64,000 nucleotides of DNA from Pseudorhodobacter sp. E13. Lineage in GTDB: Bacteria; Pseudomonadota; Alphaproteobacteria; Rhodobacterales; Rhodobacteraceae. The stretch lies in the NCBI RefSeq assembly GCF_003991405.1, contig NZ_RPEN01000157.1, positions 248,001 through 312,000 of the forward strand. Reading direction: 5' to 3'. Below, piece after piece: positions 1-64,000 of the stretch. The position numbers and the translations under genes are program-made. The notes under the pieces were generated by a model that had not been told where the DNA came from, made no database searches, and saw only the letters and a list, made by a program, of their open reading frames with translations. Each line of letters opens with the position of its first letter. Positions within the stretch are counted from its first letter, which is position 1.

Positions 1-1013
<1,013 letters not shown>

Positions 1014-1042
1014 GCTACAGCGATAGTCAAAGTTTACCGCCT

Positions 1043-1065
1043 GTGTCAGGGGCCGCCCCTGACAC
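1043..1065. repeat. Perfect 10-bp inverted repeat downstream of ccrM
   Basis: GTGTCAGGGG and CCCCTGACAC are separated by only CCG. It lies 29 bases after the ccrM stop and just before a second hairpin with a T-run. It probably acts with that hairpin at the transcript end, as a stability or termination structure. Confidence 0.6.
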
Positions 1066-1071
1066 CACTTT

Positions 1072-1101
1072 CCCGCCATGCTTGCATGGCGGGCTTTTTT
1101 T
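1072..1101 (+). terminator. Rho-independent terminator of ccrM
   Basis: A perfect 9-bp stem (CCCGCCATG / CATGGCGGG) with a CTTG loop is followed by C and seven T residues. It sits 59 bases after the ccrM stop codon. The rest of the gap up to 1307 is AT-rich around 1145-1190 and probably holds the promoter of the next gene; I see no clear consensus there. Confidence 0.85.
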
Positions 1102-1307
1102 GTTACGGTGAAGGGGCTGGCTTTGAGGCCATGTTACCCACGCGCGCCGTTAAATTTCTGAATTAAAAAAAGAAATCGAATTATCTGGAACAGCAGTTCC
1201 GCCAAACCCCTTTTGGGCCTTGCCCGCAACTGGCCGCCTTGATGCGCATTCAGCCTCTCTGCCGACCTGTCGCCCGTATAGCGCCGCCGAGTCTGGAGTG
1301 AACGAAG

Positions 1308-2396
1308 ATGCGAGATGTAAGTGATCCTCAGACCCTGTGGGACAAGTTTGATGCGGCGATGAACCCGATAGCGGTGCAGTTGGAACGCCAGATGCGGATG
1401 CAACGCGCGCAGCGGCGCGGGTTTTCGGGGATGATCGGCAAGTTTGAAAAGCAACGCATCCAGTTTCGAAATGAGCTGATGGTGATGGAGCGTGACCTGC
1501 GCCGCAGCTTGAAAGGGCCATTGGCCAAGCATGTTGACAGCGCCGATGTGCGCCTGCTGCGGCTGTTGCGGCGGCGGTTGCATATGATGCAGCGGATCAC
1601 GGACACGATGCAGCTTATCTCGAAGGGCAAGGCGCGTCCGCTTTATCCGCCGCTGCGCAAGGTGAATGATGTAGAGCGCGTGCAAGCCTTTGCGATGGAT
1701 ACCGCGATGGCCTTCCTGCATCGCTTGATCAACCCAAACCCGCAATCTGACGCGGCCAAGGAGATTGGCTGTTATTCGGATATTCCGCTAAGCAGTTCGG
1801 CCTTTATTGCCCATGCCCATGCTGCCTTCCGGGTGGCGCTGGCACAAAAGCGGCCAGAGCCGTTGCGCTTTGTCGATGTGGGCTGTGGCGGCGGGATGAA
1901 GGTTCTGCTGGCCGCCGAGATCTTTGAGCAGGCCGACGGGTTCGATTTTGATGCCCGCTATGTGGACACCGCCCAAAAGGCGATGCAGCAGATGAACGTG
2001 CCGCGCTGCAAGATATTCGAGGCGAATGCGCTGACCTTTGAAGGTTACGACCAATATGACGTGATCTATTTCTATCAGCCGATGTCTGACACTGACCAGT
2101 TGGAGGCGTTGGAGAAGCGGATTGCGGAAACGGCCCGGCCCGGCACCATATTGATCGCGCCCTATCTGCGCTTTGTGCAAAGCGCGCAGGCGCTGAATTG
2201 TGGGCGGATCGAAGAGGCGGTGTATGTCACCGGAACCCCCCAAAAGGAGGCGGATTTTCTGCGGGCGCAGGCTGAAAAGATCGGGCCACAAATCTTGCGT
2301 CCGGCCCAGATTATCCGCACGCATGGGGTGGATTGGTTGCGCGGGCTGGTTCTGGCCTGTGCGGTAAATGGCCATCTGGTTGAAAAGACGATCTAG
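1308..2396 (+). CDS. Class I SAM-dependent methyltransferase of unknown substrate with a basic helical N-terminal domain
   Basis: The 362-residue protein has two parts. Residues 1-~170 are Arg/Lys/Met-rich and look helical, with no motif I recognise. From about residue 188 a Rossmann-type methyltransferase begins, with the SAM-binding motif VDVGCGGG and an acidic strand (FDFD) about 25 residues later. FYQPM sits where motif IV is expected. The substrate could be a small molecule, protein or RNA. The gene stands alone on the plus strand after the ccrM terminator, and its stop overlaps the alkB stop by 4 bases in a convergent arrangement. The fold is well supported; the function is unknown. Confidence 0.7.
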   Translation: MRDVSDPQTLWDKFDAAMNPIAVQLERQMRMQRAQRRGFSGMIGKFEKQRIQFRNELMVMERDLRRSLKGPLAKHVDSADVRLLRLLRRRLHMMQRITDTMQLISKGKARPLYPPLRKVNDVERVQAFAMDTAMAFLHRLINPNPQSDAAKEIGCYSDIPLSSSAFIAHAHAAFRVALAQKRPEPLRFVDVGCGGGMKVLLAAEIFEQADGFDFDARYVDTAQKAMQQMNVPRCKIFEANALTFEGYDQYDVIYFYQPMSDTDQLEALEKRIAETARPGTILIAPYLRFVQSAQALNCGRIEEAVYVTGTPQKEADFLRAQAEKIGPQILRPAQIIRTHGVDWLRGLVLACAVNGHLVEKTI

Positions 2397-3532
2397 CGCG
2401 GGCTGGGGTTCAGCGCTTTGTTATAACTGTGCCAATCGGTGATATCGGGGTAATATTTGCGCCGCCATTCGCGCACGCGGGGGTTCATCATCCGTTTGTA
2501 AAGCGGTGGCACCATCGCGGCGGCGGTCATGACCGGATAGCCATAGGGAAGCTGTGGCGCATCCTCGGCCGTGTAGGTTTGCAGCAGGGGAAAGCGGCGA
2601 TCCGGTTTGTAGTGATGGTCGGAATGGCGTTGCAGGTTGATCAGCAGCCAGTTCGATGCCTTGTGATCGGCGTTCCACGAATGGCGCGGCAAAACATGTT
2701 CGTATTTGCCATCGCCAAGGTGGCGGCGGGTCAGGCCGTAATGCTCGATATAATTCACCAGTTCCAACTGCCAGATCGCGGTGAAGGCTTGGTAAATGAA
2801 CAAGACAAGCCCGACCCAGCCACCAAGGGCAAAGGCCAGCACAAGCATGGCGATCTGAAGTGCGCCATAGCGCCAGAACGGGTTGCTGGGGTGTGTTACG
2901 GGCAGGTTGCGGCGGGCCAGCATCGCCTTTTCCGCCTTCCAGCTAGAGGTCAACGATTGCCGCAAGACGCGCGGGAAAAAGCGGTGAAAGCCTTCGTTGT
3001 AGCGGGCAGTCACCGGGTCACGCGGGGTGCCGATATAAAGGTGGTGGACACGCAGATGTTCAGACCGGAAATGGGAATACAGAACCGAGGCCAGCAGCAG
3101 ATCGCCCAGCCAGCGTTCCAGCTTTGATTTCTGGTGCATCAGCTCATGGCTGTAATTGATGCCGACGGTGCCCGAGATGATGCCCATGCCGAAAAAGATC
3201 AGGATGGATTCCAGTGTGCCAAGATGGTCCGCGCGGGGCACATAATACAACAGCCACAGCAGCAGGGCGAATTGCACGGGAAACCAGATCAGCGTGATGG
3301 CCCGATACCAGCCAAGCCCGTCCTCGGGGGTTTCAAGGTCGGGGTTGTCCGGGCTTTTGCCAACGATGGCGTCCAGCAGCGAAAACATCCCCCAAGAGGC
3401 GATGGGCATCAACAGCACCGTCCAGCCGCCCACCAAGGCGCTGACAACCGAGACGGGCACCAGGCCCAGCGAGAGCCAGAAGGGCAGGGCGTGGTTGATC
3501 CGGGTCATTTCTGCGGCGGGAATGGTTGTCAT
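2393..3532 (-). CDS. alkB: AlkB-type alkane 1-monooxygenase, membrane fatty-acid-desaturase superfamily
   Basis: This integral-membrane di-iron hydroxylase would oxidise terminal carbons of alkanes or similar chains using rubredoxin electrons. The histidine boxes are present in order: HELMH (about 129-133), HLRVHH (about 159-164) and LQRHSDHH (about 300-307), plus a conserved NYIEHYG. Several hydrophobic spans precede the first box. I chose the ATG at 3532 (379 aa) because AGGTG lies just upstream. The frame is open to a TTG at 3583 that would overlap mutY by 4 bases, so coupling to mutY cannot be excluded. No rubredoxin or rubredoxin reductase gene is adjacent. The substrate is inferred from family only. 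Confidence 0.85.
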   Translation of the reverse strand: MTTIPAAEMTRINHALPFWLSLGLVPVSVVSALVGGWTVLLMPIASWGMFSLLDAIVGKSPDNPDLETPEDGLGWYRAITLIWFPVQFALLLWLLYYVPRADHLGTLESILIFFGMGIISGTVGINYSHELMHQKSKLERWLGDLLLASVLYSHFRSEHLRVHHLYIGTPRDPVTARYNEGFHRFFPRVLRQSLTSSWKAEKAMLARRNLPVTHPSNPFWRYGALQIAMLVLAFALGGWVGLVLFIYQAFTAIWQLELVNYIEHYGLTRRHLGDGKYEHVLPRHSWNADHKASNWLLINLQRHSDHHYKPDRRFPLLQTYTAEDAPQLPYGYPVMTAAAMVPPLYKRMMNPRVREWRRKYYPDITDWHSYNKALNPSPR

Positions 3533-3579
3533 GGGGCACCTGTTACTTTGCCGCATGATGGGTGGCGCAGGTGTTTGCG

Positions 3580-4602
3580 TCAACGCGGCAAAAGGGTCGA
3601 TGACGCAAGATCATAGGCTTTGCGCATCAATGTCGGCAGATCATCAGGGTTAATGGCTTGAAACATCCCGTGATCGGGGGGCGCTTCGGTTGTGGCGGCC
3701 AGCACTGTCATATCCGCGTGGAAATGGGTGAAGGTGTGGCGCACTTTGCCCATATCCTGCCAGTTGGCAATGACGGGGGGGGCGCCTGTGCTTTTGTCCC
3801 ATCCGGTGCCGGGAAAGCCCAACATACCGCCCAGCAACCCTTTGGGTCCGCGCTGTTCCACCAGCCATCGGCCATCGGGGTGACGGGCCAGCCAAAGCGT
3901 GCCTTGTCGGGTCGGCTTTTCGGGCTTGGGGGATTTGCGGGGCAGATCAGCTTGGGTGCCTGCCGCTTGGGCCGCGCAAAACGGGCGAAGCGGGCAAAGG
4001 CCACAGGCCGGGTTGCGGGGCGTGCAGATGGTGGCACCAAGGTCCATCACCGCTTGGGCATAATCGCCGGGGCGGTCTGTCGGTGTCAGACTGCTGGCCA
4101 AAGCTGTCAACTCCGGCTTGGCTTGCGGTAAGGGCGTCTGGACATTGAACAGCCGCGCCATGACACGCTCTACATTGCCATCCACCACGGTTGCAGGTTG
4201 GTCAAAGGCAATCGCGGCCACCGCCGCTGCCGTATAGGGGCCGATGCCCGGCAAGGTCAGCAAGCCCTCATAGCTTTGCGGGAACTGGCCTGCGTGATCC
4301 TGCGCCACCGCGCGGGCGCATTTCAGAAGGTTTCGGGCGCGGGCGTAATATCCCAGCCCCGCCCATTCGGCCATCACCGCAGCATCCTGCGCCTGCGCCA
4401 GTGCCGTTACCGTTGGCCAGCGTTCGGTAAACCGCAGGAAATAGGCGCGCACGGCGGCAACCGTGGTTTGTTGCAGCATCACCTCGGACAGCCAGATCCG
4501 ATACGGGTCGGGCCGCGCGCCACTGTGCGGCGGGCAGCGCCACGGCATCACGCGGGCGTGCCGATCATACCAAGATATCAGGGCCGCAGCCTCGTCACGC
4601 AA
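3580..4602 (-). CDS. mutY: A/G-specific adenine DNA glycosylase MutY
   Basis: MutY removes adenine mispaired with 8-oxoguanine, the step complementary to MutM, which is also in this window at 22749. The 340-residue protein has the catalytic glutamate in SEVMLQQT (E40), the helix-hairpin-helix LPGIGPYTA (about 118-126), the catalytic aspartate D141 in VVDGNVERV, and the four cysteines of the 4Fe-4S cluster with spacing C-x6-C-x2-C-x5-C (193, 200, 203, 209). A NUDIX-like C-terminal domain for 8-oxoG recognition follows. It is divergent from the DUF721-dsbA pair, an arrangement common in Rhodobacteraceae. Confidence 0.97.
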   Translation of the reverse strand: MRDEAAALISWYDRHARVMPWRCPPHSGARPDPYRIWLSEVMLQQTTVAAVRAYFLRFTERWPTVTALAQAQDAAVMAEWAGLGYYARARNLLKCARAVAQDHAGQFPQSYEGLLTLPGIGPYTAAAVAAIAFDQPATVVDGNVERVMARLFNVQTPLPQAKPELTALASSLTPTDRPGDYAQAVMDLGATICTPRNPACGLCPLRPFCAAQAAGTQADLPRKSPKPEKPTRQGTLWLARHPDGRWLVEQRGPKGLLGGMLGFPGTGWDKSTGAPPVIANWQDMGKVRHTFTHFHADMTVLAATTEAPPDHGMFQAINPDDLPTLMRKAYDLASSTLLPR

Positions 4603-4683
4603 GTTTTAACCCTTTTCCCAGCGATTGAATTGGCAGGGGCCGCCTTGTGCCGTTAAGATAGGGGGAACGAAGGAAATGACCAG

Positions 4684-5226
4684 ATGAAGCAGCCGACAGG
4701 TGGCCAATTTCAAAGCAAAACCCGGCGGATGCGCGGGTTTGAAGCGGCGTCGGGCCTGCTGAAAGAGCGGATTCGGTCGGCGGGTGAGGCGCGGGGATTC
4801 GCGGTGACGCGGCTGCTGACCGCCTGGGCCGAGATTGTGGGCCCGGATTTGGCGGCGATCACGCGCCCGGTGAAAGTTGGCTATGCCAAGGGCGGTATGG
4901 GGGCAACGCTGACGCTGCTGACCACCTCGACCAATGGGCCCATGGTGCAGATGCAGCTTCCCGCGATCAAGGAAAAGGTAAACGCCTGCTATGGTTACGC
5001 CGCGATTTCCCGCATCAGCCTGACCCAAACCGCCCCCAGCGGCTTTGCCGAGGGGCAGGCGATGTTTACCCCCGCGCCCAAGCAAACCCCCGCCCCGGAC
5101 CCCGCGATCAAGGCCGAGGCGAACCGCGTGGCCGAGGGTGTTCACGATAATGCGTTGCGGCAGGCCCTTGAATCCCTGACCGAAAACTTCTTATCTCGGT
5201 CCAAATCACAAAGAGGCAGAACATGA
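4684..5226 (+). CDS. DUF721 (DciA-like) protein
   Basis: This 180-residue protein carries a DUF721 domain: GFEAASGLLKERI near the N-terminus, WAEIVGPDLAAIT in the middle and a predicted beta/KH-like section up to about residue 110. DUF721 includes DciA, the ancestral loader of the replicative helicase DnaB, so a replication role is possible. A low-complexity tail rich in Pro/Ala follows. Its stop overlaps the next start by 4 bases (ATGA), so it is probably cotranscribed and coupled with the DsbA-like gene. Assignment to DciA proper rather than a paralogue is inference. Confidence 0.8.
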   Translation: MKQPTGGQFQSKTRRMRGFEAASGLLKERIRSAGEARGFAVTRLLTAWAEIVGPDLAAITRPVKVGYAKGGMGATLTLLTTSTNGPMVQMQLPAIKEKVNACYGYAAISRISLTQTAPSGFAEGQAMFTPAPKQTPAPDPAIKAEANRVAEGVHDNALRQALESLTENFLSRSKSQRGRT

Positions 5227-5852
5227 ACCGCAGAGATTTCACCCTGACCCTTGGTGCCGCACTGGCCCTGACCGCGATGCCTGTCTGGGCGCAAACCACC
5301 AGCACCGCAACTGAGGCGGCGCTGCCCGAGGTGCCGGATATGGTGCTGGGCAACCCCGAGTCGAAGGTGGTTCTGACGGAATATGCCTCTTACACTTGCC
5401 CGCATTGCGCGAATTTCCATACTGCCGTTTTCAAAGAGTTGAAGCGCGACTATATCGACACCGGCAAGATCAAGTTCGTTTACCGCGAGGTGTATTTTGA
5501 CCGTTACGGATTGTGGGCCGGTATGGTGGCGCGCTGCGGCGGCGAGATGCGCTATTTCGGGATTCAGGACATTCTTTACAGCACCCAGCAGGAATGGGCT
5601 GCATCGGATGATCCGGCAACCGTCGTGGAAAACCTGCGCCGCATTGGCCGCACCGCCGGGCTGGAAGATGCCGCGCTGGATGCTTGCCTGAACGATGGGC
5701 CAATGGCGCAGGCGATGGTAGCGAAGTTTCAAGCCGATACTGAAGCGGATGACATCAATTCCACCCCCTCGTTCATCCTGAACGGCACCAAGCATAGCAA
5801 CATGGCCTATGCCGAGCTGAAGGCGCTGCTTGACGCGGAATTGGCGAAGTAA
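5223..5852 (+). CDS. DsbA-family periplasmic thiol:disulfide oxidoreductase
   Basis: This is a 209-residue thioredoxin-fold protein with the active site CPHC at residues 59-62 and a following FxxxV helix. The N-terminus (MNRRDFTLTLGAAL, cleavage near VWAQ) is a signal peptide with a twin-arginine RRDF motif, so export may use Tat. The late NSTPSFILNG contains the cis-proline loop (TPS) typical of DsbA/DsbG proteins. It would introduce or isomerise disulfides in the periplasm. It overlaps the DUF721 gene by 4 bases, and the CoA-transferase begins 3 bases after its stop. Confidence 0.9.
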   Translation: MNRRDFTLTLGAALALTAMPVWAQTTSTATEAALPEVPDMVLGNPESKVVLTEYASYTCPHCANFHTAVFKELKRDYIDTGKIKFVYREVYFDRYGLWAGMVARCGGEMRYFGIQDILYSTQQEWAASDDPATVVENLRRIGRTAGLEDAALDACLNDGPMAQAMVAKFQADTEADDINSTPSFILNGTKHSNMAYAELKALLDAELAK

Positions 5853-5855
5853 GCG

Positions 5856-6989
5856 ATGAATGCCCCGCTCAAAGGTGTGAAGGTCATCGAATTGGCCCGC
5901 ATTCTGGCAGGCCCTTGGGCGGGTCAGACGCTTGCAGACTTGGGCGCGGATGTCATCAAGGTAGAGGCCCCGGAAGGCGATGATACCCGCCGCTGGGGCC
6001 CCCCGTTCATTGAGCGCGAGGGTGATCGCTCTGCCGCCTATTTCCATGCGACCAACCGGGGCAAGAAATCCGTCACCGTCGATTTCCGCAGCCCGGACGG
6101 GCAGGAAACCGTGCGCCGTCTGGTGGCGGATGCCGATGTGGTGATTGAGAATTTCAAGGTCGGTGGCCTTGCAAAATATGGGTTGGATTATGCGTCCTTG
6201 GCGCGGGTGAACCCTGGGCTGATCTATTGCTCGATCACGGGTTTCGGCCAAACCGGCCCCTATGCCCATCGCGCGGGCTATGATTTCATCATCCAAGGCA
6301 TGTCTGGCCTGATGTCGGTGACCGGAGAGCCGGAGGGCCAGCCCCAAAAGGTCGGTGTTGCGGTGACGGATATCTTTACCGGGGTCTATGCGGCCACGGC
6401 GATTCTGGCGGCACTGCATCAGCGCGCCGCGACCGGGGCGGGCCAACAGATTGACATGGCGCTGCTGGATGTGGCCACGGCGATCATGGCCAATCAGGCG
6501 ATGAACTATCTGGCCACCGGCACAGCCCCTACCAAAATGGGCAATGCCCACCCCAATCTTGCCCCCTATGCGGTGTTTGATTGCGCGGATGGCTGGATCA
6601 TCATCGCCACTGGAAATGACAGCCAGTATCGCAAACTCTGCGATCTACTGGGCCTGTCCGCCCTTGGCACGGCACCCGAATTTGCCACCAATGCCGACCG
6701 CGTGGCCAACCGCGCCGCCATGACAGAGGCGTTGACCCGCGCCACCAATCAGCGCAGCAAGGCCGACCTGCTGGCAGCGTGTGAGGTGGCAGGCGTGCCC
6801 GCTGGCCCGATCAATGATCTGGCCGAGGTTTTCGCTGACCCGCAGGTGATGGCCCGCGCCATGCAGATCACGCCCGACGGCTTGAAAGGCGTGCGCTCGC
6901 CGATGAGCTTCTCTCACGCGGCGCTGGCGCTGGACCGCCCGGCCCCGAAACTCGGCGAACATCAGGCCGAGATTCTGGGCGAATCCTGA
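5856..6989 (+). CDS. CaiB/BaiF-family (class III) CoA-transferase
   Basis: The 377-residue protein is typical of family III CoA-transferases, which move CoA between carboxylic acids. The N-terminus has the family signature ELARILAGPWAGQTLADLGADV and VEAPEGDDTR. The region SITGFGQTGPYAHRAGYDF and the segment QQIDMALLDV also match family III enzymes. It begins 3 bases after the DsbA-like gene and may be cotranscribed with it. No dehydrogenase or hydratase sits next to it, so the acyl substrate cannot be named. Confidence 0.9.
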   Translation: MNAPLKGVKVIELARILAGPWAGQTLADLGADVIKVEAPEGDDTRRWGPPFIEREGDRSAAYFHATNRGKKSVTVDFRSPDGQETVRRLVADADVVIENFKVGGLAKYGLDYASLARVNPGLIYCSITGFGQTGPYAHRAGYDFIIQGMSGLMSVTGEPEGQPQKVGVAVTDIFTGVYAATAILAALHQRAATGAGQQIDMALLDVATAIMANQAMNYLATGTAPTKMGNAHPNLAPYAVFDCADGWIIIATGNDSQYRKLCDLLGLSALGTAPEFATNADRVANRAAMTEALTRATNQRSKADLLAACEVAGVPAGPINDLAEVFADPQVMARAMQITPDGLKGVRSPMSFSHAALALDRPAPKLGEHQAEILGES

Positions 6990-7144
6990 CCGTTTCATCT
7001 GGTCAGACTATCCTCGCCGAAGGTATCTGACAGCGTCGCTCGCGCCGCGCTAACAGCATTGTGCGCGCCTGTAACAACGTAGGGGGCTGACAAGCGGGCG
7101 GGCGCTGGGTTAGGCCAAGTGCGACAAATCGACAAGGCCATACC

Positions 7145-7753
7145 ATGATTGATGCCGCCCTTTTGCCCACCGTGCGGGCCGTGCTGGAAGCCCCGGCGCG
7201 GCGGCTGGTGGCGCGGGGGATCACGGCTGATCAGGTCAGCCTCGCCGGGTTTGGCGTTGGCCTTCTGGCCTTGCCCGCCTTGTGGCTTGGCTGGTTCCCA
7301 TTGGCCTTGGCCCTGATTTTGCTCAATCGTATCGCTGATGGTTTGGATGGGATCATGGCGCGGAAGGTTGGGGCCACGGATCGCGGGGCCTTTCTGGATA
7401 TCGCGCTGGATTTCGTTTTCTACGCCACCGTGCCCTTGGGCTTTGCCCTTGCCGCGCCGGAAAATGCGCTGGCGGCGGCGGTGTTGATCTGCGCTTTCGT
7501 TGGCACCGGGTCCAGCTTTCTGGCCTTTGCGGTGATCGCGGCCAAGCGCGGGCTGCGGGCCGATGCCTATCCGGCCAAGGGCATCTACTACTTGGGCGGG
7601 CTGACCGAGGGCACTGAAACCATCGTGATTTTCGTGCTGATGTGCCTGTTTCCGGCGTGGTTCGTGCCGCTGGCATATGGCTTTGCGCTGGCCTGCGCGC
7701 TTACCACCGTTTTACGCTGGCTTCAGGGCTGGCGTGCGTTTTCTGATCAATAG
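7145..7753 (+). CDS. ynjF: CDP-alcohol phosphatidyltransferase family membrane enzyme, YnjF-like
   Basis: This 202-residue membrane protein carries the full catalytic signature of the family, D65-x2-D68-G-x2-A-R-x7-G-x3-D85-x3-D89 (ADGLDGIMAR ... AFLDIALD), on a multi-span hydrophobic background. Such enzymes displace CMP from a CDP-alcohol with a second alcohol, for example in phospholipid head-group synthesis. The neighbours make it a probable counterpart of E. coli YnjF, which also sits with ynjBCD. Only 14 bases separate it from ynjB. A 155-base gap upstream (6990-7144) must hold its promoter; I see no clear consensus there. The substrate is unknown. Confidence 0.85.
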   Translation: MIDAALLPTVRAVLEAPARRLVARGITADQVSLAGFGVGLLALPALWLGWFPLALALILLNRIADGLDGIMARKVGATDRGAFLDIALDFVFYATVPLGFALAAPENALAAAVLICAFVGTGSSFLAFAVIAAKRGLRADAYPAKGIYYLGGLTEGTETIVIFVLMCLFPAWFVPLAYGFALACALTTVLRWLQGWRAFSDQ

Positions 7754-7767
7754 AAAAAGGATAGATG

Positions 7768-8952
7768 ATGCGTTCACTGATGATTGCGGCCCTCGGCCTT
7801 GGCCTTGCCACCCCCGCGCTGGCCGATTGGCAGCAAACGCTGGAGGCCGCGCGCGGCCAGACGGTATATTGGAACGCATGGGGCGGCGATGCGCGCACCA
7901 ATGCCTTTATCGCTTGGGTCGGGGAACAGACCGAAGCGAAATACGGGGTAAAGGTGGAACAGGTCAAACTGACCGATACGGCCACAGCCGTGACGCAGGT
8001 CATCTCGGAGAAGGCGGCGGGCAAGGATAGCGGCGGTTCGGTCGATATGATCTGGATCAACGGCCCGAATTTCCTGTCGATGAAAGAGCAAGGGCTGCTG
8101 CACGGCCCCTTTGCCAATGACCTGCCGAATGCGAAATACCTTGATCTGTCGCCCAATTCCGCCGCTGCGGTGGATTTCACGGTGCCAGTCGAAGGCTACG
8201 AGTCTGCTTGGCGTTTGGCGCGCTTTGTCTTTACCTATGACAGCGCCGTGGTGGCCGAGCCGCCGCGCAACATGGCGGGCTTTCTGGACCATGCCAAGGC
8301 CAATCCGGGGCGGGTAACGCATCCCGATGTCAGCAATTTCATGGGGGCGACCTTCCTGAAACAGGCGCTGATCGAATTCGCGCCAGACCAAGCCGCCTTG
8401 CAATTGCCCGTCACCGATGCTGCCTTTGACGCGGCGACCGCGCCGCTTTGGGCATGGTATGACGCGCTGCGCCCCTTCATGTGGCGCGAGGGTGCGACCT
8501 TTCCCGAAAACCAATCCGTGCAGCAGCAATTGCTGAACGATGGCGAGGTGGATTTCGGCGTTTCATTCGATCCGGCCTCTGCGGCGGGTGCGATTGCCGA
8601 AGGCTTGCTGCCCGAAACCGCGCGGGTTTTTGTGCCGGAGGGCGGCAGCATCGGGAATATCTCCTTCGTGGCGATCCCCTATAACGCGGCCAATCGCGAA
8701 GGGGCGGAGGTTGTGGCAAACTTCCTGCTCGACCCCGCAACGCAGGCGCATCAGCAAAACATCGACGTTCTGGGCAGTTTCTCGGTGCTTGATCCCGCAA
8801 AGCTGAGCGCCGAGGACGCGGCGCTGTTTGCGGCTTTGCCGACCTCGCCCGCCTTGCCGAAGCTGGAAGATCTTGGCCCGACCTTGCTGGAACCGCATGC
8901 AAGCTGGATGACTAAGCTGGTCGCGGCTTGGGGTGACCGCTACACCAAATGA
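7768..8952 (+). CDS. ynjB: ABC transporter periplasmic substrate-binding protein, YnjB-like
   Basis: This is a secreted solute-binding protein for the importer encoded by the next two genes. It begins with a clear signal peptide (MRSLMIAALGLG, cleavage near PALA-DW). The mature part opens with the YnjB-like segment GQTVYWNAWGG and later has DMIWINGPNF. Two ATGs are adjacent; 7768 gives a 7-base spacing from AAAAGG, while 7765 would add one methionine. It overlaps ynjC by 4 bases. The family is related to spermidine/thiamine-type binding proteins, but the ligand of YnjB is not established. Confidence 0.88.
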   Translation: MRSLMIAALGLGLATPALADWQQTLEAARGQTVYWNAWGGDARTNAFIAWVGEQTEAKYGVKVEQVKLTDTATAVTQVISEKAAGKDSGGSVDMIWINGPNFLSMKEQGLLHGPFANDLPNAKYLDLSPNSAAAVDFTVPVEGYESAWRLARFVFTYDSAVVAEPPRNMAGFLDHAKANPGRVTHPDVSNFMGATFLKQALIEFAPDQAALQLPVTDAAFDAATAPLWAWYDALRPFMWREGATFPENQSVQQQLLNDGEVDFGVSFDPASAAGAIAEGLLPETARVFVPEGGSIGNISFVAIPYNAANREGAEVVANFLLDPATQAHQQNIDVLGSFSVLDPAKLSAEDAALFAALPTSPALPKLEDLGPTLLEPHASWMTKLVAAWGDRYTK

Positions 8953-10652
8953 AAGAGGGTCGCGCGCTTCGGGCTGTGGTGGCCTTGGCCTTGATGGGTG
9001 GCGTTGTGCTGCCCATTCTGGCCGGGTTTGCCCAGACGGGCCGCGCGGCCTTTGGCATTCTGCCCGCGATTGGTGCGGTGGAATGGTCGTTGGCCCCGTG
9101 GCAGCAGTTGATGGCGCTGCCGGGGTTTGGCACCAGCTTGCGGTTGAGTTTGGTGACGGGGCTGGGCTCTACCCTTCTGGCCTTGGCGCTGGCGGCGGGG
9201 TTTTGCGCGCTGATGCATGGCCGCATAAGCCATGGGGCGATGGGGCGCATCTTGGTGCCGTTTCTGGCTGCCCCGCATGCGGCTTTGGCGATCGGGATGG
9301 CGTTTTTGCTGGCCCCTTCTGGCTGGATTGCGCGGCTGTTGTCGCCTTGGGCAACGGGGTGGGACCGCCCGGCAGATCTGGCCACGGTGAATGATGCTTG
9401 GGGGCTTGCGCTGATTGCAGGGTTGCTGATCAAGGAAGTGCCGTTTCTGCTGCTGGTCATGGGGTCTGCCTTGGGGCAATTGCCGGTGCGGCAGCATTTG
9501 GCGGCGGGGCGGGCGCTGGGCTATGGCCGCGGGGTGGTCTGGATCAAGGTGATCATGCCGCAGGTTTACCCGCTGATCCGCTTGCCGATTTTCATCGTTC
9601 TGGCCTTTGCCTTGTCGGTTGTGGATATGGCGATCATTCTTGGCCCCTCCAACCCGCCCACCTTGGCGGTGGCCATCATGCGCTGGTTTTCGGCCCCTGA
9701 TACCGCGTTGATCTTGCCCGCATCGGCGGCGGCGCTGTTGCATGCGCTGATCGTTGCTGCCGCCATCGGCGCGTGGATCGGGGCCGAGCCTGTGGCCAAG
9801 CGCATCGGCCAGTGGTGGTTGCGCCGGGGCGGGCGTGGGCACCGGGCCGAGCCGGGGCTCTGGGCCGCCAGTGCAGTGGTGATGGGCCTGATGGCGGCGG
9901 GGGCCTTGGCGCTGTTGTCCTTGCTGGTGTGGTCGTTTGCGTGGCGCTGGTCGTTTCCGCAGGCCTTGCCGCAAAGCTGGTCGCTGAAAGGCTGGATGAC
10001 CCCCGGCAGCGGTTGGGGCCGCGCCTTGGAGGCAACGCTGATCATCGGCATCGCGGCCACGGTGGCATCGCTGCTTCTGGCCATCGCATGGCTGGAGGGG
10101 GAGGACCGCGCGCGGCGCGGGCGCGCAACTTGGGCGCAGGCCTTGATTTATCTGCCGCTGTTGGTGCCGCAGATCGGGTTTCTCTATGGGTTGAACGTGC
10201 TGTTCTTGCAGATCGGGATCAGCGGTGGCTTGCTGGCGGTGATCTGGGCGCAAATGCTGTTCGTGTTTCCCTATGTGATGATCGCGCTGTCGGACCCTTG
10301 GCGCGCGCTGGATCCGCATCATCTGCGGGCGGCGGCGGCGCTGGGGGCGGGGCCTTGGCGGCGGTTGTTTGCGGTGAAGCTGCCGATGCTGATCCGCCCG
10401 CTTATGGTGGCCGCCGCGATTGGCTTTGCAGTATCGGTGGCGCAATATCTGCCAACCTTGTTCATGGGCGCAGGCCGTGTTGCCACCTTGACGACAGAGG
10501 CGGTCACGCTGGCCAGCGGCTCTGATCGGCGGGTTGTCGGGGTGTATGCGGTGTTGCAGGCGGGCTTGCCTTTCCTTGCCTATGGCGCGGCCTTGCTGGT
10601 GCCCGCCTTCGTTTATCGCAACCGCCGCGGATTGTTGGGAGGGGCCGGATGA
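8949..10652 (+). CDS. ynjC: ABC transporter permease with two fused membrane domains, YnjC-like
   Basis: The 567-residue protein is an internal duplication: two ABC-importer permease halves in one chain, as in YnjC and ThiP. Each half has an EAA-type loop that contacts the ATPase. The first is around GRALGYGRGVVWIKVIMP and the second around AAAALGAGPWRRLFAVKLP. About a dozen hydrophobic segments are visible. Because both halves are fused, the transporter needs no second permease gene. It is coupled by 4-base overlaps to ynjB upstream and ynjD downstream. Confidence 0.9.
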   Translation: MKEGRALRAVVALALMGGVVLPILAGFAQTGRAAFGILPAIGAVEWSLAPWQQLMALPGFGTSLRLSLVTGLGSTLLALALAAGFCALMHGRISHGAMGRILVPFLAAPHAALAIGMAFLLAPSGWIARLLSPWATGWDRPADLATVNDAWGLALIAGLLIKEVPFLLLVMGSALGQLPVRQHLAAGRALGYGRGVVWIKVIMPQVYPLIRLPIFIVLAFALSVVDMAIILGPSNPPTLAVAIMRWFSAPDTALILPASAAALLHALIVAAAIGAWIGAEPVAKRIGQWWLRRGGRGHRAEPGLWAASAVVMGLMAAGALALLSLLVWSFAWRWSFPQALPQSWSLKGWMTPGSGWGRALEATLIIGIAATVASLLLAIAWLEGEDRARRGRATWAQALIYLPLLVPQIGFLYGLNVLFLQIGISGGLLAVIWAQMLFVFPYVMIALSDPWRALDPHHLRAAAALGAGPWRRLFAVKLPMLIRPLMVAAAIGFAVSVAQYLPTLFMGAGRVATLTTEAVTLASGSDRRVVGVYAVLQAGLPFLAYGAALLVPAFVYRNRRGLLGGAG

Positions 10653-11278
10653 GCCTGGTTTTACAGGATGTTACCGTTGGCCCGAAAGCCGGGAATCCAT
10701 TGTTTTCCGCCTTGTCCCTGCGCATCGCGCCGGGAGAGGTGGCGACGCTGATGGGGCCTTCTGGGATTGGCAAATCGACCTTGCTTGACGCGATTGGCGG
10801 GCATCTGGCGCATGGATTTGCGGTCAGCGGCACGGTGGCGTTGAACGGGCGCGATGTGTTGCGCCAACCCGCCGAGACGCGGCGCATCGGGGTGCTGTTT
10901 CAGGACGCGATGCTGTTTCCGCATCTTTCGGTGGGCGATAATCTTGCCTTTGGTTTGGTGCCTTCGGTGCGCGGGGCGGCCCGGCGTGCCGCTGTTGAAA
11001 CTGCCTTGGATCAGGCCGGTCTGGCCGGATTTGCCGCCCGTGACCCGGCCACCCTTTCGGGCGGGCAACGCGCGCGGGCGGCCTTGATGCGGGCGCTGTT
11101 GGCTGAACCCGAGGCGCTGTTGCTGGATGAACCCTTCTCACGCCTAGATGCCGAATTGCGGGCGGAGATCAGGGGCTTTGTCTTTGACCATCTGCGCGCC
11201 CGCAAGATACCGGGGCTGATGGTGACGCATGACGCCAGCGATGCCGAGGCGGCAGGCGGTGTCGTGGTGCAGCTATAG
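10649..11278 (+). CDS. ynjD: ABC transporter ATP-binding protein, YnjD-like
   Basis: This 209-residue ATPase powers the YnjBC importer. Walker A is GPSGIGKST (36-44), followed by the signature LSGGQRAR and Walker B with the catalytic glutamate LLLDEPFSRLD. The H-loop histidine is in MVTHDASDAE. The protein is compact and lacks any C-terminal regulatory domain. It overlaps ynjC by 4 bases and is the last gene of the four-gene unit; DUF2794 starts 36 bases later. Confidence 0.92.
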   Translation: MSLVLQDVTVGPKAGNPLFSALSLRIAPGEVATLMGPSGIGKSTLLDAIGGHLAHGFAVSGTVALNGRDVLRQPAETRRIGVLFQDAMLFPHLSVGDNLAFGLVPSVRGAARRAAVETALDQAGLAGFAARDPATLSGGQRARAALMRALLAEPEALLLDEPFSRLDAELRAEIRGFVFDHLRARKIPGLMVTHDASDAEAAGGVVVQL

Positions 11279-11314
11279 CTTGATTTGCAGACTTGCGCAG
11301 CTAAGCTGAACCCC

Positions 11315-11656
11315 ATGAGTGCAGAGCCGCCGATCCCGTTTCACGCCCAGACGCCCGAGCAGGTCAGCTTTGACCGACGAGAGCTTGGCGTCATTCTGTC
11401 GCTTTACGGGCGCATGGTGGCCTGTGGCGAATGGCGCGATTATGGCATTTCGGCCCTGCGCGAAATTGCTGTGTTTTCGGTGTTCCGGCGCACGGCGGAA
11501 AACCCGCTTTATCGCATTGAAAAGCGCCCCAAGCTGCGGGCGCGGCAAGGGATGTATGCGGTGGTCGGGATGGATGGGCAAGTGCTGCGGCGCGGGCATG
11601 ACTTGGCGATGGTTCTGCGCGTGCTGGAGCGCAAGCTGATCCGACCGATTGAATAG
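11315..11656 (+). CDS. DUF2794 protein
   Basis: This small (113 aa) soluble protein has the DUF2794 pattern known from alphaproteobacteria: FDRRELGVILSLYGRMVA, then EWRDYGISALREIAVFSVFRR and LRRGHDLAMVLRVLERK. I chose the ATG at 11315 because translation from there gives the family N-terminus; the frame is open from a TTG at 11285. Its function is unknown. The P1 peptidase follows after 7 bases. Confidence 0.8.
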   Translation: MSAEPPIPFHAQTPEQVSFDRRELGVILSLYGRMVACGEWRDYGISALREIAVFSVFRRTAENPLYRIEKRPKLRARQGMYAVVGMDGQVLRRGHDLAMVLRVLERKLIRPIE

Positions 11657-11663
11657 GTGGGAT

Positions 11664-12665
11664 ATGCGGGCGGGCGCGCGTAATCTGATCACCGATGTCG
11701 CGGGCCTTTATGTGGGCAATGTGGCCGACCCTGTGCTGCGCTCTGGCGTTTCGGTGCTGGTGGGGGATGCACCGTTTACGGCGGCCGTGCATGTGATGGG
11801 CGGCGCCCCCGGCACGCGGGAAACCGATTTGCTGGCCCCTGACAAGCTGGTGCAAACGGTTGATGCGATTGTGCTTTCCGGCGGTTCGGCCTTTGGGCTG
11901 GATGCCTGTTCGGGCGTCACCGATGCCTTGGCTGCTTTGGGCCGTGGCTTTGCGGTGGGGGCGGCGCGGGTGCCGATTGTGCCCGGTGCCATTCTGTTTG
12001 ATCTGCTGAATGGCGGCGACAAGGCTTGGGGCCGCAACCCCTATGCCGGTATGGGTCGCGCTGCGCTGGAACAGGCGGGAACCGGGTTTACCATCGGCAC
12101 TGCTGGGGCAGGTTATGGGGCGGCGACCGGGGTATTGAAGGGCGGATTGGGCTCTGCCTCGGCGGTCTTGGGCAATGGGGTGACAGTGGGCGCATTGGTG
12201 GCGGTGAATGCGCTGGGGTCCGTGACGCTGGGCGATGGCCCGCATTTCTGGGCCGCCCCGTGGGAGTTGGGGGCCGAGTTTGGTGGGCTGGGCCTGCCCG
12301 CAGCCTTCGACGCTGGGGCAGAACCCGCACCGCGCAAACGGATGGGAGAGGCCACAACCATCGCCATAGTTGCCACCGATGCGGCGCTGACCCAAGCGCA
12401 GGCGCAACGCATGGCCATTGCCGCGCATGACGGAATGGCGCGGGCCATTGTGCCAAGCCATACGCCGATGGATGGGGATTTGGTCTTTGCGATTTCAACG
12501 GGTGCCCGGGCTTTGGCCGACCCGGTGGCAGACCCGTTCTTGCTGGGCCATGCGGCGGCCTGTGTGCTGGCGCGGGCGATTGCACGCGGGGTGTATGAAG
12601 CGCGCGCGATGCCGGGGGATTTGCAACCCAGTTGGGCCAAACGGTTTGGCGATACGGGGGCATGA
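11664..12665 (+). CDS. P1-family peptidase (DmpA/L-aminopeptidase D-esterase type)
   Basis: This is a 333-residue N-terminal-nucleophile hydrolase of the DmpA family, which self-cleaves to expose a Thr/Ser nucleophile. The N-terminal segment NLITDVAGLYVGN, the glycine-rich VLSGGSAFGLDA and the segment GEATTIAIVATDA, where the nucleophile threonine is expected, all match the family. The ATG at 11664 is preferred because AGGTGG lies just upstream; a TTG at 11649 would overlap DUF2794. Likely activities are aminopeptidase or beta-peptidase. It converges on gyrB across a 12-bp inverted repeat. Confidence 0.88.
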   Translation: MRAGARNLITDVAGLYVGNVADPVLRSGVSVLVGDAPFTAAVHVMGGAPGTRETDLLAPDKLVQTVDAIVLSGGSAFGLDACSGVTDALAALGRGFAVGAARVPIVPGAILFDLLNGGDKAWGRNPYAGMGRAALEQAGTGFTIGTAGAGYGAATGVLKGGLGSASAVLGNGVTVGALVAVNALGSVTLGDGPHFWAAPWELGAEFGGLGLPAAFDAGAEPAPRKRMGEATTIAIVATDAALTQAQAQRMAIAAHDGMARAIVPSHTPMDGDLVFAISTGARALADPVADPFLLGHAAACVLARAIARGVYEARAMPGDLQPSWAKRFGDTGA

Positions 12666-12670
12666 AGGCA

Positions 12671-12706
12671 TTGCGCCCATCGCGACACTGGGTCCGATGG
12701 GCGCAA
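12671..12706. terminator. Bidirectional hairpin between the P1 peptidase and gyrB
   Basis: A perfect 12-bp inverted repeat (TTGCGCCCATCG / CGATGGGCGCAA) with a 12-base loop fills the 54-base gap between two convergent genes. There is no long T-run on either side. A shared terminator is the simplest reading. Confidence 0.65.
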
Positions 12707-12719
12707 AAGCTGGGCGGGA

Positions 12720-15242
<2,523 letters not shown>

Positions 15243-15262
15243 TTAGCGGTTTGTTCGCCCCG

Positions 15263-15883
15263 TCAGATGAACGGGATCACAAGGCCAACACCAATGAGCA
15301 GAACACCCGAAATCACGTTCAGCCGCCGCAGCCGCCGGGGGGAGGCAAGAAGCCGCCGCGCGCGGTCCAGAAACAGCGCAAGGCCAAGGTTTCCAAGCGC
15401 CGGAACTACGGCGGAAACGGCCAGAATGGCGGCAATGTCGGGGGCTGTGACGCGGCTTAGGTCAAAGAACCCCGGCAGCACGCCCATGTAGAACAGGATC
15501 GCTTTGGGGTTGCCCAGAACCGCCGCAACCCCCACCACAAAGCCCGCCCACATGCCGGGCCGCGTCATCCGTCTGTCGGTGTTCGGGCGCTCTGCGGGTT
15601 TGCGGATCAACAGCACCCCCATGATGATGAACACAGCGGCGGCGACCCAGCCAAGCGCCTCCAGAAACCCACCATAGAGCGACAAGATCCATGTCAGCCC
15701 AAAGATCGCGGCCAGCGGCCAGGCCAGATCACCCAAGGCCACGCCGATCGCCAAAGGCCAGGCGCTCGCAAACCCACCCGAAAGCGCGCGTGCCGTCAGC
15801 GCCACCCAAACCGGGCCGGGAATGACCCAGAGCACGGCCATCCCACCCGCATAAAGCAAAAGCTGATGCAGGCTGACAGTCAT
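15263..15883 (-). CDS. LysE/RhtB-family amino-acid exporter
   Basis: This 206-residue membrane protein has about six hydrophobic spans and the LysE-type N-terminus, including PGPVWVALTARALSGG followed by GVALGDLAW. Members export amino acids or related metabolites. The conserved GNPKAILFYMGVLPGFFD motif in the middle supports the family. Its start overlaps the stop of the nucleotidyltransferase gene by 4 bases, so it is the last gene of a coupled run beginning at recF. The substrate is not predictable. Confidence 0.88.
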   Translation of the reverse strand: MTVSLHQLLLYAGGMAVLWVIPGPVWVALTARALSGGFASAWPLAIGVALGDLAWPLAAIFGLTWILSLYGGFLEALGWVAAAVFIIMGVLLIRKPAERPNTDRRMTRPGMWAGFVVGVAAVLGNPKAILFYMGVLPGFFDLSRVTAPDIAAILAVSAVVPALGNLGLALFLDRARRLLASPRRLRRLNVISGVLLIGVGLVIPFI

Positions 15884-16683
15884 TCCGGCACGGCCACGGT
15901 AAAGCGTTTGTGCAATTCATTGGCCTTGGCCCAGTGGTCGGGGGTGTCCACGGGGGGCTCTTGCGCCAGCCATGCTGCTGCGGCATCAAGTTCGCCAGAA
16001 ATCAGATCATCCATCGCGGCATCGGTCCGGGCGCCAGTGCCAAGCTCCCCCGCCTCCAGCTTGGTCGCGATCATGGCTTGGATGTATTGGGTAACAGCCT
16101 CTGGCAGATCGGAGCTGCGCATCAAGTCGCCCATGTTCATCGGAGCCATCGCCACATTGTAAAGCCGCATGTGGCGCAAGGCCAGCACAGGACGAATGGT
16201 GTAAAGATACCGCTTCAGCTTGATCTGGCCATTTGGCAAATGCAGCCCGTCCATCTGCTTTTTTGCCAGATTGAGGTAGTGCCATGTCACAGGCTTGCGG
16301 GTCAGCACTTGTTGGCAAAAACCCGCAATCGCCGCCCGGGCCTCGGGGGCCTCGGCATAAGTGATCGGGGACTGAAGCCATTCGGGCAGCACCGCATTGG
16401 AGCGAAGCGCCAGTTTCAAAGCCTTCGCCAAATCCCACCCCGAGATGTCCAATTCGTCCGAAATCGGATATTCGATAACATCGCGGCGTGCATCAATGCG
16501 CAGATGCCATGAGACAGGGCGCGCGTAGACAAAACGCACATCATAATCGCTGTCATGCGAATGAAACCCCCAGGCCCGAGAGCCGGATTCGACTGCAAAC
16601 AGAATGGTCACCTGCTCATCTTGTGCAATCTGGGCAAGTTTGTCGCAGATCAGGGCATGCATTTCGTCGCTGACAGGTTTCAT
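15880..16683 (-). CDS. Predicted nucleotidyltransferase (YcgL/COG3541-type)
   Basis: The 267-residue protein carries a minimal nucleotidyltransferase active site: G34-S-R-A-W-G, then D46-x-D48 (HSHDSDYDVRFVY). This matches the YcgL-type 'predicted nucleotidyltransferase' family of the DNA-polymerase-beta superfamily. The C-terminal two thirds are helical. Its biological substrate is unknown; relatives are sometimes found with mobile or phage genes, but nothing mobile is visible here. It overlaps VOC upstream and LysE downstream by 4 bases each. Confidence 0.8.
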   Translation of the reverse strand: MKPVSDEMHALICDKLAQIAQDEQVTILFAVESGSRAWGFHSHDSDYDVRFVYARPVSWHLRIDARRDVIEYPISDELDISGWDLAKALKLALRSNAVLPEWLQSPITYAEAPEARAAIAGFCQQVLTRKPVTWHYLNLAKKQMDGLHLPNGQIKLKRYLYTIRPVLALRHMRLYNVAMAPMNMGDLMRSSDLPEAVTQYIQAMIATKLEAGELGTGARTDAAMDDLISGELDAAAAWLAQEPPVDTPDHWAKANELHKRFTVAVPE

Positions 16684-17105
16684 GGCAGCGTCAGGCTCCC
16701 ATCCTCATTCAATGACCAGAACGGGTTCATCGCAACTTCCCAGACATGGCCGTCTAGGTCGGCCCAATAGCCGGAATAACCGCCCCAGAATACCTTTTCG
16801 GGGGCTTTCAAGCCGGTGCCCCCGGCGGCAAGCGCGGCGGCATAAGCGGCGTCAACCTCGGCCTCGGTAGCAAAGTTCTGTGCAAGTGTGGCGGCCCCCA
16901 CCCCCAAGGCCGCCCCCGCGCGCCCCTGATCCTTGGCAAGCTCGTCCAGCGGGAACAGGCCCAAGGCCGCCCCATGCAGTTGGAAAAATACCACTGTTTC
17001 TTGGCTTTCTTGATGCTCTTGCCAGCCAAGACGCGCGTAAAAGGCACGCGAGGCGGCCAGATCGGCAACGCCAAGCGTGATAAGGGTGACGCGTTGCGGT
17101 GTCAT
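16680..17105 (-). CDS. VOC-superfamily (glyoxalase/bleomycin-resistance-like) protein
   Basis: This is a 141-residue metal-dependent VOC-fold protein. It starts with VTLITLGVADLAASRAFYARLGW and contains the second-half pattern FWGGYSGYWADLDGHVWEVAMNP, with histidine and glutamate at the usual metal-ligand positions. It could be a lyase, dioxygenase or binding protein. The ATG at 17105 overlaps the recF stop (ATGA), which decides the start against longer in-frame options. Confidence 0.85.
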   Translation of the reverse strand: MTPQRVTLITLGVADLAASRAFYARLGWQEHQESQETVVFFQLHGAALGLFPLDELAKDQGRAGAALGVGAATLAQNFATEAEVDAAYAAALAAGGTGLKAPEKVFWGGYSGYWADLDGHVWEVAMNPFWSLNEDGSLTLP

Positions 17106-18196
17106 AAGCTTATCCCCTGAATATGTGATTGATTGGCAGCCTCGGTCACGGAAAACCCCTGCGCGCGGGTGCCCAGACTGTCGAAAAGACTGGCCTCGGT
17201 GCCCGTCATGATGGCTTGGGCCCCCAGCGCGCAAATTTCATCGTAAAGCGCGGCGCGTCGGTTCTGGTCAAGATGGGCTGCAACCTCATCCAGCAGCAAG
17301 ATGGGGGCGGTGCCAATATCGGCCGCCAAGGCACGGGCGTTGGCAAGCATCAGACTGATCAACAGGGCTTTCTGCTCTCCTGTCGAGCATTGATCGGCGC
17401 GCACGCCTTTGGCCGCGAAAACGGCTTCCAGATCGGCGCGATGCGGCCCCACCAAGGTGCGTCCGGCAGCCATATCGCGTCGCCGCCCCTCGACCAAAGC
17501 GGTGGCAAGGTCTTCGACAGGCTCGGGATTGGTCAGCGTCAGATCGGAGCGTGGAAAGGCGGTATTGGCATCGGCTTGGGCAATCGCCAGACGATGCAGG
17601 CTCTCTGCCCGGTTCGTTTCGATCAATGCGGCGGTTTCCACCATCCGCGCCTCCAACACCCGATACCAATGCGCGTCCTGCACCTGATCTTTCAGCAATC
17701 GGTTGCGGTCGCGCATCGCTTTTTCATAGGCCAGAACCGCCTCCGCATGGTCGGGCGCAAAACTCAGCGTCATCCGGTCCAAAAATCGCCGTCGCCCTTC
17801 TGCCGCTTCAATCCAAAGCCGATCCATCGAGGGCACAAGCCAAAGCACCCGCAGGATCCGCGCAAGGCTGATTTGCGTTGCGGCCTTGCCATCAATCCGC
17901 ACCTGACGGCTCTGGCCTGCCTCGGCACTGGTTTCCACCTCATGCGTGGCACCAATCCCGTTGATCACTGCACTGATCTTCCAGCCGAGGGCCTCCGGTT
18001 TGCGCGCAATCTCATCCACCGTGGCGCGCCGCAACCCGCGCCCGGGCGACAGCAAGGAAATCGCTTCCAGAATATTGGTTTTCCCCGCCCCATTCGGCCC
18101 GATCAAGGCAACAGGGCGCCCGTCAAATCCAACCCGCGCCAAGCGATGGCTCCGAAAATGCGAAAGGGTCAGATCGGTGATTGCCAAACCTGCCAT
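17102..18196 (-). CDS. recF: DNA replication and repair protein RecF
   Basis: RecF helps load RecA at gapped DNA and assists restart of stalled forks. The 364-residue protein has the SMC-like ATPase layout: LTLSHFRSH at the start, Walker A GPNGAGKTN, the signature region SCSTGEQKALL-like (CSTGEQKALLISLMLA) and Walker B ILLLDEVAAHLD. The ATG at 18196 is chosen because the frame upstream runs into a non-coding intergenic repeat, and AAAGG lies upstream. It follows dnaN and precedes VOC with a 4-base overlap. Confidence 0.97.
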   Translation of the reverse strand: MAGLAITDLTLSHFRSHRLARVGFDGRPVALIGPNGAGKTNILEAISLLSPGRGLRRATVDEIARKPEALGWKISAVINGIGATHEVETSAEAGQSRQVRIDGKAATQISLARILRVLWLVPSMDRLWIEAAEGRRRFLDRMTLSFAPDHAEAVLAYEKAMRDRNRLLKDQVQDAHWYRVLEARMVETAALIETNRAESLHRLAIAQADANTAFPRSDLTLTNPEPVEDLATALVEGRRRDMAAGRTLVGPHRADLEAVFAAKGVRADQCSTGEQKALLISLMLANARALAADIGTAPILLLDEVAAHLDQNRRAALYDEICALGAQAIMTGTEASLFDSLGTRAQGFSVTEAANQSHIQGISL

Positions 18197-18202
18197 TTCG
18201 GC

Positions 18203-18253
18203 CTTTCTTTTCGGCGAAAATATCCCGGGGGGTCCGGGGGGCTGGCCCCCCGG
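18203..18253 (-). repeat. Intergenic repeat element, copy 1 (dnaN-recF gap)
   Basis: Read on the minus strand, a G/C hairpin (CCGGGGGG / CCCCCCGG, loop CCAG) is followed by ACCCCCCGGGATATTTTC and then GCCGAAAAGAAAG. Nearly the same core is found at 49497-49528, with one base change and one extra base. This type of element is common in intergenic DNA of Rhodobacteraceae, by memory of related genomes. Here it forms almost the whole 77-base dnaN-recF gap, ending 6 bases before the recF start codon. Confidence 0.8.
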
Positions 18254-18273
18254 CTGCGTCACTCGGCTTTGCG

Positions 18274-19392
18274 TTAAACGCGCATCGGCATCACGACATA
18301 AATCGCAGAGGTGTCATTACCCTCGCGCATCAAGGTCGGATCACCGGAAGAGTTGAACATGAACACCGCGTTCTCGCGGTCCACTTGGCTTGCGATTTCC
18401 AGCAGGTATTTGGCGTTAAAACCAATTTCCAGACGCTCATCGCCGTAAGCTACGGCCAGTTCTTCCTCGGCGGCACCGGAATCCGGGGCGTTGACCGACA
18501 GAACCAGACGGTCCTCATCCAAGGACAGCTTCACCGCGCGTGAGCGTTCGGACGAAACCGTGGCCACACGGTCCACCGCCTTGGCAAACTCCGAGGCATC
18601 CACCTCCAGCCGCTTGGTGTTCCCGGTGGGAATGACGCGGGTGTAATCGGGGAATGTGCCGTCAATGACCTTGGAGGTCAGCGAAATCGCCGGCGTTGCA
18701 AAGCGCACTTTGGTTTCCGACACCGATACGGCGATGATCGCGTCGTCGTCGTCCAGCAATTTGCGCAGCTCATTCACGGTTTTGCGCGGCACGATCACGC
18801 CGGGCATACCGTTCGCGCCTTCGGGCAAGGGCGCATCAATCCGGGCCAGGCGGTGCCCATCGGTGGCAACGCAACGCAGCACCGGGCCATCTTCGCCGGT
18901 GGCAACATGCATATAGACGCCGTTCAGATAATAGCGGGTTTCCTCGGTTGAAATGGCAAATTTCGCCTTGTCGAACAGCCGCCGCAATTGCGGGGCCGGG
19001 GCCGAGAAATTAGAGGAATATTCCGAACTTGCCATGACGGGAAAGTCTTCTTTCGGCAAGGTCGCAAGGTTGAAGTTCGACCGGCCCGCCGTAACGGTCA
19101 AACGGCCAGAGGCGGCATCTTCTGCCAGATTGACCAAGGCGCCATCGGGCAATTTGCGCACAATCTCATGCAGCATGACGGCCGAAACCGTAGTGGCCCC
19201 TGCGCGTTCCACCACGGCGGGGGCACGATCGACCACTTCGATATCCAGATCGGTGGCGCGGAACGAAACGGTATCGCCTTCCGCCTCGATCAGCACATTG
19301 GCAAGGATCGGGATCGTGTTGCGGCGCTCCACGACTGACTGGGCCTGGCTGACTGCTTTCAGAAGCGTGCCGCGTTCAATGCTGATCTTCAT
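18274..19392 (-). CDS. dnaN: DNA polymerase III beta sliding clamp
   Basis: DnaN forms the ring clamp that tethers the replicative polymerase and recruits many repair proteins. The 372-residue length matches the family. The N-terminus MKISIERGTLLKAVSQAQ and the segment VERRNTIPILANVL are diagnostic, and the C-terminus ends with the conserved YVVMPMRV. Three clamp subdomains fit the length. It follows dnaA after a 159-base gap (19393-19551) in which I see no clear terminator. Confidence 0.98.
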   Translation of the reverse strand: MKISIERGTLLKAVSQAQSVVERRNTIPILANVLIEAEGDTVSFRATDLDIEVVDRAPAVVERAGATTVSAVMLHEIVRKLPDGALVNLAEDAASGRLTVTAGRSNFNLATLPKEDFPVMASSEYSSNFSAPAPQLRRLFDKAKFAISTEETRYYLNGVYMHVATGEDGPVLRCVATDGHRLARIDAPLPEGANGMPGVIVPRKTVNELRKLLDDDDAIIAVSVSETKVRFATPAISLTSKVIDGTFPDYTRVIPTGNTKRLEVDASEFAKAVDRVATVSSERSRAVKLSLDEDRLVLSVNAPDSGAAEEELAVAYGDERLEIGFNAKYLLEIASQVDRENAVFMFNSSGDPTLMREGNDTSAIYVVMPMRV

Positions 19393-19551
19393 GTTCCGTC
19401 CCTTTGCCCGTCTTGGTGCTGGCTGTTCACCCTTTTGGCCACGCCGCAGGGAGGCCGAAGTTAGCGGGTTTTTTCCGTTTCACAAGGGGTATGACGCCGC
19501 GCGCCTTGGTTCAAGCGGCAAAACGACATGCTTTGTGGCATCCCGACCCCG

Positions 19552-20901
19552 TTACCCTTGCAACAACCGCTTGAGCATTTGCAGATCATCTGCAAGCTGG
19601 CTGTCGGCGGTCATCAATTCTTCAATCTTTCGCACGCCATGCATGATGGTTGTGTGGTCGCGCCCGCCAAAGCGCCGCCCAATATCGGGCAGGCTGCGGC
19701 TGGTCAGTTGCTTTGCCAGATACATCGCAATCTGGCGGGGCCGGGCGATGGTGCGCACCCGCTTCGGGCCGATCATATCGGACAGGCGGATGTTGTAATG
19801 CTCTGCCACTTTGCGCTGAATTTCCTCAATCGTGACTTTGCGATCCGAGGCGCGCAGAATATCGGCAAGGCAATCCTGCGTCAGATCCAGCGTAATCTCG
19901 CGGCCCACAAGGCTGGCAAAGGCGAACAACCGGGTCAGCGCGCCTTCCAGCACGCGGACATTGGTTGAAATGCGATGCGCAAGGAATTCCAGCACACCGG
20001 GGGCGATCACAAGGTCGCGATATTGGGTGTGATAGAATTCGGCCTTTTGTTGCAGGATACCAAGGCGCAATTCGTAATCGGTGGGGTGTAGATCAACCAC
20101 AAGCCCGCATTGCAGCCGCGATTTGATCCGTTCTTCAAGGCCCTTGATCTCTCCCGGGGCGCGGTCGGCGGAAATCACGATCTGTTTGTTCTGGTCCACC
20201 AGCGCGTTGAAGGTGTGGAAGAACTCTTCTTGGGTGCTGTCCTTGCCCGCGATGAATTGCACATCATCCACCATCAGCACATCGACAGAGCGGAACAGCT
20301 CTTTGAAATCCATGACCTGCCGTTCGCGAAGTGCTTGCACAAAGCGATACATGAACTGTTCTGCTGAAAGATACAGCACGCGCAGATCGGGTTGGCGCGT
20401 TTGCAATTCATGCGCGATGGCATGCATCAGGTGGGTTTTGCCCAGCCCGACGCCGCCATACAGAAACAGCGGGTTAAAGGTGACGGGGCCACCTTCGGCG
20501 ACACGGCGCGCGGCGGCATGGGCAAGCTCGTTCGGTTTGCCGACCACGAAACTGTCAAAGGTAAAGCGCGCATCCAGCGGGGCGCCGGGCACCTCATCCT
20601 CATTGCTGGCACGTTTGCGCGGGGCTGGTTCCGCCGCTTTGGCTGGTTTGGGCGCGCTGATACGATCCAGCGCAAATTCGATGCGGTCAACTTCGGCGCC
20701 GGAGCGGTGCAGGTGGTGCAGAATCTGGTCAGAGAAATTCCGTTTGACCCAATCGCCAAAGAACGTGGTCGGGACAGAAAAGCTGGCAACACCGTCACGC
20801 AGTTCCGACAGTTTCAGGGGTTCGATCCAAGTGATGTAATTGTCTTTGCCCACCCGCTTGCGCAGGTCTTCCCGAATTTCCACCCAACCATCGTTCGTCA
20901 T
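19552..20901 (-). CDS. dnaA: Chromosomal replication initiator protein DnaA
   Basis: DnaA binds and opens the origin and also acts as a transcription factor. The 449-residue protein has the DnaB-interacting domain I (WVEIREDLRKRVG, YITWIEPLK), a charged linker at about 82-106, the AAA+ domain with Walker A GGVGLGKTH (149-157) and Walker B VLMVDDVQFI, and a C-terminal DNA-binding domain IV with the signature GGRDHTTIMHGVRKIE. The start codon is preceded by a weak ribosome-binding site, and the leader upstream is strongly structured (see 20902-21390). Confidence 0.98.
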   Translation of the reverse strand: MTNDGWVEIREDLRKRVGKDNYITWIEPLKLSELRDGVASFSVPTTFFGDWVKRNFSDQILHHLHRSGAEVDRIEFALDRISAPKPAKAAEPAPRKRASNEDEVPGAPLDARFTFDSFVVGKPNELAHAAARRVAEGGPVTFNPLFLYGGVGLGKTHLMHAIAHELQTRQPDLRVLYLSAEQFMYRFVQALRERQVMDFKELFRSVDVLMVDDVQFIAGKDSTQEEFFHTFNALVDQNKQIVISADRAPGEIKGLEERIKSRLQCGLVVDLHPTDYELRLGILQQKAEFYHTQYRDLVIAPGVLEFLAHRISTNVRVLEGALTRLFAFASLVGREITLDLTQDCLADILRASDRKVTIEEIQRKVAEHYNIRLSDMIGPKRVRTIARPRQIAMYLAKQLTSRSLPDIGRRFGGRDHTTIMHGVRKIEELMTADSQLADDLQMLKRLLQG

Positions 20902-21011
20902 ACTTCTACCCGTTCATCGACTTCGCCCCCTCCCGTTGTTTCCGGGTGAGGGGCCTTTGTGCGCCCGACAACGGCCTGACTGAATGATGCCGCAAGGGGG
21001 CACCACGGGAC

Positions 21012-21080
21012 AAAAAAACGCAGTCCGCTACAGGCAAGCTGTATCGGATGAAACCCAATAAACCACAGACTGCGTTTTCG
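21012..21080 (-). ncRNA. Terminator-like structured RNA upstream of dnaA; short transcript or attenuator candidate
   Basis: On the minus strand an 11-bp stem (AAAACGCAGTC with GACTGCGTTTT) encloses 42 bases. These contain a second hairpin, TACAG-CTTGC-CTGTA, extendable by CCG/CGG. The outer stem runs directly into seven T residues. This is the shape of a small RNA ending in its own terminator, or of a terminator inside the dnaA leader about 110 bases before its ATG. No promoter was identified, so expression is unproven. Confidence 0.4.
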
Positions 21081-21330
21081 CGCAGCACATGTTATCGGGC
21101 GAACCCGTCCTAATGCAGAAGGCACCGCGTAAGCGGGGCAAAGCAGCCAAACACATTCAGAACGCGGTCACGTCTTGTCCCCCAGGACGAAGTGAATCGC
21201 TTGGTGAAACTAGCAACCTGTTGCGGGGCAGAGCAACCGAACTTCTCTGTTGACAGAGAATTGACCGCCGCGAATCTGACAGGCTCGGCAAAATGGCAAC
21301 GGCTGGCGTTTTTTGACCCCTTTGGGCATG

Positions 21331-21357
21331 AAAAAAGGCGCATCCAAGATGCGCCTT
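21331..21357 (-). terminator. Rho-independent terminator of rpsT
   Basis: Read on the minus strand, AAGGCGCATC pairs with GATGCGCCTT across a TTG loop, giving a 10-bp stem that ends in a run of six T. It lies 34 bases after the rpsT stop codon and separates rpsT from the dnaA control region. Confidence 0.88.
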
Positions 21358-21390
21358 AAATCAGCCTAACCCGTTGATGGGTAATGGATT

Positions 21391-21666
21391 TTAGGAAGCG
21401 GGTGCCGCCAGCGCCTTCACGCGCGACGACAGACGCGAGATTTTGCGCGACACGGTGTTCTTGTGCAAAACGCCCTTGCTGACACCACGGGCCAATTCCG
21501 GCTGAGCGGCGCGCAGAGCGGCAGCAGCAGCGGCCTGATCGCCAGATGCAAGCGCCTCTTCTACCTTGCGCAGGAAGGTGCGGATGCGCGAGCGGCGTGC
21601 TTTGTTCACGTCATAACGGGCTTCGGACTGGCGAGCGCGTTTTTTGGACTGGGAAGTATTAGCCAT
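21391..21666 (-). CDS. rpsT: 30S ribosomal protein S20
   Basis: S20 binds 16S rRNA early in small-subunit assembly. The 91-residue protein is very basic and helical, with the diagnostic start [17 protein letters not shown] and the segment [19 protein letters not shown] near the C-terminus. It is transcribed toward dnaA and ends in its own terminator. The 243-base gap upstream (21667-21909) must hold the promoter; it contains a small inverted repeat around 21728-21745 but no clear consensus. Confidence 0.97.
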
Positions 21667-21909
21667 GGGTCGAATTTCCTAACGTCTGGATCAGTTGTAT
21701 GTCGGCATGCACAATAGACCCAAGACTTCCGCCCATATCAGCGGAAATGATTCTTGCCTTAAGCGGGCCCACGCGCATTTCAGGGGCGCTGTTACGGCAA
21801 ATGCGCGCGAAAGGGAAGGGCAAAAGCCAAGGCATCCAAGGCTGACACGCTGATTTTGGCGCAATTCGTGGCAATTCGGCCCATCAAGCCGCGCCCGCCC
21901 TGCACGGGA

Positions 21910-22686
21910 TCAGCGGTCGCGGAACTGCGGTGTGCGCTTTTCAAGGAAGGCGGCCATGCCTTCTTTTTGATCCTCGGTCGCAAAAAGCGAATGGAACAAG
22001 CGGCGTTCAAACAAGAGCCCTTCGCGCAGGCTGGTTTCATAGGATTGGTTCACCGCCTCTTTCGCCGCCATCGCTGACAGCAAGGATTTCTCGGCGATCT
22101 TGGTGGCGGCTTTCTTGGCCTCCTCCAGCAGGTTTTTGGCCGGAACCACGCGCGACACAAGGCCAGAGCGTTCAGCCTCGGCGGCATCCATGTTGCGGCC
22201 GGTCAGGTGCATATCCATGGATTTCGACTTGCCGACAAAGCGGGTCAGGCGCTGGCTGCCGCCAAAACCGGCGATGACGCCAAGGTTGATCTCGGGCTGG
22301 CCAAATTTCGCGGTATCAGCGGCGATGATGAAATCGCAGCACATCGCAAGTTCACAGCCGCCACCCAGCGCATAGCCAGACACCGCCGCGATGATCGGCT
22401 TACGGATCTGAAGCATGGCATCGGTAATCGGGGCGAACAGATTGGCGGTATAGACATCGACAAAGGACAGCTCTGCCATTTCCTTGATGTCCGCGCCTGC
22501 GGCAAAGGCCTTTTCCGAACCGGTGATGATGATGCAGCGCACCTTGTCATTGGCGTCTGCGGCCTCCAGCACGGTGGCCAGTTCCGAACACATTTTCACA
22601 TTCAGCGCGTTCAGCGCCTCGGGCCGGTTCAGGCGAATCAGGGCGATATAATCCTCGATCTCGACGATCAGTGTTTCATAGGCCAT
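21910..22686 (-). CDS. Enoyl-CoA hydratase (crotonase family)
   Basis: This is a 258-residue crotonase-fold enzyme that hydrates 2-enoyl-CoA in fatty-acid or amino-acid degradation. The oxyanion-hole segment is [11 protein letters not shown], and the second catalytic region is [22 protein letters not shown], with glutamates at the expected places further on ([20 protein letters not shown]). The product is very likely short-chain enoyl-CoA hydratase. It lies between mutM and rpsT on the same strand, an arrangement often seen near dnaA in Rhodobacteraceae. Confidence 0.94.
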
Positions 22687-22748
22687 CTGAGCTTCCTTTG
22701 GCTGAGGTTTGAGCGGGACTCTGTAACAGGGATGGGGGCAGGATCAAG

Positions 22749-23600
22749 TCATCTCTGGCAGGTGGGGCAGAAGAAGGATGACCGGCCAGATTGGACGATC
22801 CGTGCGATTTTGGCGCTGCAACCGGGGGTGACGCAGGGTTCACCTTCGCGGCCGTAGGTGCGGAAATTATGCTGGAAATAGCCCAGTTCGCCATCCGCCT
22901 GCCGGTAATCCCGCAAAGAGGAGCCGCCCGCCTCGATCGCTTCGGCCAGCACATCGCGGATCAGGGGCACCAGCCCTGCCACCGTTTTGGCAGACAGCTT
23001 GCCTGCGGGGCGAGCAGGGTGCAGGCCCGCGCGGTAAAGCACCTCACAGACATAGATATTTCCAAGGCCCGCGACGACCTGCTGATCCAGCAAAGCCGAT
23101 TTGATCGGCGTGGCACGCCCTTTCAGGCGGGCTGTCAGATATGTCTCATTAAAGCCATTGCCAAAGGGTTCCGGCCCGATGCTGGCCAGAAGCGGGTGCG
23201 CATCGCCCAAAGCGGTTTCCAGCAGCTCCATTGCGCCAAAGCGGCGGGCATCGTTGAAGGTGATGCGCGCGCCGCCCGCCATATCGAGCACCACATGGTC
23301 ATGTTTTGCAGGGGCGGGGTGGTCATGGTGAAACGCCCCCACCTGCGCCCCGGAAATCAGGATGCGGCCGGACATACCAAGGTGAATAAGCAGTGATTCC
23401 CCGGTGGACAGATCGGCCAGAATATACTTGGACCGCCGCCGCAGCCCCAGAACCCGCGCGCCCGTCAACCGTTCGGCCATGCGTGGCGGGAAGGGCCAGC
23501 GCAGATCGGGGCGGTTGACGGCAGCGCTTTGGATGGTTTGACCCGTCATCACAGGTTCCATCCCACGGCGGACCGTTTCAACTTCGGGCAGTTCGGGCAT
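22749..23600 (-). CDS. mutM: Formamidopyrimidine-DNA glycosylase MutM (Fpg)
   Basis: MutM excises 8-oxoguanine and ring-opened purines and nicks the strand. The 283-residue enzyme begins [13 protein letters not shown], giving the catalytic proline (P2) and glutamate (E3) after Met removal. The C-terminal zinc finger has cysteines spaced C-x4-C-x16-C-x2-C (CVTPGC ... CPTC). With mutY at 3580, both arms of the 8-oxoG repair system are in this window. Its start overlaps the end of the next gene upstream by 23 bases. Confidence 0.97.
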
Positions 23601-24213
23601 GGTCGAGGATATTCCCTGCGATGGTTACATTGACGAAGGTAAGGAAACCGCTGACGCCGACAAGGTGTTTCGGCATCCGCACATCGGTTTTCCTGAACCG
23701 CAGGATGTATTCATAATGCTTGTTGTCGCGAATATCGCGCAGGTCGGCCCAAGGGTATTCGCGTTGAAACAGGCCCCATTTGCGGATGATCAGCCTGTCA
23801 TATTCCACCCGCGCTTCATAGAGAAACAGCCCAAGGCAGGCGATGGACCCGCTAAGGCTGATCACGGCGCTGGGCCATCCGGCGGCAATCAGCTCGCCCG
23901 GTGCGATAATCCACAACACCGCATTCACCAGCACGTTCATCGCCACGGCCCAAAGGCGCACCCCCAAAGTCGTGCGCAGCAAAATGGTGTTGAGCGAGGT
24001 GCGAACCTCTGCCTTCTGACCAATGCGCAGCGGGTTGAGGTTGGCCAGCCCGCCCTCGACCGGACCCGCAGGCCAGTCGGAAAACGCCGCCCCAATCTGC
24101 CGGACAGACCGCGCCAGATACCAGCGCAAGGCCTGGAACAACAGTTTTGCAATCAGCACAGCCAGCCCAAGTGACAGCAGATAGGGAAAGGCGGAGAATG
24201 GGATATAAATCAT
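23578..24213 (-). CDS. Membrane protein with a PH-like C-terminal domain, function unknown
   Basis: This 211-residue protein has a hydrophobic N-terminus (about 5-30) and two spans at about 90-130. After about residue 130 it reads as a soluble domain with alternating strands ([35 protein letters not shown]), a pattern like bacterial PH domains. The PH assignment is by resemblance only. It overlaps mutM by 23 bases on the same strand and is divergent from ubiE. Confidence 0.6.
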
Positions 24214-24310
24214 ACGGGCCTTTGGCCGCAGCCACTTGCGGCACTATATGGTTTCACTGTCACCCAGTTCGGTATATCCCGAAGGCGACAAAAATAGGGC
24301 GATGCTTGCG

Positions 24311-25063
24311 ATGACCCAAGACAGTGACAAGACCACGCATTTCGGTTTTCAAACCGTTGATGAAGGGGCCAAGGCCGGGATGGTGCATGGTGTCTTTACC
24401 AAGGTTGCCAGCAAATATGACGTGATGAACGATGCCATGTCTTTCGGGATTCACCGTATCTGGAAAGATGCGATGATGGATTGGCTGGCCCCGCGCCCCG
24501 GTCAACGCCTGCTGGATGTGGCGGGGGGAACGGGCGATGTGTCGTTCCGGTTTCTGAAACGCGCGCCGGGGGCGCATGCCACCGTTTGCGACATGACCGA
24601 AAGCATGCTGGTCGAAGGGCGCCAACGTGCCGAAGCTGCCAGCATGGCCGAGGCGCTGGATTGGGTCGTGGGTGATGCGATGGCGCTGCCTTTCGCCTCG
24701 AACAGCTTTGACGTTTACACGATCTCTTTTGGCATCCGGAACGTCACGCGCATCGGTGATGCCCTGCGCGAAGCCTATCGCGTGCTGCGCCCCGGCGGGC
24801 GGTTGATGGTGTTGGAATTCAGCCAATTGCCCAATCCCGCGATGCAAAAGGCCTATGATCTGTATTCCTTCAACGTGATCCCGGTCATGGGGCAGGTTAT
24901 CGCGAATGACCGCGACAGCTATCAGTATCTGGTTGAAAGCATTCGGAAATTCCCGGATCAAGAAAGCTTTGCCACGATGATCCGTGAGGCCGGGTTTGAC
25001 CAGGTGAAGTATCGCAACCTGACGATGGGTGTTGCCGCCCTTCATTCCGGGTGGAAGCTGTAA
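24311..25063 (+). CDS. ubiE: Ubiquinone/menaquinone biosynthesis C-methyltransferase UbiE
   Basis: UbiE performs the C-methylation step of ubiquinone (and menaquinone) synthesis. With the ATG at 24311 the protein is 250 residues and starts [16 protein letters not shown], the usual family N-terminus; an ATG at 24302 would add three residues and has AGGG just upstream. The SAM-binding motif is [13 protein letters not shown], and the family signatures [18 protein letters not shown] and FGIRNVT are present. ubiB starts directly after its stop codon, so the two form a ubiquinone operon. Confidence 0.96.
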
Positions 25064-26593
25064 GTGCGCGGCCCGCATAATATCATCCGTCTGGTCCGCA
25101 CGCTTGCCACTTTTGAGCGCACAGGTGCAATCGGTGTGGTGCTGGAGGCGTTTGAAGCCCCGCCACGCCTGCGCGTTCTGGCACGGGTTCTGGGCTGGCC
25201 GTTCAAATGGCTTGGCCTGCGCGGGGATCCGGCCTTGCCACCCGCCACGCGGGCGCTGACAGCGCTGGGCCCGGCGTATATTAAATTCGGCCAGATCCTC
25301 AGCACGCGCCCCGATGTTGTGGGGGATGAGCTGGCTTTGCAGCTGAAATACCTGCAAGACAAGCTGCCCCCCTTTCCCGTGCCTGTCGCCAAAGACATGA
25401 TCGCGGCAGAGCTTGGGGTGCCCGTGGATCAGGTGTTTTCCGAGTTTTCGGACCCGGTAGCAGCGGCCTCTATCGCGCAGGTGCATCGCGCGCGGCTGGT
25501 GGAAACCGGGGCCGAAGTGGCCGTAAAGGTGCTGCGTCCGGGTATTGAACGCGCCTTTCGCAAGGATATTGATGCGTTCTACTTTGCGGCAGGTGTGATC
25601 GAATTTGTCTCCCCCGCCTCGCGCCGTTTGCGACCGATGGATGTGGTGACACATTTTGATGGCGTGGTGCAGGGGGAGTTGGACCTGCGGCTGGAATCTG
25701 CTGCGGCTGGCGAATTTGCCGCCAATACAGAAAAAGACGAAGGTTTCGCCGTGCCCAAGCCGATCTGGCACCTGTCTGGCCGCACGGTCCTGACGATGGA
25801 CTGGGCCGAAGGTGTCAGCATGGCGGATAACGCGGCGATTGATGCGGCGGGAATCGACCGAAAGGCCCTTGCCTCGCGCGTTTTGCAGCTGTTCTTGCAA
25901 CATGCGCTGCGCGACGGTTATTTCCACGCCGATATGCATCAGGGCAACCTGAAGGTCGCGGCCAATGGCGATATCATCGCCTATGATTTCGGCATCATGG
26001 GGCGGTTGGACGAATATACCCGCCGTGTCTATGCCGAGATTTTGTTCGGCTTCATCCGCCGTGATTATCGCCGCGTGGCCGAGGTGCATTTTGAGGCAGG
26101 CTATGTGCCTGCCGACCGCGATATCGACGAATTCGCCCGCGCCCTGCGCGTGGTGGGGGAGCCGATTTTCGGCATGGATGCGACGCGGATTTCCATGGCG
26201 CGGCTGCTGGCCTATCTGTTCGAAGTGACCGAGCGTTTCGGCATGGAAACCCGGACCGAGTTGATCTTGTTGCAGCGCACCATGGTTGTGGTTGAAGGGG
26301 TGGCCCGCAGTCTGAACCCGCAAACCAACATCTGGCACGATGCCCGGCCTATCGTAGAAAGCTATATCAAGGACAATGTCGGGCCGAAGGCGCTGCTGCG
26401 CGATTTGCAGAAAACCGCGATGGTTCTGGCGCGGTTTGGTCCCAAACTTCCGCGTCTGGTGGAGGCACAATTGGTGCGGCAATCCCAACCGCCAGAGCCG
26501 AAGCCCAGCCGGATGCGGGTGCATCCGGTGTTTTGGGTGACGTTGGGGGGTGGCTTGGCATTGGCAGGGGTTTTTCTGGGCCAATCGCTTTAA
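25064..26593 (+). CDS. ubiB: Ubiquinone biosynthesis protein UbiB (ABC1/AarF/ADCK atypical kinase family)
   Basis: UbiB is a membrane-anchored atypical kinase-like ATPase needed for ubiquinone synthesis. The 509-residue protein has the family KxGQ motif (YIKFGQILSTRPD), the alanine-rich loop AAASIAQVHRA, the catalytic segment FHADMHQGN and the DFG-like YDFGIMG. A hydrophobic C-terminal anchor is at about 480-505. It starts with GTG directly after the ubiE stop. Its end overlaps the convergent phosphotransferase gene by 4 bases. Confidence 0.96.
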   Translation: MRGPHNIIRLVRTLATFERTGAIGVVLEAFEAPPRLRVLARVLGWPFKWLGLRGDPALPPATRALTALGPAYIKFGQILSTRPDVVGDELALQLKYLQDKLPPFPVPVAKDMIAAELGVPVDQVFSEFSDPVAAASIAQVHRARLVETGAEVAVKVLRPGIERAFRKDIDAFYFAAGVIEFVSPASRRLRPMDVVTHFDGVVQGELDLRLESAAAGEFAANTEKDEGFAVPKPIWHLSGRTVLTMDWAEGVSMADNAAIDAAGIDRKALASRVLQLFLQHALRDGYFHADMHQGNLKVAANGDIIAYDFGIMGRLDEYTRRVYAEILFGFIRRDYRRVAEVHFEAGYVPADRDIDEFARALRVVGEPIFGMDATRISMARLLAYLFEVTERFGMETRTELILLQRTMVVVEGVARSLNPQTNIWHDARPIVESYIKDNVGPKALLRDLQKTAMVLARFGPKLPRLVEAQLVRQSQPPEPKPSRMRVHPVFWVTLGGGLALAGVFLGQSL

Positions 26594-27414
26594 AGCGCAG
26601 CAAGTTCCAGCGTTAATGCGGTGGCGTAATCGGCATCGCCTTGTTCGGCTTTCCACAGGCAATGGGCGGCCATGCGCCAGTGGTAAAGCTGTGCCAGGTG
26701 GCGGTAGCGATCTGCTGTCGGGCGCGGGCAAGCGTCGAGAAAGCTGGCAGTGTCTGCGGCATCCAGCACCCGGCCGCGATAAAGCCATTGCATTGCGGGG
26801 GACAAAAACGTGGCCAGATCCTCTGTCGCGTCACCCAAGGCAGGGCATTGCCAATCAATCAGGGTCAGGCGGTCTTCGGCTTCTATCATATTGCCCGGAA
26901 CGGCATCGCCATGGATCAGGCGCGCCGGACCCGGAGGGATGCCTGGGTCTTGGGGCGGGGGTGGCAGCTTTGCATTGCACAGTGCCGCAATCGCCTCGGC
27001 CTGCGCCAAAAGGGCGGCGCTGCCATTGGCAGCTTTGCGGAACGCGGGCAGTTTCAGATTTGCCCGCTGGTGCAGCGCGGTCAGCGTGCGGGCAACTAGA
27101 CGCGGGTCTTTGCGCCAGATCGCACCCGGGACATAGCGATAGGCCACCCAATCCGGCCCCTGTGCAGTCAGGATCGGGGCAAGGCCCGTGCCTGCCAAAG
27201 CCTCCAGCGCCAGTGTCTCGGCCTGCCGGTCATTGGGAAACAGAGGGCTCTCCCCGTTGGGCTGAAACAGTTTCACCACCGTGTCGCCCACGCGCCAAAG
27301 GCGGTTCACGCGTCCGCCGCTCAGCGCCTCCCACGGTTGGTCACGCAGCGGCAGCGCCGTGCTGACACTGGCGCGCAGGTGTTCGGGGGGGAAGGCATGG
27401 GTGTGCAGGGTCAT
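26590..27414 (-). CDS. Phosphotransferase of the aminoglycoside/choline kinase superfamily
   Basis: This is a 274-residue kinase-fold protein. Its catalytic loop LIHGDAVPGNM and the metal-binding DWQCPALGD match the APH superfamily (HGD...N and the DW motif). Members phosphorylate small molecules such as choline, thiamine, homoserine, sugars or antibiotics. No antibiotic-specific context is visible, so a metabolic substrate is more likely. It is convergent with ubiB and lies just downstream of flgD on the same strand, separated by 57 bases. Confidence 0.82.
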   Translation of the reverse strand: MTLHTHAFPPEHLRASVSTALPLRDQPWEALSGGRVNRLWRVGDTVVKLFQPNGESPLFPNDRQAETLALEALAGTGLAPILTAQGPDWVAYRYVPGAIWRKDPRLVARTLTALHQRANLKLPAFRKAANGSAALLAQAEAIAALCNAKLPPPPQDPGIPPGPARLIHGDAVPGNMIEAEDRLTLIDWQCPALGDATEDLATFLSPAMQWLYRGRVLDAADTASFLDACPRPTADRYRHLAQLYHWRMAAHCLWKAEQGDADYATALTLELAAL

Positions 27415-27471
27415 AGCGAAGCGATGCTATCGCGGCAGGGTGTCGCCCCGCAAGGGCCCGCCTTTCCTGTG

Positions 27472-28128
27472 CTATGGGTTGCTGCTGCGCAGGGCGGTAA
27501 TCTGATCGGCAGACAAAGAGACACCCCCGGCAAGGATCAGGCGCGGTCCGGTAGCACCGGTTTGCACCTCTTGGATGCGGGCATAGCTTTCAACCGGGCT
27601 GATTCCGGTTTGCACCCCTTCGCGGTAACTTTCCAGGCTGAGCGTATAGGTGGCATTGGGCAGGGGGGTGCCGGTGATATCGGCCCCCGCCCAGCTATGG
27701 CTGGTGGCCGTCGGGGAAATATCCTCTCGTGCGACTGTGTTGCCTTGCGCATCGCGGACCACAAGAACCGCCCGGTCTGCGCCCGCATCGGCCTTCAGCG
27801 ACAGGCTGACCGGCGTGCCGTTCATGTAAACCGGCGAGGCGCTGCGTGCCTCTTGGCCGACCCAAGGCGCAAGCTGGGCCATGCCCTGCACATTCATCAA
27901 CCCGGCCAGCGCGTCAAGTTTCTGGTTGGTCAGGGTCTGTTGTTCCACGCTGGAAAACGTGGCGAGTTGCACGGCGTAATCGGCGGAATCAATCGGGTTC
28001 AGTGGGTCCTGATTCTGAATTTGCGCGGTCAGCATTTTCAGGAAGGTGTCGAAATCCGAAGAGATGTTAGATTTCGAGGTGGTTTGCGTGCTCTGTGGCA
28101 GGGTCGAGGTGGTTGCGGTAATGTCCAT
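27472..28128 (-). CDS. flgD: Flagellar hook assembly protein FlgD
   Basis: FlgD is the hook cap on which FlgE subunits assemble and is itself exported. The 218-residue protein has the N-terminal FlgD core FDTFLKMLTAQIQNQDPLNP followed by QLATFSSVEQQ, then a beta-rich C-terminal part (about 95-195) consistent with the FlgD Ig/Tudor-like domains. fliK lies 28 bases upstream on the same strand, and the two probably form an operon. FlgE, the hook protein it caps, is not in this window. Confidence 0.95.
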   Translation of the reverse strand: MDITATTSTLPQSTQTTSKSNISSDFDTFLKMLTAQIQNQDPLNPIDSADYAVQLATFSSVEQQTLTNQKLDALAGLMNVQGMAQLAPWVGQEARSASPVYMNGTPVSLSLKADAGADRAVLVVRDAQGNTVAREDISPTATSHSWAGADITGTPLPNATYTLSLESYREGVQTGISPVESYARIQEVQTGATGPRLILAGGVSLSADQITALRSSNP

Positions 28129-28156
28129 GGTCGTCCTTTCAGGGGGGTGCGTTGCG

Positions 28157-30406
28157 CTACACGCGCAGGTCCAACCCGGTGCTTATGCGCGGAGCGGGGG
28201 TGGGGAAGGGAATCTCAGCGGCAGGGCCAGCGATGGTCTGCACGCCCTCGCTGTTTTTCTGTGGCATGGCCGATTTTCCGGGCTGCTCGCCCCATCCACC
28301 GAAGGTGAATGAGGTGTTTGCGAACCCCGATTGCCGCAGTTCAGACGAAAACGCCTCGGTATTGCGGCGCAGCATTTCCAAAGTTTCGGGGCGTTCCGCC
28401 TGCACGACGATTCGCATCTTGTCGCCATCGGGCTGCAACAAAAGCCGGACCTGCCCCAGTTCCTCGGGCGCGAGGGTGAGTTCGATGGTTTTGGCTTTGC
28501 CCGGCGCTGCGTGATCCTTGATCATGGTCGCGACAGCCGAAACGGAGATCGGTTGGTGAACGACCACGGCGGTTGGTCCGGGCAGGGGGGTTGCGGGAAG
28601 GACAGTCGATGCAGGCAAGCTGCCCAATGCCTCGCCCCACTGGCGTGAGTTGGTGGGTAGTTCGGGCGCTTCGGTCAATGTATTTTGCTGCGGCTTTGCC
28701 GAAAAGCCGGGCAGCACTGGCGCAGGCTGGGGCGCGACATTGGCCCGGTCTGCATAGAGGGTTTGAGCCATCTGTGTTGGGGCGCTGGGCCGCACGAAAA
28801 CGGTAGAATCCTCGGCCTCCTTGCCCTCCGCGATTTGTTTGCGGGGCGGAGCGATCACGGGGATTTGTGGCGTCGCGAGATGCTGCGGCGGAGCGATTTG
28901 TCGCCGCTCTGGGGTCTTCTCTGGCATGGGAGAAAGCGGTTTCGCAACCTCCATGAGCCTTACCTTTATCGGTTCTTCGATCTTGGCCACGTTTGGAAAA
29001 GCGGGCATAGCGACAGGGCTTTCGCCCCCCTGCGGCGCAGGTTTTTGCGGTGTTCCCTCAGGGTGCGGGGTTTCTGAATGCATGGGGCGCGGGGCCAGGT
29101 CGGGCTTTGCGTATGTTTGGGGGATGGGGGTGAAAGCCTCGATGATCGCCGGACCCTTTGGCTGGGGCACGGCCTCGGCGGTGGTCTTGTCGCCGTTATC
29201 AAAGCGGGTTTCGCTGAAGCTGTAAGACACGTTTCCAAGCGGGGCCGGAGCCGGTGTCACGCCGCTGTCAAAGCTCGGCGCAGGTGGCAGCGGAGGCCGC
29301 GTGGTTTTAGGCGGGGTCAGCGGCATCTGGTCTGATTGAACCGTCCGGTGCACCGGTTCCGGGGTGACGGTCGGGGCAACACCCTCTGTCGGTTTGGCAG
29401 GAACTGGCACCGGTTTTTGTTCTGACGTCTCAAACGGGGCAGGATCGGCATCGGTTGTTAGGGCCACGGGAACAGTGGGCAAGCGCGGGGCGCCCTCGTT
29501 ATCTGCGGGGGCAGGCATCTCGTAGCCAGTTACATATTGAACAGCCGCGATCTTGCTGCGTTGATAGGCTGGTTCTTGCCCTTGCGCCTTTTTGGGCTGT
29601 GCCGTGATCAAACCTGTCGTTGGTTTCTCGGCTTTTTCCATGCCAGCGCCCAACGGCACAGCGCTTTCAGCCGGTTGCGGAACCGTTGTTGCGTAAGATG
29701 TCGGCGCAAGCTGTGGCTGCCCAATTGGGAAAACCGGGACTTGTTCTGCTGCCCTTGCCTTTTCTGGCAGGCCCGCAGTGGTGACTGGCACCTTGGCTGG
29801 CTGATCTGACTGGGGGAGGGCTTCGGTTGTCTCTGTCTTTTTCACCGGTTCGGAGGCTTCGTGCGTATTTTCTGTGCTTGCCTGTTGGTCGGCGCGCACT
29901 TGTTCAGCGCCCGCCGGCACCATCGGTGCTTGCCTATCTGTTGTGGGCGGTGCTTGCACCACATCCACATCCACATCCACATCCCCAGCCGTATCTGCCG
30001 CAACTGGCGCGACAGTAACGGTTTTCGTTTTGGGTTCGACCTTTTCTTCCGCCAGCATCTGCTGCAAGTCAGGAGATATAATTGGTTTCTCCGCCTTGAT
30101 TGGTGTCGCCTCTGGAAAACTCGTCAAGACTTCGTTGGCTGGGTGGTCTGTCTCTCCATCCCCGCCCTTTGACACCACAGGCGCGGCCGCAATCGGCCCG
30201 TCCGGTTCAACAGGATCGTCCCGTAGTGGCGCAAGATCCGAGTCCGCCAAAACTGTGGTGTCGCCCGATTCGGCTACCATGACGGGCAGCACCTCGGCCA
30301 TGAAGGCCGAAAAGGCGCCATCACCGTTCTTGGGCAAGTTTACCCAAGCAAGCTTGGTTAGGCTGGCCTTTGGTCCAAGGATGGCTTGTGGATCAACATT
30401 GGTCAT
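28157..30406 (-). CDS. fliK: Flagellar hook-length control protein FliK
   Basis: FliK measures hook length and switches the export gate from hook to filament substrates. The 749-residue protein is long, low-complexity and Pro/Ala/Lys/Glu-rich through most of its length. The conserved C-terminal Flg_hook domain contains TIELTLAPEELGQVRLLL and MRIVVQAERPETLEMLRRN. I chose the ATG at 30406 (MTNVDPQAILG) because the upstream in-frame extension does not look coding. A hexanucleotide repeat at 29959-29982 encodes alternating Val-Asp. It is divergent from the flgJ-like gene. Confidence 0.9.
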   Translation of the reverse strand: MTNVDPQAILGPKASLTKLAWVNLPKNGDGAFSAFMAEVLPVMVAESGDTTVLADSDLAPLRDDPVEPDGPIAAAPVVSKGGDGETDHPANEVLTSFPEATPIKAEKPIISPDLQQMLAEEKVEPKTKTVTVAPVAADTAGDVDVDVDVVQAPPTTDRQAPMVPAGAEQVRADQQASTENTHEASEPVKKTETTEALPQSDQPAKVPVTTAGLPEKARAAEQVPVFPIGQPQLAPTSYATTVPQPAESAVPLGAGMEKAEKPTTGLITAQPKKAQGQEPAYQRSKIAAVQYVTGYEMPAPADNEGAPRLPTVPVALTTDADPAPFETSEQKPVPVPAKPTEGVAPTVTPEPVHRTVQSDQMPLTPPKTTRPPLPPAPSFDSGVTPAPAPLGNVSYSFSETRFDNGDKTTAEAVPQPKGPAIIEAFTPIPQTYAKPDLAPRPMHSETPHPEGTPQKPAPQGGESPVAMPAFPNVAKIEEPIKVRLMEVAKPLSPMPEKTPERRQIAPPQHLATPQIPVIAPPRKQIAEGKEAEDSTVFVRPSAPTQMAQTLYADRANVAPQPAPVLPGFSAKPQQNTLTEAPELPTNSRQWGEALGSLPASTVLPATPLPGPTAVVVHQPISVSAVATMIKDHAAPGKAKTIELTLAPEELGQVRLLLQPDGDKMRIVVQAERPETLEMLRRNTEAFSSELRQSGFANTSFTFGGWGEQPGKSAMPQKNSEGVQTIAGPAAEIPFPTPAPRISTGLDLRV
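29959..29982 (-). repeat. (CCACAT)x4 hexanucleotide repeat inside fliK
   Basis: Four exact tandem copies of the hexamer encode VDVDVDVD in the middle of fliK. Copy-number change by slippage would keep the frame and lengthen or shorten the protein by two residues per unit. Confidence 0.9.
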
Positions 30407-30465
30407 TTTTGCCTCGACTTCTGCCGTGCGGTTTTTCTGTTCTCCGTCAATTTGCAGGGAACTGG

Positions 30466-30480
30466 TTACTGCTTGTTTAC
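30466..30480. promoter_or_regulatory. Candidate CtrA-like site between fliK and the flgJ-like gene
   Basis: TTAC-N7-TTAC lies in the 119-base divergent gap. The CtrA consensus is TTAA-N7-TTAA, so each half differs by one base. CtrA controls flagellar genes in Rhodobacterales, which makes the location sensible, but the match is weak. Confidence 0.3.
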
Positions 30481-30525
30481 CGTGAGGGCGCACAATGCAG
30501 AAAATCCAACATAAAGGGGCTTTTG

Positions 30526-30816
30526 ATGACTCTATCTCTTCCACCACTCGGCCAAACTGCGGCCGTTCCCCAAAAACCGAACCCTTTGCGCGCGAAGGCG
30601 GCCGAGCTGGAAACTGCCTTTCTGGCCGAGATGCTGGGCCATGCGGGTCTGGGTGCGGCGCGCGATAGCTTCGGCGGTGGTATTGGCGAAGAGCAATTCG
30701 CCTCTTTCCTGCGCAATGAGCAAGCGGCAGCGATGGTGAAAGCAGGCGGCATCGGTTTGACCGAAGCGCTGTTCCAAGTGCTCGCTCGTGTGGATGGGGG
30801 GGCGCAGAATGGATAA
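30526..30816 (+). CDS. flgJ: Rod-binding protein, FlgJ N-terminal-domain type
   Basis: This 96-residue protein corresponds to the rod-binding domain of FlgJ (LETAFLAEMLGHAGLGAARDSFGGGIGEEQFASFL). The muramidase domain of enterobacterial FlgJ is absent, as is normal in alphaproteobacteria. A separate lytic transglycosylase at 44701 probably supplies the cell-wall cutting. I chose the ATG at 30526 because AAGGGG lies upstream and the longer frame runs into fliK on the other strand. It overlaps the next gene by 8 bases. Confidence 0.8.
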   Translation: MTLSLPPLGQTAAVPQKPNPLRAKAAELETAFLAEMLGHAGLGAARDSFGGGIGEEQFASFLRNEQAAAMVKAGGIGLTEALFQVLARVDGGAQNG

Positions 30817-31153
30817 GAGCACAAACGCTTTGGAGCGGCTGGAGCAGGTGATGGCTGAGACAGCGAGAGCGGTAAGATCAGGTGATTTCGCATCCATGGC
30901 AGAACTGGCGATGGAAACTGAGGCCGCCCTGTCGGACCTAGGGCCAGAAACCGATGCCGCACGGCTGACGGCCCTGCGCGACATGGCGCAGCGCAATGCC
31001 GCCGGGCTGGAGGCTGCGGGCCGGGGCGTGCGCTCTGCGCGTCGGCGGTTGGCGGAAATCGCCACGGTGCGGGCTGGTGGAAAAACCTATGGCTATGACG
31101 GCAAAACCCAAAAGATCGGTGCACCCCTTGGCAAGCTGAAGGCGAGATTCTGA
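30809..31153 (+). CDS. FlgN-like flagellar export chaperone (putative)
   Basis: This 114-residue protein is mostly helical and rich in Ala, Glu and Arg, with the start MDKSTNALERLEQVMAE. Size, helical character and position next to the rod-binding gene fit FlgN, the chaperone for hook-filament junction proteins FlgK and FlgL. Sequence motifs for FlgN are weak, so the name rests largely on context. It begins within the last codons of the flgJ-like gene (8-base overlap). Confidence 0.5.
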   Translation: MDKSTNALERLEQVMAETARAVRSGDFASMAELAMETEAALSDLGPETDAARLTALRDMAQRNAAGLEAAGRGVRSARRRLAEIATVRAGGKTYGYDGKTQKIGAPLGKLKARF

Positions 31154-31373
31154 AAGGATTTCTAAGCTTTGGATAAAATGCGCTGCATTGTCTTCTGAAC
31201 TCCGGGTCGGTCTTAGCACTCCGTTAGAAGTTTGGACCGATCAATGAACCTGCATCCCACGACGGGGTGGCGCTTTGGGCAGAGAGTTCAGAGCAATGGC
31301 AAAATGCCCTTTTCGCCGTTTCAACGGCTCTTTCCGCCGAGCGCAAAGCGCCGGCCTTTAGAAGGGACTACAC

Positions 31374-32906
31374 ATGTCTTCGATTTTGACCAACAACAGC
31401 GCAATGGTGGCCTTGCAAACGCTCAAGGGCATCAACAAAAACATGGGCCAGATCCAGAATGAGATCTCGACCGGTAAATCTGTTGCCAACGCAAAAGACA
31501 ATGCCGCCGTTTGGGCGATTTCCAAGGTCATGGAAAGCGATGTCAAAGGCTTCTCCGGCATTTCTGACAGCCTGTCTCTGGGCTCCTCGACCATTTCGGT
31601 TGCGCGCCAGGCGGCTGAAACCACAACCGATCTTCTGACCGAGATCAAAGGCAAGATTGTTGCGGCGCAGGAAGGCAACGTTGATCGCGAGAAAATTCAG
31701 GCGGATATTTCGGCCCTGCGCGATCAGATCAAATCGGTGACAGGGGCAGCCCAGTTCAACGGTTTGAATATGGTCAAAGGCACAGATGATGTCAGCATCC
31801 TGTCCTCGCTGGATCGCTCGGGCAGTGGCGCGGTTGCTGCCTCGCAGATCACTGTCAATCGTCAGGATCTTTCGACCAGTGCCGGTAAGGTTGGGAACAC
31901 TGCTGCGGCAACCATTTCCTACGGCTCCATCGCTCCACCTGCCGCAGCGCCTACCGCCGCAATCACTGGGAACACGACCGCCGCTGCTGGGAAAAACGCC
32001 ACGATTGCCGTATCTGCGGCGACGGCAACCGGCAACAACTATTCCATCAACATCAACGGCTCCTCCATTAACTATACCACGGATGGTGTTGTCGCCGATA
32101 GCGACATGGCGGATTTCTTTGCAGGCGCTGTGAATGCGTTGGGGCTTGAAGGTGTGTCGGCATCGGCGTCAGCCGGGACCTTGACGATTTCGAACACCAA
32201 CGCGTTCGAAGCGATGGAAGTCTCGGTTCAGGGGTCGCAGCTTGCCTATGGCGACGTGAACGGGTTTGCGCATAGCACCACAAACTCTGTGGTCGAGCAA
32301 CGCGCTGAAACCATTGACTTCTCGGCAACGGCTGTGCCGCAAAATGGCGATAGCTTTACCGTCGGTATTGCTGGAAAGTCCTACAGCTATACCGCTGGCA
32401 AGGGCGAATCGATGGAAGACGTTGCTCGTGGGTTGAAAACCGCGATCGACTCCGAAGCTACTCCGGGCATCAAAACGGCCGTTCAGCAGGACAAGACAAC
32501 TGGCGCATGGTCGCTTGCTGTGGATGATGCAACCGGTGGGCGTGCATTGAGTCTGACCGTCACCAGTGGCGGTGAAGCCTCTGGCGGCTTGTTTGGCCTC
32601 GATGCCATCGATGTGACGACGGATGACGGTGCAAAAGCGGCGCTGTCGAACATCGAAACCATGATCAGCACGTCTATTGATGCCGCTGCATCCTTTGGTT
32701 CCGCCCAAAAGCGGATCGACATCCAGTCCGATTTCGTCAGCAACCTGTCGGATGCACTGAAATCGGGGATCGGGTCGATGGTCGATGCCGATATGGAAGA
32801 AACGTCCGCGCGTCTGCAAGCGTTGCAGGTGCAGCAGCAGCTTGGGGTTCAAGCGCTGTCGATTGCGAACCAGTCGCCGCAGTCGATCCTGTCGTTGTTC
32901 CGGTAA
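31374..32906 (+). CDS. fliC: Flagellin
   Basis: Flagellin polymerises into the filament. The 510-residue protein has conserved D0/D1 ends: SSILTNNSAMVALQTLKGIN at the N-terminus and RLQALQVQQQLGVQALSIAN at the C-terminus, which mediate assembly. The centre (about 185-425) is a variable Ala/Thr/Ser-rich domain holding two similar beta-rich modules of about 65 residues (see findings). This makes it larger than many alphaproteobacterial flagellins. AAGGGA lies upstream of the ATG. The 220-base leader region 31154-31373 must hold the promoter; I could not find a clear sigma-28 or sigma-54 consensus. Confidence 0.97.
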   Translation: MSSILTNNSAMVALQTLKGINKNMGQIQNEISTGKSVANAKDNAAVWAISKVMESDVKGFSGISDSLSLGSSTISVARQAAETTTDLLTEIKGKIVAAQEGNVDREKIQADISALRDQIKSVTGAAQFNGLNMVKGTDDVSILSSLDRSGSGAVAASQITVNRQDLSTSAGKVGNTAAATISYGSIAPPAAAPTAAITGNTTAAAGKNATIAVSAATATGNNYSININGSSINYTTDGVVADSDMADFFAGAVNALGLEGVSASASAGTLTISNTNAFEAMEVSVQGSQLAYGDVNGFAHSTTNSVVEQRAETIDFSATAVPQNGDSFTVGIAGKSYSYTAGKGESMEDVARGLKTAIDSEATPGIKTAVQQDKTTGAWSLAVDDATGGRALSLTVTSGGEASGGLFGLDAIDVTTDDGAKAALSNIETMISTSIDAAASFGSAQKRIDIQSDFVSNLSDALKSGIGSMVDADMEETSARLQALQVQQQLGVQALSIANQSPQSILSLFR

Positions 32907-32917
32907 TTCCGGTTGGG

Positions 32918-32943
32918 GCGGGGCGTCCGCAATGACGCCCCGC
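32918..32943 (+). terminator. Hairpin after the flagellin gene
   Basis: A perfect 10-bp stem (GCGGGGCGTC / GACGCCCCGC) with a 6-base loop lies 12 bases after the flagellin stop. No T-run follows. It may protect the 3' end of the abundant flagellin mRNA and limit read-through into flaF. Confidence 0.6.
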
Positions 32944-32982
32944 TCATTCCTCTGACCCCAATTATCACCGGAAGGACCCGCC

Positions 32983-33363
32983 GTGAACATGATGAATTCC
33001 TTGGCACATGATGCCTACACCCGCCCAGACGCCCCCGGTCGCAATGCGCGGGCGGTTGAATATGATCTCTTTGCCCGCGTGACGCGCCGACTGTCGATGG
33101 CTTGGGCGCAACGCAAACAGAATTACCCGGCCCTTGTTTCCGCGCTGCATGAAAACGGGGCCCTGTGGCGCACCCTGGCCATTGATGTTGCCGATTCCGG
33201 GAACGGTCTGCCTCAGCAGTTGCGCGCGCAGCTGTTTTATCTGCATGAGTTTACGGCGGCCCATAGCAAAGAGGTTCTGAACGGCACCGCAAGCGCCGAG
33301 GTTCTGGTGGATATCAACACAGCGGTCATGCGTGGATTGCGTGGCACTGGTGGTGGTGCATGA
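32983..33363 (+). CDS. flaF: Flagellar biosynthesis regulator FlaF
   Basis: FlaF is a small alphaproteobacterial protein that promotes flagellin synthesis or secretion and works opposite FlbT. The 126-residue protein contains the family core NARAVEYDLFARVTRRL and LHENGALWRTLAIDV. The GTG at 32983 has GGAAGGA six bases upstream, which decides it over the ATGs at 32989 and 32992. It overlaps flbT by 4 bases. Its place directly downstream of flagellin fits a role in flagellin regulation. Confidence 0.9.
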   Translation: MNMMNSLAHDAYTRPDAPGRNARAVEYDLFARVTRRLSMAWAQRKQNYPALVSALHENGALWRTLAIDVADSGNGLPQQLRAQLFYLHEFTAAHSKEVLNGTASAEVLVDINTAVMRGLRGTGGGA

Positions 33364-33764
33364 CCGGGCTCGTTCTCAAACTCGGTCCGCATGAGCGGGT
33401 CTTGATCAATGGCGCGGTGATTGAGAATGGCGACCGGCGATCAAAACTGGCGATCATGACCCCGAACGCGCATATTCTGCGCCTTCGCGATGCAATCCAC
33501 CCAGAGGAGGTGAACACACCCGTCCGTCGTGTTTGCTATATTGCGCAACTTGTTCTGTCGGGTGATGCCGAGCCGGAGCAGGCGCGGATGCAGCTTTTGC
33601 GCGGGATCGAGCAGTTGAGTCAGGTCCTATCGGATCATGACAGCAGAATTCTGTTGAACCAGGCGAGTGCAGGCGTGCTGGAGGGCAACCACTATCAAGC
33701 GCTGAAGGCCTTGCGGGGTTTGCTTCCGCGGGAGGAGCGGTTGTTCGCCGCCTGCCCGTCATGA
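33360..33764 (+). CDS. flbT: Flagellar biosynthesis repressor FlbT
   Basis: FlbT binds the flagellin mRNA leader and destabilises it when the hook is incomplete, as shown in Caulobacter. The 134-residue protein has the conserved N-terminus LVLKLGPHERVLINGAVIENG and the LAIMTPNAHILR segment. It is coupled by 4-base overlaps to flaF and to the DUF1217 gene. FlbT and FlaF together mark this as the native alphaproteobacterial flagellar system. Confidence 0.93.
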   Translation: MTGLVLKLGPHERVLINGAVIENGDRRSKLAIMTPNAHILRLRDAIHPEEVNTPVRRVCYIAQLVLSGDAEPEQARMQLLRGIEQLSQVLSDHDSRILLNQASAGVLEGNHYQALKALRGLLPREERLFAACPS

Positions 33765-34552
33765 GCTTTAGCCCTATCGTTCCCTTCAGCGGCTATTCCG
33801 GTTGGACCTTTCTGAAACGAACGATGGCCGAACAAAAAGAGGCGTTTGTCGCCACCCCAAGTCTGGCCCGGGATGAGGATTATTTCCGGGCCAAGATCGG
33901 TTCGATCAAAACCGCAGAGGACCTCGTTTCTGATCGGCGCCTGCTATCGGTTGCGCTGGGCGCCTACGGGCTTGATGATGACATCAACAACACGTTTTTC
34001 ATCAAAAAAGTTCTGGAAGACGGCACGCTGTCATCCGATTCGCTTGCAAATAAACTGGCCGATAAACAGTATCTTGCGTTGTCTTCGGGTTTTGGTTTTG
34101 GCGACTACTCCATCCCGCGCACGCAGTTGTCTGACTTTGCGGATAAGACCTTGGAAGCCTATGGCACACGGCAGTTCGAAGCCGCCGTGGGCGAGCAGAA
34201 CGACGATATGAGGCTCGCCTTGAACGCAGAGCGTGAGCTGGCGACGCTGGCTGCAAAAAGCAGTGGCAATGATACCAAATGGTTTACCATCATGGGCAGC
34301 GCGCCCCTGCGCGAGGTCTTTGAAAAGGCCTTGGGCCTGCCAAGCAGTTTTGCCTCGCTTGACCTTGATCAGCAGCTTTCGACGCTGAAGACCAAGGCTG
34401 AGAAAGCTTTTGGGTCCAACGAGGTCGCGCAATTCACTGACCCTGACAAAATGGAGGATCTGGTGCGCAAGTTCCTGATCCGATCAGAGGCGCTGGCCAG
34501 TTTCTCCAGCACGTCTTCCGCCTCCATCGCGCTGACCCTGCTTCAGAATTGA
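33761..34552 (+). CDS. DUF1217 flagellar-locus protein
   Basis: This 263-residue protein matches the DUF1217 family, found in alphaproteobacterial flagellar loci, with segments such as GYSGWTFLKRTMAEQKEAF, DYFRAKIGSIKTAEDLVSDRRLLSVAL and ALGLPSSFASLDLDQQL. There is no signal peptide or membrane span. The role is unknown; the strict location next to flaF-flbT suggests flagellar assembly or regulation. It overlaps flbT by 4 bases and converges on fliI across a perfect 12-bp hairpin. Confidence 0.82.
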   Translation: MSFSPIVPFSGYSGWTFLKRTMAEQKEAFVATPSLARDEDYFRAKIGSIKTAEDLVSDRRLLSVALGAYGLDDDINNTFFIKKVLEDGTLSSDSLANKLADKQYLALSSGFGFGDYSIPRTQLSDFADKTLEAYGTRQFEAAVGEQNDDMRLALNAERELATLAAKSSGNDTKWFTIMGSAPLREVFEKALGLPSSFASLDLDQQLSTLKTKAEKAFGSNEVAQFTDPDKMEDLVRKFLIRSEALASFSSTSSASIALTLLQN

Positions 34553-34557
34553 GTCAA

Positions 34558-34588
34558 CTTGCAGCCCGCTTTATCGGCGGGCTGCAAG
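34558..34588. terminator. Bidirectional hairpin overlapping the fliI stop codon
   Basis: CTTGCAGCCCGC and GCGGGCTGCAAG form a perfect 12-bp stem. The fliI stop codon lies in its loop, so the arm nearer 34588 also encodes the last residues of FliI. It separates convergent DUF1217 and fliI; no T-run is present. Confidence 0.7.
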
Positions 34589-35893
34589 GGCAAGACATTC
34601 GGCAAGCCGCGTGAAGCTGCCTTTGATCCCTTGCGGTGCATCCTCTGCCAGAAAGGCATCAAGCGCGGGCCAGACCTTGATTGCCGCATCGACCGCCGGG
34701 TCCGAGCCTGCGCTATACAGACCCGCTTGGATCATCAGTTCCGCCCGCTCCCATGTGCCCATGTGGCGGCGCGCCCCCGCGATCAGCGCATTTTCCTCTT
34801 CTGTCGCGGCCGCGGGCAGACTGCGAGAGACCGAGCGCAGCAGATCAATCGCAGGAAAACGCCCGCGTTCTGCGATTTTGCGATCCATGATCACATGCCC
34901 ATCCAGAACGCCGCGCAAAATATCGGCAACAGGCTCTTCCATATCAGACCCGGCCACCAGAACGGTGAAGATGGCCGTAATATCACCGCTGCCCTCGACA
35001 CCGGGGCCCGCACGTTCCGCCAGTGACATGATCGTGTGCGAGGTTGAGGGCGGAAAGCCACGCAGATTGCCTTCTTCGCCTGCGGCCAATGCAATCTCAC
35101 GATGCGCCTCAGCAAAGCGGGTGACGCTGTCCGCCAACAAAAGCACATGCAGGCCTTGATCTCGAAAATGCTCAGCCACGGCCATGGCTGTCCACATGCA
35201 GCGGCGCCGGACCAGTGGTGACTGATCAGACGTCGCTGTGACCACAATCGCCCTTTCCATCCCTTGGGGGCCAAGCACGTTTTCCGTAAACTCCCGCAAT
35301 TCGCGGCCACGCTCGCCCACAAGCGCGATCACGACAATATCGGCACTGACCCCGCGCGCGAACTTCCCCAGCAGCGAGGATTTGCCAACACCGGAGCCGG
35401 CAAAAAGGCCGATGCGCTGCCCGCGCACGAGCGGCAGCAGGGTGTTGAACGCCGCGGTCCCGGTTTCAAGTCGCGCCCCCAGGCTGCGCCGTTCGGCGGG
35501 TGGTGGCGGGGGCGCCCGCAAGGCGCGGGGATGCAAGCCGGGCATCAAAGGATAGCCATCTATCGGGCGGCCAAAAGGGTCAATGACCCGACCAATCCAA
35601 CTGCTGTCCGGCGCGATTTCGGCACGACCAGCGATTTCGACCGTATCATTTATTGAGAGCCCCTCGCTCGGCCCATCGGGCAGCACCGTTACCCCGGTTT
35701 TGGACAGGCGCAGAACTTCGCCCCCGATGGTGCAATCTGCCCCGCGAATCACAACGCGGTCGCCAAGCCCGGTGCCATTGGACAGGCCCGCAACGCGCAG
35801 GGTGCCGCCGGCCAGCTCCATCACGCGGCCTACGCGCCTTGTCACTGGGATTTGCGAGATTCTGGCGCGCAGGGTGTCAAAAATATCTGTCAT
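34571..35893 (-). CDS. fliI: Flagellum-specific export ATPase FliI
   Basis: FliI is the ATPase of the flagellar type III export apparatus. The 440-residue protein has Walker A AGSGVGKSS (165-173), a Walker B-like LHVLLLADSVTRFAEAHRE and the family segment GRVIDPFGRPIDG. It is related to F1 beta. Its usual partners fliH and fliJ are not adjacent; the 110-residue gene at 40439 is a weak FliJ candidate. It is divergent from the flgB operon across an 84-base gap that holds a CtrA-like site. Confidence 0.96.
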   Translation of the reverse strand: MTDIFDTLRARISQIPVTRRVGRVMELAGGTLRVAGLSNGTGLGDRVVIRGADCTIGGEVLRLSKTGVTVLPDGPSEGLSINDTVEIAGRAEIAPDSSWIGRVIDPFGRPIDGYPLMPGLHPRALRAPPPPPAERRSLGARLETGTAAFNTLLPLVRGQRIGLFAGSGVGKSSLLGKFARGVSADIVVIALVGERGRELREFTENVLGPQGMERAIVVTATSDQSPLVRRRCMWTAMAVAEHFRDQGLHVLLLADSVTRFAEAHREIALAAGEEGNLRGFPPSTSHTIMSLAERAGPGVEGSGDITAIFTVLVAGSDMEEPVADILRGVLDGHVIMDRKIAERGRFPAIDLLRSVSRSLPAAATEEENALIAGARRHMGTWERAELMIQAGLYSAGSDPAVDAAIKVWPALDAFLAEDAPQGIKGSFTRLAECLALAARR

Positions 35894-35939
35894 GGGGTTC
35901 CTCTTCTGTTCACGCTTACCCTTTCTAAAGGAATCACCC

Positions 35940-35954
35940 TTAAGCCTTAGTGAA
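35940..35954. promoter_or_regulatory. Candidate CtrA site between fliI and flgB
   Basis: TTAA-GCCTTAG-TGAA matches the CtrA consensus TTAA-N7-TTAA with a single mismatch. It lies 23 bases before flgB and 46 bases before fliI, where it could act on both divergent flagellar units. Confidence 0.45.
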
Positions 35955-35977
35955 CTGTAATCGAGGGAGAAGCCCCG

Positions 35978-36361
35978 ATGTTCGAAAAGCTAGAGATAAC
36001 CAGAATGGCGCAAACTTTGGCGGCACATGCAGGGCAACGTATGGGAGTCATCGCCCAGAATGTCGCCCATGCGGACAACCCCGGCTATAAAGCCAGGGAT
36101 TTGCCCGATTTTGCCAAAACCTATGCCGAGCAACACGGCGCTGGCCTGCGCAGCACGCGGGCAGGGCATATCGGCGCTGGCGGCACCCGTATGGCCGAGG
36201 CGGAAGTGCTGCGCATATCGGATTCGCCTAATGGCAATTCCGTCTCGCTGGAAACCGAAATGGTCAAAGCGGCTGAAGTGCGCCAGCAGCATGACATGGC
36301 CTTGTCGATCTATCGCAACACCTCCGACATTTTGCGGCTGGCACTTGGGCGGGGGCGGTAA
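35978..36361 (+). CDS. flgB: Flagellar basal-body rod protein FlgB
   Basis: FlgB is a proximal rod subunit. The 127-residue protein has the rod/hook N-terminal motif adapted as VIAQNVAHADNPGYKARDLPDF and ends in a helical heptad-rich segment (VKAAEVRQQHDMALSIYRN) typical of axial proteins. It is the first gene of the nine-gene rod/export run flgB to fliL. flgC follows after 3 bases. Confidence 0.95.
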   Translation: MFEKLEITRMAQTLAAHAGQRMGVIAQNVAHADNPGYKARDLPDFAKTYAEQHGAGLRSTRAGHIGAGGTRMAEAEVLRISDSPNGNSVSLETEMVKAAEVRQQHDMALSIYRNTSDILRLALGRGR

Positions 36362-36364
36362 ACT

Positions 36365-36745
36365 ATGTCTGATCTCATCAAAAGCATGTCGGTCGCGGCC
36401 TCGGGGATGCAGGCGCAATCGCAGCGGTTGCGCCATGTCTCCGAAAATATCGCGAATGCCGATACCCCCGGTTACCACCGCAAAACCATCAGCTTTCGGG
36501 ATGCTGTGGACGGTGAGGGCGTGCGGCCCGGCCCTGTCCGGCTGGACCGCAGCGACCTTGTGAAAATCTTTGATCCTGGCCACCCACTGGCGGATGACTC
36601 CGGTCACTATGACGGCTCGAATGTCGATCTGGTGATCGAAATTGCTGACGCGCGTGAAGCGCAGCGCAGCTATGAGGCGAACCTCAAACTCTTCGATCAG
36701 GCACGTCAAATGACGCAAAGCCTGTTCGAAATTTTACGCGGATAA
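36365..36745 (+). CDS. flgC: Flagellar basal-body rod protein FlgC
   Basis: FlgC is another proximal rod subunit. The 126-residue protein carries the axial-protein motif SENIANADTPGYHRK near residue 27 and the C-terminal NVDLVIEIADAREAQRSYEANLKLFDQA-type helix, here interrupted only by normal variation. It begins 3 bases after flgB and is followed by fliE with a good AAGGAG site. Confidence 0.95.
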   Translation: MSDLIKSMSVAASGMQAQSQRLRHVSENIANADTPGYHRKTISFRDAVDGEGVRPGPVRLDRSDLVKIFDPGHPLADDSGHYDGSNVDLVIEIADAREAQRSYEANLKLFDQARQMTQSLFEILRG

Positions 36746-36757
36746 AGGAGATCCAGA

Positions 36758-37048
36758 ATGGATATTAAAACATCACTTGCAGCGCAAAGCTATGCACAGG
36801 CACGTCAGGCGGCGGCACCAGAGCCATCGTCTGACGAAGCCGCAGGCGGTTTTGCAAAACTCGCGGAAAGCTTTGCCAACACCCTTATGGCAGGCGAAAA
36901 CACCGCAAAACAGGCTATGACAGGCGATGCCGATCCGCATGCTTTGGTCGAAGCGCTTGCCTCGACCAAAACCGCCGTTGAGACGGTCGTGACTGTGCGT
37001 GACAAGGTTGTCGAGGCCTATCAGGAAATCCTGCGGATGCCGGTATGA
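36758..37048 (+). CDS. fliE: Flagellar hook-basal body complex protein FliE
   Basis: FliE is the small adapter between the MS-ring/export gate and the rod. The 96-residue protein ends in the conserved helix VEALASTKTAVETVVTVRDK and AYQEILRMPV. AAGGAG lies six bases before the ATG. Its stop overlaps the fliQ start by 4 bases, giving coupled expression of a rod adapter and an export-gate subunit. Confidence 0.93.
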   Translation: MDIKTSLAAQSYAQARQAAAPEPSSDEAAGGFAKLAESFANTLMAGENTAKQAMTGDADPHALVEALASTKTAVETVVTVRDKVVEAYQEILRMPV

Positions 37049-37311
37049 CCGAAGGCGTCATCTTCGACACTTTACGTCAAGCGCTCTGGATATCGGTCAT
37101 GATTTCATCGCCGCTGCTGGCTGTTGCGTTGATTGCTGGGGTGACGGTTGGCCTGTTTCAGGCGTTGACCAGTGTGCAGGAAATGACGCTGACCTTCGTG
37201 CCAAAAGTTGGCGCGATGCTGATCGTGTTCTGGGTGTCGATGAGTTTCATGACTTCGACCCTGATCAGTTTTTTCACGGATCGTCTGATCCCCTTGATCG
37301 CAGGAGGCTGA
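37045..37311 (+). CDS. fliQ: Flagellar export gate subunit FliQ
   Basis: FliQ is an inner-membrane export-gate component. The 88-residue protein has two hydrophobic spans (about 17-37 and 50-72) and the family pattern LRQALWISVMISSPLLAVAL and FQALTSVQEMTLTFVPKV. The usual partner fliP is absent here, although fliR, flhB and flhA are encoded on the other strand at 40.8-44.7 kb. flgF begins 2 bases after the stop with CAGGAGG overlapping the end of fliQ. Confidence 0.95.
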   Translation: MTEGVIFDTLRQALWISVMISSPLLAVALIAGVTVGLFQALTSVQEMTLTFVPKVGAMLIVFWVSMSFMTSTLISFFTDRLIPLIAGG

Positions 37312-37313
37312 CC

Positions 37314-38024
37314 ATGGAGTCCGGGCTCTATACCACTTTGACCCGCCAGTCGGGGTTGATGCGCGAAATGCAGGTTGTGGCGCATAACATCGCCAATATT
37401 TCAACAACGGGCTTTCGCCGCGAAGGCGTTGTGTTTTCGGAATATATCAAACGGATGGAGGGTGCCCCCTCACTTTCGATGGCAAACGGCAATGGCCGCC
37501 ATATTGACCTGCGTCAGGCTGGGTTATCGCAAACCGGTGGCACCTTCGATCTTGCTATTCAAGGGGACGGGTTCTTTCTGGTGGAAACCGCGCAGGGGCA
37601 AGCCTTGACCCGTGCGGGCAGCTTTACTCCGAATGGTGAAGGCGAATTGGTCAACCCCGATGGCCATCGCCTGCTCGATCTGGGTGGTGCGCCTATTTTT
37701 GTGCCCCCAGATGCGGGGACGGTTGCCATTTCCACTGATGGCACGCTTTCGGCCAATGGGCAGCCCTTGGCCCAGATTGGTCTGTGGCAGCCCACTGATC
37801 CTTTGAAACTGTCGCACCAAGGCGGGACCGTTTTCGCAAGCGACGGGGTGGAGCCGCTGGAAGGGGGCACGATTCTGCAAGGCTTTGTAGAGGAAAGTAA
37901 CGTGAATCCAATTTCCGAAATCGCCCGGATGATTGCCGTTCAGCGGGCTTATGAACTGGGCCAAGGCTTTCTGGACAAAGAAGATGAGCGCATGCGCAGC
38001 GTCATCCAAGCCCTTGGCCGATAG
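37314..38024 (+). CDS. flgF: Flagellar rod protein FlgF
   Basis: FlgF is a proximal rod subunit of the FlgE/F/G family. The 236-residue protein has the N-terminal motif VVAHNIANISTTGFRREG, the central IQGDGFFLVET and the C-terminal LQGFVEESNVNPISEIARMI. The ATG at 37314 is set by a strong CAGGAGG six bases upstream; the frame is open much further but the extension is only a shadow of fliQ. flgG follows after 9 bases. Confidence 0.94.
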   Translation: MESGLYTTLTRQSGLMREMQVVAHNIANISTTGFRREGVVFSEYIKRMEGAPSLSMANGNGRHIDLRQAGLSQTGGTFDLAIQGDGFFLVETAQGQALTRAGSFTPNGEGELVNPDGHRLLDLGGAPIFVPPDAGTVAISTDGTLSANGQPLAQIGLWQPTDPLKLSHQGGTVFASDGVEPLEGGTILQGFVEESNVNPISEIARMIAVQRAYELGQGFLDKEDERMRSVIQALGR

Positions 38025-38033
38025 GAGAAAACC

Positions 38034-38819
38034 ATGAAAGCCTTACAGATTGCCGCAAGCGGGATGGCCGCTCAACAGATGCGGGTCGATGTTGTGTCCA
38101 ACAACCTCGCGAACATGTCGACAACAGGTTACAACGCCCGCCGTGCGGATTTCGCAGATCTGCATTATCAGCAATTGGCCCGCCCCGGCACTGTATCTGC
38201 GCAAGATGGCTCAATGCTGCCGACAGGGGTGCAGCTTGGCCTTGGTGTGCGGGCCGCTGCCGTTTCGGTGGTGCTGGCGCAGGGGTCTTTGTCCGCCACG
38301 GGCGGCGATCTTGATGTCGCGATTGAAGGGAAGGGTTATCTTGAGGTGACCTTGCCTTCGGGGACAACCGGATACACACGCGATGGCGGATTGAAGCGCA
38401 CCGGTGATGGGTTGATCGTCACTTCCGAAGGGTATGAGGTGAACCCAGGGATTACCATTCCCTCTGATGCGCGCAGCTTGTCTATCAACGCCGAGGGCGA
38501 GGTTTATGCCTATTTCGCCGACCAGGTGCAGCCGCAGCTTTTGGGTCAGTTGTCGCTGACCGGTTTCACGAATGAAAAGGGGCTGGAGGCGATCGGGTCT
38601 AACCTCTTTGTCGAAACGCCTGCCTCCGGGCCGCCGCAACAGGGCACGGCGGGGCAAGATGGTTTGGGAACCTTTCGACAAGGCTATCTGGAGGAAAGCT
38701 CTGTCGATGCGGTCCGTGAGGTAACTGAACTGATCAAAGCGCAACGGGGATATGAGTTGAATGCCAAAGTGATCACCGCTGCCGACCAGATGTTGTCGGC
38801 CACAACCCAGTTGCGCTGA
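38034..38819 (+). CDS. flgG: Flagellar distal rod protein FlgG
   Basis: FlgG forms the distal rod. The 261-residue length is standard for the family. Motifs: VVSNNLANMSTTGYNARRADF near the N-terminus, the central IEGKGYLEVTLPSG, and the C-terminal RQGYLEESSVDAVREVTELI with QRGYELNAKVI. A clear AGGAG precedes the ATG. Its stop and the flgA start share bases (TGATG). Confidence 0.96.
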   Translation: MKALQIAASGMAAQQMRVDVVSNNLANMSTTGYNARRADFADLHYQQLARPGTVSAQDGSMLPTGVQLGLGVRAAAVSVVLAQGSLSATGGDLDVAIEGKGYLEVTLPSGTTGYTRDGGLKRTGDGLIVTSEGYEVNPGITIPSDARSLSINAEGEVYAYFADQVQPQLLGQLSLTGFTNEKGLEAIGSNLFVETPASGPPQQGTAGQDGLGTFRQGYLEESSVDAVREVTELIKAQRGYELNAKVITAADQMLSATTQLR

Positions 38820-39241
38820 TGTTGAAACTTGTCGGGATTGCATTGGTTTGCGCTACCCCATTGGCAGCAGAAAGCCTTATCGCCACACGAGTTATCCGGG
38901 CGCAGACCGTCTTGTCTGCGGCCGATGTGACGCTGGTGGATGCTGCGATTGCGGGGGCTCTGGCAGAACCAGGGGCGGCAATCGGGCAAGAAGCCCGGGT
39001 GACGCTTTACCCCGGCCGGGCGATTCGCCCCGCAGATATCGGCCCTCCCGCGTTGCTGGAGCGGAACCAGATCGTGACACTGGTCTACACCGCGGGTGGG
39101 CTTGGCATCACCACCGAAGGCCGGGCGCTTGACCGTGCCGGCCTAGGCGAAACGGTCCGCGTGATGAACCTGTCCTCTCGGACGATCGTTGCGGGGCGCG
39201 TTGCCCCAGATGGTGCCATCCACGTCGGCTCAAACCCCTAA
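38819..39241 (+). CDS. flgA: Flagellar P-ring assembly chaperone FlgA (short form)
   Basis: FlgA is a periplasmic chaperone for assembly of the P-ring protein FlgI. The 140-residue protein has a signal peptide (cleavage near PLAA-ES) followed by an SAF-type domain, with the family pattern VRVMNLSSRTIVAGRVAPDG at the end. It is shorter than enterobacterial FlgA, as is usual for the alphaproteobacterial form. FlgI itself is not in the window. The start overlaps the flgG stop by one base. Confidence 0.88.
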   Translation: MLKLVGIALVCATPLAAESLIATRVIRAQTVLSAADVTLVDAAIAGALAEPGAAIGQEARVTLYPGRAIRPADIGPPALLERNQIVTLVYTAGGLGITTEGRALDRAGLGETVRVMNLSSRTIVAGRVAPDGAIHVGSNP

Positions 39242-39254
39242 GAGGCTAATGAAT

Positions 39255-39974
39255 ATGCGTTATTTGCTGCTTGCGATCCTTCTTCTTCCCGCATGTTCCA
39301 AACTGGGCGAGGTCGGCAAGGCCCCCGCATTCTCTCCGGTGGAGGGGAGCTACCAACATCATGCGATGTATTCCAACCCCATGCCGGCCTTTGCAGAACC
39401 AGATGGACCGACCGAGGCATCATCGCTCTGGACGGCAAATAGCGGCTCCTTGTTCGGCGATCGTCGGGCGGGTCATCGTGGTGATATCTTAACGGTTGTC
39501 ATTCAGATTGATGAAAAGGCTGAGATTTCGAACTCCTCGGGTCGCAGCAGAAGCGGATCGCAAAGCATGGGTATCCCCTCCTTGTTCGGTATTCCGCAGC
39601 GTTTGAATGAGAAATTGCCAGAGGGGGCGAGCATGGGTAGCGCAGTGGAGACCTCGTCCGATTCGCAGTTTTCCGGTGAAGGATCGGTGCAGCGGAATGA
39701 AAAACTGACCTTGCGGGTCGCGGCGACGGTGGTTGAAGAGCTGCCAAACGGCGTTCTTCGCATCGAGGGCCAGCAAGAGGTTCGTGTCAATTTCGAACTC
39801 AGGGAGTTGATCGTGACAGGCTATGTGCGCCCGGCGGATATTTCGCGGCAGAATGAGATCACATATGATCGCATCGCAGGTGCGCGCATTTCGTATGGGG
39901 GGCGTGGCCAGATTACGGATGTGCAGCAGCCTCGCTATGGCCAACAGATCACCGACACCGTTTTGCCATTCTAA
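39255..39974 (+). CDS. flgH: Flagellar L-ring lipoprotein FlgH
   Basis: FlgH forms the outer-membrane L-ring bushing. The N-terminus is a lipoprotein signal with lipobox LPAC. The beta-rich body has conserved segments SLWTANSGSLFGDRRAGHRGD, VAATVVEELPNGVLRIEGQQ and the C-terminal ISYGGRGQITDVQQPRYGQQI. AGAGG at 39241-39245 is nine bases from the ATG at 39255; an ATG at 39249 would add two residues and cannot be excluded. It directly follows flgA and precedes fliL by 7 bases. Confidence 0.94.
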   Translation: MRYLLLAILLLPACSKLGEVGKAPAFSPVEGSYQHHAMYSNPMPAFAEPDGPTEASSLWTANSGSLFGDRRAGHRGDILTVVIQIDEKAEISNSSGRSRSGSQSMGIPSLFGIPQRLNEKLPEGASMGSAVETSSDSQFSGEGSVQRNEKLTLRVAATVVEELPNGVLRIEGQQEVRVNFELRELIVTGYVRPADISRQNEITYDRIAGARISYGGRGQITDVQQPRYGQQITDTVLPF

Positions 39975-39981
39975 GGGTCCC

Positions 39982-40434
39982 ATGAAAAAGCTCATCCCTG
40001 TTTTTCTTGTTCTTTTCGGTCTGGGCGCTGGCGTGGGTGCAGGGGTAATGCTCCGCCCGGCCAGCGAAGAGGTGGAGCCTGACCCACAGCATGTTGAGGA
40101 GGCGCCCGCTGTCACGGAGTTCGTGAAGCTGAACAATCAGTTTGTCGTGCCGGTGGTCGAAGACGGGCGTGTGATCTCTCTGGTCATTCTTGCCCTCAGT
40201 GTCGAGGTATCGATTGGCAGCACCGAAGCGGTTTTCGCGAAGGAACCGAAGCTGCGCGACGCTTTGCTTCAGGTTTTGTTTGACCACGCGAATGCTGGCG
40301 GTTTCAAAGGGGTGTTCACCGATGGTGCCAATCTGATCCTGCTTCGCAAGGCCTTGCTAGAAGCGGCCCAGAAAACCATGGGCGCGCTTGTGACCGATGT
40401 GCTCATTTCCAATATCGCCCGGCAAGATACCTGA
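39982..40434 (+). CDS. fliL: Flagellar basal-body-associated protein FliL
   Basis: FliL is a single-span inner-membrane protein that surrounds the stator and supports torque. The 150-residue protein starts MKKLIPVFLVLFGLG with one membrane span, then a periplasmic domain with VKLNNQFVVPVVEDGRV and SLVILALSVEV, ending in the family's C-terminal helix (TMGALVTDVLISNIARQD). It is the last gene of the flgB operon and converges on the flhB operon with a 4-base gap. No stator genes (motA, motB) are adjacent. Confidence 0.88.
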   Translation: MKKLIPVFLVLFGLGAGVGAGVMLRPASEEVEPDPQHVEEAPAVTEFVKLNNQFVVPVVEDGRVISLVILALSVEVSIGSTEAVFAKEPKLRDALLQVLFDHANAGGFKGVFTDGANLILLRKALLEAAQKTMGALVTDVLISNIARQDT

Positions 40435-40438
40435 CAGG

Positions 40439-40771
40439 CTATTTCGCTTCTTTGCCCTGTAGCTGTCGCAAAACTTCGGCCCGTCCAAACGCATGTTTTG
40501 CCTCTGCTCTTGCGTCTAGCCATTCCGCAGTTTGCCGGGCCAGAGTGATGTTGATGTCCGCCCGTCTTGCGTCAGCCCAACGATTGTAGCGCAAAGCGAC
40601 CTGTGCGTCTTGTGGGGTCTCATATTTCCCCGGATTGTTCTGAGCGAGATCGCGCAGGCGTTGCAAGCTTGCCTCGCGTTCGGCCGCGAGGCTTTGCAGA
40701 ACAGCAAGTTTCTGATCAAGGATCAGGCCAGACAGGGAAGCCAGCCGTGCAAGATCTTTCTTTCGGGTCAC
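40439..40771 (-). CDS. Small helical protein at the end of the flhB operon; FliJ-like candidate
   Basis: I do not recognise this 110-residue protein by motif. It is charged and helical throughout (AVLQSLAAEREASLQRLRDLAQN, ADINITLARQTAEWLDARAEAK) with no membrane span or signal peptide. Small coiled-coil proteins next to export genes are often FliJ or chaperone analogues, and no other FliJ is present here. It overlaps flhB by 4 bases and is the last gene of the coupled export unit. Confidence 0.5.
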   Translation of the reverse strand: MTRKKDLARLASLSGLILDQKLAVLQSLAAEREASLQRLRDLAQNNPGKYETPQDAQVALRYNRWADARRADINITLARQTAEWLDARAEAKHAFGRAEVLRQLQGKEAK

Positions 40772-41859
40772 TGCGCCCCTCCTTTCCGGCGTGTTTTCTT
40801 GCGCATGGCTTCGGCAAAACGAATGGCTGCGGCAACAGCGCGATAGTGATCGGGATGCACTTCGTCGCCGATTTCCAAAGACGCATGCAGCAGGCGGGCG
40901 GTTGGCGGGTCCGAATGCAGCGGGATGCCAGCCTCAATGGCTTTCTCACGGATACGCGCCGCGATCTCGTCCACGCCCTTGGCCAGACAGATCGGCGCCC
41001 GACCGCTTTTGCGGTCCCATTTTAGCGCAACGGCGTAATGGGTTGGGTTCACGATGATCACATCGGCTTTTGGCACATCGCCCAGCATACGGTTATTTGC
41101 AATCTCCTGCCCTCTTTGCCGGCGCTTGGCCTTCATATGCGGGTCGCCCTCGGAGTTCTTGTGTTCATCCATCATGTCCTTGCGCGACATGCGGTTGGAT
41201 CTGAGATGCTCGGCCCGTTGCCAAAAGTAATCAATACCGCCGATGGTCAGCGCGATGAGGACGATCAAGGTCAGAAACCCCATGATTTTGCCCATCAGCA
41301 TTGCCGTTGAGACGCCCGGTGTCAGATAGATCATCCCGATAAAGTCCTCAGACTCTCGCATCAGAAAGCCAAAAAGCAGGCAGGAGATCACAGTAAGCTT
41401 CACGAAGCTTTTTACAAATTCGAACAAGCCTTTACGGCCAAATTTGTTTTTGAAACCGGATATGGGGGATATCCGGCTAAGCTTTGGGGCGAGTTTCGAC
41501 GGGGTGAACAGCATCGCGCGCTGGGCGATCATCATCAGCATCGCCGCCAACGCAGGAAGCAGGAAAAACGGGGCCAGTGGCAGAACGATTGCGCCGAACA
41601 GGCTGCCTACCCCATGGCCCGCACCTGCCAAAAGCACTTTCGCCAGGTGATCCGAATGGCCCAGAAGCGAGGTTGCCCCTTCCCCCGCGGCAAGCAAGGC
41701 GCTTCCGCCCAGCGCCGTTGCGGCCAGCAAGAACCCTGCATAGGACGCGGCGGAGATCAGGTCTGCAGATCGCGGAATCTCGCCTTTTTGTCGTGCGTCA
41801 TCCAGCTTTTTCTGGGAGGCCTCGTGTTCCTTTTCTGCGCCGTCTTCTTCGTCGCTCAT
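40768..41859 (-). CDS. flhB: Flagellar export switch protein FlhB
   Basis: FlhB is an export-gate membrane protein whose autocleavage switches substrate specificity together with FliK. The 363-residue protein starts with an acidic segment, has four membrane spans (about 30-210) and then the cytoplasmic domain with the autocleavage motif NPTH (VNPTHYAVAL). The ATG at 41859 overlaps the fliR stop by 4 bases; the longer frame upstream only shadows fliR. Confidence 0.96.
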   Translation of the reverse strand: MSDEEDGAEKEHEASQKKLDDARQKGEIPRSADLISAASYAGFLLAATALGGSALLAAGEGATSLLGHSDHLAKVLLAGAGHGVGSLFGAIVLPLAPFFLLPALAAMLMMIAQRAMLFTPSKLAPKLSRISPISGFKNKFGRKGLFEFVKSFVKLTVISCLLFGFLMRESEDFIGMIYLTPGVSTAMLMGKIMGFLTLIVLIALTIGGIDYFWQRAEHLRSNRMSRKDMMDEHKNSEGDPHMKAKRRQRGQEIANNRMLGDVPKADVIIVNPTHYAVALKWDRKSGRAPICLAKGVDEIAARIREKAIEAGIPLHSDPPTARLLHASLEIGDEVHPDHYRAVAAAIRFAEAMRKKTRRKGGAQ

Positions 41860-42635
41860 GGCGTCACCAGAAAGGGGGCGTTCAGATAGGCGTGAAAGGC
41901 CTGTTGCCAGACCCCTAGCAGCAGCGGTGTGGCTACAGCCAGTAGTGCGAGGCCACCCAAAGTCAGCGCAGGGGCACCGACAAAGACGACCATTAGTTGC
42001 GGCATGGCGCGATTGATGACGCCAAGTGCAATATTGTAGATGACCGAGGCTGCGACAAAAGGCGCGGCAAGGGAGAAGGCCAATGCGAAAGCGTGGCTGA
42101 ACTGCGGCACCCCCCAAGCGGCAAGGGTTGTGCCCGAGGGCAGCTCACCTGCGGGCATTGCTTCATAGGAGAGGATGAACAGCTTGGCGATTTGCACGTG
42201 AAGCCCGGACATTACAGCCAATGCCAATCCCGCCATCACGAAGAGATTTGACATTGCCGGCTGCGGCTCTGCTCCTTGCCCGCCGAACAACTGGGACAGC
42301 GAGGTGGATTGTGCGGCCATGGTGCCTGCGATCTGCAAGGCCCAAACGAACAGGCGCAACCCGATACCGATGGCAAGTCCGGCGATGGTTTCGCCTGCGA
42401 TGGGAAGAAGGAAAGGGCCATCATATGGCCCGATCTGGGGGGCAATGGCGGGGAATACAACAGCGGTAAAGCACAGGGCCAGCGCCAGGCGAACCCGCTG
42501 CGGCACCGATTGTTCGCCAAACGCAGGCACCAAAGCCATCGCCGCACCGACCCGCAAAAATACCAAGAACGCCGCCCAAAGCCAGTCTTGGGTCAAGTTT
42601 GTGTATTCGGTCAGCAGGGAGAATAAGGGGGTCAT
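41856..42635 (-). CDS. fliR: Flagellar export gate subunit FliR
   Basis: FliR is a polytopic export-gate subunit that packs with FliP and FliQ. The 259-residue protein has about six hydrophobic spans, with the family segments LVFLRVGAAMALVPAFGE-like (FLVFLRVGAAMALVPAFG) at the start and INRAMPQLMVVFVGAPALTLGGL near the end. It is coupled to flhA and flhB by 4-base overlaps on both sides. Confidence 0.95.
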   Translation of the reverse strand: MTPLFSLLTEYTNLTQDWLWAAFLVFLRVGAAMALVPAFGEQSVPQRVRLALALCFTAVVFPAIAPQIGPYDGPFLLPIAGETIAGLAIGIGLRLFVWALQIAGTMAAQSTSLSQLFGGQGAEPQPAMSNLFVMAGLALAVMSGLHVQIAKLFILSYEAMPAGELPSGTTLAAWGVPQFSHAFALAFSLAAPFVAASVIYNIALGVINRAMPQLMVVFVGAPALTLGGLALLAVATPLLLGVWQQAFHAYLNAPFLVTP

Positions 42636-44704
42636 GCCGCGACCTGGCCAATCATCGCGGGCCGTGCCTCAACACCAATTTCCTCGTAAGACAGAACGGG
42701 AGTCGACAGGCCACGCGCGCCCAGCACTGTGCGCAAAAAACGGCGGCGCAAGGTGGAGGTGACGATGGCGGGCTGTATGCCACTTTCAGCGGCTTTGTTC
42801 AGTTTTTCGGCAAGATTATTGGCAAGGCGGCTGAATTGTTCGGGTGGCAGCGCGACATCTTTTTGCCCCTTCTCACCGTCGATCTGATGGGCCGAGAAGG
42901 TTTTTTCCCATTCCGGGGCGAGTTGAATCAGGGGCAAGGTGCCATCTTCGCGGCGCAAGCCTGCGACAAGTTGAAAGCCGAGCCGTTGGCGCACATGTTC
43001 GCAGATGGCTTCTGGTGTGCCCATTCCACGCGCCTCGGCGATGGCTTCAAGGATCAGGGGAAGATTGCGGATCGACACCCTTTCTTCCAGCAACAGCCGT
43101 AAAACAGCGAGCAGCAGATCGACGGGCACCTTATCTGGCACCAGTTCATCCAGCAGGCGGCGGTTTGCTTCGGACCGCTTTTGGTCTGACAGATTTGCGA
43201 ATTCATCCAATAGCTTGCGCAATCCGCGCAAGGTGAGCAGGCGCGAAAGATTGCTTTTCAGAACCTCCAGCAGATGTGTCGCCAGCACCTCGGTCGGTGA
43301 GACGACGGTGAAGCCCATGATCGACACGTCTTCTTGGGAATCCGGGGGAATCCATCTTGCGGGGGCACCATAGACAGGTTCGCGCACCTCAATCCCATCG
43401 GGGGGCGGCAGGCCATCTGCCAAAAGCGCAAGCACGCGGTCTGGCATCAGGCGGTCGCGCACCTGTTCAACCCCTTGCAGGCGGATCCGGTAAGAGCCGG
43501 GTGGCAAAGACGCTTCATCCGTCAGCCGGATTTCCGGCAGGATCAGCCCGAAGGCACTCGCGATATGGTTGCGCATATTCTGGATGCGCGTATCAAGGCC
43601 AGTCGCGGGGTCCAACACCATCGAGACCAGATCAGGCGCAAATTCGATATGGATATCATCAAAATCCAGCACATCACCGATGCGGCGTTCGACAGGGGCG
43701 GGGGCCTCCTCCTCCGGTTCAATGGCTTTGCGCGCGGCATCACCGGCCACCCAATAGGCCGTGCCGCCGAGGATAAGCGCGCCGATCATGAAGGGCAGGA
43801 AAGGAAGCCCCGGCACCAGCGCGAACAGCGCCATCAGCAGCGCGACCGTGGCCAGCGCGCCGGGATAGCGACCGAGCTGCGCAAAGAACGACACATCTGC
43901 CGCCCCGGTCGCCCCACCCCGCGCCAGAAGCAAGGCCGCGGCGATAGAAATGACAACCGCCGGGATCTGGCTGACAAGCCCATCACCGATGGTCAGAATG
44001 GCATAGGTTTCAAAGGCAAGGCCCAGCGGCATCCCATGCACCAAAGTGCCGATGATCAGCCCCATGACAATGTTTAGCAGGGTGATCAGCAGGCCCGCGA
44101 CCGCATCGCCTTTGACGAATTTTGAGGCCCCATCCAGAGAGCCAAAAAAATTCGTTTCCGCAAGTTCGTTTTCGCGCCGCGCCTTTGCCTCGGCATGGTC
44201 GATCGCGCCAGCAGACATATCGCTGTCAATCGCAAGCTGTTTGCCGGGCATCCCATCCAAGGCGAAGCGCGCGCCCACCTCGGCCATACGGCCCGCGCCT
44301 TTGGTGATCACAACGAAATTCACGATGAGCAGAACGCAGAAAATCACCACGCCCAGCAGAACTGACCCGCCCATGATGAAATTGGCAAAGCCCTGGATCA
44401 CATCGCCAGCGGCATCCGTGCCGGTATGGCCCTGCCCGATGATCAGCTTGGTTGAGGAGACGTTCAGCGACAGCCGAAGCATCAAAGAGGCCAGAAGGAT
44501 GGTCGGGAAGGCCGAAAACTCCAACGGGCGTTGGATGAAAAGCGTGACCGTGAACATCAGGATTGCCAGCGCAAAGGACAGTGCCAGCCCGATATCCAGC
44601 ATCCATGCGGGCACCGGCAAAACCATCATTACGATCACGGCCATCAGGGCCAATGCCAGCAGGATGGTCGGTTGAAAAATCGTCCGCATTGAAAGGGATT
44701 TCAT
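42632..44704 (-). CDS. flhA: Flagellar export gate protein FlhA
   Basis: FlhA is the large export-gate subunit that docks chaperone-substrate complexes. The 690-residue protein has about eight N-terminal spans, then the conserved FHIPEP-type cytoplasmic loop after the fourth span (VVITKGAGRMAEVGARFALDG, MPGKQLAIDSDMSAGAI) and a cytoplasmic domain from about residue 330. The ATG at 44704 overlaps the stop of the transglycosylase gene by 4 bases; the upstream open frame is non-coding. It leads the fliR-flhB unit. Confidence 0.96.
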   Translation of the reverse strand: MKSLSMRTIFQPTILLALALMAVIVMMVLPVPAWMLDIGLALSFALAILMFTVTLFIQRPLEFSAFPTILLASLMLRLSLNVSSTKLIIGQGHTGTDAAGDVIQGFANFIMGGSVLLGVVIFCVLLIVNFVVITKGAGRMAEVGARFALDGMPGKQLAIDSDMSAGAIDHAEAKARRENELAETNFFGSLDGASKFVKGDAVAGLLITLLNIVMGLIIGTLVHGMPLGLAFETYAILTIGDGLVSQIPAVVISIAAALLLARGGATGAADVSFFAQLGRYPGALATVALLMALFALVPGLPFLPFMIGALILGGTAYWVAGDAARKAIEPEEEAPAPVERRIGDVLDFDDIHIEFAPDLVSMVLDPATGLDTRIQNMRNHIASAFGLILPEIRLTDEASLPPGSYRIRLQGVEQVRDRLMPDRVLALLADGLPPPDGIEVREPVYGAPARWIPPDSQEDVSIMGFTVVSPTEVLATHLLEVLKSNLSRLLTLRGLRKLLDEFANLSDQKRSEANRRLLDELVPDKVPVDLLLAVLRLLLEERVSIRNLPLILEAIAEARGMGTPEAICEHVRQRLGFQLVAGLRREDGTLPLIQLAPEWEKTFSAHQIDGEKGQKDVALPPEQFSRLANNLAEKLNKAAESGIQPAIVTSTLRRRFLRTVLGARGLSTPVLSYEEIGVEARPAMIGQVAA

Positions 44705-45387
44705 TTCAGCCCCCCGATGATCGGACCGGATTTGCGCGAAAACTGCACCAGAGGCGCGCGTGCGGAAACAAGACCATACCGTTCGCTCACCTGCGGGGTG
44801 GGGCGTTGCTCTGGGGGGCTGGGTTGCGGGGCTGCGGGTTGGGTGCCGATATAGCGGTTGTAAAGTGTTTCCAGCCGCGCGACATAGGTTTCGGCCTTGC
44901 TTTGGGTGCGCGAATGGTAGTGGCCAACAGCGCGGCGCCAATCGCCGGTTTCTTCATACAACGCGTGCACAAATTGCGCGGCATAGAGCGCGTTTTCCTT
45001 CGGCGACATCATTGCCGCAAGGTCGCTGAACCCTTTGGCATGCCAATGCAGGTTAAGCTGAAAGCACCCGACATCAATATTGGTCAGACCTTCGGCGCGC
45101 TTTGTGTTGATAAACCGCAGGGCAGTTTCAGCGTCGTCAAACCAATAACCTTGTCCGCCGGCGTGAACCGACCAAGGCCAAGGCCCGAAGGGCGCGTTGG
45201 CCGAAGGTTTCCGGCCGGTTTCTGCCAATGTCAGCGCCCGCAGGATTGAAAGTGGCACCCCGGTTTCAGCCGCCGCATAGCGCGCGGCCTGATCGCATTG
45301 CTGCGAGGGCGAGGCGGAAGCGGCAAACCAGACCTGTGAGAAAACAGCCACCATTAGCACGATGCGAAAACGTAGACAGGTCAGCAT
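44701..45387 (-). CDS. Flagellar-locus lytic transglycosylase (SLT fold), SltF-like
   Basis: This 228-residue exported enzyme probably opens peptidoglycan for the rod. A signal peptide ends near ASA-SP. The SLT core has ALTLAETGRKPS, with the candidate catalytic glutamate, and VGCFQLNLHWHAKGF, followed by AVGHYHS. A Pro-rich tail follows from about 190. The ATG at 45387 is preferred because GGGAG lies five bases upstream. Because the flgJ-like protein lacks a muramidase, this gene is the likely counterpart of SltF known from Rhodobacter sphaeroides. It overlaps flhA by 4 bases. Confidence 0.82.
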   Translation of the reverse strand: MLTCLRFRIVLMVAVFSQVWFAASASPSQQCDQAARYAAAETGVPLSILRALTLAETGRKPSANAPFGPWPWSVHAGGQGYWFDDAETALRFINTKRAEGLTNIDVGCFQLNLHWHAKGFSDLAAMMSPKENALYAAQFVHALYEETGDWRRAVGHYHSRTQSKAETYVARLETLYNRYIGTQPAAPQPSPPEQRPTPQVSERYGLVSARAPLVQFSRKSGPIIGGLK

Positions 45388-45503
45388 AAGGGCTCCCACC
45401 GCTTGCGGGCGTTCTGCCCTTGCCCCCATAGCTACGGAAAATTCCTTTCCAATTGGTAACCTTGATCCGGGATTTTATCGGGTGGTGATAAGCCGCGGCC
45501 AGT

Positions 45504-45530
45504 AAAAAGGGGCGGCCCTGCGGCCACCCC
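45504..45530 (-). terminator. Terminator of pheT
   Basis: On the minus strand a 9-bp stem (GGGGTGGCC / GGCCGCCCC, one G-U pair) with loop GCAG is followed by five T residues. It is 25 bases after the pheT stop. The plus strand has a C-A mismatch at the wobble position, which supports the minus-strand reading. Confidence 0.85.
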
Positions 45531-45555
45531 CGTTTTTGCTTCCTGTCCGGATGGC

Positions 45556-47973
45556 TTAGCCGCGCAGGGTGCCGCCTGTGGCTTTGCTGACCTTTTCGAT
45601 GATCTTCGCGGAAACGGCCTCAATCTCTTTGTCGGTCAGGGTGGCGGTGGTCGGTTGCAACCGCACGGTCAGCGCGATGGATTTCTTACCCGCGCCCATT
45701 TGCGCCTCGGCTTTCTCGCCGGTGAACTGGTCAAACAGGCGCACGCTTTCGATCAGCGCTTTGTCAGCCCCTTGCGCTGCGTTCAGCGCGATTAGCGCCT
45801 CTACCCCGGTATCGACGACAAAGGCGAAATCACGCTCCACCGCTTGCAGGCCACTTAGGGTCAGGGCAGGGCGCATGGTGGTTTTTGTCTTTGGTTGCGG
45901 GACATTGGCGGGATAGACGGTAAAGCCCATTACGGGGCCTTTCAGGTCCAGCTCGGCCACGATCTTGGGGTGAATTTCACCATAGGTGGCAAGTGTGTTC
46001 GGCCCCAGCGCAATCGTGCCTGCGCGGCCGGGATGGAACCACGCCGGAACCTTGCGGTTGATCTGCGCGCGGGCAGGGGCACCAAGGGCGGCCAGAACAG
46101 CTTCGGCATCGGCCTTGGCATCATAGATATCGGCGGGGCGGCGCGAGCCGTAGGGATCGCGCGGGGCGACATGGCCAACCAGAATCCCTGCGGCTTGGGT
46201 GTGTTGTTCACCCGGTTCGCCGCCCGAAAACGCGGGCCCAACCTCGGCCAGCGACAAGTCCATGAAACCGCGGGCCTGATTGCGGGCCGCAGCGCGCAGC
46301 AGGCCGGGCAACAGATCGGGGCGCAGATGCGACATTTCCGACGAAATCGGGTTGTCGACGCGCACCGCATCGCTGCCGCCACCGAACAAACTGGCAGAAG
46401 TCTGGTCGATGAAACTGTAGGTCACACATTCATTATACCCCAGTGTGGCCAAAGTGCGCCGCGCCGCGCGTTCGCGGATTTGCGTAGCCGTCAAAATCGG
46501 GGCAGGCACACCCGCCTGAGTGCGCGGCAAAGGTTTGCCCACCAGTTTGGACAGCGAGGCGACCCGCGCGATTTCCTCAACAAGATCGGCCTCTCCCTGC
46601 ACATCGGGGCGCCATGACGGCGGGGTCGCCTGCGTGCCCTCCAGCGTGAAGCCCAAGGCGGTCAGGGTCTGGCGCTGCACGGCTTCGGGGATATCCATGC
46701 CGACAAGCGATCCGGTGCGCGCGGCGTTGAACTTATACCGGCGGGTGGTGTTGATGGCTGCACCATCGACCACGATGGCCGAGGCCTCGCCGCCGCACAG
46801 ATCAAGGATCATCTGGGTGGCCAGATGCAGGCCGGGCAAGGTGAAGGCCGGGTCTACGCCGCGTTCAAAGCGATAGCGCGCGTCCGAGTTGATTTTCAGC
46901 GCGCGGCCTGTGGTGGCGATGGTGATCGGGTCCCACCAAGCGGATTCGAGGAACACATCGGTGGTGTCTTCGGTGCAGCCCGAATGTTCGCCGCCCATGA
47001 TCCCGGCAAGGGATTCGGGGCCGTTGTCATCGGCGATGACCATCTGGCCGGGGCGCAGCGCATAGGTTTTGCCATCCAGCGCCAGAAGGGTTTCGCCTTC
47101 GGTCGCCGGGCGGATGTGCAGATTGCCCACAACCTTGCCAGCGTCAAACACATGCAAAGGGCGGTTCAGGCCGATGGTGAAATAGTTGGTAATATCCACC
47201 AGCGCCGAGATTGGCCGCAAGCCGATGGCCCGCAGGCGCGCCTGCATCCATTTCGGCGACGGGCCATTCTTGACGCCGCGGATCAGGCGCCCGGTGAAAT
47301 GCGGTGCTGCCTTGGTTTTCAGATCGGCGTCGATCTCGATGCTGATCGGGCAGGGGAAGCTGCCTGCGATTTCAGGTGTTTCCAATGGCTTGAGCGTGCC
47401 AAGGCCACGCGCCGCCAGATCCCGCGCCAAACCGCGCACGCCAAGCCCATCGGGGCGGTTGGGGGTGATTTTCACATAGATCATCGGGTCATTGAGGCCG
47501 CGATAATCAATGAAACGCGCGCCTAAAGGCGCATCTGCGGGCAGGTCGATGATGCCGTCATGATCGTCCGAGAGCATCAATTCGCGTTCGGAACACAGCA
47601 TCCCGTTGCTGTCGACGCCACGGATATTGCCGGGTTTCAGATCGACCCCGGTGCCCGGAACATGGGTGCCCACGGGCGCAAACACGCCGACCAGCCCGGT
47701 GCGGGCATTGGGTGCGCCACAAACCACTTGCACCTCTTCTGCGGCGGTGCCGGGGCCGTTTGGAAAGGTTTCCACCCGGCACAGGCGCAAGCGGTCGGCA
47801 TTGGGGTGCTGCACAGCCTCGATCACCCGGCAGATGCGGAAAGCGCCCAGCGTATCAGCGGGGTTTTCCACGCCTTCCACCTCATGCCCCAGATCGGTCA
47901 GGGCGAACAGAATATCGTCCAGCGTGGCGGTGGTTTCCAGATGATCCTTGAGCCAGGACAAGGTGAATTTCAT
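45556..47973 (-). CDS. pheT: Phenylalanyl-tRNA synthetase beta subunit
   Basis: PheT pairs with PheS to charge tRNA-Phe. The 805-residue protein starts MKFTLSWLKDHLETTATLDD and contains the tRNA-binding-like domain (GAFRICRVIEAVQHPNADRL), the B3/B4 editing region and the C-terminal ferredoxin-fold anticodon-binding domain. The ATG at 47973 is chosen over an upstream in-frame start at 48054 because the family N-terminus begins there. pheS is not in this window, so the two subunit genes are separated. Confidence 0.97.
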   Translation of the reverse strand: MKFTLSWLKDHLETTATLDDILFALTDLGHEVEGVENPADTLGAFRICRVIEAVQHPNADRLRLCRVETFPNGPGTAAEEVQVVCGAPNARTGLVGVFAPVGTHVPGTGVDLKPGNIRGVDSNGMLCSERELMLSDDHDGIIDLPADAPLGARFIDYRGLNDPMIYVKITPNRPDGLGVRGLARDLAARGLGTLKPLETPEIAGSFPCPISIEIDADLKTKAAPHFTGRLIRGVKNGPSPKWMQARLRAIGLRPISALVDITNYFTIGLNRPLHVFDAGKVVGNLHIRPATEGETLLALDGKTYALRPGQMVIADDNGPESLAGIMGGEHSGCTEDTTDVFLESAWWDPITIATTGRALKINSDARYRFERGVDPAFTLPGLHLATQMILDLCGGEASAIVVDGAAINTTRRYKFNAARTGSLVGMDIPEAVQRQTLTALGFTLEGTQATPPSWRPDVQGEADLVEEIARVASLSKLVGKPLPRTQAGVPAPILTATQIRERAARRTLATLGYNECVTYSFIDQTSASLFGGGSDAVRVDNPISSEMSHLRPDLLPGLLRAAARNQARGFMDLSLAEVGPAFSGGEPGEQHTQAAGILVGHVAPRDPYGSRRPADIYDAKADAEAVLAALGAPARAQINRKVPAWFHPGRAGTIALGPNTLATYGEIHPKIVAELDLKGPVMGFTVYPANVPQPKTKTTMRPALTLSGLQAVERDFAFVVDTGVEALIALNAAQGADKALIESVRLFDQFTGEKAEAQMGAGKKSIALTVRLQPTTATLTDKEIEAVSAKIIEKVSKATGGTLRG

Positions 47974-48090
47974 GGCAGGCCCCTTTCTCGTGCAGCAGGA
48001 AGGCAGTGGCCGAGGAAAGCCCCGGTTTGCCCCAATTTTAGACAGATTTCGCATATCTTATGCGGATGAGTTGCGAAAGGTGGTACGATT

Positions 48091-48414
48091 ATGTCAGGCA
48101 ATTGGAAAGACCGGATTGACGGAATTAAGCGCATTGTGCTGGCTTTGGGCGTGATGAGCCTGTGTATCGTGATGAGCCTGCATTACAAGGCGCAGGCCGA
48201 ACCAGACGCACCGAACATCGTCAGCACGCGCAACGCTCAATACGAAAAATGTTCTGCCGCAGAGCGAGAATCCCGGCTTGGCCTGTTTGGCTGTGCGGTT
48301 GTGTTAAAGCCAAAGGTCAAGACATCCAGCATCCGTTTCCTGAGTTCGGAGGCTGGCGGCTCTGACGCGCGGTCGCAAAACCGCCCATTCTTCAAGGCAC
48401 CGGGCAAACCCTGA
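48091..48414 (+). CDS. Small single-span membrane protein of unknown function
   Basis: I do not recognise this 107-residue protein. One hydrophobic segment (about 13-30, IKRIVLALGVMSLCIVMSL) follows a short basic N-terminus and may be an anchor or signal. The rest is polar with two cysteines (CSAAERESRLGLFGC) that could form a disulfide if exported. It is divergent from pheT. Confidence 0.5.
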   Translation: MSGNWKDRIDGIKRIVLALGVMSLCIVMSLHYKAQAEPDAPNIVSTRNAQYEKCSAAERESRLGLFGCAVVLKPKVKTSSIRFLSSEAGGSDARSQNRPFFKAPGKP

Positions 48415-48442
48415 GGCGGGGCATACAAGGGGCATCTGCGGT

Positions 48443-48461
48443 CGTTTCCCGATGGGAAACG
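48443..48461. repeat. Perfect 8-bp inverted repeat
   Basis: CGTTTCCC and GGGAAACG flank GAT, 28 bases after the stop of the gene ending at 48414. No T-run follows directly. It could be a terminator or a protein-binding palindrome. Confidence 0.5.
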
Positions 48462-48524
48462 GCTTGTTGCGCGTTTTATCTTGGAAAATGGGCTTTTTGT
48501 TCATGAAATCGGTGTAAAAGCCGA

Positions 48525-48683
48525 ATGATGGACAAATGGCTCGACATTCCGAAAGATCGAAGGCGCCTGCCCGTGGGTCGGCTTTGCCTGATTATGGGGC
48601 TGACGGTGCTGCTGTTGCTGGCGGTGGCGGGGCGCAAGGTCACGGTGGTTGCGGATTTGGGGTTTGCCGCGCTGTTTGGCTAA
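48525..48683 (+). CDS. Short ORF encoding a 52-residue single-span membrane protein
   Basis: This ORF is below usual size cut-offs. The translation starts MMDKWLDIPKDRRRLPVG, a charged basic stretch, followed by one hydrophobic span (about 20-35, CLIMGLTVLLLLAVAG) and a short tail. The basic-then-hydrophobic layout is typical of real small membrane proteins. The ribosome-binding site is weak. It lies between two plus/minus genes and covers an otherwise empty gap. Coding is plausible but unproven. Confidence 0.45.
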   Translation: MMDKWLDIPKDRRRLPVGRLCLIMGLTVLLLLAVAGRKVTVVADLGFAALFG

Positions 48684-48705
48684 GCCGGGGCTGCGGCTGA
48701 GGTGA

Positions 48706-49356
48706 TCAATCCAACGCGGCGGGGCCTGTCAGGAAAGGCGCGCGCCAGGCGTCCGGGTTTTCCAGATGGGCCAGAAGCCAAGGCAGGGCCCTGCTTTCCA
48801 GCACCTGCATCGGACCCGTCAGGGCAGCAGTATCTTCATGCACATCCAGATAGATCAATGCGCCGGGTTCACCGGAGGCCGTCAGATCGGTTGGGAAAAA
48901 GCGGCCGAGGCGCACAAAATCATCCTGTGCCCAAGGGCCATGGCTTGCCTCGGAAAGCGGCTGAAAACCAAGGTTGATGTAGCATTCGAACCCGTAGCGG
49001 CTGCGCTGCAAATGCATGGAGACGGTGCCGAGCGGGCCGCTTTTGGCCCAGGATTTCGCCTTTTTGGTCAGGCCATGCGCCTGTGCGACCTTGTCCATCG
49101 CGGCGGTGATCGCTTTGACAGCAGCTTCGCGTTTGGCGGGAAAGGCGGGATCGTTGGCGGCAATATGCATGCGGACGCCGTTGTCGATAAAGGCTTGGTT
49201 GGGCTGCCAATTGGCGCGCGCTTCTTCATATAACGCGGCATGTTCTGCACGGATATGATCGTCCGCAGCGGTCAGGCTGGTCTGGTCTGGGGGCGTTTCA
49301 TGCAAGCTGGCCGCAGGTTTGCGGCGCAGGGCGCGAAGCCATTGAACGATGAGCAT
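48706..49356 (-). CDS. DUF4304-like protein of unknown function
   Basis: This 216-residue soluble protein contains segments resembling DUF4304: a helical AAVKAITAAMDKVAQAHGL, then KKAKSWAKSG, and SMHLQRSRYGFECYINLGFQP. No catalytic motif is visible. The ATG at 49356 is preferred; the upstream frame reads into the intergenic repeat. Its role is unknown; DUF4304 proteins occur in varied contexts, including toxin-immunity loci, but no toxin gene is seen here. Confidence 0.6.
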   Translation of the reverse strand: MLIVQWLRALRRKPAASLHETPPDQTSLTAADDHIRAEHAALYEEARANWQPNQAFIDNGVRMHIAANDPAFPAKREAAVKAITAAMDKVAQAHGLTKKAKSWAKSGPLGTVSMHLQRSRYGFECYINLGFQPLSEASHGPWAQDDFVRLGRFFPTDLTASGEPGALIYLDVHEDTAALTGPMQVLESRALPWLLAHLENPDAWRAPFLTGPAALD

Positions 49357-49449
49357 TGCGGTGCCTTTGCGTTGCGTTTTCCCAAACTGGCACGGTTTGG
49401 CGCAGGAAGAAAGCCTGAGTGGCCTGTGCGGCTTATTGGTTGGCAGGGC

Positions 49450-49528
49450 GGGGGGCTGTCTGCCCCCCAAACGGCTTTGGCGTTACGCCAAAGCCGACCC
49501 CCCGAGGATATTTTTGCCGAAAAGAAAG
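49450..49528 (+). repeat. Intergenic repeat element, copy 2
   Basis: This element has a G/C hairpin (GGGGGGC / GCCCCCC, loop TGTCT), then an 11-bp hairpin (CGGCTTTGGCG / CGCCAAAGCCG, loop TTA), then the core at 49497-49528: ACCCCCCGAGGATATTTTT followed by GCCGAAAAGAAAG. The core is nearly identical to the copy at 18203-18233. It lies between the DUF4304-like and AraC-type genes. Confidence 0.8.
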
Positions 49529-49533
49529 CGGGG

Positions 49534-50379
49534 TCATTTGAGGGGGAGGCAGATTTCGGTCAGCAGATCTTCGGGCGGGGTTTCGCGCGGGTTGTTGAGG
49601 TAAAGCTCGAACGCAGGCGAATCGCCGGGCTCTTCATTGGACTGGGGGAGCCATTCGCGGAAGAGTTGGCTGTAGCCCGCGGGAAGCCCTGTGTAGGGGC
49701 CCTTGAACCGCAGAACAGCGTGGCGCCCTGCGGGCAGGGTGGCGCGTTCAATCGGTGGCGCGAGGTCTGCATCTGCGGGAAATTCAACGGCGGCGAGGGA
49801 GCGCAGGTCCTTGGTGGCGGTGCTTTCCGGGTCGTCGAGATAGATGCCGATCATCGCGCCGGTCTGCTGCATCTGACCGCGAATGGCCAGAGTGGTGAAG
49901 AGTTTTTCGAAGTTGCGGCTGATCAGTTGGTAATCGCCTTTATGCGGGATCGCGGCAAGGTGGCGGGCGGGTTCGATGCGGATGCTGATGGGGAACATGG
50001 CGGTGCCTTTCGGGGTGAGGTTGGGTTTTACCACGCTGGGCGCGGGCTGCGTGCCGGAGTTGCGAAATGCGCTGGGGGGTGTGCCGAAGGTTTCGGAAAA
50101 CACGCGGCTGAAGCTGGCAAGATTGGGATAGCCCACGGCGCGCGCGATCTCGTGCAGCGGGGCATTGCTGTGGATCAGCGCCACCGAAGCGCGATGCATA
50201 CGGATACGGCGCACGGCCTGGGCTGCGGTTTCACCTGTCAGCAGCCGATAGGTGCGCTGGAAGTGAAAGCGCGACAAGGCGGCTATATCGGCCAGATGAT
50301 CCAGCGACAGATCACCCGCCGGATGATCGTGGATGTAGGTTTGCACCCGGCTCATGCGTGCTTCGTATTCGCCTGCCAT
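49534..50379 (-). CDS. AraC-family regulator with GyrI-like effector-binding domain
   Basis: The 281-residue protein has an N-terminal AraC double helix-turn-helix (about 9-107), with LDHLADIAALSRFHFQRTY and ARAVGYPNLASFSRVFSETFG. A linker follows, then a GyrI-like small-molecule-binding domain (about 127-280) with LAAIPHKGDYQLISRNFEKL and AVLRFKGPYTGLPAGYSQLF. Relatives such as Rob and SoxS-type regulators respond to drugs or stress. It is divergent from accA, whose promoter region it may share. The effector is unknown. Confidence 0.92.
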   Translation of the reverse strand: MAGEYEARMSRVQTYIHDHPAGDLSLDHLADIAALSRFHFQRTYRLLTGETAAQAVRRIRMHRASVALIHSNAPLHEIARAVGYPNLASFSRVFSETFGTPPSAFRNSGTQPAPSVVKPNLTPKGTAMFPISIRIEPARHLAAIPHKGDYQLISRNFEKLFTTLAIRGQMQQTGAMIGIYLDDPESTATKDLRSLAAVEFPADADLAPPIERATLPAGRHAVLRFKGPYTGLPAGYSQLFREWLPQSNEEPGDSPAFELYLNNPRETPPEDLLTEICLPLK

Positions 50380-50498
50380 GCGGTTTTCCTTTGTGATTTG
50401 CTTGTTTCTTATGGCCTATGATGCTTTTGCAAATCTTGCTGAGTTGCAATCGGCCTGTGCGCGCGTCATATACGCGGAGGTCCTTTGGGGAGTTTGCG

Positions 50499-51458
50499 AT
50501 GAACTATCTTGAGTTTGAAAAGCCGTTGGCCGAGATCGAAGGCAAGGCCGAGGAGCTGCGCGCGATGGCGCGTGCGAACAAACAGATGGATGTAGAGAAG
50601 GAAGCTGCGGCGCTGGATGCCAAGGCGGCGACCATGCTGCGCGATCTTTATAAGAACCTGTCGCCTTGGCAGAAATGCCTTGTGGCCCGCCACCCGGACC
50701 GGCCCCATTGCAAAGATTACATCGACGCGCTGTTCACCGAATATACCCCTTTGGCAGGCGATCGCAATTTTGCCGATGACCATGCGGTGATGGGCGGTTT
50801 GGCGCGCTTTAACGACAAGCCGGTGATGGTGATTGGCCATGAAAAGGGCAACGACACCAAAACCCGGATTGAGCGGAATTTCGGTATGGCGCGGCCCGAG
50901 GGCTATCGCAAGGCCGTGCGGCTGATGGATATGGCGCATCGCTTTGGCCTGCCGGTTGTGACCTTGGTGGATACGCCCGGCGCCTATCCCGGAAAGGGTG
51001 CGGAAGAACGCGGGCAGTCCGAGGCGATTGCGCGATCGACCCAGAAATGTCTGGAGATCGGCGTGCCGCTGGTGTCTATCGTCATTGGCGAAGGCGGATC
51101 AGGCGGGGCGGTGGCCTTTGCGACGGCGAACCGCATCGCGATGTTGGAACATTCGGTTTATTCCGTCATCAGCCCGGAAGGGTGTGCCAGTATTCTGTGG
51201 AAAGATGCCGAGAAAATGCGCGAAGCGGCAGAGGCGTTGCGCCTGACCGCGCAAGATTTGCAAAAGCTGGGGGTGATTGACCGGATCGTCACCGAGCCTT
51301 TGGGCGGTGCGCAGCGGGATCGCAAGCAATCCATCGCGGCGGTTGGCAAGGTGATAGAGACGATGTTGGCCGAACTGTCGGGCATGAAGCCGGATGCGCT
51401 GATCAAGGATCGTCGTAAGAAATTCATCGACATGGGCTCCAAAGGGCTTGCTGCCTAG
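50499..51458 (+). CDS. accA: Acetyl-CoA carboxylase carboxyltransferase subunit alpha
   Basis: AccA works with AccD to transfer carboxyl from biotin to acetyl-CoA, the first step of fatty-acid synthesis. The 319-residue protein starts [20 protein letters not shown] and has [33 protein letters not shown] and [14 protein letters not shown]. The ATG at 50499 has GGGGAG upstream; the longer open frame is not typical. accD is elsewhere. The sugE-like gene starts 3 bases after its stop and is probably cotranscribed. Confidence 0.97.
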
Positions 51459-51461
51459 GCC

Positions 51462-51779
51462 ATGGGAAGCGCATGGCCCGCCCTTGTGCTTGCTGGCCTG
51501 TTTGAGGTTGGCTGGGCGCTGGGCCTGAAATATTCGGATGGGTTCACCAAGCTGGTGCCCTCGGTTCTGACCTTGCTGGGCGCTGCGGCGAGTTTCTGGT
51601 TGCTGAGCTACGCGATGAAAACCTTGCCCGTGGGCACGGCTTATGCGGTGTGGGTCGGGATAGGCACGGTTGGCACCGCCGTTTTGGCGATATTTCTGTT
51701 CGCAGAGCCAGCGAATATGTTGCGCATCACCGGCATCGCCTTGATCGTTGCGGGTATTGTGGCGCTGAAACTGGCCTGA
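51462..51779 (+). CDS. sugE: SMR-family transporter, SugE/Gdx (guanidinium exporter) type
   Basis: This 105-residue protein has four hydrophobic spans and the SMR glutamate in the first (GLFEVGWALGLKYSDGF). The segments GLKYSDGFTK and LPVGTAYAVWVGIGTVG are closer to SugE/Gdx than to EmrE. Gdx exports guanidinium by proton exchange as a dimer. No guanidine riboswitch can be present because only 3 bases separate it from accA. Substrate assignment is inference. Confidence 0.85.
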   Translation: MGSAWPALVLAGLFEVGWALGLKYSDGFTKLVPSVLTLLGAAASFWLLSYAMKTLPVGTAYAVWVGIGTVGTAVLAIFLFAEPANMLRITGIALIVAGIVALKLA

Positions 51780-51795
51780 AGCTAAGGCGTCATGG

Positions 51796-52335
51796 CTATT
51801 GATAGCGGTGAATCTCGCAGTTGCGCATTTCGACCCCCGCGAGGGAGCGGAATGTGTTGCAATGGCCGACAATTGCCAAAGGGCGTGGGTGAAGGCTTGG
51901 CAACGTCTCACGGAAACGGGCGATGCGGGCGTGGAACAGGTGTTCCGGCTCCTCTGGCACGCCATTGGCGTTTTTTGGGCCGTCATGCCACCAGACGGGG
52001 GGCAAGTGGTCAAACCGCAGATCGGGGAATTCGGCGGCCAGCAATTCGGGGCTGCGGCCCATGTCGCAGCTATGCGACAGGTGTTCGACCGGGCCAAGCG
52101 AGACGGTAATCGGCGCGATACCGTCAAAGATGATCTTGGCGGTTTGGATCGCGCGGGTCAGTGGTGTACAGATCACTTGCTGAATACCCAGCGTTGCGGC
52201 CTGTTCGCGGGCGGCCAGCGCCTGCTGCTTGCCCAAATCGGTCAGGGGCGCGTCAAAGATCATCGGGTCGGGGCCGCCACCCGCATGGGCGGCGTTGAAT
52301 TCTGATTGGCCGTGGCGAATGAGGTAGATGGGCAT
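51796..52335 (-). CDS. Histidine phosphatase superfamily protein (phosphoglycerate-mutase-like)
   Basis: This 179-residue enzyme has the catalytic LIRHGQSEFN motif at residues 5-14, with the phosphorylated histidine H8, and a second histidine in VGHCNTFRS near the C-terminus. Members dephosphorylate diverse substrates. It lies 9 bases downstream of the PPOX-family gene on the same strand and probably shares its transcript. It converges on the sugE-like gene. Confidence 0.9.
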   Translation of the reverse strand: MPIYLIRHGQSEFNAAHAGGGPDPMIFDAPLTDLGKQQALAAREQAATLGIQQVICTPLTRAIQTAKIIFDGIAPITVSLGPVEHLSHSCDMGRSPELLAAEFPDLRFDHLPPVWWHDGPKNANGVPEEPEHLFHARIARFRETLPSLHPRPLAIVGHCNTFRSLAGVEMRNCEIHRYQ

Positions 52336-52344
52336 GAAAATTCC

Positions 52345-52953
52345 TTACCACATGGTCTTTGCGGCCCGGCCGGGCCATTCGGCATCATAGGCCGCGCCGT
52401 CGAAGGTGCCAGAGGTAACCTCGGTCAACATATCGCCAATGCTGGGCAGGCCTGCGGATTGGTCGCCCCCGGTCCACAGGGCGGAACGCAGAATCGCGCG
52501 GGCGCATTGCGGGTAAACCTCGGCGATGGAGATCACGATGACGGTGCGCGGGCGGTCCTTTCCACGGGCGAAACGGTCGCGCAGGCTGTCATCGGCGGTC
52601 AGCTTGGCGGTGCCATTGACGCGCATCGCATTGGTGGACCCATTGACCAGAAACATCAGGCTGACGCGGCCATCGGCGATGATATTGGTCAGGCTGTCGA
52701 TGCGGTCATTGCCGCGCCAATCGGGCAACGCAAGGGTGGTATCGTCAAGGATTGTGACCACCGGCCCCTCATCTCCGCGCGGGGTGCCATCGGTGCCGGA
52801 TGGGCCAACCGTCGTCAGCACGCAAAAGCGCGCACGCTCCAAAAAGGCGCGATAGGTCGGGATCAGGCGGTGCATGACCTTGCGCTGCGCCGCCTCGCCC
52901 GGTGTGCCGTAAAGCGCCAAAAGCGCCGCTTGGGTTTCGATGAATTCGGTCAT
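52345..52953 (-). CDS. Pyridoxamine-5'-phosphate-oxidase-family (flavin-binding split-barrel) protein
   Basis: This 202-residue protein matches the PPOX/FMN-binding split-barrel family, with the N-terminal helix MTEFIETQAALLALYGTPGE, the strand FCVLTTVGPSGTDGTPRGDEG and the later GNDRIDSLTNIIADGRVSLMFLV. It belongs to the MSMEG_1061-type subfamily by general pattern, a guess rather than a firm call. The ATG at 52953 gives the typical start; the frame is open further upstream. Function is uncharacterised, possibly an FMN-dependent oxidoreductase. Confidence 0.82.
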   Translation of the reverse strand: MTEFIETQAALLALYGTPGEAAQRKVMHRLIPTYRAFLERARFCVLTTVGPSGTDGTPRGDEGPVVTILDDTTLALPDWRGNDRIDSLTNIIADGRVSLMFLVNGSTNAMRVNGTAKLTADDSLRDRFARGKDRPRTVIVISIAEVYPQCARAILRSALWTGGDQSAGLPSIGDMLTEVTSGTFDGAAYDAEWPGRAAKTMW

Positions 52954-53151
52954 GCCACCGCCTGTTATTCGAAATGTTCGGGCACAGCATAGGGGCAGTT
53001 TTGGCTTTCGCACCCAAAATCGGCGGCGATTGGCCGCCCGTGCGGGTTTCCTGTGCCCTTCGCTTTTTTGTGGAACCGATCACCGGGCTGCGGGGTTGAT
53101 AGGGCAGAGTGCGAAAGCTGCACTGAAAAATCTAACCTACGGAGAAATATG

Positions 53152-53976
53152 ATGAAAAATCTTATGATCTCGACTGCGGTCGTGGCATTTTCTGCGATTG
53201 CCGCACAGGCACAAGACGCCAGCCCCTTCCGCACCGAAGCCGTTGCTGGCGAGGTTTACGCCTCTGATTTTATCGGTATGCGGGTCTATGCTGCGGAAAC
53301 CGAACTGGCTGGGCCGGGTGTGGCAGGGCTTCAGACCGATTGGGATGACATTGGCGAAATCAACGATGTGATCTTGTCGCGCGAAGGCACGGTGGATGCT
53401 GTTTTGGTCGATATCGGTGGGTTCCTTGGTATGGGTGAACGTCAGGTTGCGGTGAACATGGATGCGATCCGCTTTGTGTCCGATGACGCCACGGGCGAAG
53501 ACCCGGATGATTTCTTTCTGGTGATGACCGCCGCCGATGCGATGTTGCAAGAGGCCCCGGCCTATTCGCGGATGCCCGGCACCGATATGAAAACCGATGC
53601 CGAGATTATCAGCGGGCAAACCACCGTGGCAGAGGCCCCGGCCAGCACCGATATGACGCCGGGCATGATGGTCACGCGGGATGGCTATGTTGCCGCAGAG
53701 CCGGACGTGCTGACGGCCGAAAAGCTGACGGGTGCGCGGGTCTATGATGCGACCGATGCCGATATTGGCGAGGTGGGCAGCCTGATCCTTGGCGCTGATG
53801 GCCAGATCACCGAAGCGGTGGTAGATGTGGGCGGTTTCCTTGGCCTTGGCGAAAAGCCGGTGGCCCTGAGCCTCTCGGAACTCAGCATCCTGCGGTCGGA
53901 CAACGGTGACGATATCCGCGTCTATGTCTCGCAGACCAAAGAGCAATTGGAAGCGATGCCTGACTATGTGAAGTAA
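53152..53976 (+). CDS. Exported protein with two PRC-barrel domains
   Basis: This 274-residue protein begins with a signal peptide (MKNLMISTAVVAFSA, cleavage near AQA-QD). It contains two PRC-barrel modules, about 20-105 and 200-270, each with the hallmark V-D-[IV]-G-G-F-L-G-[ML]-G-E. The clear internal repeat shows an old duplication. PRC-barrels are adaptor domains; relatives in Rhodobacteraceae are exported and of unknown role. GGAG at 53141 is seven bases before the ATG at 53152, with another ATG one codon earlier. Confidence 0.85.
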   Translation: MKNLMISTAVVAFSAIAAQAQDASPFRTEAVAGEVYASDFIGMRVYAAETELAGPGVAGLQTDWDDIGEINDVILSREGTVDAVLVDIGGFLGMGERQVAVNMDAIRFVSDDATGEDPDDFFLVMTAADAMLQEAPAYSRMPGTDMKTDAEIISGQTTVAEAPASTDMTPGMMVTRDGYVAAEPDVLTAEKLTGARVYDATDADIGEVGSLILGADGQITEAVVDVGGFLGLGEKPVALSLSELSILRSDNGDDIRVYVSQTKEQLEAMPDYVK

Positions 53977-54000
53977 GGCCCCTCGCCTGCCAGACGAAAG

Positions 54001-54028
54001 CCGCGCCCTGTCTGTTGACGGGGCGCGG
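54001..54028. terminator. Bidirectional hairpin between the PRC-barrel gene and the usp gene
   Basis: CCGCGCCCTGTC and GACGGGGCGCGG form a 12-bp stem with one G-T pair and a TGTT loop. It fills the 66-base gap between convergent genes and probably ends both transcripts, although T-runs are weak. Confidence 0.65.
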
Positions 54029-54042
54029 TGCTTTGCATTCGG

Positions 54043-54891
54043 TCAATGCGCCATAAAGACCGGGATTTCTGCCCCTTCAAGCATATGGCGCGTCGCACCC
54101 CCCAAAATCGCCTCGCGAAAGCGGGAATGACCGTAGGCCCCCATCACCAGCATATCGGCATCCACATCGCGCACATGGCGCGCCAGCACATCCGAGATGC
54201 GCGGCATGGTGCGGGCCAGCACGGACACCTCGGCCTTTACACCATGGCGCACAAGCATCTGGCACAGCGCGCCACCGGGGTCCGAGCGTTCGGCGCCGTG
54301 CTGTGGCGGGTCGATGATGGTGATCCAGACCTGATCGGCCTTTTTCAGGAAGGGCAGGGCGCGGCGGATGGCGTTCATTGCCTCGCGGCTTTGGTTCCAG
54401 GCAATCACGATCCGTTTGCCGATATTGGCCCCGTCAATCGGTGCATCGGGCAGCACCAGAACCGGGGATTGCCCTTCGAACATGGCGGCTTCGACGATGG
54501 CCTCTTCTTCGTCGCTGTGCTTGTCGCCGTATGGTTTTGCCAAAACCACCAGATCCGCAAAGCGCGATCGAAGCGCCACAAGATCAGCAAGCCCCCCGAT
54601 CATCGCCAAGGCCCCTTCGGAGGACCAGCGCAGGGAAGGGCCGAACTGATCGGCTGCCGCACGGATCGCGGCTTCCACCGCTTTGACATCGGATGTCGCG
54701 CGTTCCTGCGAGATTTGGATGATGGCGGCACTGGCCCCAACATAGGAATAACCGACCTGCGTCCGATCAACCCCAAGGGCAAGCGCGTCAAGATGTCCAT
54801 CCTGCGCCATTGCCAATGATGCTGCACTTGCGAAGGTTTGTGGTGCGCGTGTAGGGTCGGCACAGATTGTGAGTAACGATTTGTAAGCCAT
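54043..54891 (-). CDS. Tandem-domain universal stress protein
   Basis: The 282-residue protein contains two UspA-like halves. The second (about 150-282) keeps the ATP-binding pattern G-x2-G-x9-G-[ST]-like, with MGAYGHSRFREAILGGATRHML. Such proteins often help survival under energy limitation and low oxygen. The gene is divergent from ccoN, and its start lies 59 bases from the nearest FNR-type box, so it may be induced together with the oxidase. Confidence 0.9.
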   Translation of the reverse strand: MAYKSLLTICADPTRAPQTFASAASLAMAQDGHLDALALGVDRTQVGYSYVGASAAIIQISQERATSDVKAVEAAIRAAADQFGPSLRWSSEGALAMIGGLADLVALRSRFADLVVLAKPYGDKHSDEEEAIVEAAMFEGQSPVLVLPDAPIDGANIGKRIVIAWNQSREAMNAIRRALPFLKKADQVWITIIDPPQHGAERSDPGGALCQMLVRHGVKAEVSVLARTMPRISDVLARHVRDVDADMLVMGAYGHSRFREAILGGATRHMLEGAEIPVFMAH

Positions 54892-54950
54892 GTCGGAATT
54901 CTCCTGCTTATCAGATTAGTCGAGCATAAGATCACCCAAAGGTTGTTGCC

Positions 54951-54964
54951 TTGATCCCGGTCAA
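54951..54964. promoter_or_regulatory. FNR-type box 1 in the usp-ccoN gap
   Basis: TTGATCCCGGTCAA fits the FNR/FnrL dyad TTGAT-N4-[AG]TCAA with one changed base. It lies closer to the usp gene (59 bases) and 32 bases (centre to centre) from box 2. Confidence 0.75.
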
Positions 54965-54982
54965 TAAGATGGCTGCGATTTC

Positions 54983-54996
54983 TTGACATGGATCAA
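54983..54996. promoter_or_regulatory. FNR-type box 2 upstream of ccoN
   Basis: TTGACATGGATCAA matches TTGA[TC]-N4-ATCAA. It is 92 bases before the ccoN start codon, in the right place for FNR-type activation of the cbb3 oxidase operon at low oxygen. Confidence 0.8.
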
Positions 54997-55088
54997 GGCG
55001 CTATCACTGGCGGACGTTCAAAAGCAGGCTGTCAACGAATGCCCGGCCGAATCCTGATTTGGACTGGGAGAAGACGAAGGGACGCGAA

Positions 55089-56690
55089 ATGTGGGATTAC
55101 TTCAAACTGATTGCGCTGGGTCTGATCACGGTTTTGGCCGCGATCGGCGCCAATTATGCGCGCGATCCGGCCTATCTGGTCAATGCACTGACGATAATGC
55201 TTGTGGCGGGGGGGCTGTTCTTGTGGTCCGTGCGCCGCGTGGACGAGCCGAAACTGGCAACGCCACAAAATGAATATTTCGACGGCGTGGTGCGCGCTGG
55301 CGTGATTGCAACCGCCTTTTGGGGTGTTGTGGGATTTTTGGTGGGCGTGTTCATCGCGTTCCAGCTTGCATTCCCAAGCCTCAACTTTGAATGGGCGCAG
55401 GGCTTTGCCAACTTCGGCCGTCTGCGGCCGCTGCACACCTCGGCTGTTATCTTTGCCTTTGGCGGTAACGCGCTGATCGCGAGTTCCTTCTATGTCGTGC
55501 AGCGCACCAGTGCCGCGCGCCTGTGGGGCGGCAATTTGGGTTGGTTCGTGTTCTGGGGCTATCAGCTTGTGATCGTTCTGGCCGCGACCGGCTATTTGCT
55601 GGGTGCCACACAATCCAAGGAATATGCCGAACCGGAATGGTATGTTGATCTGTGGTTGACTGTGGTTTGGCTGGCCTATCTGGCCGCCTTCCTTGGCACG
55701 CTGCTCAAGCGTAAAGAGCCGCATATCTATGTGGCCAACTGGTTCTATCTGTCCTTCATCATCACCGTGGCGATGCTGCATGTGTTCAACAACCTTTCGG
55801 TGCCGGTGTCTGTCTTTGGCTCCAAATCGGTTCAGGTGTTCTCGGGCGTGCAGGATGCGATGGTGCAGTGGTGGTATGGCCACAACGCCGTGGGCTTCTT
55901 CCTGACCGCGGGCTTCCTTGGGATGATGTATTACTTTGTGCCGAAACAGGCAGAGCGCCCTGTGTTCAGCTATAAGCTGTCGATCATCCACTTCTGGGCG
56001 CTGATCTTCCTGTATATCTGGGCGGGTCCGCACCACCTGCATTATACCGCGCTGCCGGATTGGGCATCGACCCTTGGGATGGTCTTTTCGATCATGCTGT
56101 GGATGCCAAGCTGGGGTGGTATGATCAACGGTCTGATGACGCTGTCGGGCGCATGGGACAAGCTGCGCACCGACCCGATCATCCGGATGATGGTTGTGTC
56201 CATCGGCTTTTACGGGATGTCGACCTTTGAAGGGCCGATGATGTCGATCAAAGCGGTGAACAGCCTGAGCCATTATACAGACTGGACCATCGGCCATGTG
56301 CATTCCGGTGCGCTGGGCTGGAACGGCATGATCACCTTTGGCGCGCTGTATTACCTGACGCCGAAACTGTGGAACCGTTCGGGGCTGTATAGCCTGAAGC
56401 TGGTGTCCTGGCACTTCTGGCTCGCCACTATCGGGATCGTGCTTTACGCTTCCTCGATGTGGGTCACGGGCATCATGGAAGGCCTGATGTGGCGCGAAGT
56501 CGATGCAAACGGGTTCCTCGTGAATGCTTTTGCCGATACCGTGTCTGCAAAATTCCCGATGTATGTGGTTCGTGGCTTGGGTGGGACGATGTTCCTGACC
56601 GGTGCGCTGATCATGTGCTACAACCTGTGGATGACCGTGAAAGCACAGCCTGAAAAGGCCAGTGACAACGCGTTCGTTCCGGCCGAATAA
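55089..56690 (+). CDS. ccoN: cbb3-type cytochrome c oxidase catalytic subunit CcoN
   Basis: CcoN is the heme-copper catalytic subunit of the high-affinity cbb3 oxidase. The 533-residue membrane protein has about 12 spans and the histidines of the active site: WWYGHN with the CuB ligand and cross-linked region, the CuB pair in GPHHLHYT, and the heme ligands in [12 protein letters not shown]. The ATG at 55089, with GAAGGGA upstream, is preferred over a TTG at 55059 and gives the family start MWDYFKL. It leads ccoNOQP and follows two FNR-type boxes. Confidence 0.97.
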
Positions 56691-56702
56691 GGAGAGGGAA
56701 CA

Positions 56703-57428
56703 ATGGCTTTTCTTGACAAACACAAGGTCATCGAGACCAACGCGACCCTGCTTCTGGTTCTGTCCTTCCTGGTCGTGACCATCGGCGGTTTGGTGCAAAT
56801 CGTGCCGCTGTTCTATCTGGAGAACACGATTGAAAAGGTGGAAGGGGTTCGCCCCTACACGCCTCTGGAACTGGCGGGGCGGGATATCTACGTCCGCGAA
56901 GGGTGCTACGTCTGCCACAGCCAGATGATCCGCCCGATGCGCGACGAGGTGGAACGCTATGGCCATTACAGCCTTGCAGCCGAATCCATGTATGACCACC
57001 CGTTCCAATGGGGGTCCAAGCGCACCGGCCCCGATCTTGCCCGCGTGGGTGAACGGTATTCGGACGCGTGGCATGTGGACCACCTGACCAACCCGCAATC
57101 GGTTGTGCCGGAATCCGTGATGCCGAAATATGGCTTCCTGACCAACAAGATCATCGACGGCAGGTATATCGAGGACAGCATGAAAGTGCATCGTGTCGTG
57201 GGTGTGCCTTACACCGACGAGATGATGGAAAATGCGGTTGCCGATTTCAAAGCGCAGGCCGATCCTGACAGCGATTATGATGGCTTGGTCGAACGCTATG
57301 GCAAAGCCACGGTGCGCAACTATGACGGCACGCCTGCGCTGACCGAAATGGATGCACTGGTCGCCTATTTGCAGGTGTTGGGCACGATGGTTGATTTCTC
57401 GACCTTCCAGCCTGACGCAAGCCGGTAA
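56703..57428 (+). CDS. ccoO: cbb3 oxidase mono-heme subunit CcoO
   Basis: CcoO is a membrane-anchored cytochrome c that passes electrons to CcoN. The 241-residue protein has an N-terminal anchor (about 14-38) and one heme-attachment site CYVCH (68-72), followed by the family segment [18 protein letters not shown]. Methionine in SVMPKYGF is the likely sixth ligand. ccoQ follows after 11 bases. Confidence 0.97.
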
Positions 57429-57439
57429 GGGGGCACGCC

Positions 57440-57637
57440 ATGGAAACCTATAGCCTGTTGCGTGAATTCGCTGACAGCTGGATGCTGATCTTTCTGACTT
57501 CGGTGTTCGTGGGTGTGGTGCTTTGGGCCTTCCGGCCCGGCAGCCGCCCCGTCCACGATGACATCGCCGCATCCATCTTTCGCAATGATGACAAACCCGC
57601 CGATACTGCGGGCCGTTCCGAGGAGGCGCGGACATGA
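57440..57637 (+). CDS. ccoQ: cbb3 oxidase small subunit CcoQ
   Basis: CcoQ is a small single-span subunit that stabilises the complex. The 65-residue protein has the family start [20 protein letters not shown] with one membrane span (about 13-32), then [15 protein letters not shown] and a short acidic tail. Its stop overlaps the ccoP start by 4 bases. Confidence 0.92.
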
Positions 57638-58512
57638 GTAAGAAAGCAAAAAACCACCAAGAAGGTGATCCGAACACAACCGGTCACTCTTGGGATGGGA
57701 TTGAAGAGTTTGACAACCCGATGCCGCGCTGGTGGTTGTGGACATTCTACGCCTGTATCGCTTGGGCGCTGGTCTATTCCATCGCTTACCCTGCTTGGCC
57801 GATGATCAGCCGGGCAACGCCGGGCCTGCTTGGCGCGTCCACCCGCGCCGATGTCGCGGCTGAGATTCAGGAGTTTTCGGACCGTAACGCCCCGATCCGC
57901 GCCAAGCTGGAAGCGGCAGAGCTGACCGAGATTTCCGCCGACCCCGAACTTTCGGGCTTTGCGAACAATGCCGGTGCTGCTGTGTTCCGCACCTGGTGCG
58001 CACAGTGCCACGGTTCGGGTGCGGCTGGGGTGCAGGCTTCGGGCTATCCGAACCTGCTGGATGATGACTGGATCTGGGGTGGCGATATCGAGGCGATCCA
58101 CACCACGATCACCCACGGTATCCGCAACACCACCGACGAAGATGCCCGCATCTCGGACATGCCGCGTTTTGGCGTGGATGAGCTGCTGGAAAAGCCGCAA
58201 ATCGACGAAGTCGTTCAGCATGTGCGCGCGATTTCGGGGCAAGAGCATGATGCAATGCTGGCCGCAGCCGGTGCCGTTGTGTTCGAGGAAAACTGCGCCG
58301 CTTGCCATATGGAAGACGGCACAGGGAACCGCGATCTGGGTGCGCCGAACCTGACTGATGCGATCTGGCTCTATGGCGGTGACGTGGCGGCCCTGACCCA
58401 TACGATCACCTATTCGCGGGCGGGCGTGATGCCGAACTGGAACACGCGCCTCTCCGAAGCGGATATTCGTGCGGTTGCGCTCTATGTCCACGGTTTGGGC
58501 GGCGGCGAATAA
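57634..58512 (+). CDS. ccoP: cbb3 oxidase di-heme subunit CcoP
   Basis: CcoP is a di-heme cytochrome c that receives electrons from soluble cytochrome c. The 292-residue protein has an N-terminal membrane anchor (about 32-58), two heme sites CAQCH (122-126) and CAACH (221-225), and ends with the C-domain pattern [15 protein letters not shown]-like. A strong terminator follows at 58535. Confidence 0.97.
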
Positions 58513-58534
58513 GCCTGACCTCTGAAGAAAATGG

Positions 58535-58566
58535 GGCCCCCCGGTTTGCGCTGGGGGGTCTTTTTT
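58535..58566 (+). terminator. Rho-independent terminator of ccoNOQP
   Basis: GGCCCCCCGG pairs with CTGGGGGGTC (two G-T pairs) around a 6-base loop and is followed by six T. It is 22 bases after the ccoP stop. Confidence 0.88.
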
Positions 58567-58594
58567 GTTTGGATGGAGGCGAAAGGGGGGCGGG

Positions 58595-59152
58595 ATGCAG
58601 GATCTGCTGACAAAAGTTCGGGCCTGTCAGGTCTGTGCGGGCCTGCCCTTGGGGCCGCGCCCTTTGCTTCAGGCCAGCGCAGGCGCGCGCCTGCTGATTG
58701 CGGGCCAAGCGCCGGGGCGCATCACCCATGCCAAGGGCATCCCATTCGATGACCCCTCGGGCAATCGTTTGCGCGATTGGTTGGGGCTAGACCGGGCGAC
58801 GTTTTACGACGCCACGAAGGTGGCCATTGTGCCGATGGGGTTTTGCTTTCCCGGCACGGGCACAGGCGGCGATGCCCCGCCGCGCCCGGAATGTGCGCCG
58901 CTGTGGCGGGACCAAGTGCTGAGCGCGATGCCCGATCTGGCGCTGGCGTTGGTGATTGGCCGCTATGCGATCAATTGGCACCTGCCGCAGTCCAAACATT
59001 TGCCCATCGCCGCGCTGGTGCGGGCCGAGGGGCCAGCGCAGGTTTTGCCCCACCCCAGCCCGCGCAACAACCGTTGGCTAAAGCAAAACCCGTGGTTCGA
59101 GGCCGAGGTGCTGCCAGCCTTGCGCCGCCGCGTGGCGCGCGTGCTTGCCTAG
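58595..59152 (+). CDS. Uracil-DNA-glycosylase-superfamily protein
   Basis: This 185-residue protein resembles the UDG superfamily. The motif LLIAGQAPGRITH is near the family's catalytic GEAPG-type loop, PFDDPSGNRLRDWLGL follows, and LPHPSPRNNRWLKQNPWF holds the second motif. Cysteines at CQVCAG may hint at an Fe-S or structural site, but the usual four-cysteine set is not visible. It probably removes uracil or another damaged base. AAAGGGGGG precedes the ATG at 58595. It sits between the ccoNOQP terminator and a short minus-strand ORF. Confidence 0.8.
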   Translation: MQDLLTKVRACQVCAGLPLGPRPLLQASAGARLLIAGQAPGRITHAKGIPFDDPSGNRLRDWLGLDRATFYDATKVAIVPMGFCFPGTGTGGDAPPRPECAPLWRDQVLSAMPDLALALVIGRYAINWHLPQSKHLPIAALVRAEGPAQVLPHPSPRNNRWLKQNPWFEAEVLPALRRRVARVLA

Positions 59153-59154
59153 GC

Positions 59155-59310
59155 TTACAGCTTGTCCAGATCAATCTGCCGCCATTTGCGGCCGCGCCAA
59201 AAATACTGATCCGCGCTGCGCTTTGCTGCCTCTGGCTTGGCATCCCTTGCCCAGACCGTGTTTTCGGTGCGGGTTGCGATCATCAGGCTTTGTGCAAGTA
59301 TTCCTAGCAT
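59155..59310 (-). CDS. Short ORF encoding a 51-residue protein
   Basis: This ORF is below common size limits. The product starts MLGILAQSLMIATRTENTVW and ends RKWRQIDLDKL, with a basic, aromatic-rich second half. AAGGAG lies seven bases before the ATG, a very good ribosome-binding site, and this is the main argument for coding. It is divergent from the lysR-type gene and ends 2 bases after the glycosylase stop. Function is unknown. Confidence 0.6.
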   Translation of the reverse strand: MLGILAQSLMIATRTENTVWARDAKPEAAKRSADQYFWRGRKWRQIDLDKL

Positions 59311-59406
59311 GGCTATTCTCCTTTTCTCGTTTCATACTCTTGAAAATAGACCTGAAAGCAGCAAAACTCACGCCATCAAGATTCTTGCCATGTAAGGAAA
59401 TATTAC

Positions 59407-60288
59407 ATGAAAAACTGGCGTGATCTGCCGCCGCTCAATGCGCTCAAGGCCTTTGCCGCCTTTGCCGAGGCCGGGTCGGTGGCGCAGGCCGGGGCTGCAA
59501 CGGGTGTGACCCATGCCGCGATCAGCCAGCAAATTCGCGCGCTGGAACAGCACATGGGCCTTGCGCTTGTGTCGCGTGCGGGGCGCGAGTTGGTGTTGAC
59601 CGCCCAAGGCCGGATGCTGGCCGATGCCGCCTTGCTGGCCTTTGGCAATGTGGCGGAGCTTGCCGCCAGCCTGACCGGGGCAGATGCCAACCGCGCGCTG
59701 CATATCACCACCACGCCCTCTTTCGCGATCGGGTGGCTGATGCCGCGTCTGGCCGATTTTCGCAGCCATCATCCGGGCATTGATCTGGTGATCGACCCTA
59801 CCCCGGATCTGCGCCAGCTTGGCCCCGAAGGTGCCGATATAGCCTTTCGCTATGGCAATGGAAGCTGGCCGGGCACCGAGGCGCGGCTGCTTGTCTCCTC
59901 CTCCATCGTTGCGGTTGCCGCCCCGTCCCTGATCGCGCCTGCGGCGGTGGGGTCGGTTGCCGACCTTGCAGATTTGCCGTGGTTGCAAGAGCTTGGCACC
60001 AGCGAGGCCACCGCGTTTCTGGAAAAATACGGGGTGGAACGTGGCGCGCGCTTTGGCCTGACCTCGCTTCCCGGCAATCTGATGCTAGAGGCGGCGCGCG
60101 CAGGGCAGGGTGTGGCCGTGACCGCCCGCGCCTTTGTCGAGGCCGATATCGCCGCTGGCCGCCTGCATGTGGTGGTCGAGGATGATGAGCGGGAAGGCTA
60201 TTTTCTGGTCACGCCCGCAGGGGTGTTGCGCCCCCCCGCCAAAGCCTTTGCGCAATGGGCGCGGCGGCAGGTTTTTCCCATCGCTTGA
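59407..60288 (+). CDS. LysR-family transcriptional regulator (GcvA-like)
   Basis: This 293-residue regulator has an N-terminal winged helix (about 8-65, LNALKAFAAFAEAGSVAQAG and THAAISQQIRALEQHMG) and a periplasmic-binding-protein-like effector domain (about 92-290). The GcvA/AmpR subgroup pattern PPLNALKAFAAF is present. Its target is unknown; the divergent short ORF or the cco genes are possible. An FNR-type dyad overlaps its stop codon. Confidence 0.92.
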   Translation: MKNWRDLPPLNALKAFAAFAEAGSVAQAGAATGVTHAAISQQIRALEQHMGLALVSRAGRELVLTAQGRMLADAALLAFGNVAELAASLTGADANRALHITTTPSFAIGWLMPRLADFRSHHPGIDLVIDPTPDLRQLGPEGADIAFRYGNGSWPGTEARLLVSSSIVAVAAPSLIAPAAVGSVADLADLPWLQELGTSEATAFLEKYGVERGARFGLTSLPGNLMLEAARAGQGVAVTARAFVEADIAAGRLHVVVEDDEREGYFLVTPAGVLRPPAKAFAQWARRQVFPIA

Positions 60289-60298
60289 CTTGCGTCAA
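60285..60298. promoter_or_regulatory. FNR-type dyad overlapping the lysR stop codon
   Basis: TTGACTTGCGTCAA is a perfect TTGAC-N4-GTCAA palindrome. It spans the lysR stop and is 246 bases before ccoG. Whether it is used is uncertain; the site at 60474 is better placed. Confidence 0.5.
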
Positions 60299-60473
60299 TG
60301 CAGCCGCGCCCCAACCGGTGCAAAGTGATTCTGCCGCCGCTTGGCGACCGGCCGCCGATGCCCCGTTTCCATGTTCGCGCGTTTCCTCCGGGGTGTCGGC
60401 GGCCTGATTTTCCCGAAAATTCAGTGAACTGCGCGCAGTTGTCGCGGTCAAAACATGACTCGGCGATACCTAT

Positions 60474-60487
60474 TTGATGCATATCAA
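60474..60487. promoter_or_regulatory. FNR box upstream of ccoG
   Basis: TTGATGCATATCAA exactly matches the FNR dyad TTGAT-N4-ATCAA, and the palindrome extends by one base on each side (60473-60488). It is 57 bases before the ccoG start, so oxygen control of the assembly genes is very likely. Confidence 0.85.
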
Positions 60488-60544
60488 AGCGATCTATGCC
60501 CTGTTACCAGATACCAGTGGCAGAATTGATGCCGGAGATATGCC

Positions 60545-61975
60545 GTGACCAGCCCAGATACCGAACCCAAAAGCCTGTATGCCAAACGCGAGCCGATCTT
60601 TCCGCGCCGCGTGAAGGGCGCGTTCCGCACGCTGAAGTGGTGGATCATGGCGTTTACGCTGGGCATTTACTACATCACGCCATGGATCAGATGGGATCGT
60701 GGGCCAAGCCTGCCCGATCAGGCCGTCTTGGTGGATATGGCCAACCGCCGATTCTTTTTCTTCATGATCGAGATTTGGCCGCATGAGTTTTACTTTGTCG
60801 CGGGCCTGCTGATCATGGCGGGGCTGGGCTTGTTCCTGTTCACCTCGGCGGCGGGGCGTGTGTGGTGCGGCTATGCATGCCCGCAAACGGTGTGGACCGA
60901 TCTTTTCATTCTGGTGGAGCGTTGGGTCGAAGGCGACCGCAACGCGCGCCTGCGCCTGCACCGCAGCAAATGGACCGGCGAGAAAATTCGCAAAACTGCG
61001 ATGAAATGGTCGGCCTGGCTGTTGATCGCCGTGGCGACAGGCGGGGCTTGGGTGTTCTATTTCACCGATGCGCCGACCCTTGCGGTGAACCTTGTGACCG
61101 GTCAGGCCAATCCGATTGCCTATATCACCATTCTGGTGCTGACCGCGACGACCTTCTTTTTCGGCGGATTCTTCCGGGAACAGATCTGCATCTATGCTTG
61201 CCCATGGCCGCGCATTCAGGCCGCGATGATTGATGAGGATACGCTGACCATCAACTATCGCCACTGGCGCGGTGAACCCCGCGGCAAGCTGCAAAAAGGC
61301 GAAGTCGCGGCGGGGCAGGGCGATTGTATCGACTGCATGGCCTGCGTCAACGTCTGCCCGATGGGGATTGATATCCGCAACGGCCAGCAGATGGCCTGCA
61401 TCACCTGCGGCTTGTGCATTGATGCCTGCAACGATGTGATGGACCGTATCGGCAAACCGCGCGATCTGATCGGCTACATGGCGCTGACCGATGAAGTCGC
61501 CGAAGTGGCGGGCAAAGAGCCGAAATCCGTCTGGAAACACGTCTTCCGCCCCCGGACCATCATGTATACGACCCTGTGGTCAGGCGTGGGGATCGCGCTT
61601 GTGGTTGCGCTCTTCATGCGCTCTCCGATTGATCTGAACGTGACACCGGTGCGCAACCCGACCTTTGTCACCTTGTCCGATGGCTCTATCCGCAACACCT
61701 ATGAATTCCGTATCCTGAACAAGCATGGCGAGGCGCGCGATTACCATATCTCGCTGTCGTCGGATGCCGCGCTGCGCATCTCGCTGGAGGGCACGGATGA
61801 GCTGAAAGTGACCGTGCCGGCCAATGAACAAAAGTCGCAAAAGGTCTATGTTGTTGCAGAACCGGGGTCTGAGGCCGCGCTTGCTGACCGCACGGACCTG
61901 CGGTTCTGGGTCGAAGATATCGGCGCGACCGACCGGGTTCATCACGATACGATCTTTAACGGCAAGGCAAACTGA
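60545..61975 (+). CDS. ccoG: cbb3 oxidase assembly protein CcoG (FixG/RdxA-type ferredoxin)
   Basis: CcoG is a membrane-bound 2[4Fe-4S] protein; in Rhodobacter it helps reduce copper for cbb3 assembly. The 476-residue protein has several N-terminal spans, the cysteines in GYACPQTVW, and two cluster motifs CIDCMACVNVCP and CITCGLCIDAC. A beta-rich periplasmic-type domain follows (about 380-476). The GTG at 60545 is used: the ATG five bases earlier runs into a stop, and GGAG lies eight bases upstream. Confidence 0.95.
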   Translation: MTSPDTEPKSLYAKREPIFPRRVKGAFRTLKWWIMAFTLGIYYITPWIRWDRGPSLPDQAVLVDMANRRFFFFMIEIWPHEFYFVAGLLIMAGLGLFLFTSAAGRVWCGYACPQTVWTDLFILVERWVEGDRNARLRLHRSKWTGEKIRKTAMKWSAWLLIAVATGGAWVFYFTDAPTLAVNLVTGQANPIAYITILVLTATTFFFGGFFREQICIYACPWPRIQAAMIDEDTLTINYRHWRGEPRGKLQKGEVAAGQGDCIDCMACVNVCPMGIDIRNGQQMACITCGLCIDACNDVMDRIGKPRDLIGYMALTDEVAEVAGKEPKSVWKHVFRPRTIMYTTLWSGVGIALVVALFMRSPIDLNVTPVRNPTFVTLSDGSIRNTYEFRILNKHGEARDYHISLSSDAALRISLEGTDELKVTVPANEQKSQKVYVVAEPGSEAALADRTDLRFWVEDIGATDRVHHDTIFNGKAN

Positions 61976-62006
61976 GCCATGACACCGAAAACCCAAAGGG
62001 GCCGAT

Positions 62007-62573
62007 ATGTATAACGCGCAGAACATGACCTTCCTGCACTTCATCACCCGTCCCGAAGTCCTGTTCTGCTTTGGTCTTGTCGCGGTGGTCATTGTGCTGG
62101 GCCTTGTCTTTACCCGCGTGAAGCTGACGGGCGGGCGCGTGTTCGGCATTGTCGCCCTGTTTTTCGGGGTCATCATCGGGGCCAACCTGATGTTGGCCAA
62201 TCGCGCGGTATCCACATTTCCGGGGCTGGAAGTGGCAAACTCCTATGTCGCCAGCCAAGCCTTTGATGCCGACCGCAGCGCCCAGCTTGATCTGGGCTGG
62301 TCGCTGGTGCCCGAATATGATGCAGCGGCCAAGCAGTTGCGGCTGAATTTCACCGACAAGGCAGGCTATCCCGCCGAGGTGACGGGCCTGACGGTTCTGG
62401 TGGGCCGTGCCACCGAAGCCCGCGATGACAGCCGCCCCGAATTCGTGCGCGAGGCGGGGGTTTTCGTGGCTCCGCTTGATCTGCCTGCCGGGAAATGGAT
62501 GATGCAGATCGAGGCGTTCTCGACCGATGGCACCCCCTTCCGCCAACGCATTGACCTGCTTGTAAGGGGCTGA
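62007..62573 (+). CDS. ccoH: cbb3 oxidase assembly protein CcoH (FixH), with an extra N-terminal span
   Basis: CcoH/FixH is needed for assembly of the cbb3 oxidase. The family core begins near residue 40 (KLTGGRVFGIVALFFGVIIG) and continues VANSYVASQAFDADRS and LRLNFTDKAGYPAEVTGL. Here 188 residues are read from the ATG at 62007, which has AAAGGGG upstream. This adds about 38 residues with a second membrane span (EVLFCFGLVAVVIVLGLVF) that the canonical protein lacks. A GTG at 62118 would give the usual start. ccoI follows after 3 bases. Confidence 0.82.
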   Translation: MYNAQNMTFLHFITRPEVLFCFGLVAVVIVLGLVFTRVKLTGGRVFGIVALFFGVIIGANLMLANRAVSTFPGLEVANSYVASQAFDADRSAQLDLGWSLVPEYDAAAKQLRLNFTDKAGYPAEVTGLTVLVGRATEARDDSRPEFVREAGVFVAPLDLPAGKWMMQIEAFSTDGTPFRQRIDLLVRG

Positions 62574-62576
62574 TCC

Positions 62577-64000
62577 ATGACACTGGCTTCGGGCTTTGAT
62601 GGCAAGGAATATGATGCGGGGCATGTGTCGCCTTCTGCCTGCCCTGCCTGTGCTGTTGCCCCCTCGGCCGAGCGTTTGGCCGAACTCAGCCGCTCGGTGC
62701 AGGCACGGCTGGTGCTGTCCCTGCCCACGGCGCATTGCGCGGCCTGTATGTCGACGGTGGAAAACGGTTTGCAGGCGCTGCCCGGTGTGCATTCGGCACG
62801 GGTGAACCTGACCCAACGCCGCGTCAGCGTCGAGGCTGAACCAGAGATAACCGCCGAAAGCCTGATCCCGGTTCTGGCAGGCCTCGGCTATGAGGCGCAT
62901 GAGCTGGACCCCGGCCTGCTGTCGGCGACCGAAACCGACAGACAAGGCCGCGAGCTTTTGATGCGCTTGGGCGTGGCCGGATTTGCCATGATGAACGTCA
63001 TGCTTTTGTCCGTCGCGGTCTGGTCCGGGGCGGCGGATGCCACGCGTGATATGTTCCACTGGATTTCGGCGGCGATCGCCTTGCCGACCGTGGTGTTTGC
63101 GGGGCAACCCTTCTTCAAGTCGGCATGGGCCAGCCTGCGCGTGGGCCGTCTGGGCATGGATGTGCCGATCTCTCTCGCCATCATCCTTGCCTCATCGATC
63201 AGCTTGTTCGAGACGTTCTATTCCGGCCATCACGCCTATTTCGATGCCGCCGTGATGCTGACCTTCTTTCTTCTGGCCGGGCGTTATCTGGATCATCGCA
63301 CCCGCGCCGTGGCACGCTCCGCTGCCGAAGAACTCGCCGCGCTGGAGGTGCCGCGCGCCATCCGGGTCAGCGACGGGGTGGAAGATACGGTCGCCATTTC
63401 CGCGCTTGCGGTTGGCGATCTGGTGCGCGTGCGCCCTGGTGGGCGGATGCCGGTGGACGGTGTGGTGACCGAAGGTCGCTCCGAGGTGGATCGCTCCTTG
63501 CTCACGGGTGAAAGCCTGCCTGCCATGGCAGGCCCCGGCACCCGTGTCGCCGCTGGCGAAATCAACCTGACGGGGCCGCTTTTGGTGCAGGTCACTGCGG
63601 CAGGGCGCGACAGCAGCCTGCATCGCATGGCTGATCTGGTCGCCGTGGCCGAAAGCGCCAAGACGAAATACACCAGCCTCGCCGAACGTGCCGCGCGCGC
63701 CTATTCGCCGCTGGTTCATCTGCTGTCCTTTGCGGCCTTCGGCTATTGGATGTGGGCCACGGGCGGCGATCTGCGCTATGCCATCAATATCTCGGCGGCG
63801 GTGCTCATCATCACCTGCCCCTGCGCCTTGGGCCTTGCTGTGCCTGCCGTTGTCACGGCGGCGAGTGGTAAACTGTTCCGCAAGGGCCTTCTGGTCAAAC
63901 ATGGCACCGCGCTCGAACGTCTGGCCGAGGTGGATCACGTCGTCTTCGACAAAACCGGAACGCTGACCATGGGCACCCCGCGCCCTACCAACCTCGACAC
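62577..64000 (+). CDS. ccoI: Copper-type P-ATPase CcoI (FixI), cut off by the window end
   Basis: CcoI is a copper-transporting P1B-type ATPase that supplies copper for cbb3 assembly. The 474 visible residues have an N-terminal CPAC pair (22-25), a heavy-metal-associated domain with HCAACM (about 53-58), the transmembrane CPC motif in ITCPCALGL, and the phosphorylation site DKTGTLT near the window end. The reading frame stays open to base 64000, so about the last third, with the nucleotide-binding domain, is missing. ccoS usually follows and would lie outside. Confidence 0.95.
   Translation, partial: MTLASGFDGKEYDAGHVSPSACPACAVAPSAERLAELSRSVQARLVLSLPTAHCAACMSTVENGLQALPGVHSARVNLTQRRVSVEAEPEITAESLIPVLAGLGYEAHELDPGLLSATETDRQGRELLMRLGVAGFAMMNVMLLSVAVWSGAADATRDMFHWISAAIALPTVVFAGQPFFKSAWASLRVGRLGMDVPISLAIILASSISLFETFYSGHHAYFDAAVMLTFFLLAGRYLDHRTRAVARSAAEELAALEVPRAIRVSDGVEDTVAISALAVGDLVRVRPGGRMPVDGVVTEGRSEVDRSLLTGESLPAMAGPGTRVAAGEINLTGPLLVQVTAAGRDSSLHRMADLVAVAESAKTKYTSLAERAARAYSPLVHLLSFAAFGYWMWATGGDLRYAINISAAVLIITCPCALGLAVPAVVTAASGKLFRKGLLVKHGTALERLAEVDHVVFDKTGTLTMGTPRPTNLD

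Follow-up and report, generated by a model that had tools for sequence, protein, structure and literature searches.

A terminator-like hairpin in the dnaA leader of Pseudorhodobacter sp. E13: a candidate attenuator in the Rhodobacteraceae

UpsM of Rhodobacter sphaeroides, as described in PMC5089854, is a small RNA derived from a 5' UTR, namely the 268-nt mraZ/dcw leader. Its layout comprises a promoter, an RNA of about 200 nt, a Rho-independent terminator and, about 60 nt further on, the gene (PMC5089854). The RNA is supported by Northern blots, RACE and RNA-seq, its processing needs Hfq and RNase E, and by the authors' estimate some 1 in 100 polymerases passes the terminator (PMC5089854). The authors also report trans effects and propose a pairing that could break the terminator, with partial read-through (PMC5089854).

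The dnaA 5' UTR of Caulobacter, 155 nt long, has been probed and is structured; the account given in PMC8443254 places no terminator in it. This 5' UTR lowers translation initiation (PMC8443254, PMC4489657) and most of it is dispensable for the starvation response, a point on which PMC8443254 corrects PMC4489657. Control of Caulobacter dnaA by CcrM methylation has been described as well (PMC4287350, PMC2877005). Among ctrA promoters of Rhodobacterales, only 45% carry GANTC, and the authors doubt that methylation state plays a major role in the order (PMC8116508); in an earlier survey, the number of GANTC sites per 500-bp promoter gave no basis for deriving methylation control (PMC2877005). Little was found in the open-licence literature on the control of DnaA synthesis in Rhodobacteraceae. 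None of the matches listed for that literature reports a small RNA or a terminator at the dnaA gene of this family. For the terms looked for, the part of a Paracoccus small-RNA paper drawn on here (PMC5107571) shows neither an S20 nor a replication-initiation neighbour.

The dnaA leader of Pseudorhodobacter sp. E13 is here likened to UpsM, from sequence alone. Both belong to the same family, and in both a terminator-like hairpin lies in the leader with a promoter upstream, represented here by a conserved promoter-like block with a predicted start; the dnaA leader would be a long one, with an RNA of about 200 nt, a terminator and the gene downstream, in this case 110 nt on. It differs from UpsM in the gene concerned, and neither a pair of GANTC sites nor a long-range stem of the P1 kind (see below) is mentioned for UpsM in the part of PMC5089854 drawn on. 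The mraZ leader of the same organism (L194, 1130-1180) shows, by eye, the inverted repeat GGCGGATTG...CAATCCGCC and, after it, GTTGTCCG; this may be the place of the UpsM terminator. With the Caulobacter dnaA leader, compared by description only (PMC8443254, PMC4489657), the present one shares its alphaproteobacterial origin, a structured character, a 5' end held in a helix (here the proposed P1) at a junction and a stem near the start codon; there too, the relatives come from one family, the Caulobacteraceae. What sets it apart is the terminator-like hairpin in the leader, whereas the 155-nt Caulobacter 5' UTR is described without one.

The dnaA locus and the hairpin before the T run

The window, i.e. 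the whole stretch of DNA analysed, comprises 64,000 nt; the features described below lie on its minus strand unless stated otherwise. The dnaA gene (19552-20901; Pfam Bac_DnaA, 4.7e-69) has its ATG at 20901. Upstream of it lies rpsT (21391-21666; Pfam Ribosomal_S20p, 2.1e-27), with a terminator at 21335-21357 formed by AAGGCGCATC-TTG-GATGCGCCTT and then a T run. Inspected by eye, the aligned relatives have a terminator-like hairpin at the corresponding position, L016 being without a clear T run.

The original prediction placed a second terminator-like structure about 110 bases before the dnaA start, made of an 11-bp stem that runs into seven T residues and encloses another hairpin. Each of these elements is present. 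AAAACGCAGTC (21078-21068) pairs with GACTGCGTTTT (21025-21015), giving an outer stem (21015-21078) that adjoins the T run and takes in four of the seven residues of the T7 tract (21018-21012), the predicted 3' end of a short RNA. Enclosed in it, CCGATACAG...CTGTAGCGG (21047-21025) forms eight pairs with one mismatch, and from the end of T7 to the dnaA ATG there are 110 nt. The 78-nt hairpin segment folds at -30.8 kcal/mol, compared with a shuffle mean of -19.6 (sd 2.7), or z = -4.18; none of 200 dinucleotide shuffles was as stable. The separate rpsT terminator (21357-21335) was also part of that prediction, and so was the statement that the hairpin does not serve rpsT. This holds in the sense that the hairpin is not simply the terminator of rpsT, since a conserved promoter-like block sits between the two hairpins, and such a reading is disfavoured.

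Nearer to dnaA, the predicted inverted repeat CCGTTGT (20974-20968)/ACAACGG (20939-20933) does exist; by eye, however, a hairpin GCCCCTC/GAGGGGGC is better conserved. The latter, H5 (20925-20955, GGCCCCTC/GAGGGGGC), immediately precedes the region of the dnaA start. Hairpins with other letters are seen by eye at the H5 place in relatives.

A known RNA family for the leader was looked for in Rfam and rejected. Positions 20890-21350 gave no match at E<=10, and neither the whole window nor the loci of six relatives gave one above the gathering score. The only match at E<=1 in 19000-23000 is AsdA, an antisense RNA of dnaA (RF02674), whose 36.2 bits fall short of its gathering score, 52. This match lies off the leader, within the coding sequence of dnaA (20399-20460, plus strand), and probably reflects coding similarity.

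A promoter-like block framed by GANTC sites

A first search with the region matched 15 of 61 genomes (the organism's own and 60 relatives), and mostly the DNA before the hairpin was aligned. The full sample consists of 130 oriented regions: 15 found by a match to the window DNA (window included), 26 named loci, and 29 loci plus 60 stretches that are the best matches among the matches listed for 236 genomes. The sample covers records in which dnaA is not at a contig end, and the better-matching part of the family. Without the duplicates L125, L136 and L167, and L110, which has no upstream DNA, 126 regions remain, the window among them; 120 leaders are left when L034, L036, L038, L039, L151 and L185, which lack a clear start, are set aside. 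All counts across the family ignore kinship among the sequences.

A block common to these regions has, in the consensus of 85 of them, the order TGTCAA or GAGTCAA, GAAGTTC, GGTTGC, about 17 bases, TTGCTAnCTT and GCGANTCAC...GGGGGACA. In the window, GGTTGC (21233-21238), marked by this consensus and by the profile matches, would be a -35-like element and TTGCTAGTTT (21207-21216) a -10-like element, the latter resembling the alphaproteobacterial GCTANAWC. From this layout the transcript probably starts near 21200, 299 nt before dnaA, at GCGATTC (21194-21200), which also carries a GANTC site.

A profile of the block, trained on 97 of the 126 Rhodobacteraceae dnaA upstream regions, matches 123 of them at E<=0.001, a number that rises to 125 at E<=10; of the 26 that had been missed by the first motif pattern, 21 score E<1e-6. 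The best E in 54 loci outside the Rhodobacteraceae is 0.045; for two of the 54, L079 and L081, the sequence includes no genuine upstream DNA. The motif occurs once in the organism's own genome in a search allowing up to 3 mismatches. A scan for E. coli-type promoters between hairpin and dnaA gave no site, and the same scan misses the conserved block.

The promoter-like block is framed by GANTC. In 123 regions (the 126 minus L038, L039 and L185), the pentamer is found at +2 in 122, as GATTC (107), GAGTC (10), GACTC (4) or GAATC (1), and is absent from L151. That the middle base varies suggests conservation of a methylase site. An upstream GANTC lies at about -92 to -46 in all 123 regions, compared with 8.3% of 797 background windows, and favours about -76 and -57. 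The source genus has the -76 site, without that at -57: GATTC at 21272-21276, a CcrM target by its sequence, is present in 9/9 members. The genome encodes GcrA and an adenine methylase with a CcrM-type RAMA domain (3-1013, plus strand, cut by the window start), about 20 kb from dnaA, so that conserved promoter GANTC sites, a CcrM-type methylase and a GcrA gene are all present. As described for the CcrM/GcrA promoters of Caulobacter (dnaA, ctrA P1; PMC4287350, PMC8116508), GANTC accompanies the dnaA promoter in a genome encoding both proteins; in contrast to those promoters, the sites at -76 and +2 fall outside the -10/-35 interval. Framed by GANTC as it is, the putative dnaA promoter might respond to CcrM methylation and to GcrA.

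Between the promoter-like block and dnaA, soon after a GGGGGAC motif, a rhodanese-like sequence is present in 11 of the 120 leaders (L020, L032, L119, L127, L146, L149, L153, L158, L162, L166 and L186). Its frame is free of stops over 158-159 codons in ten of them and broken in L119. Three such frames match Pfam PF00581 at 0.00014, 0.00034 and 0.0024, one of the three above the cut-off, and one frame matches PDB 2fsx at 3.2e-30. Leaders without the rhodanese gene keep the promoter-like block. A leader peptide was rejected as well: the open reading frames after the conserved GGGGGAC vary widely in length and sequence, which makes a conserved peptide unlikely.

Folds of the leader and the long-range stem P1

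The first 210 nt or so of the leader can be aligned across nine genomes of the genus. At its 5' end, the small hairpin H1 (GCGA..TCGT, 21187-21200) folds, the alternative being a local GTCC/GGAC hairpin; H1 is invariant in the genus and therefore offers no test by covariation. It is followed by the P2 domain (21103-21168), in which ACCGCGTTC (21168-21160) pairs with GGACGGGT (21110-21103) and encloses H2 (CCGC/GCGG, 21136-21125), one G-C pair of which is A-U in L006 and L007. Next come the long hairpin H3 (CCCGATAA..TTATTGGG, 21054-21099, with the apex CTGCG/CGCAG), present in the minimum-energy fold of 9/9 genus members, and the conserved terminator hairpin of the genus folds, H4 (CCGATACAG/CTGTAGCGG, 21025-21047). 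When 200 nt are folded, H3, H4 and then a T-rich tract appear in 9/9 genomes. Shorter segments retain H3 in 9/9 and H4 in 7/9, L004 and L007 being re-paired. The tract keeps its place in the relatives and is interrupted in L005, L006 and L007.

The compensatory changes that had been sought as a check were found in the genus, although few of them fall in the H4 stem. Double changes affect 8 of 46 pairs; shuffles average 3.8, with 2 of 500 reaching 8, and slid controls give 3-5. The consensus structure pairs in 91.6% of alignment cells, as against 40-52% when slid. Most of the covariation belongs to the H3 apex, where 3 of 4 pairs have changed doubly. In H4, 86.3% of cells are paired, 2 of 9 pairs are doubly changed and 5 vary on one side only, while in L009 and L010 a hairpin of other letters folds at the same place; this lends modest support to the notion that paired changes have preserved H4 among the relatives. 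On the genus alignment, the count of pair types does not go beyond shuffles (31 versus 28.6; 56/500), and the RNAalifold covariation term is about nil (+0.25), so that the support for the leader fold is real but moderate. Structure excess over the 210-nt leader is moderate too: the mean z is -2.19, to which the antisense comes close at -1.69, and the sense value is lower in 68 of 108. A covariance model of the leader finds one place in the organism's own genome (150 of 357 candidates scored) and matches 38 of 76 other loci at E<=0.001. Every one of these matches falls at the start of the leader; most of the 38 match by the 5' part alone, and 11 span at least 190 nt.

The nested stem of the original prediction is one of two exclusive folds, H3 followed by H4 being the form of the relatives. 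The two compete for the same bases, as the 3' arm of the H3 apex is contained in the 5' arm of the outer stem. In the organism's own genome the two are nearly equal in energy, at -31.1 kcal/mol for H3+H4 against -31.0 for the outer stem in a 94-nt segment, and -31.1 against -30.3 in a 93-nt segment. The two folds thus differ by 0.1-0.8 kcal/mol here, and in the eight relatives losing the H3 apex costs 2.4-8.0 kcal/mol. The outer 11-bp stem was not seen in these eight, and as an exact functional form the nested stem is not supported, being confined, of the nine genomes compared, to this one. It is also the fold that brings a stable, GC-containing hairpin directly before the T run, as H4 alone ends 6 nt short of the run unless the outer stem forms. 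By these energies, a two-state switch between H3+H4 and the outer stem is possible in this genome.

Terminator-like sites were counted across the family as simple hairpins of 16-46 nt at -9 kcal/mol or better, with an adjoining tract of at least 5 T in 6. There are 80 in the 120 leaders, compared with 27-49 in ten shuffles. Hairpins ending at +160 to +200 number 26, against 4.6 in shuffles, and of these 7 belong to the genus and 19 to others; the outer stem of the organism itself exceeds the length limit and is not among the 26. In 63 of the 120 leaders no hairpin passes the rule.

A long-range stem, P1, is proposed between the Shine-Dalgarno-like GGGGGACAAG (21174-21183), the complement of which is enriched downstream, and TTGTCCC (21007-21013), which directly follows the T tract. 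The 5' GGGGGACATG is complementary to CATGTCC, found in 21 leaders where 2.5 are expected, and to ATGTCCA, found in 19 where 1.6 are expected. CATGTC is found in 21/38 leaders with GACATG versus 2/16 with GACAGG (Fisher 0.006), and CCTGTC in 3/38 versus 9/16, respectively (Fisher 0.0003), both values uncorrected for kinship. Between +110 and +235, 29 of 115 leaders carry an exact complement to the 6-mer of their own 5' end; three control words give 4, 5 and 14, the last being half of the real count. By slice, the complement occurs in 10 leaders at +147 to +185 and in 11 at +185 to +222, compared with 0-3 in five other slices. Permutation of partners over the family gives a modest result (26/5000) and, of six slices, +155 to +195 alone is significant (1/2000). 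Two other words are in excess as well: GCTGCCA is present in 19 leaders, with 2.6 expected, and GCTGCCG in 23, with 4.9 expected.

Within the genus, none of the 12 pairs of P1 shows a double change. The ribosum-scored consensus fold drops P1 and prefers the local 5' hairpin GTCC/GGAC, from which it appears that the 5' end of the leader may be bistable. In rhodanese-bearing genomes ATGTCC can fall in rhodanese codons (PDMS in several), and the complement may there be a coding coincidence; those leaders are included in the P1 counts across the family. The position of TTGTCCC right after the T tract implies that P1 could form only in read-through transcripts.

Attenuation and other explanations

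The promoter-like block, the GANTC pair, the hairpins with some covariation, the terminator-like placement and the enrichment of P1 complements are computed; from them we infer the start site, termination, the read-through fraction, the signal and the dependence on methylation. An attenuator in the dnaA 5' leader, releasing a short RNA with partial read-through as in UpsM, is the explanation to which we give somewhat better than an even chance. The original prediction had offered a short independent RNA or an attenuator of dnaA; it is partly supported, the two options becoming two outcomes of one leader. Transcription would start near 21200 from the GANTC-framed promoter and yield a folded leader of about 185-190 nt with H1, P2/H2, H3 and H4. 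At the H4/T7 terminator a fraction of the polymerases would stop, giving the short RNA. The others would read on, whereupon TTGTCCC after the T tract could pair back with the 5' GGGACAA as P1 and fix the leader in a different conformation; translation of dnaA would begin 110 nt downstream. Because H3+H4 and the outer stem are about equal in energy in this genome, anything favouring one of them would shift read-through; a protein, another RNA or transcription speed might do so.

It is conceivable, at a good deal less than even chance, that the leader is a structured 5' UTR without termination, in which H3, H4 and P1 shape the dnaA mRNA (its stability and translation start) and the T tract is a linker before the 3' strand of P1. 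P1 would indeed enclose the tract in a closed multi-helix domain, T tracts are interrupted in 3/9 genus members, the terminator rule goes unsatisfied in the 63 leaders noted above, and the probed Caulobacter dnaA 5' UTR is described as just such a leader without a 5' UTR terminator (PMC8443254). Against this, hairpins with a T tract ending at +160 to +200 are 5-6 times over shuffles in the family, and T7 directly adjoins a strong stem in the organism's own genome. An independent small RNA acting in trans, with dnaA expressed mainly from another start, is unlikely. The anatomy would suit a small-RNA gene (promoter-like block, folded body of about 190 nt, terminator) and trans effects are reported for UpsM (PMC5089854), but the block was collected before dnaA, its motif was not found elsewhere in the genome, and no E. 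coli-type promoter lies between hairpin and dnaA, in a scan that misses the conserved block too.

Two terminator-like hairpins do stand in series from rpsT to dnaA, so that the second might back up the first, shielding dnaA from rpsT read-through. We consider this very unlikely, as the promoter-like block of dnaA lies between them and the second hairpin would stop dnaA's own transcript too. Least probable of all is a chance hairpin in a GC-rich leader: a simple terminator scan of 19000-23000 finds 8 sites where 5.3 are expected by chance, but the z value of -4.18, the covariation in the genus and the family-wide placement all oppose it.

Returning to attenuation, a wider version of the model can be imagined, in which a family-wide riboregulator combines a methylation-gated dnaA promoter, a leader closed by P1 (5' GGGGGACAUG with a distal CAUGUCC) and a regulated terminator; methylation and a cytoplasmic signal would together meter DnaA, and the RNA of about 190 nt would act in trans. 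We hold this version to be rather doubtful; if true, it would represent a new RNA class, absent from Rfam. Leader attenuators are a known kind, while the place at dnaA, the GANTC frame and P1 are, as far as seen, new.

The level of DnaA helps set the timing of chromosome replication. With a leader attenuator, frequent termination ahead of dnaA may be how the cell adjusts the amount of DnaA, and dnaA would be a second example in the Rhodobacteraceae, beside UpsM, of a cell-cycle gene read through a leader terminator. The two nearly invariant GANTC sites and the leader terminator would be two concrete, testable points of dnaA control.
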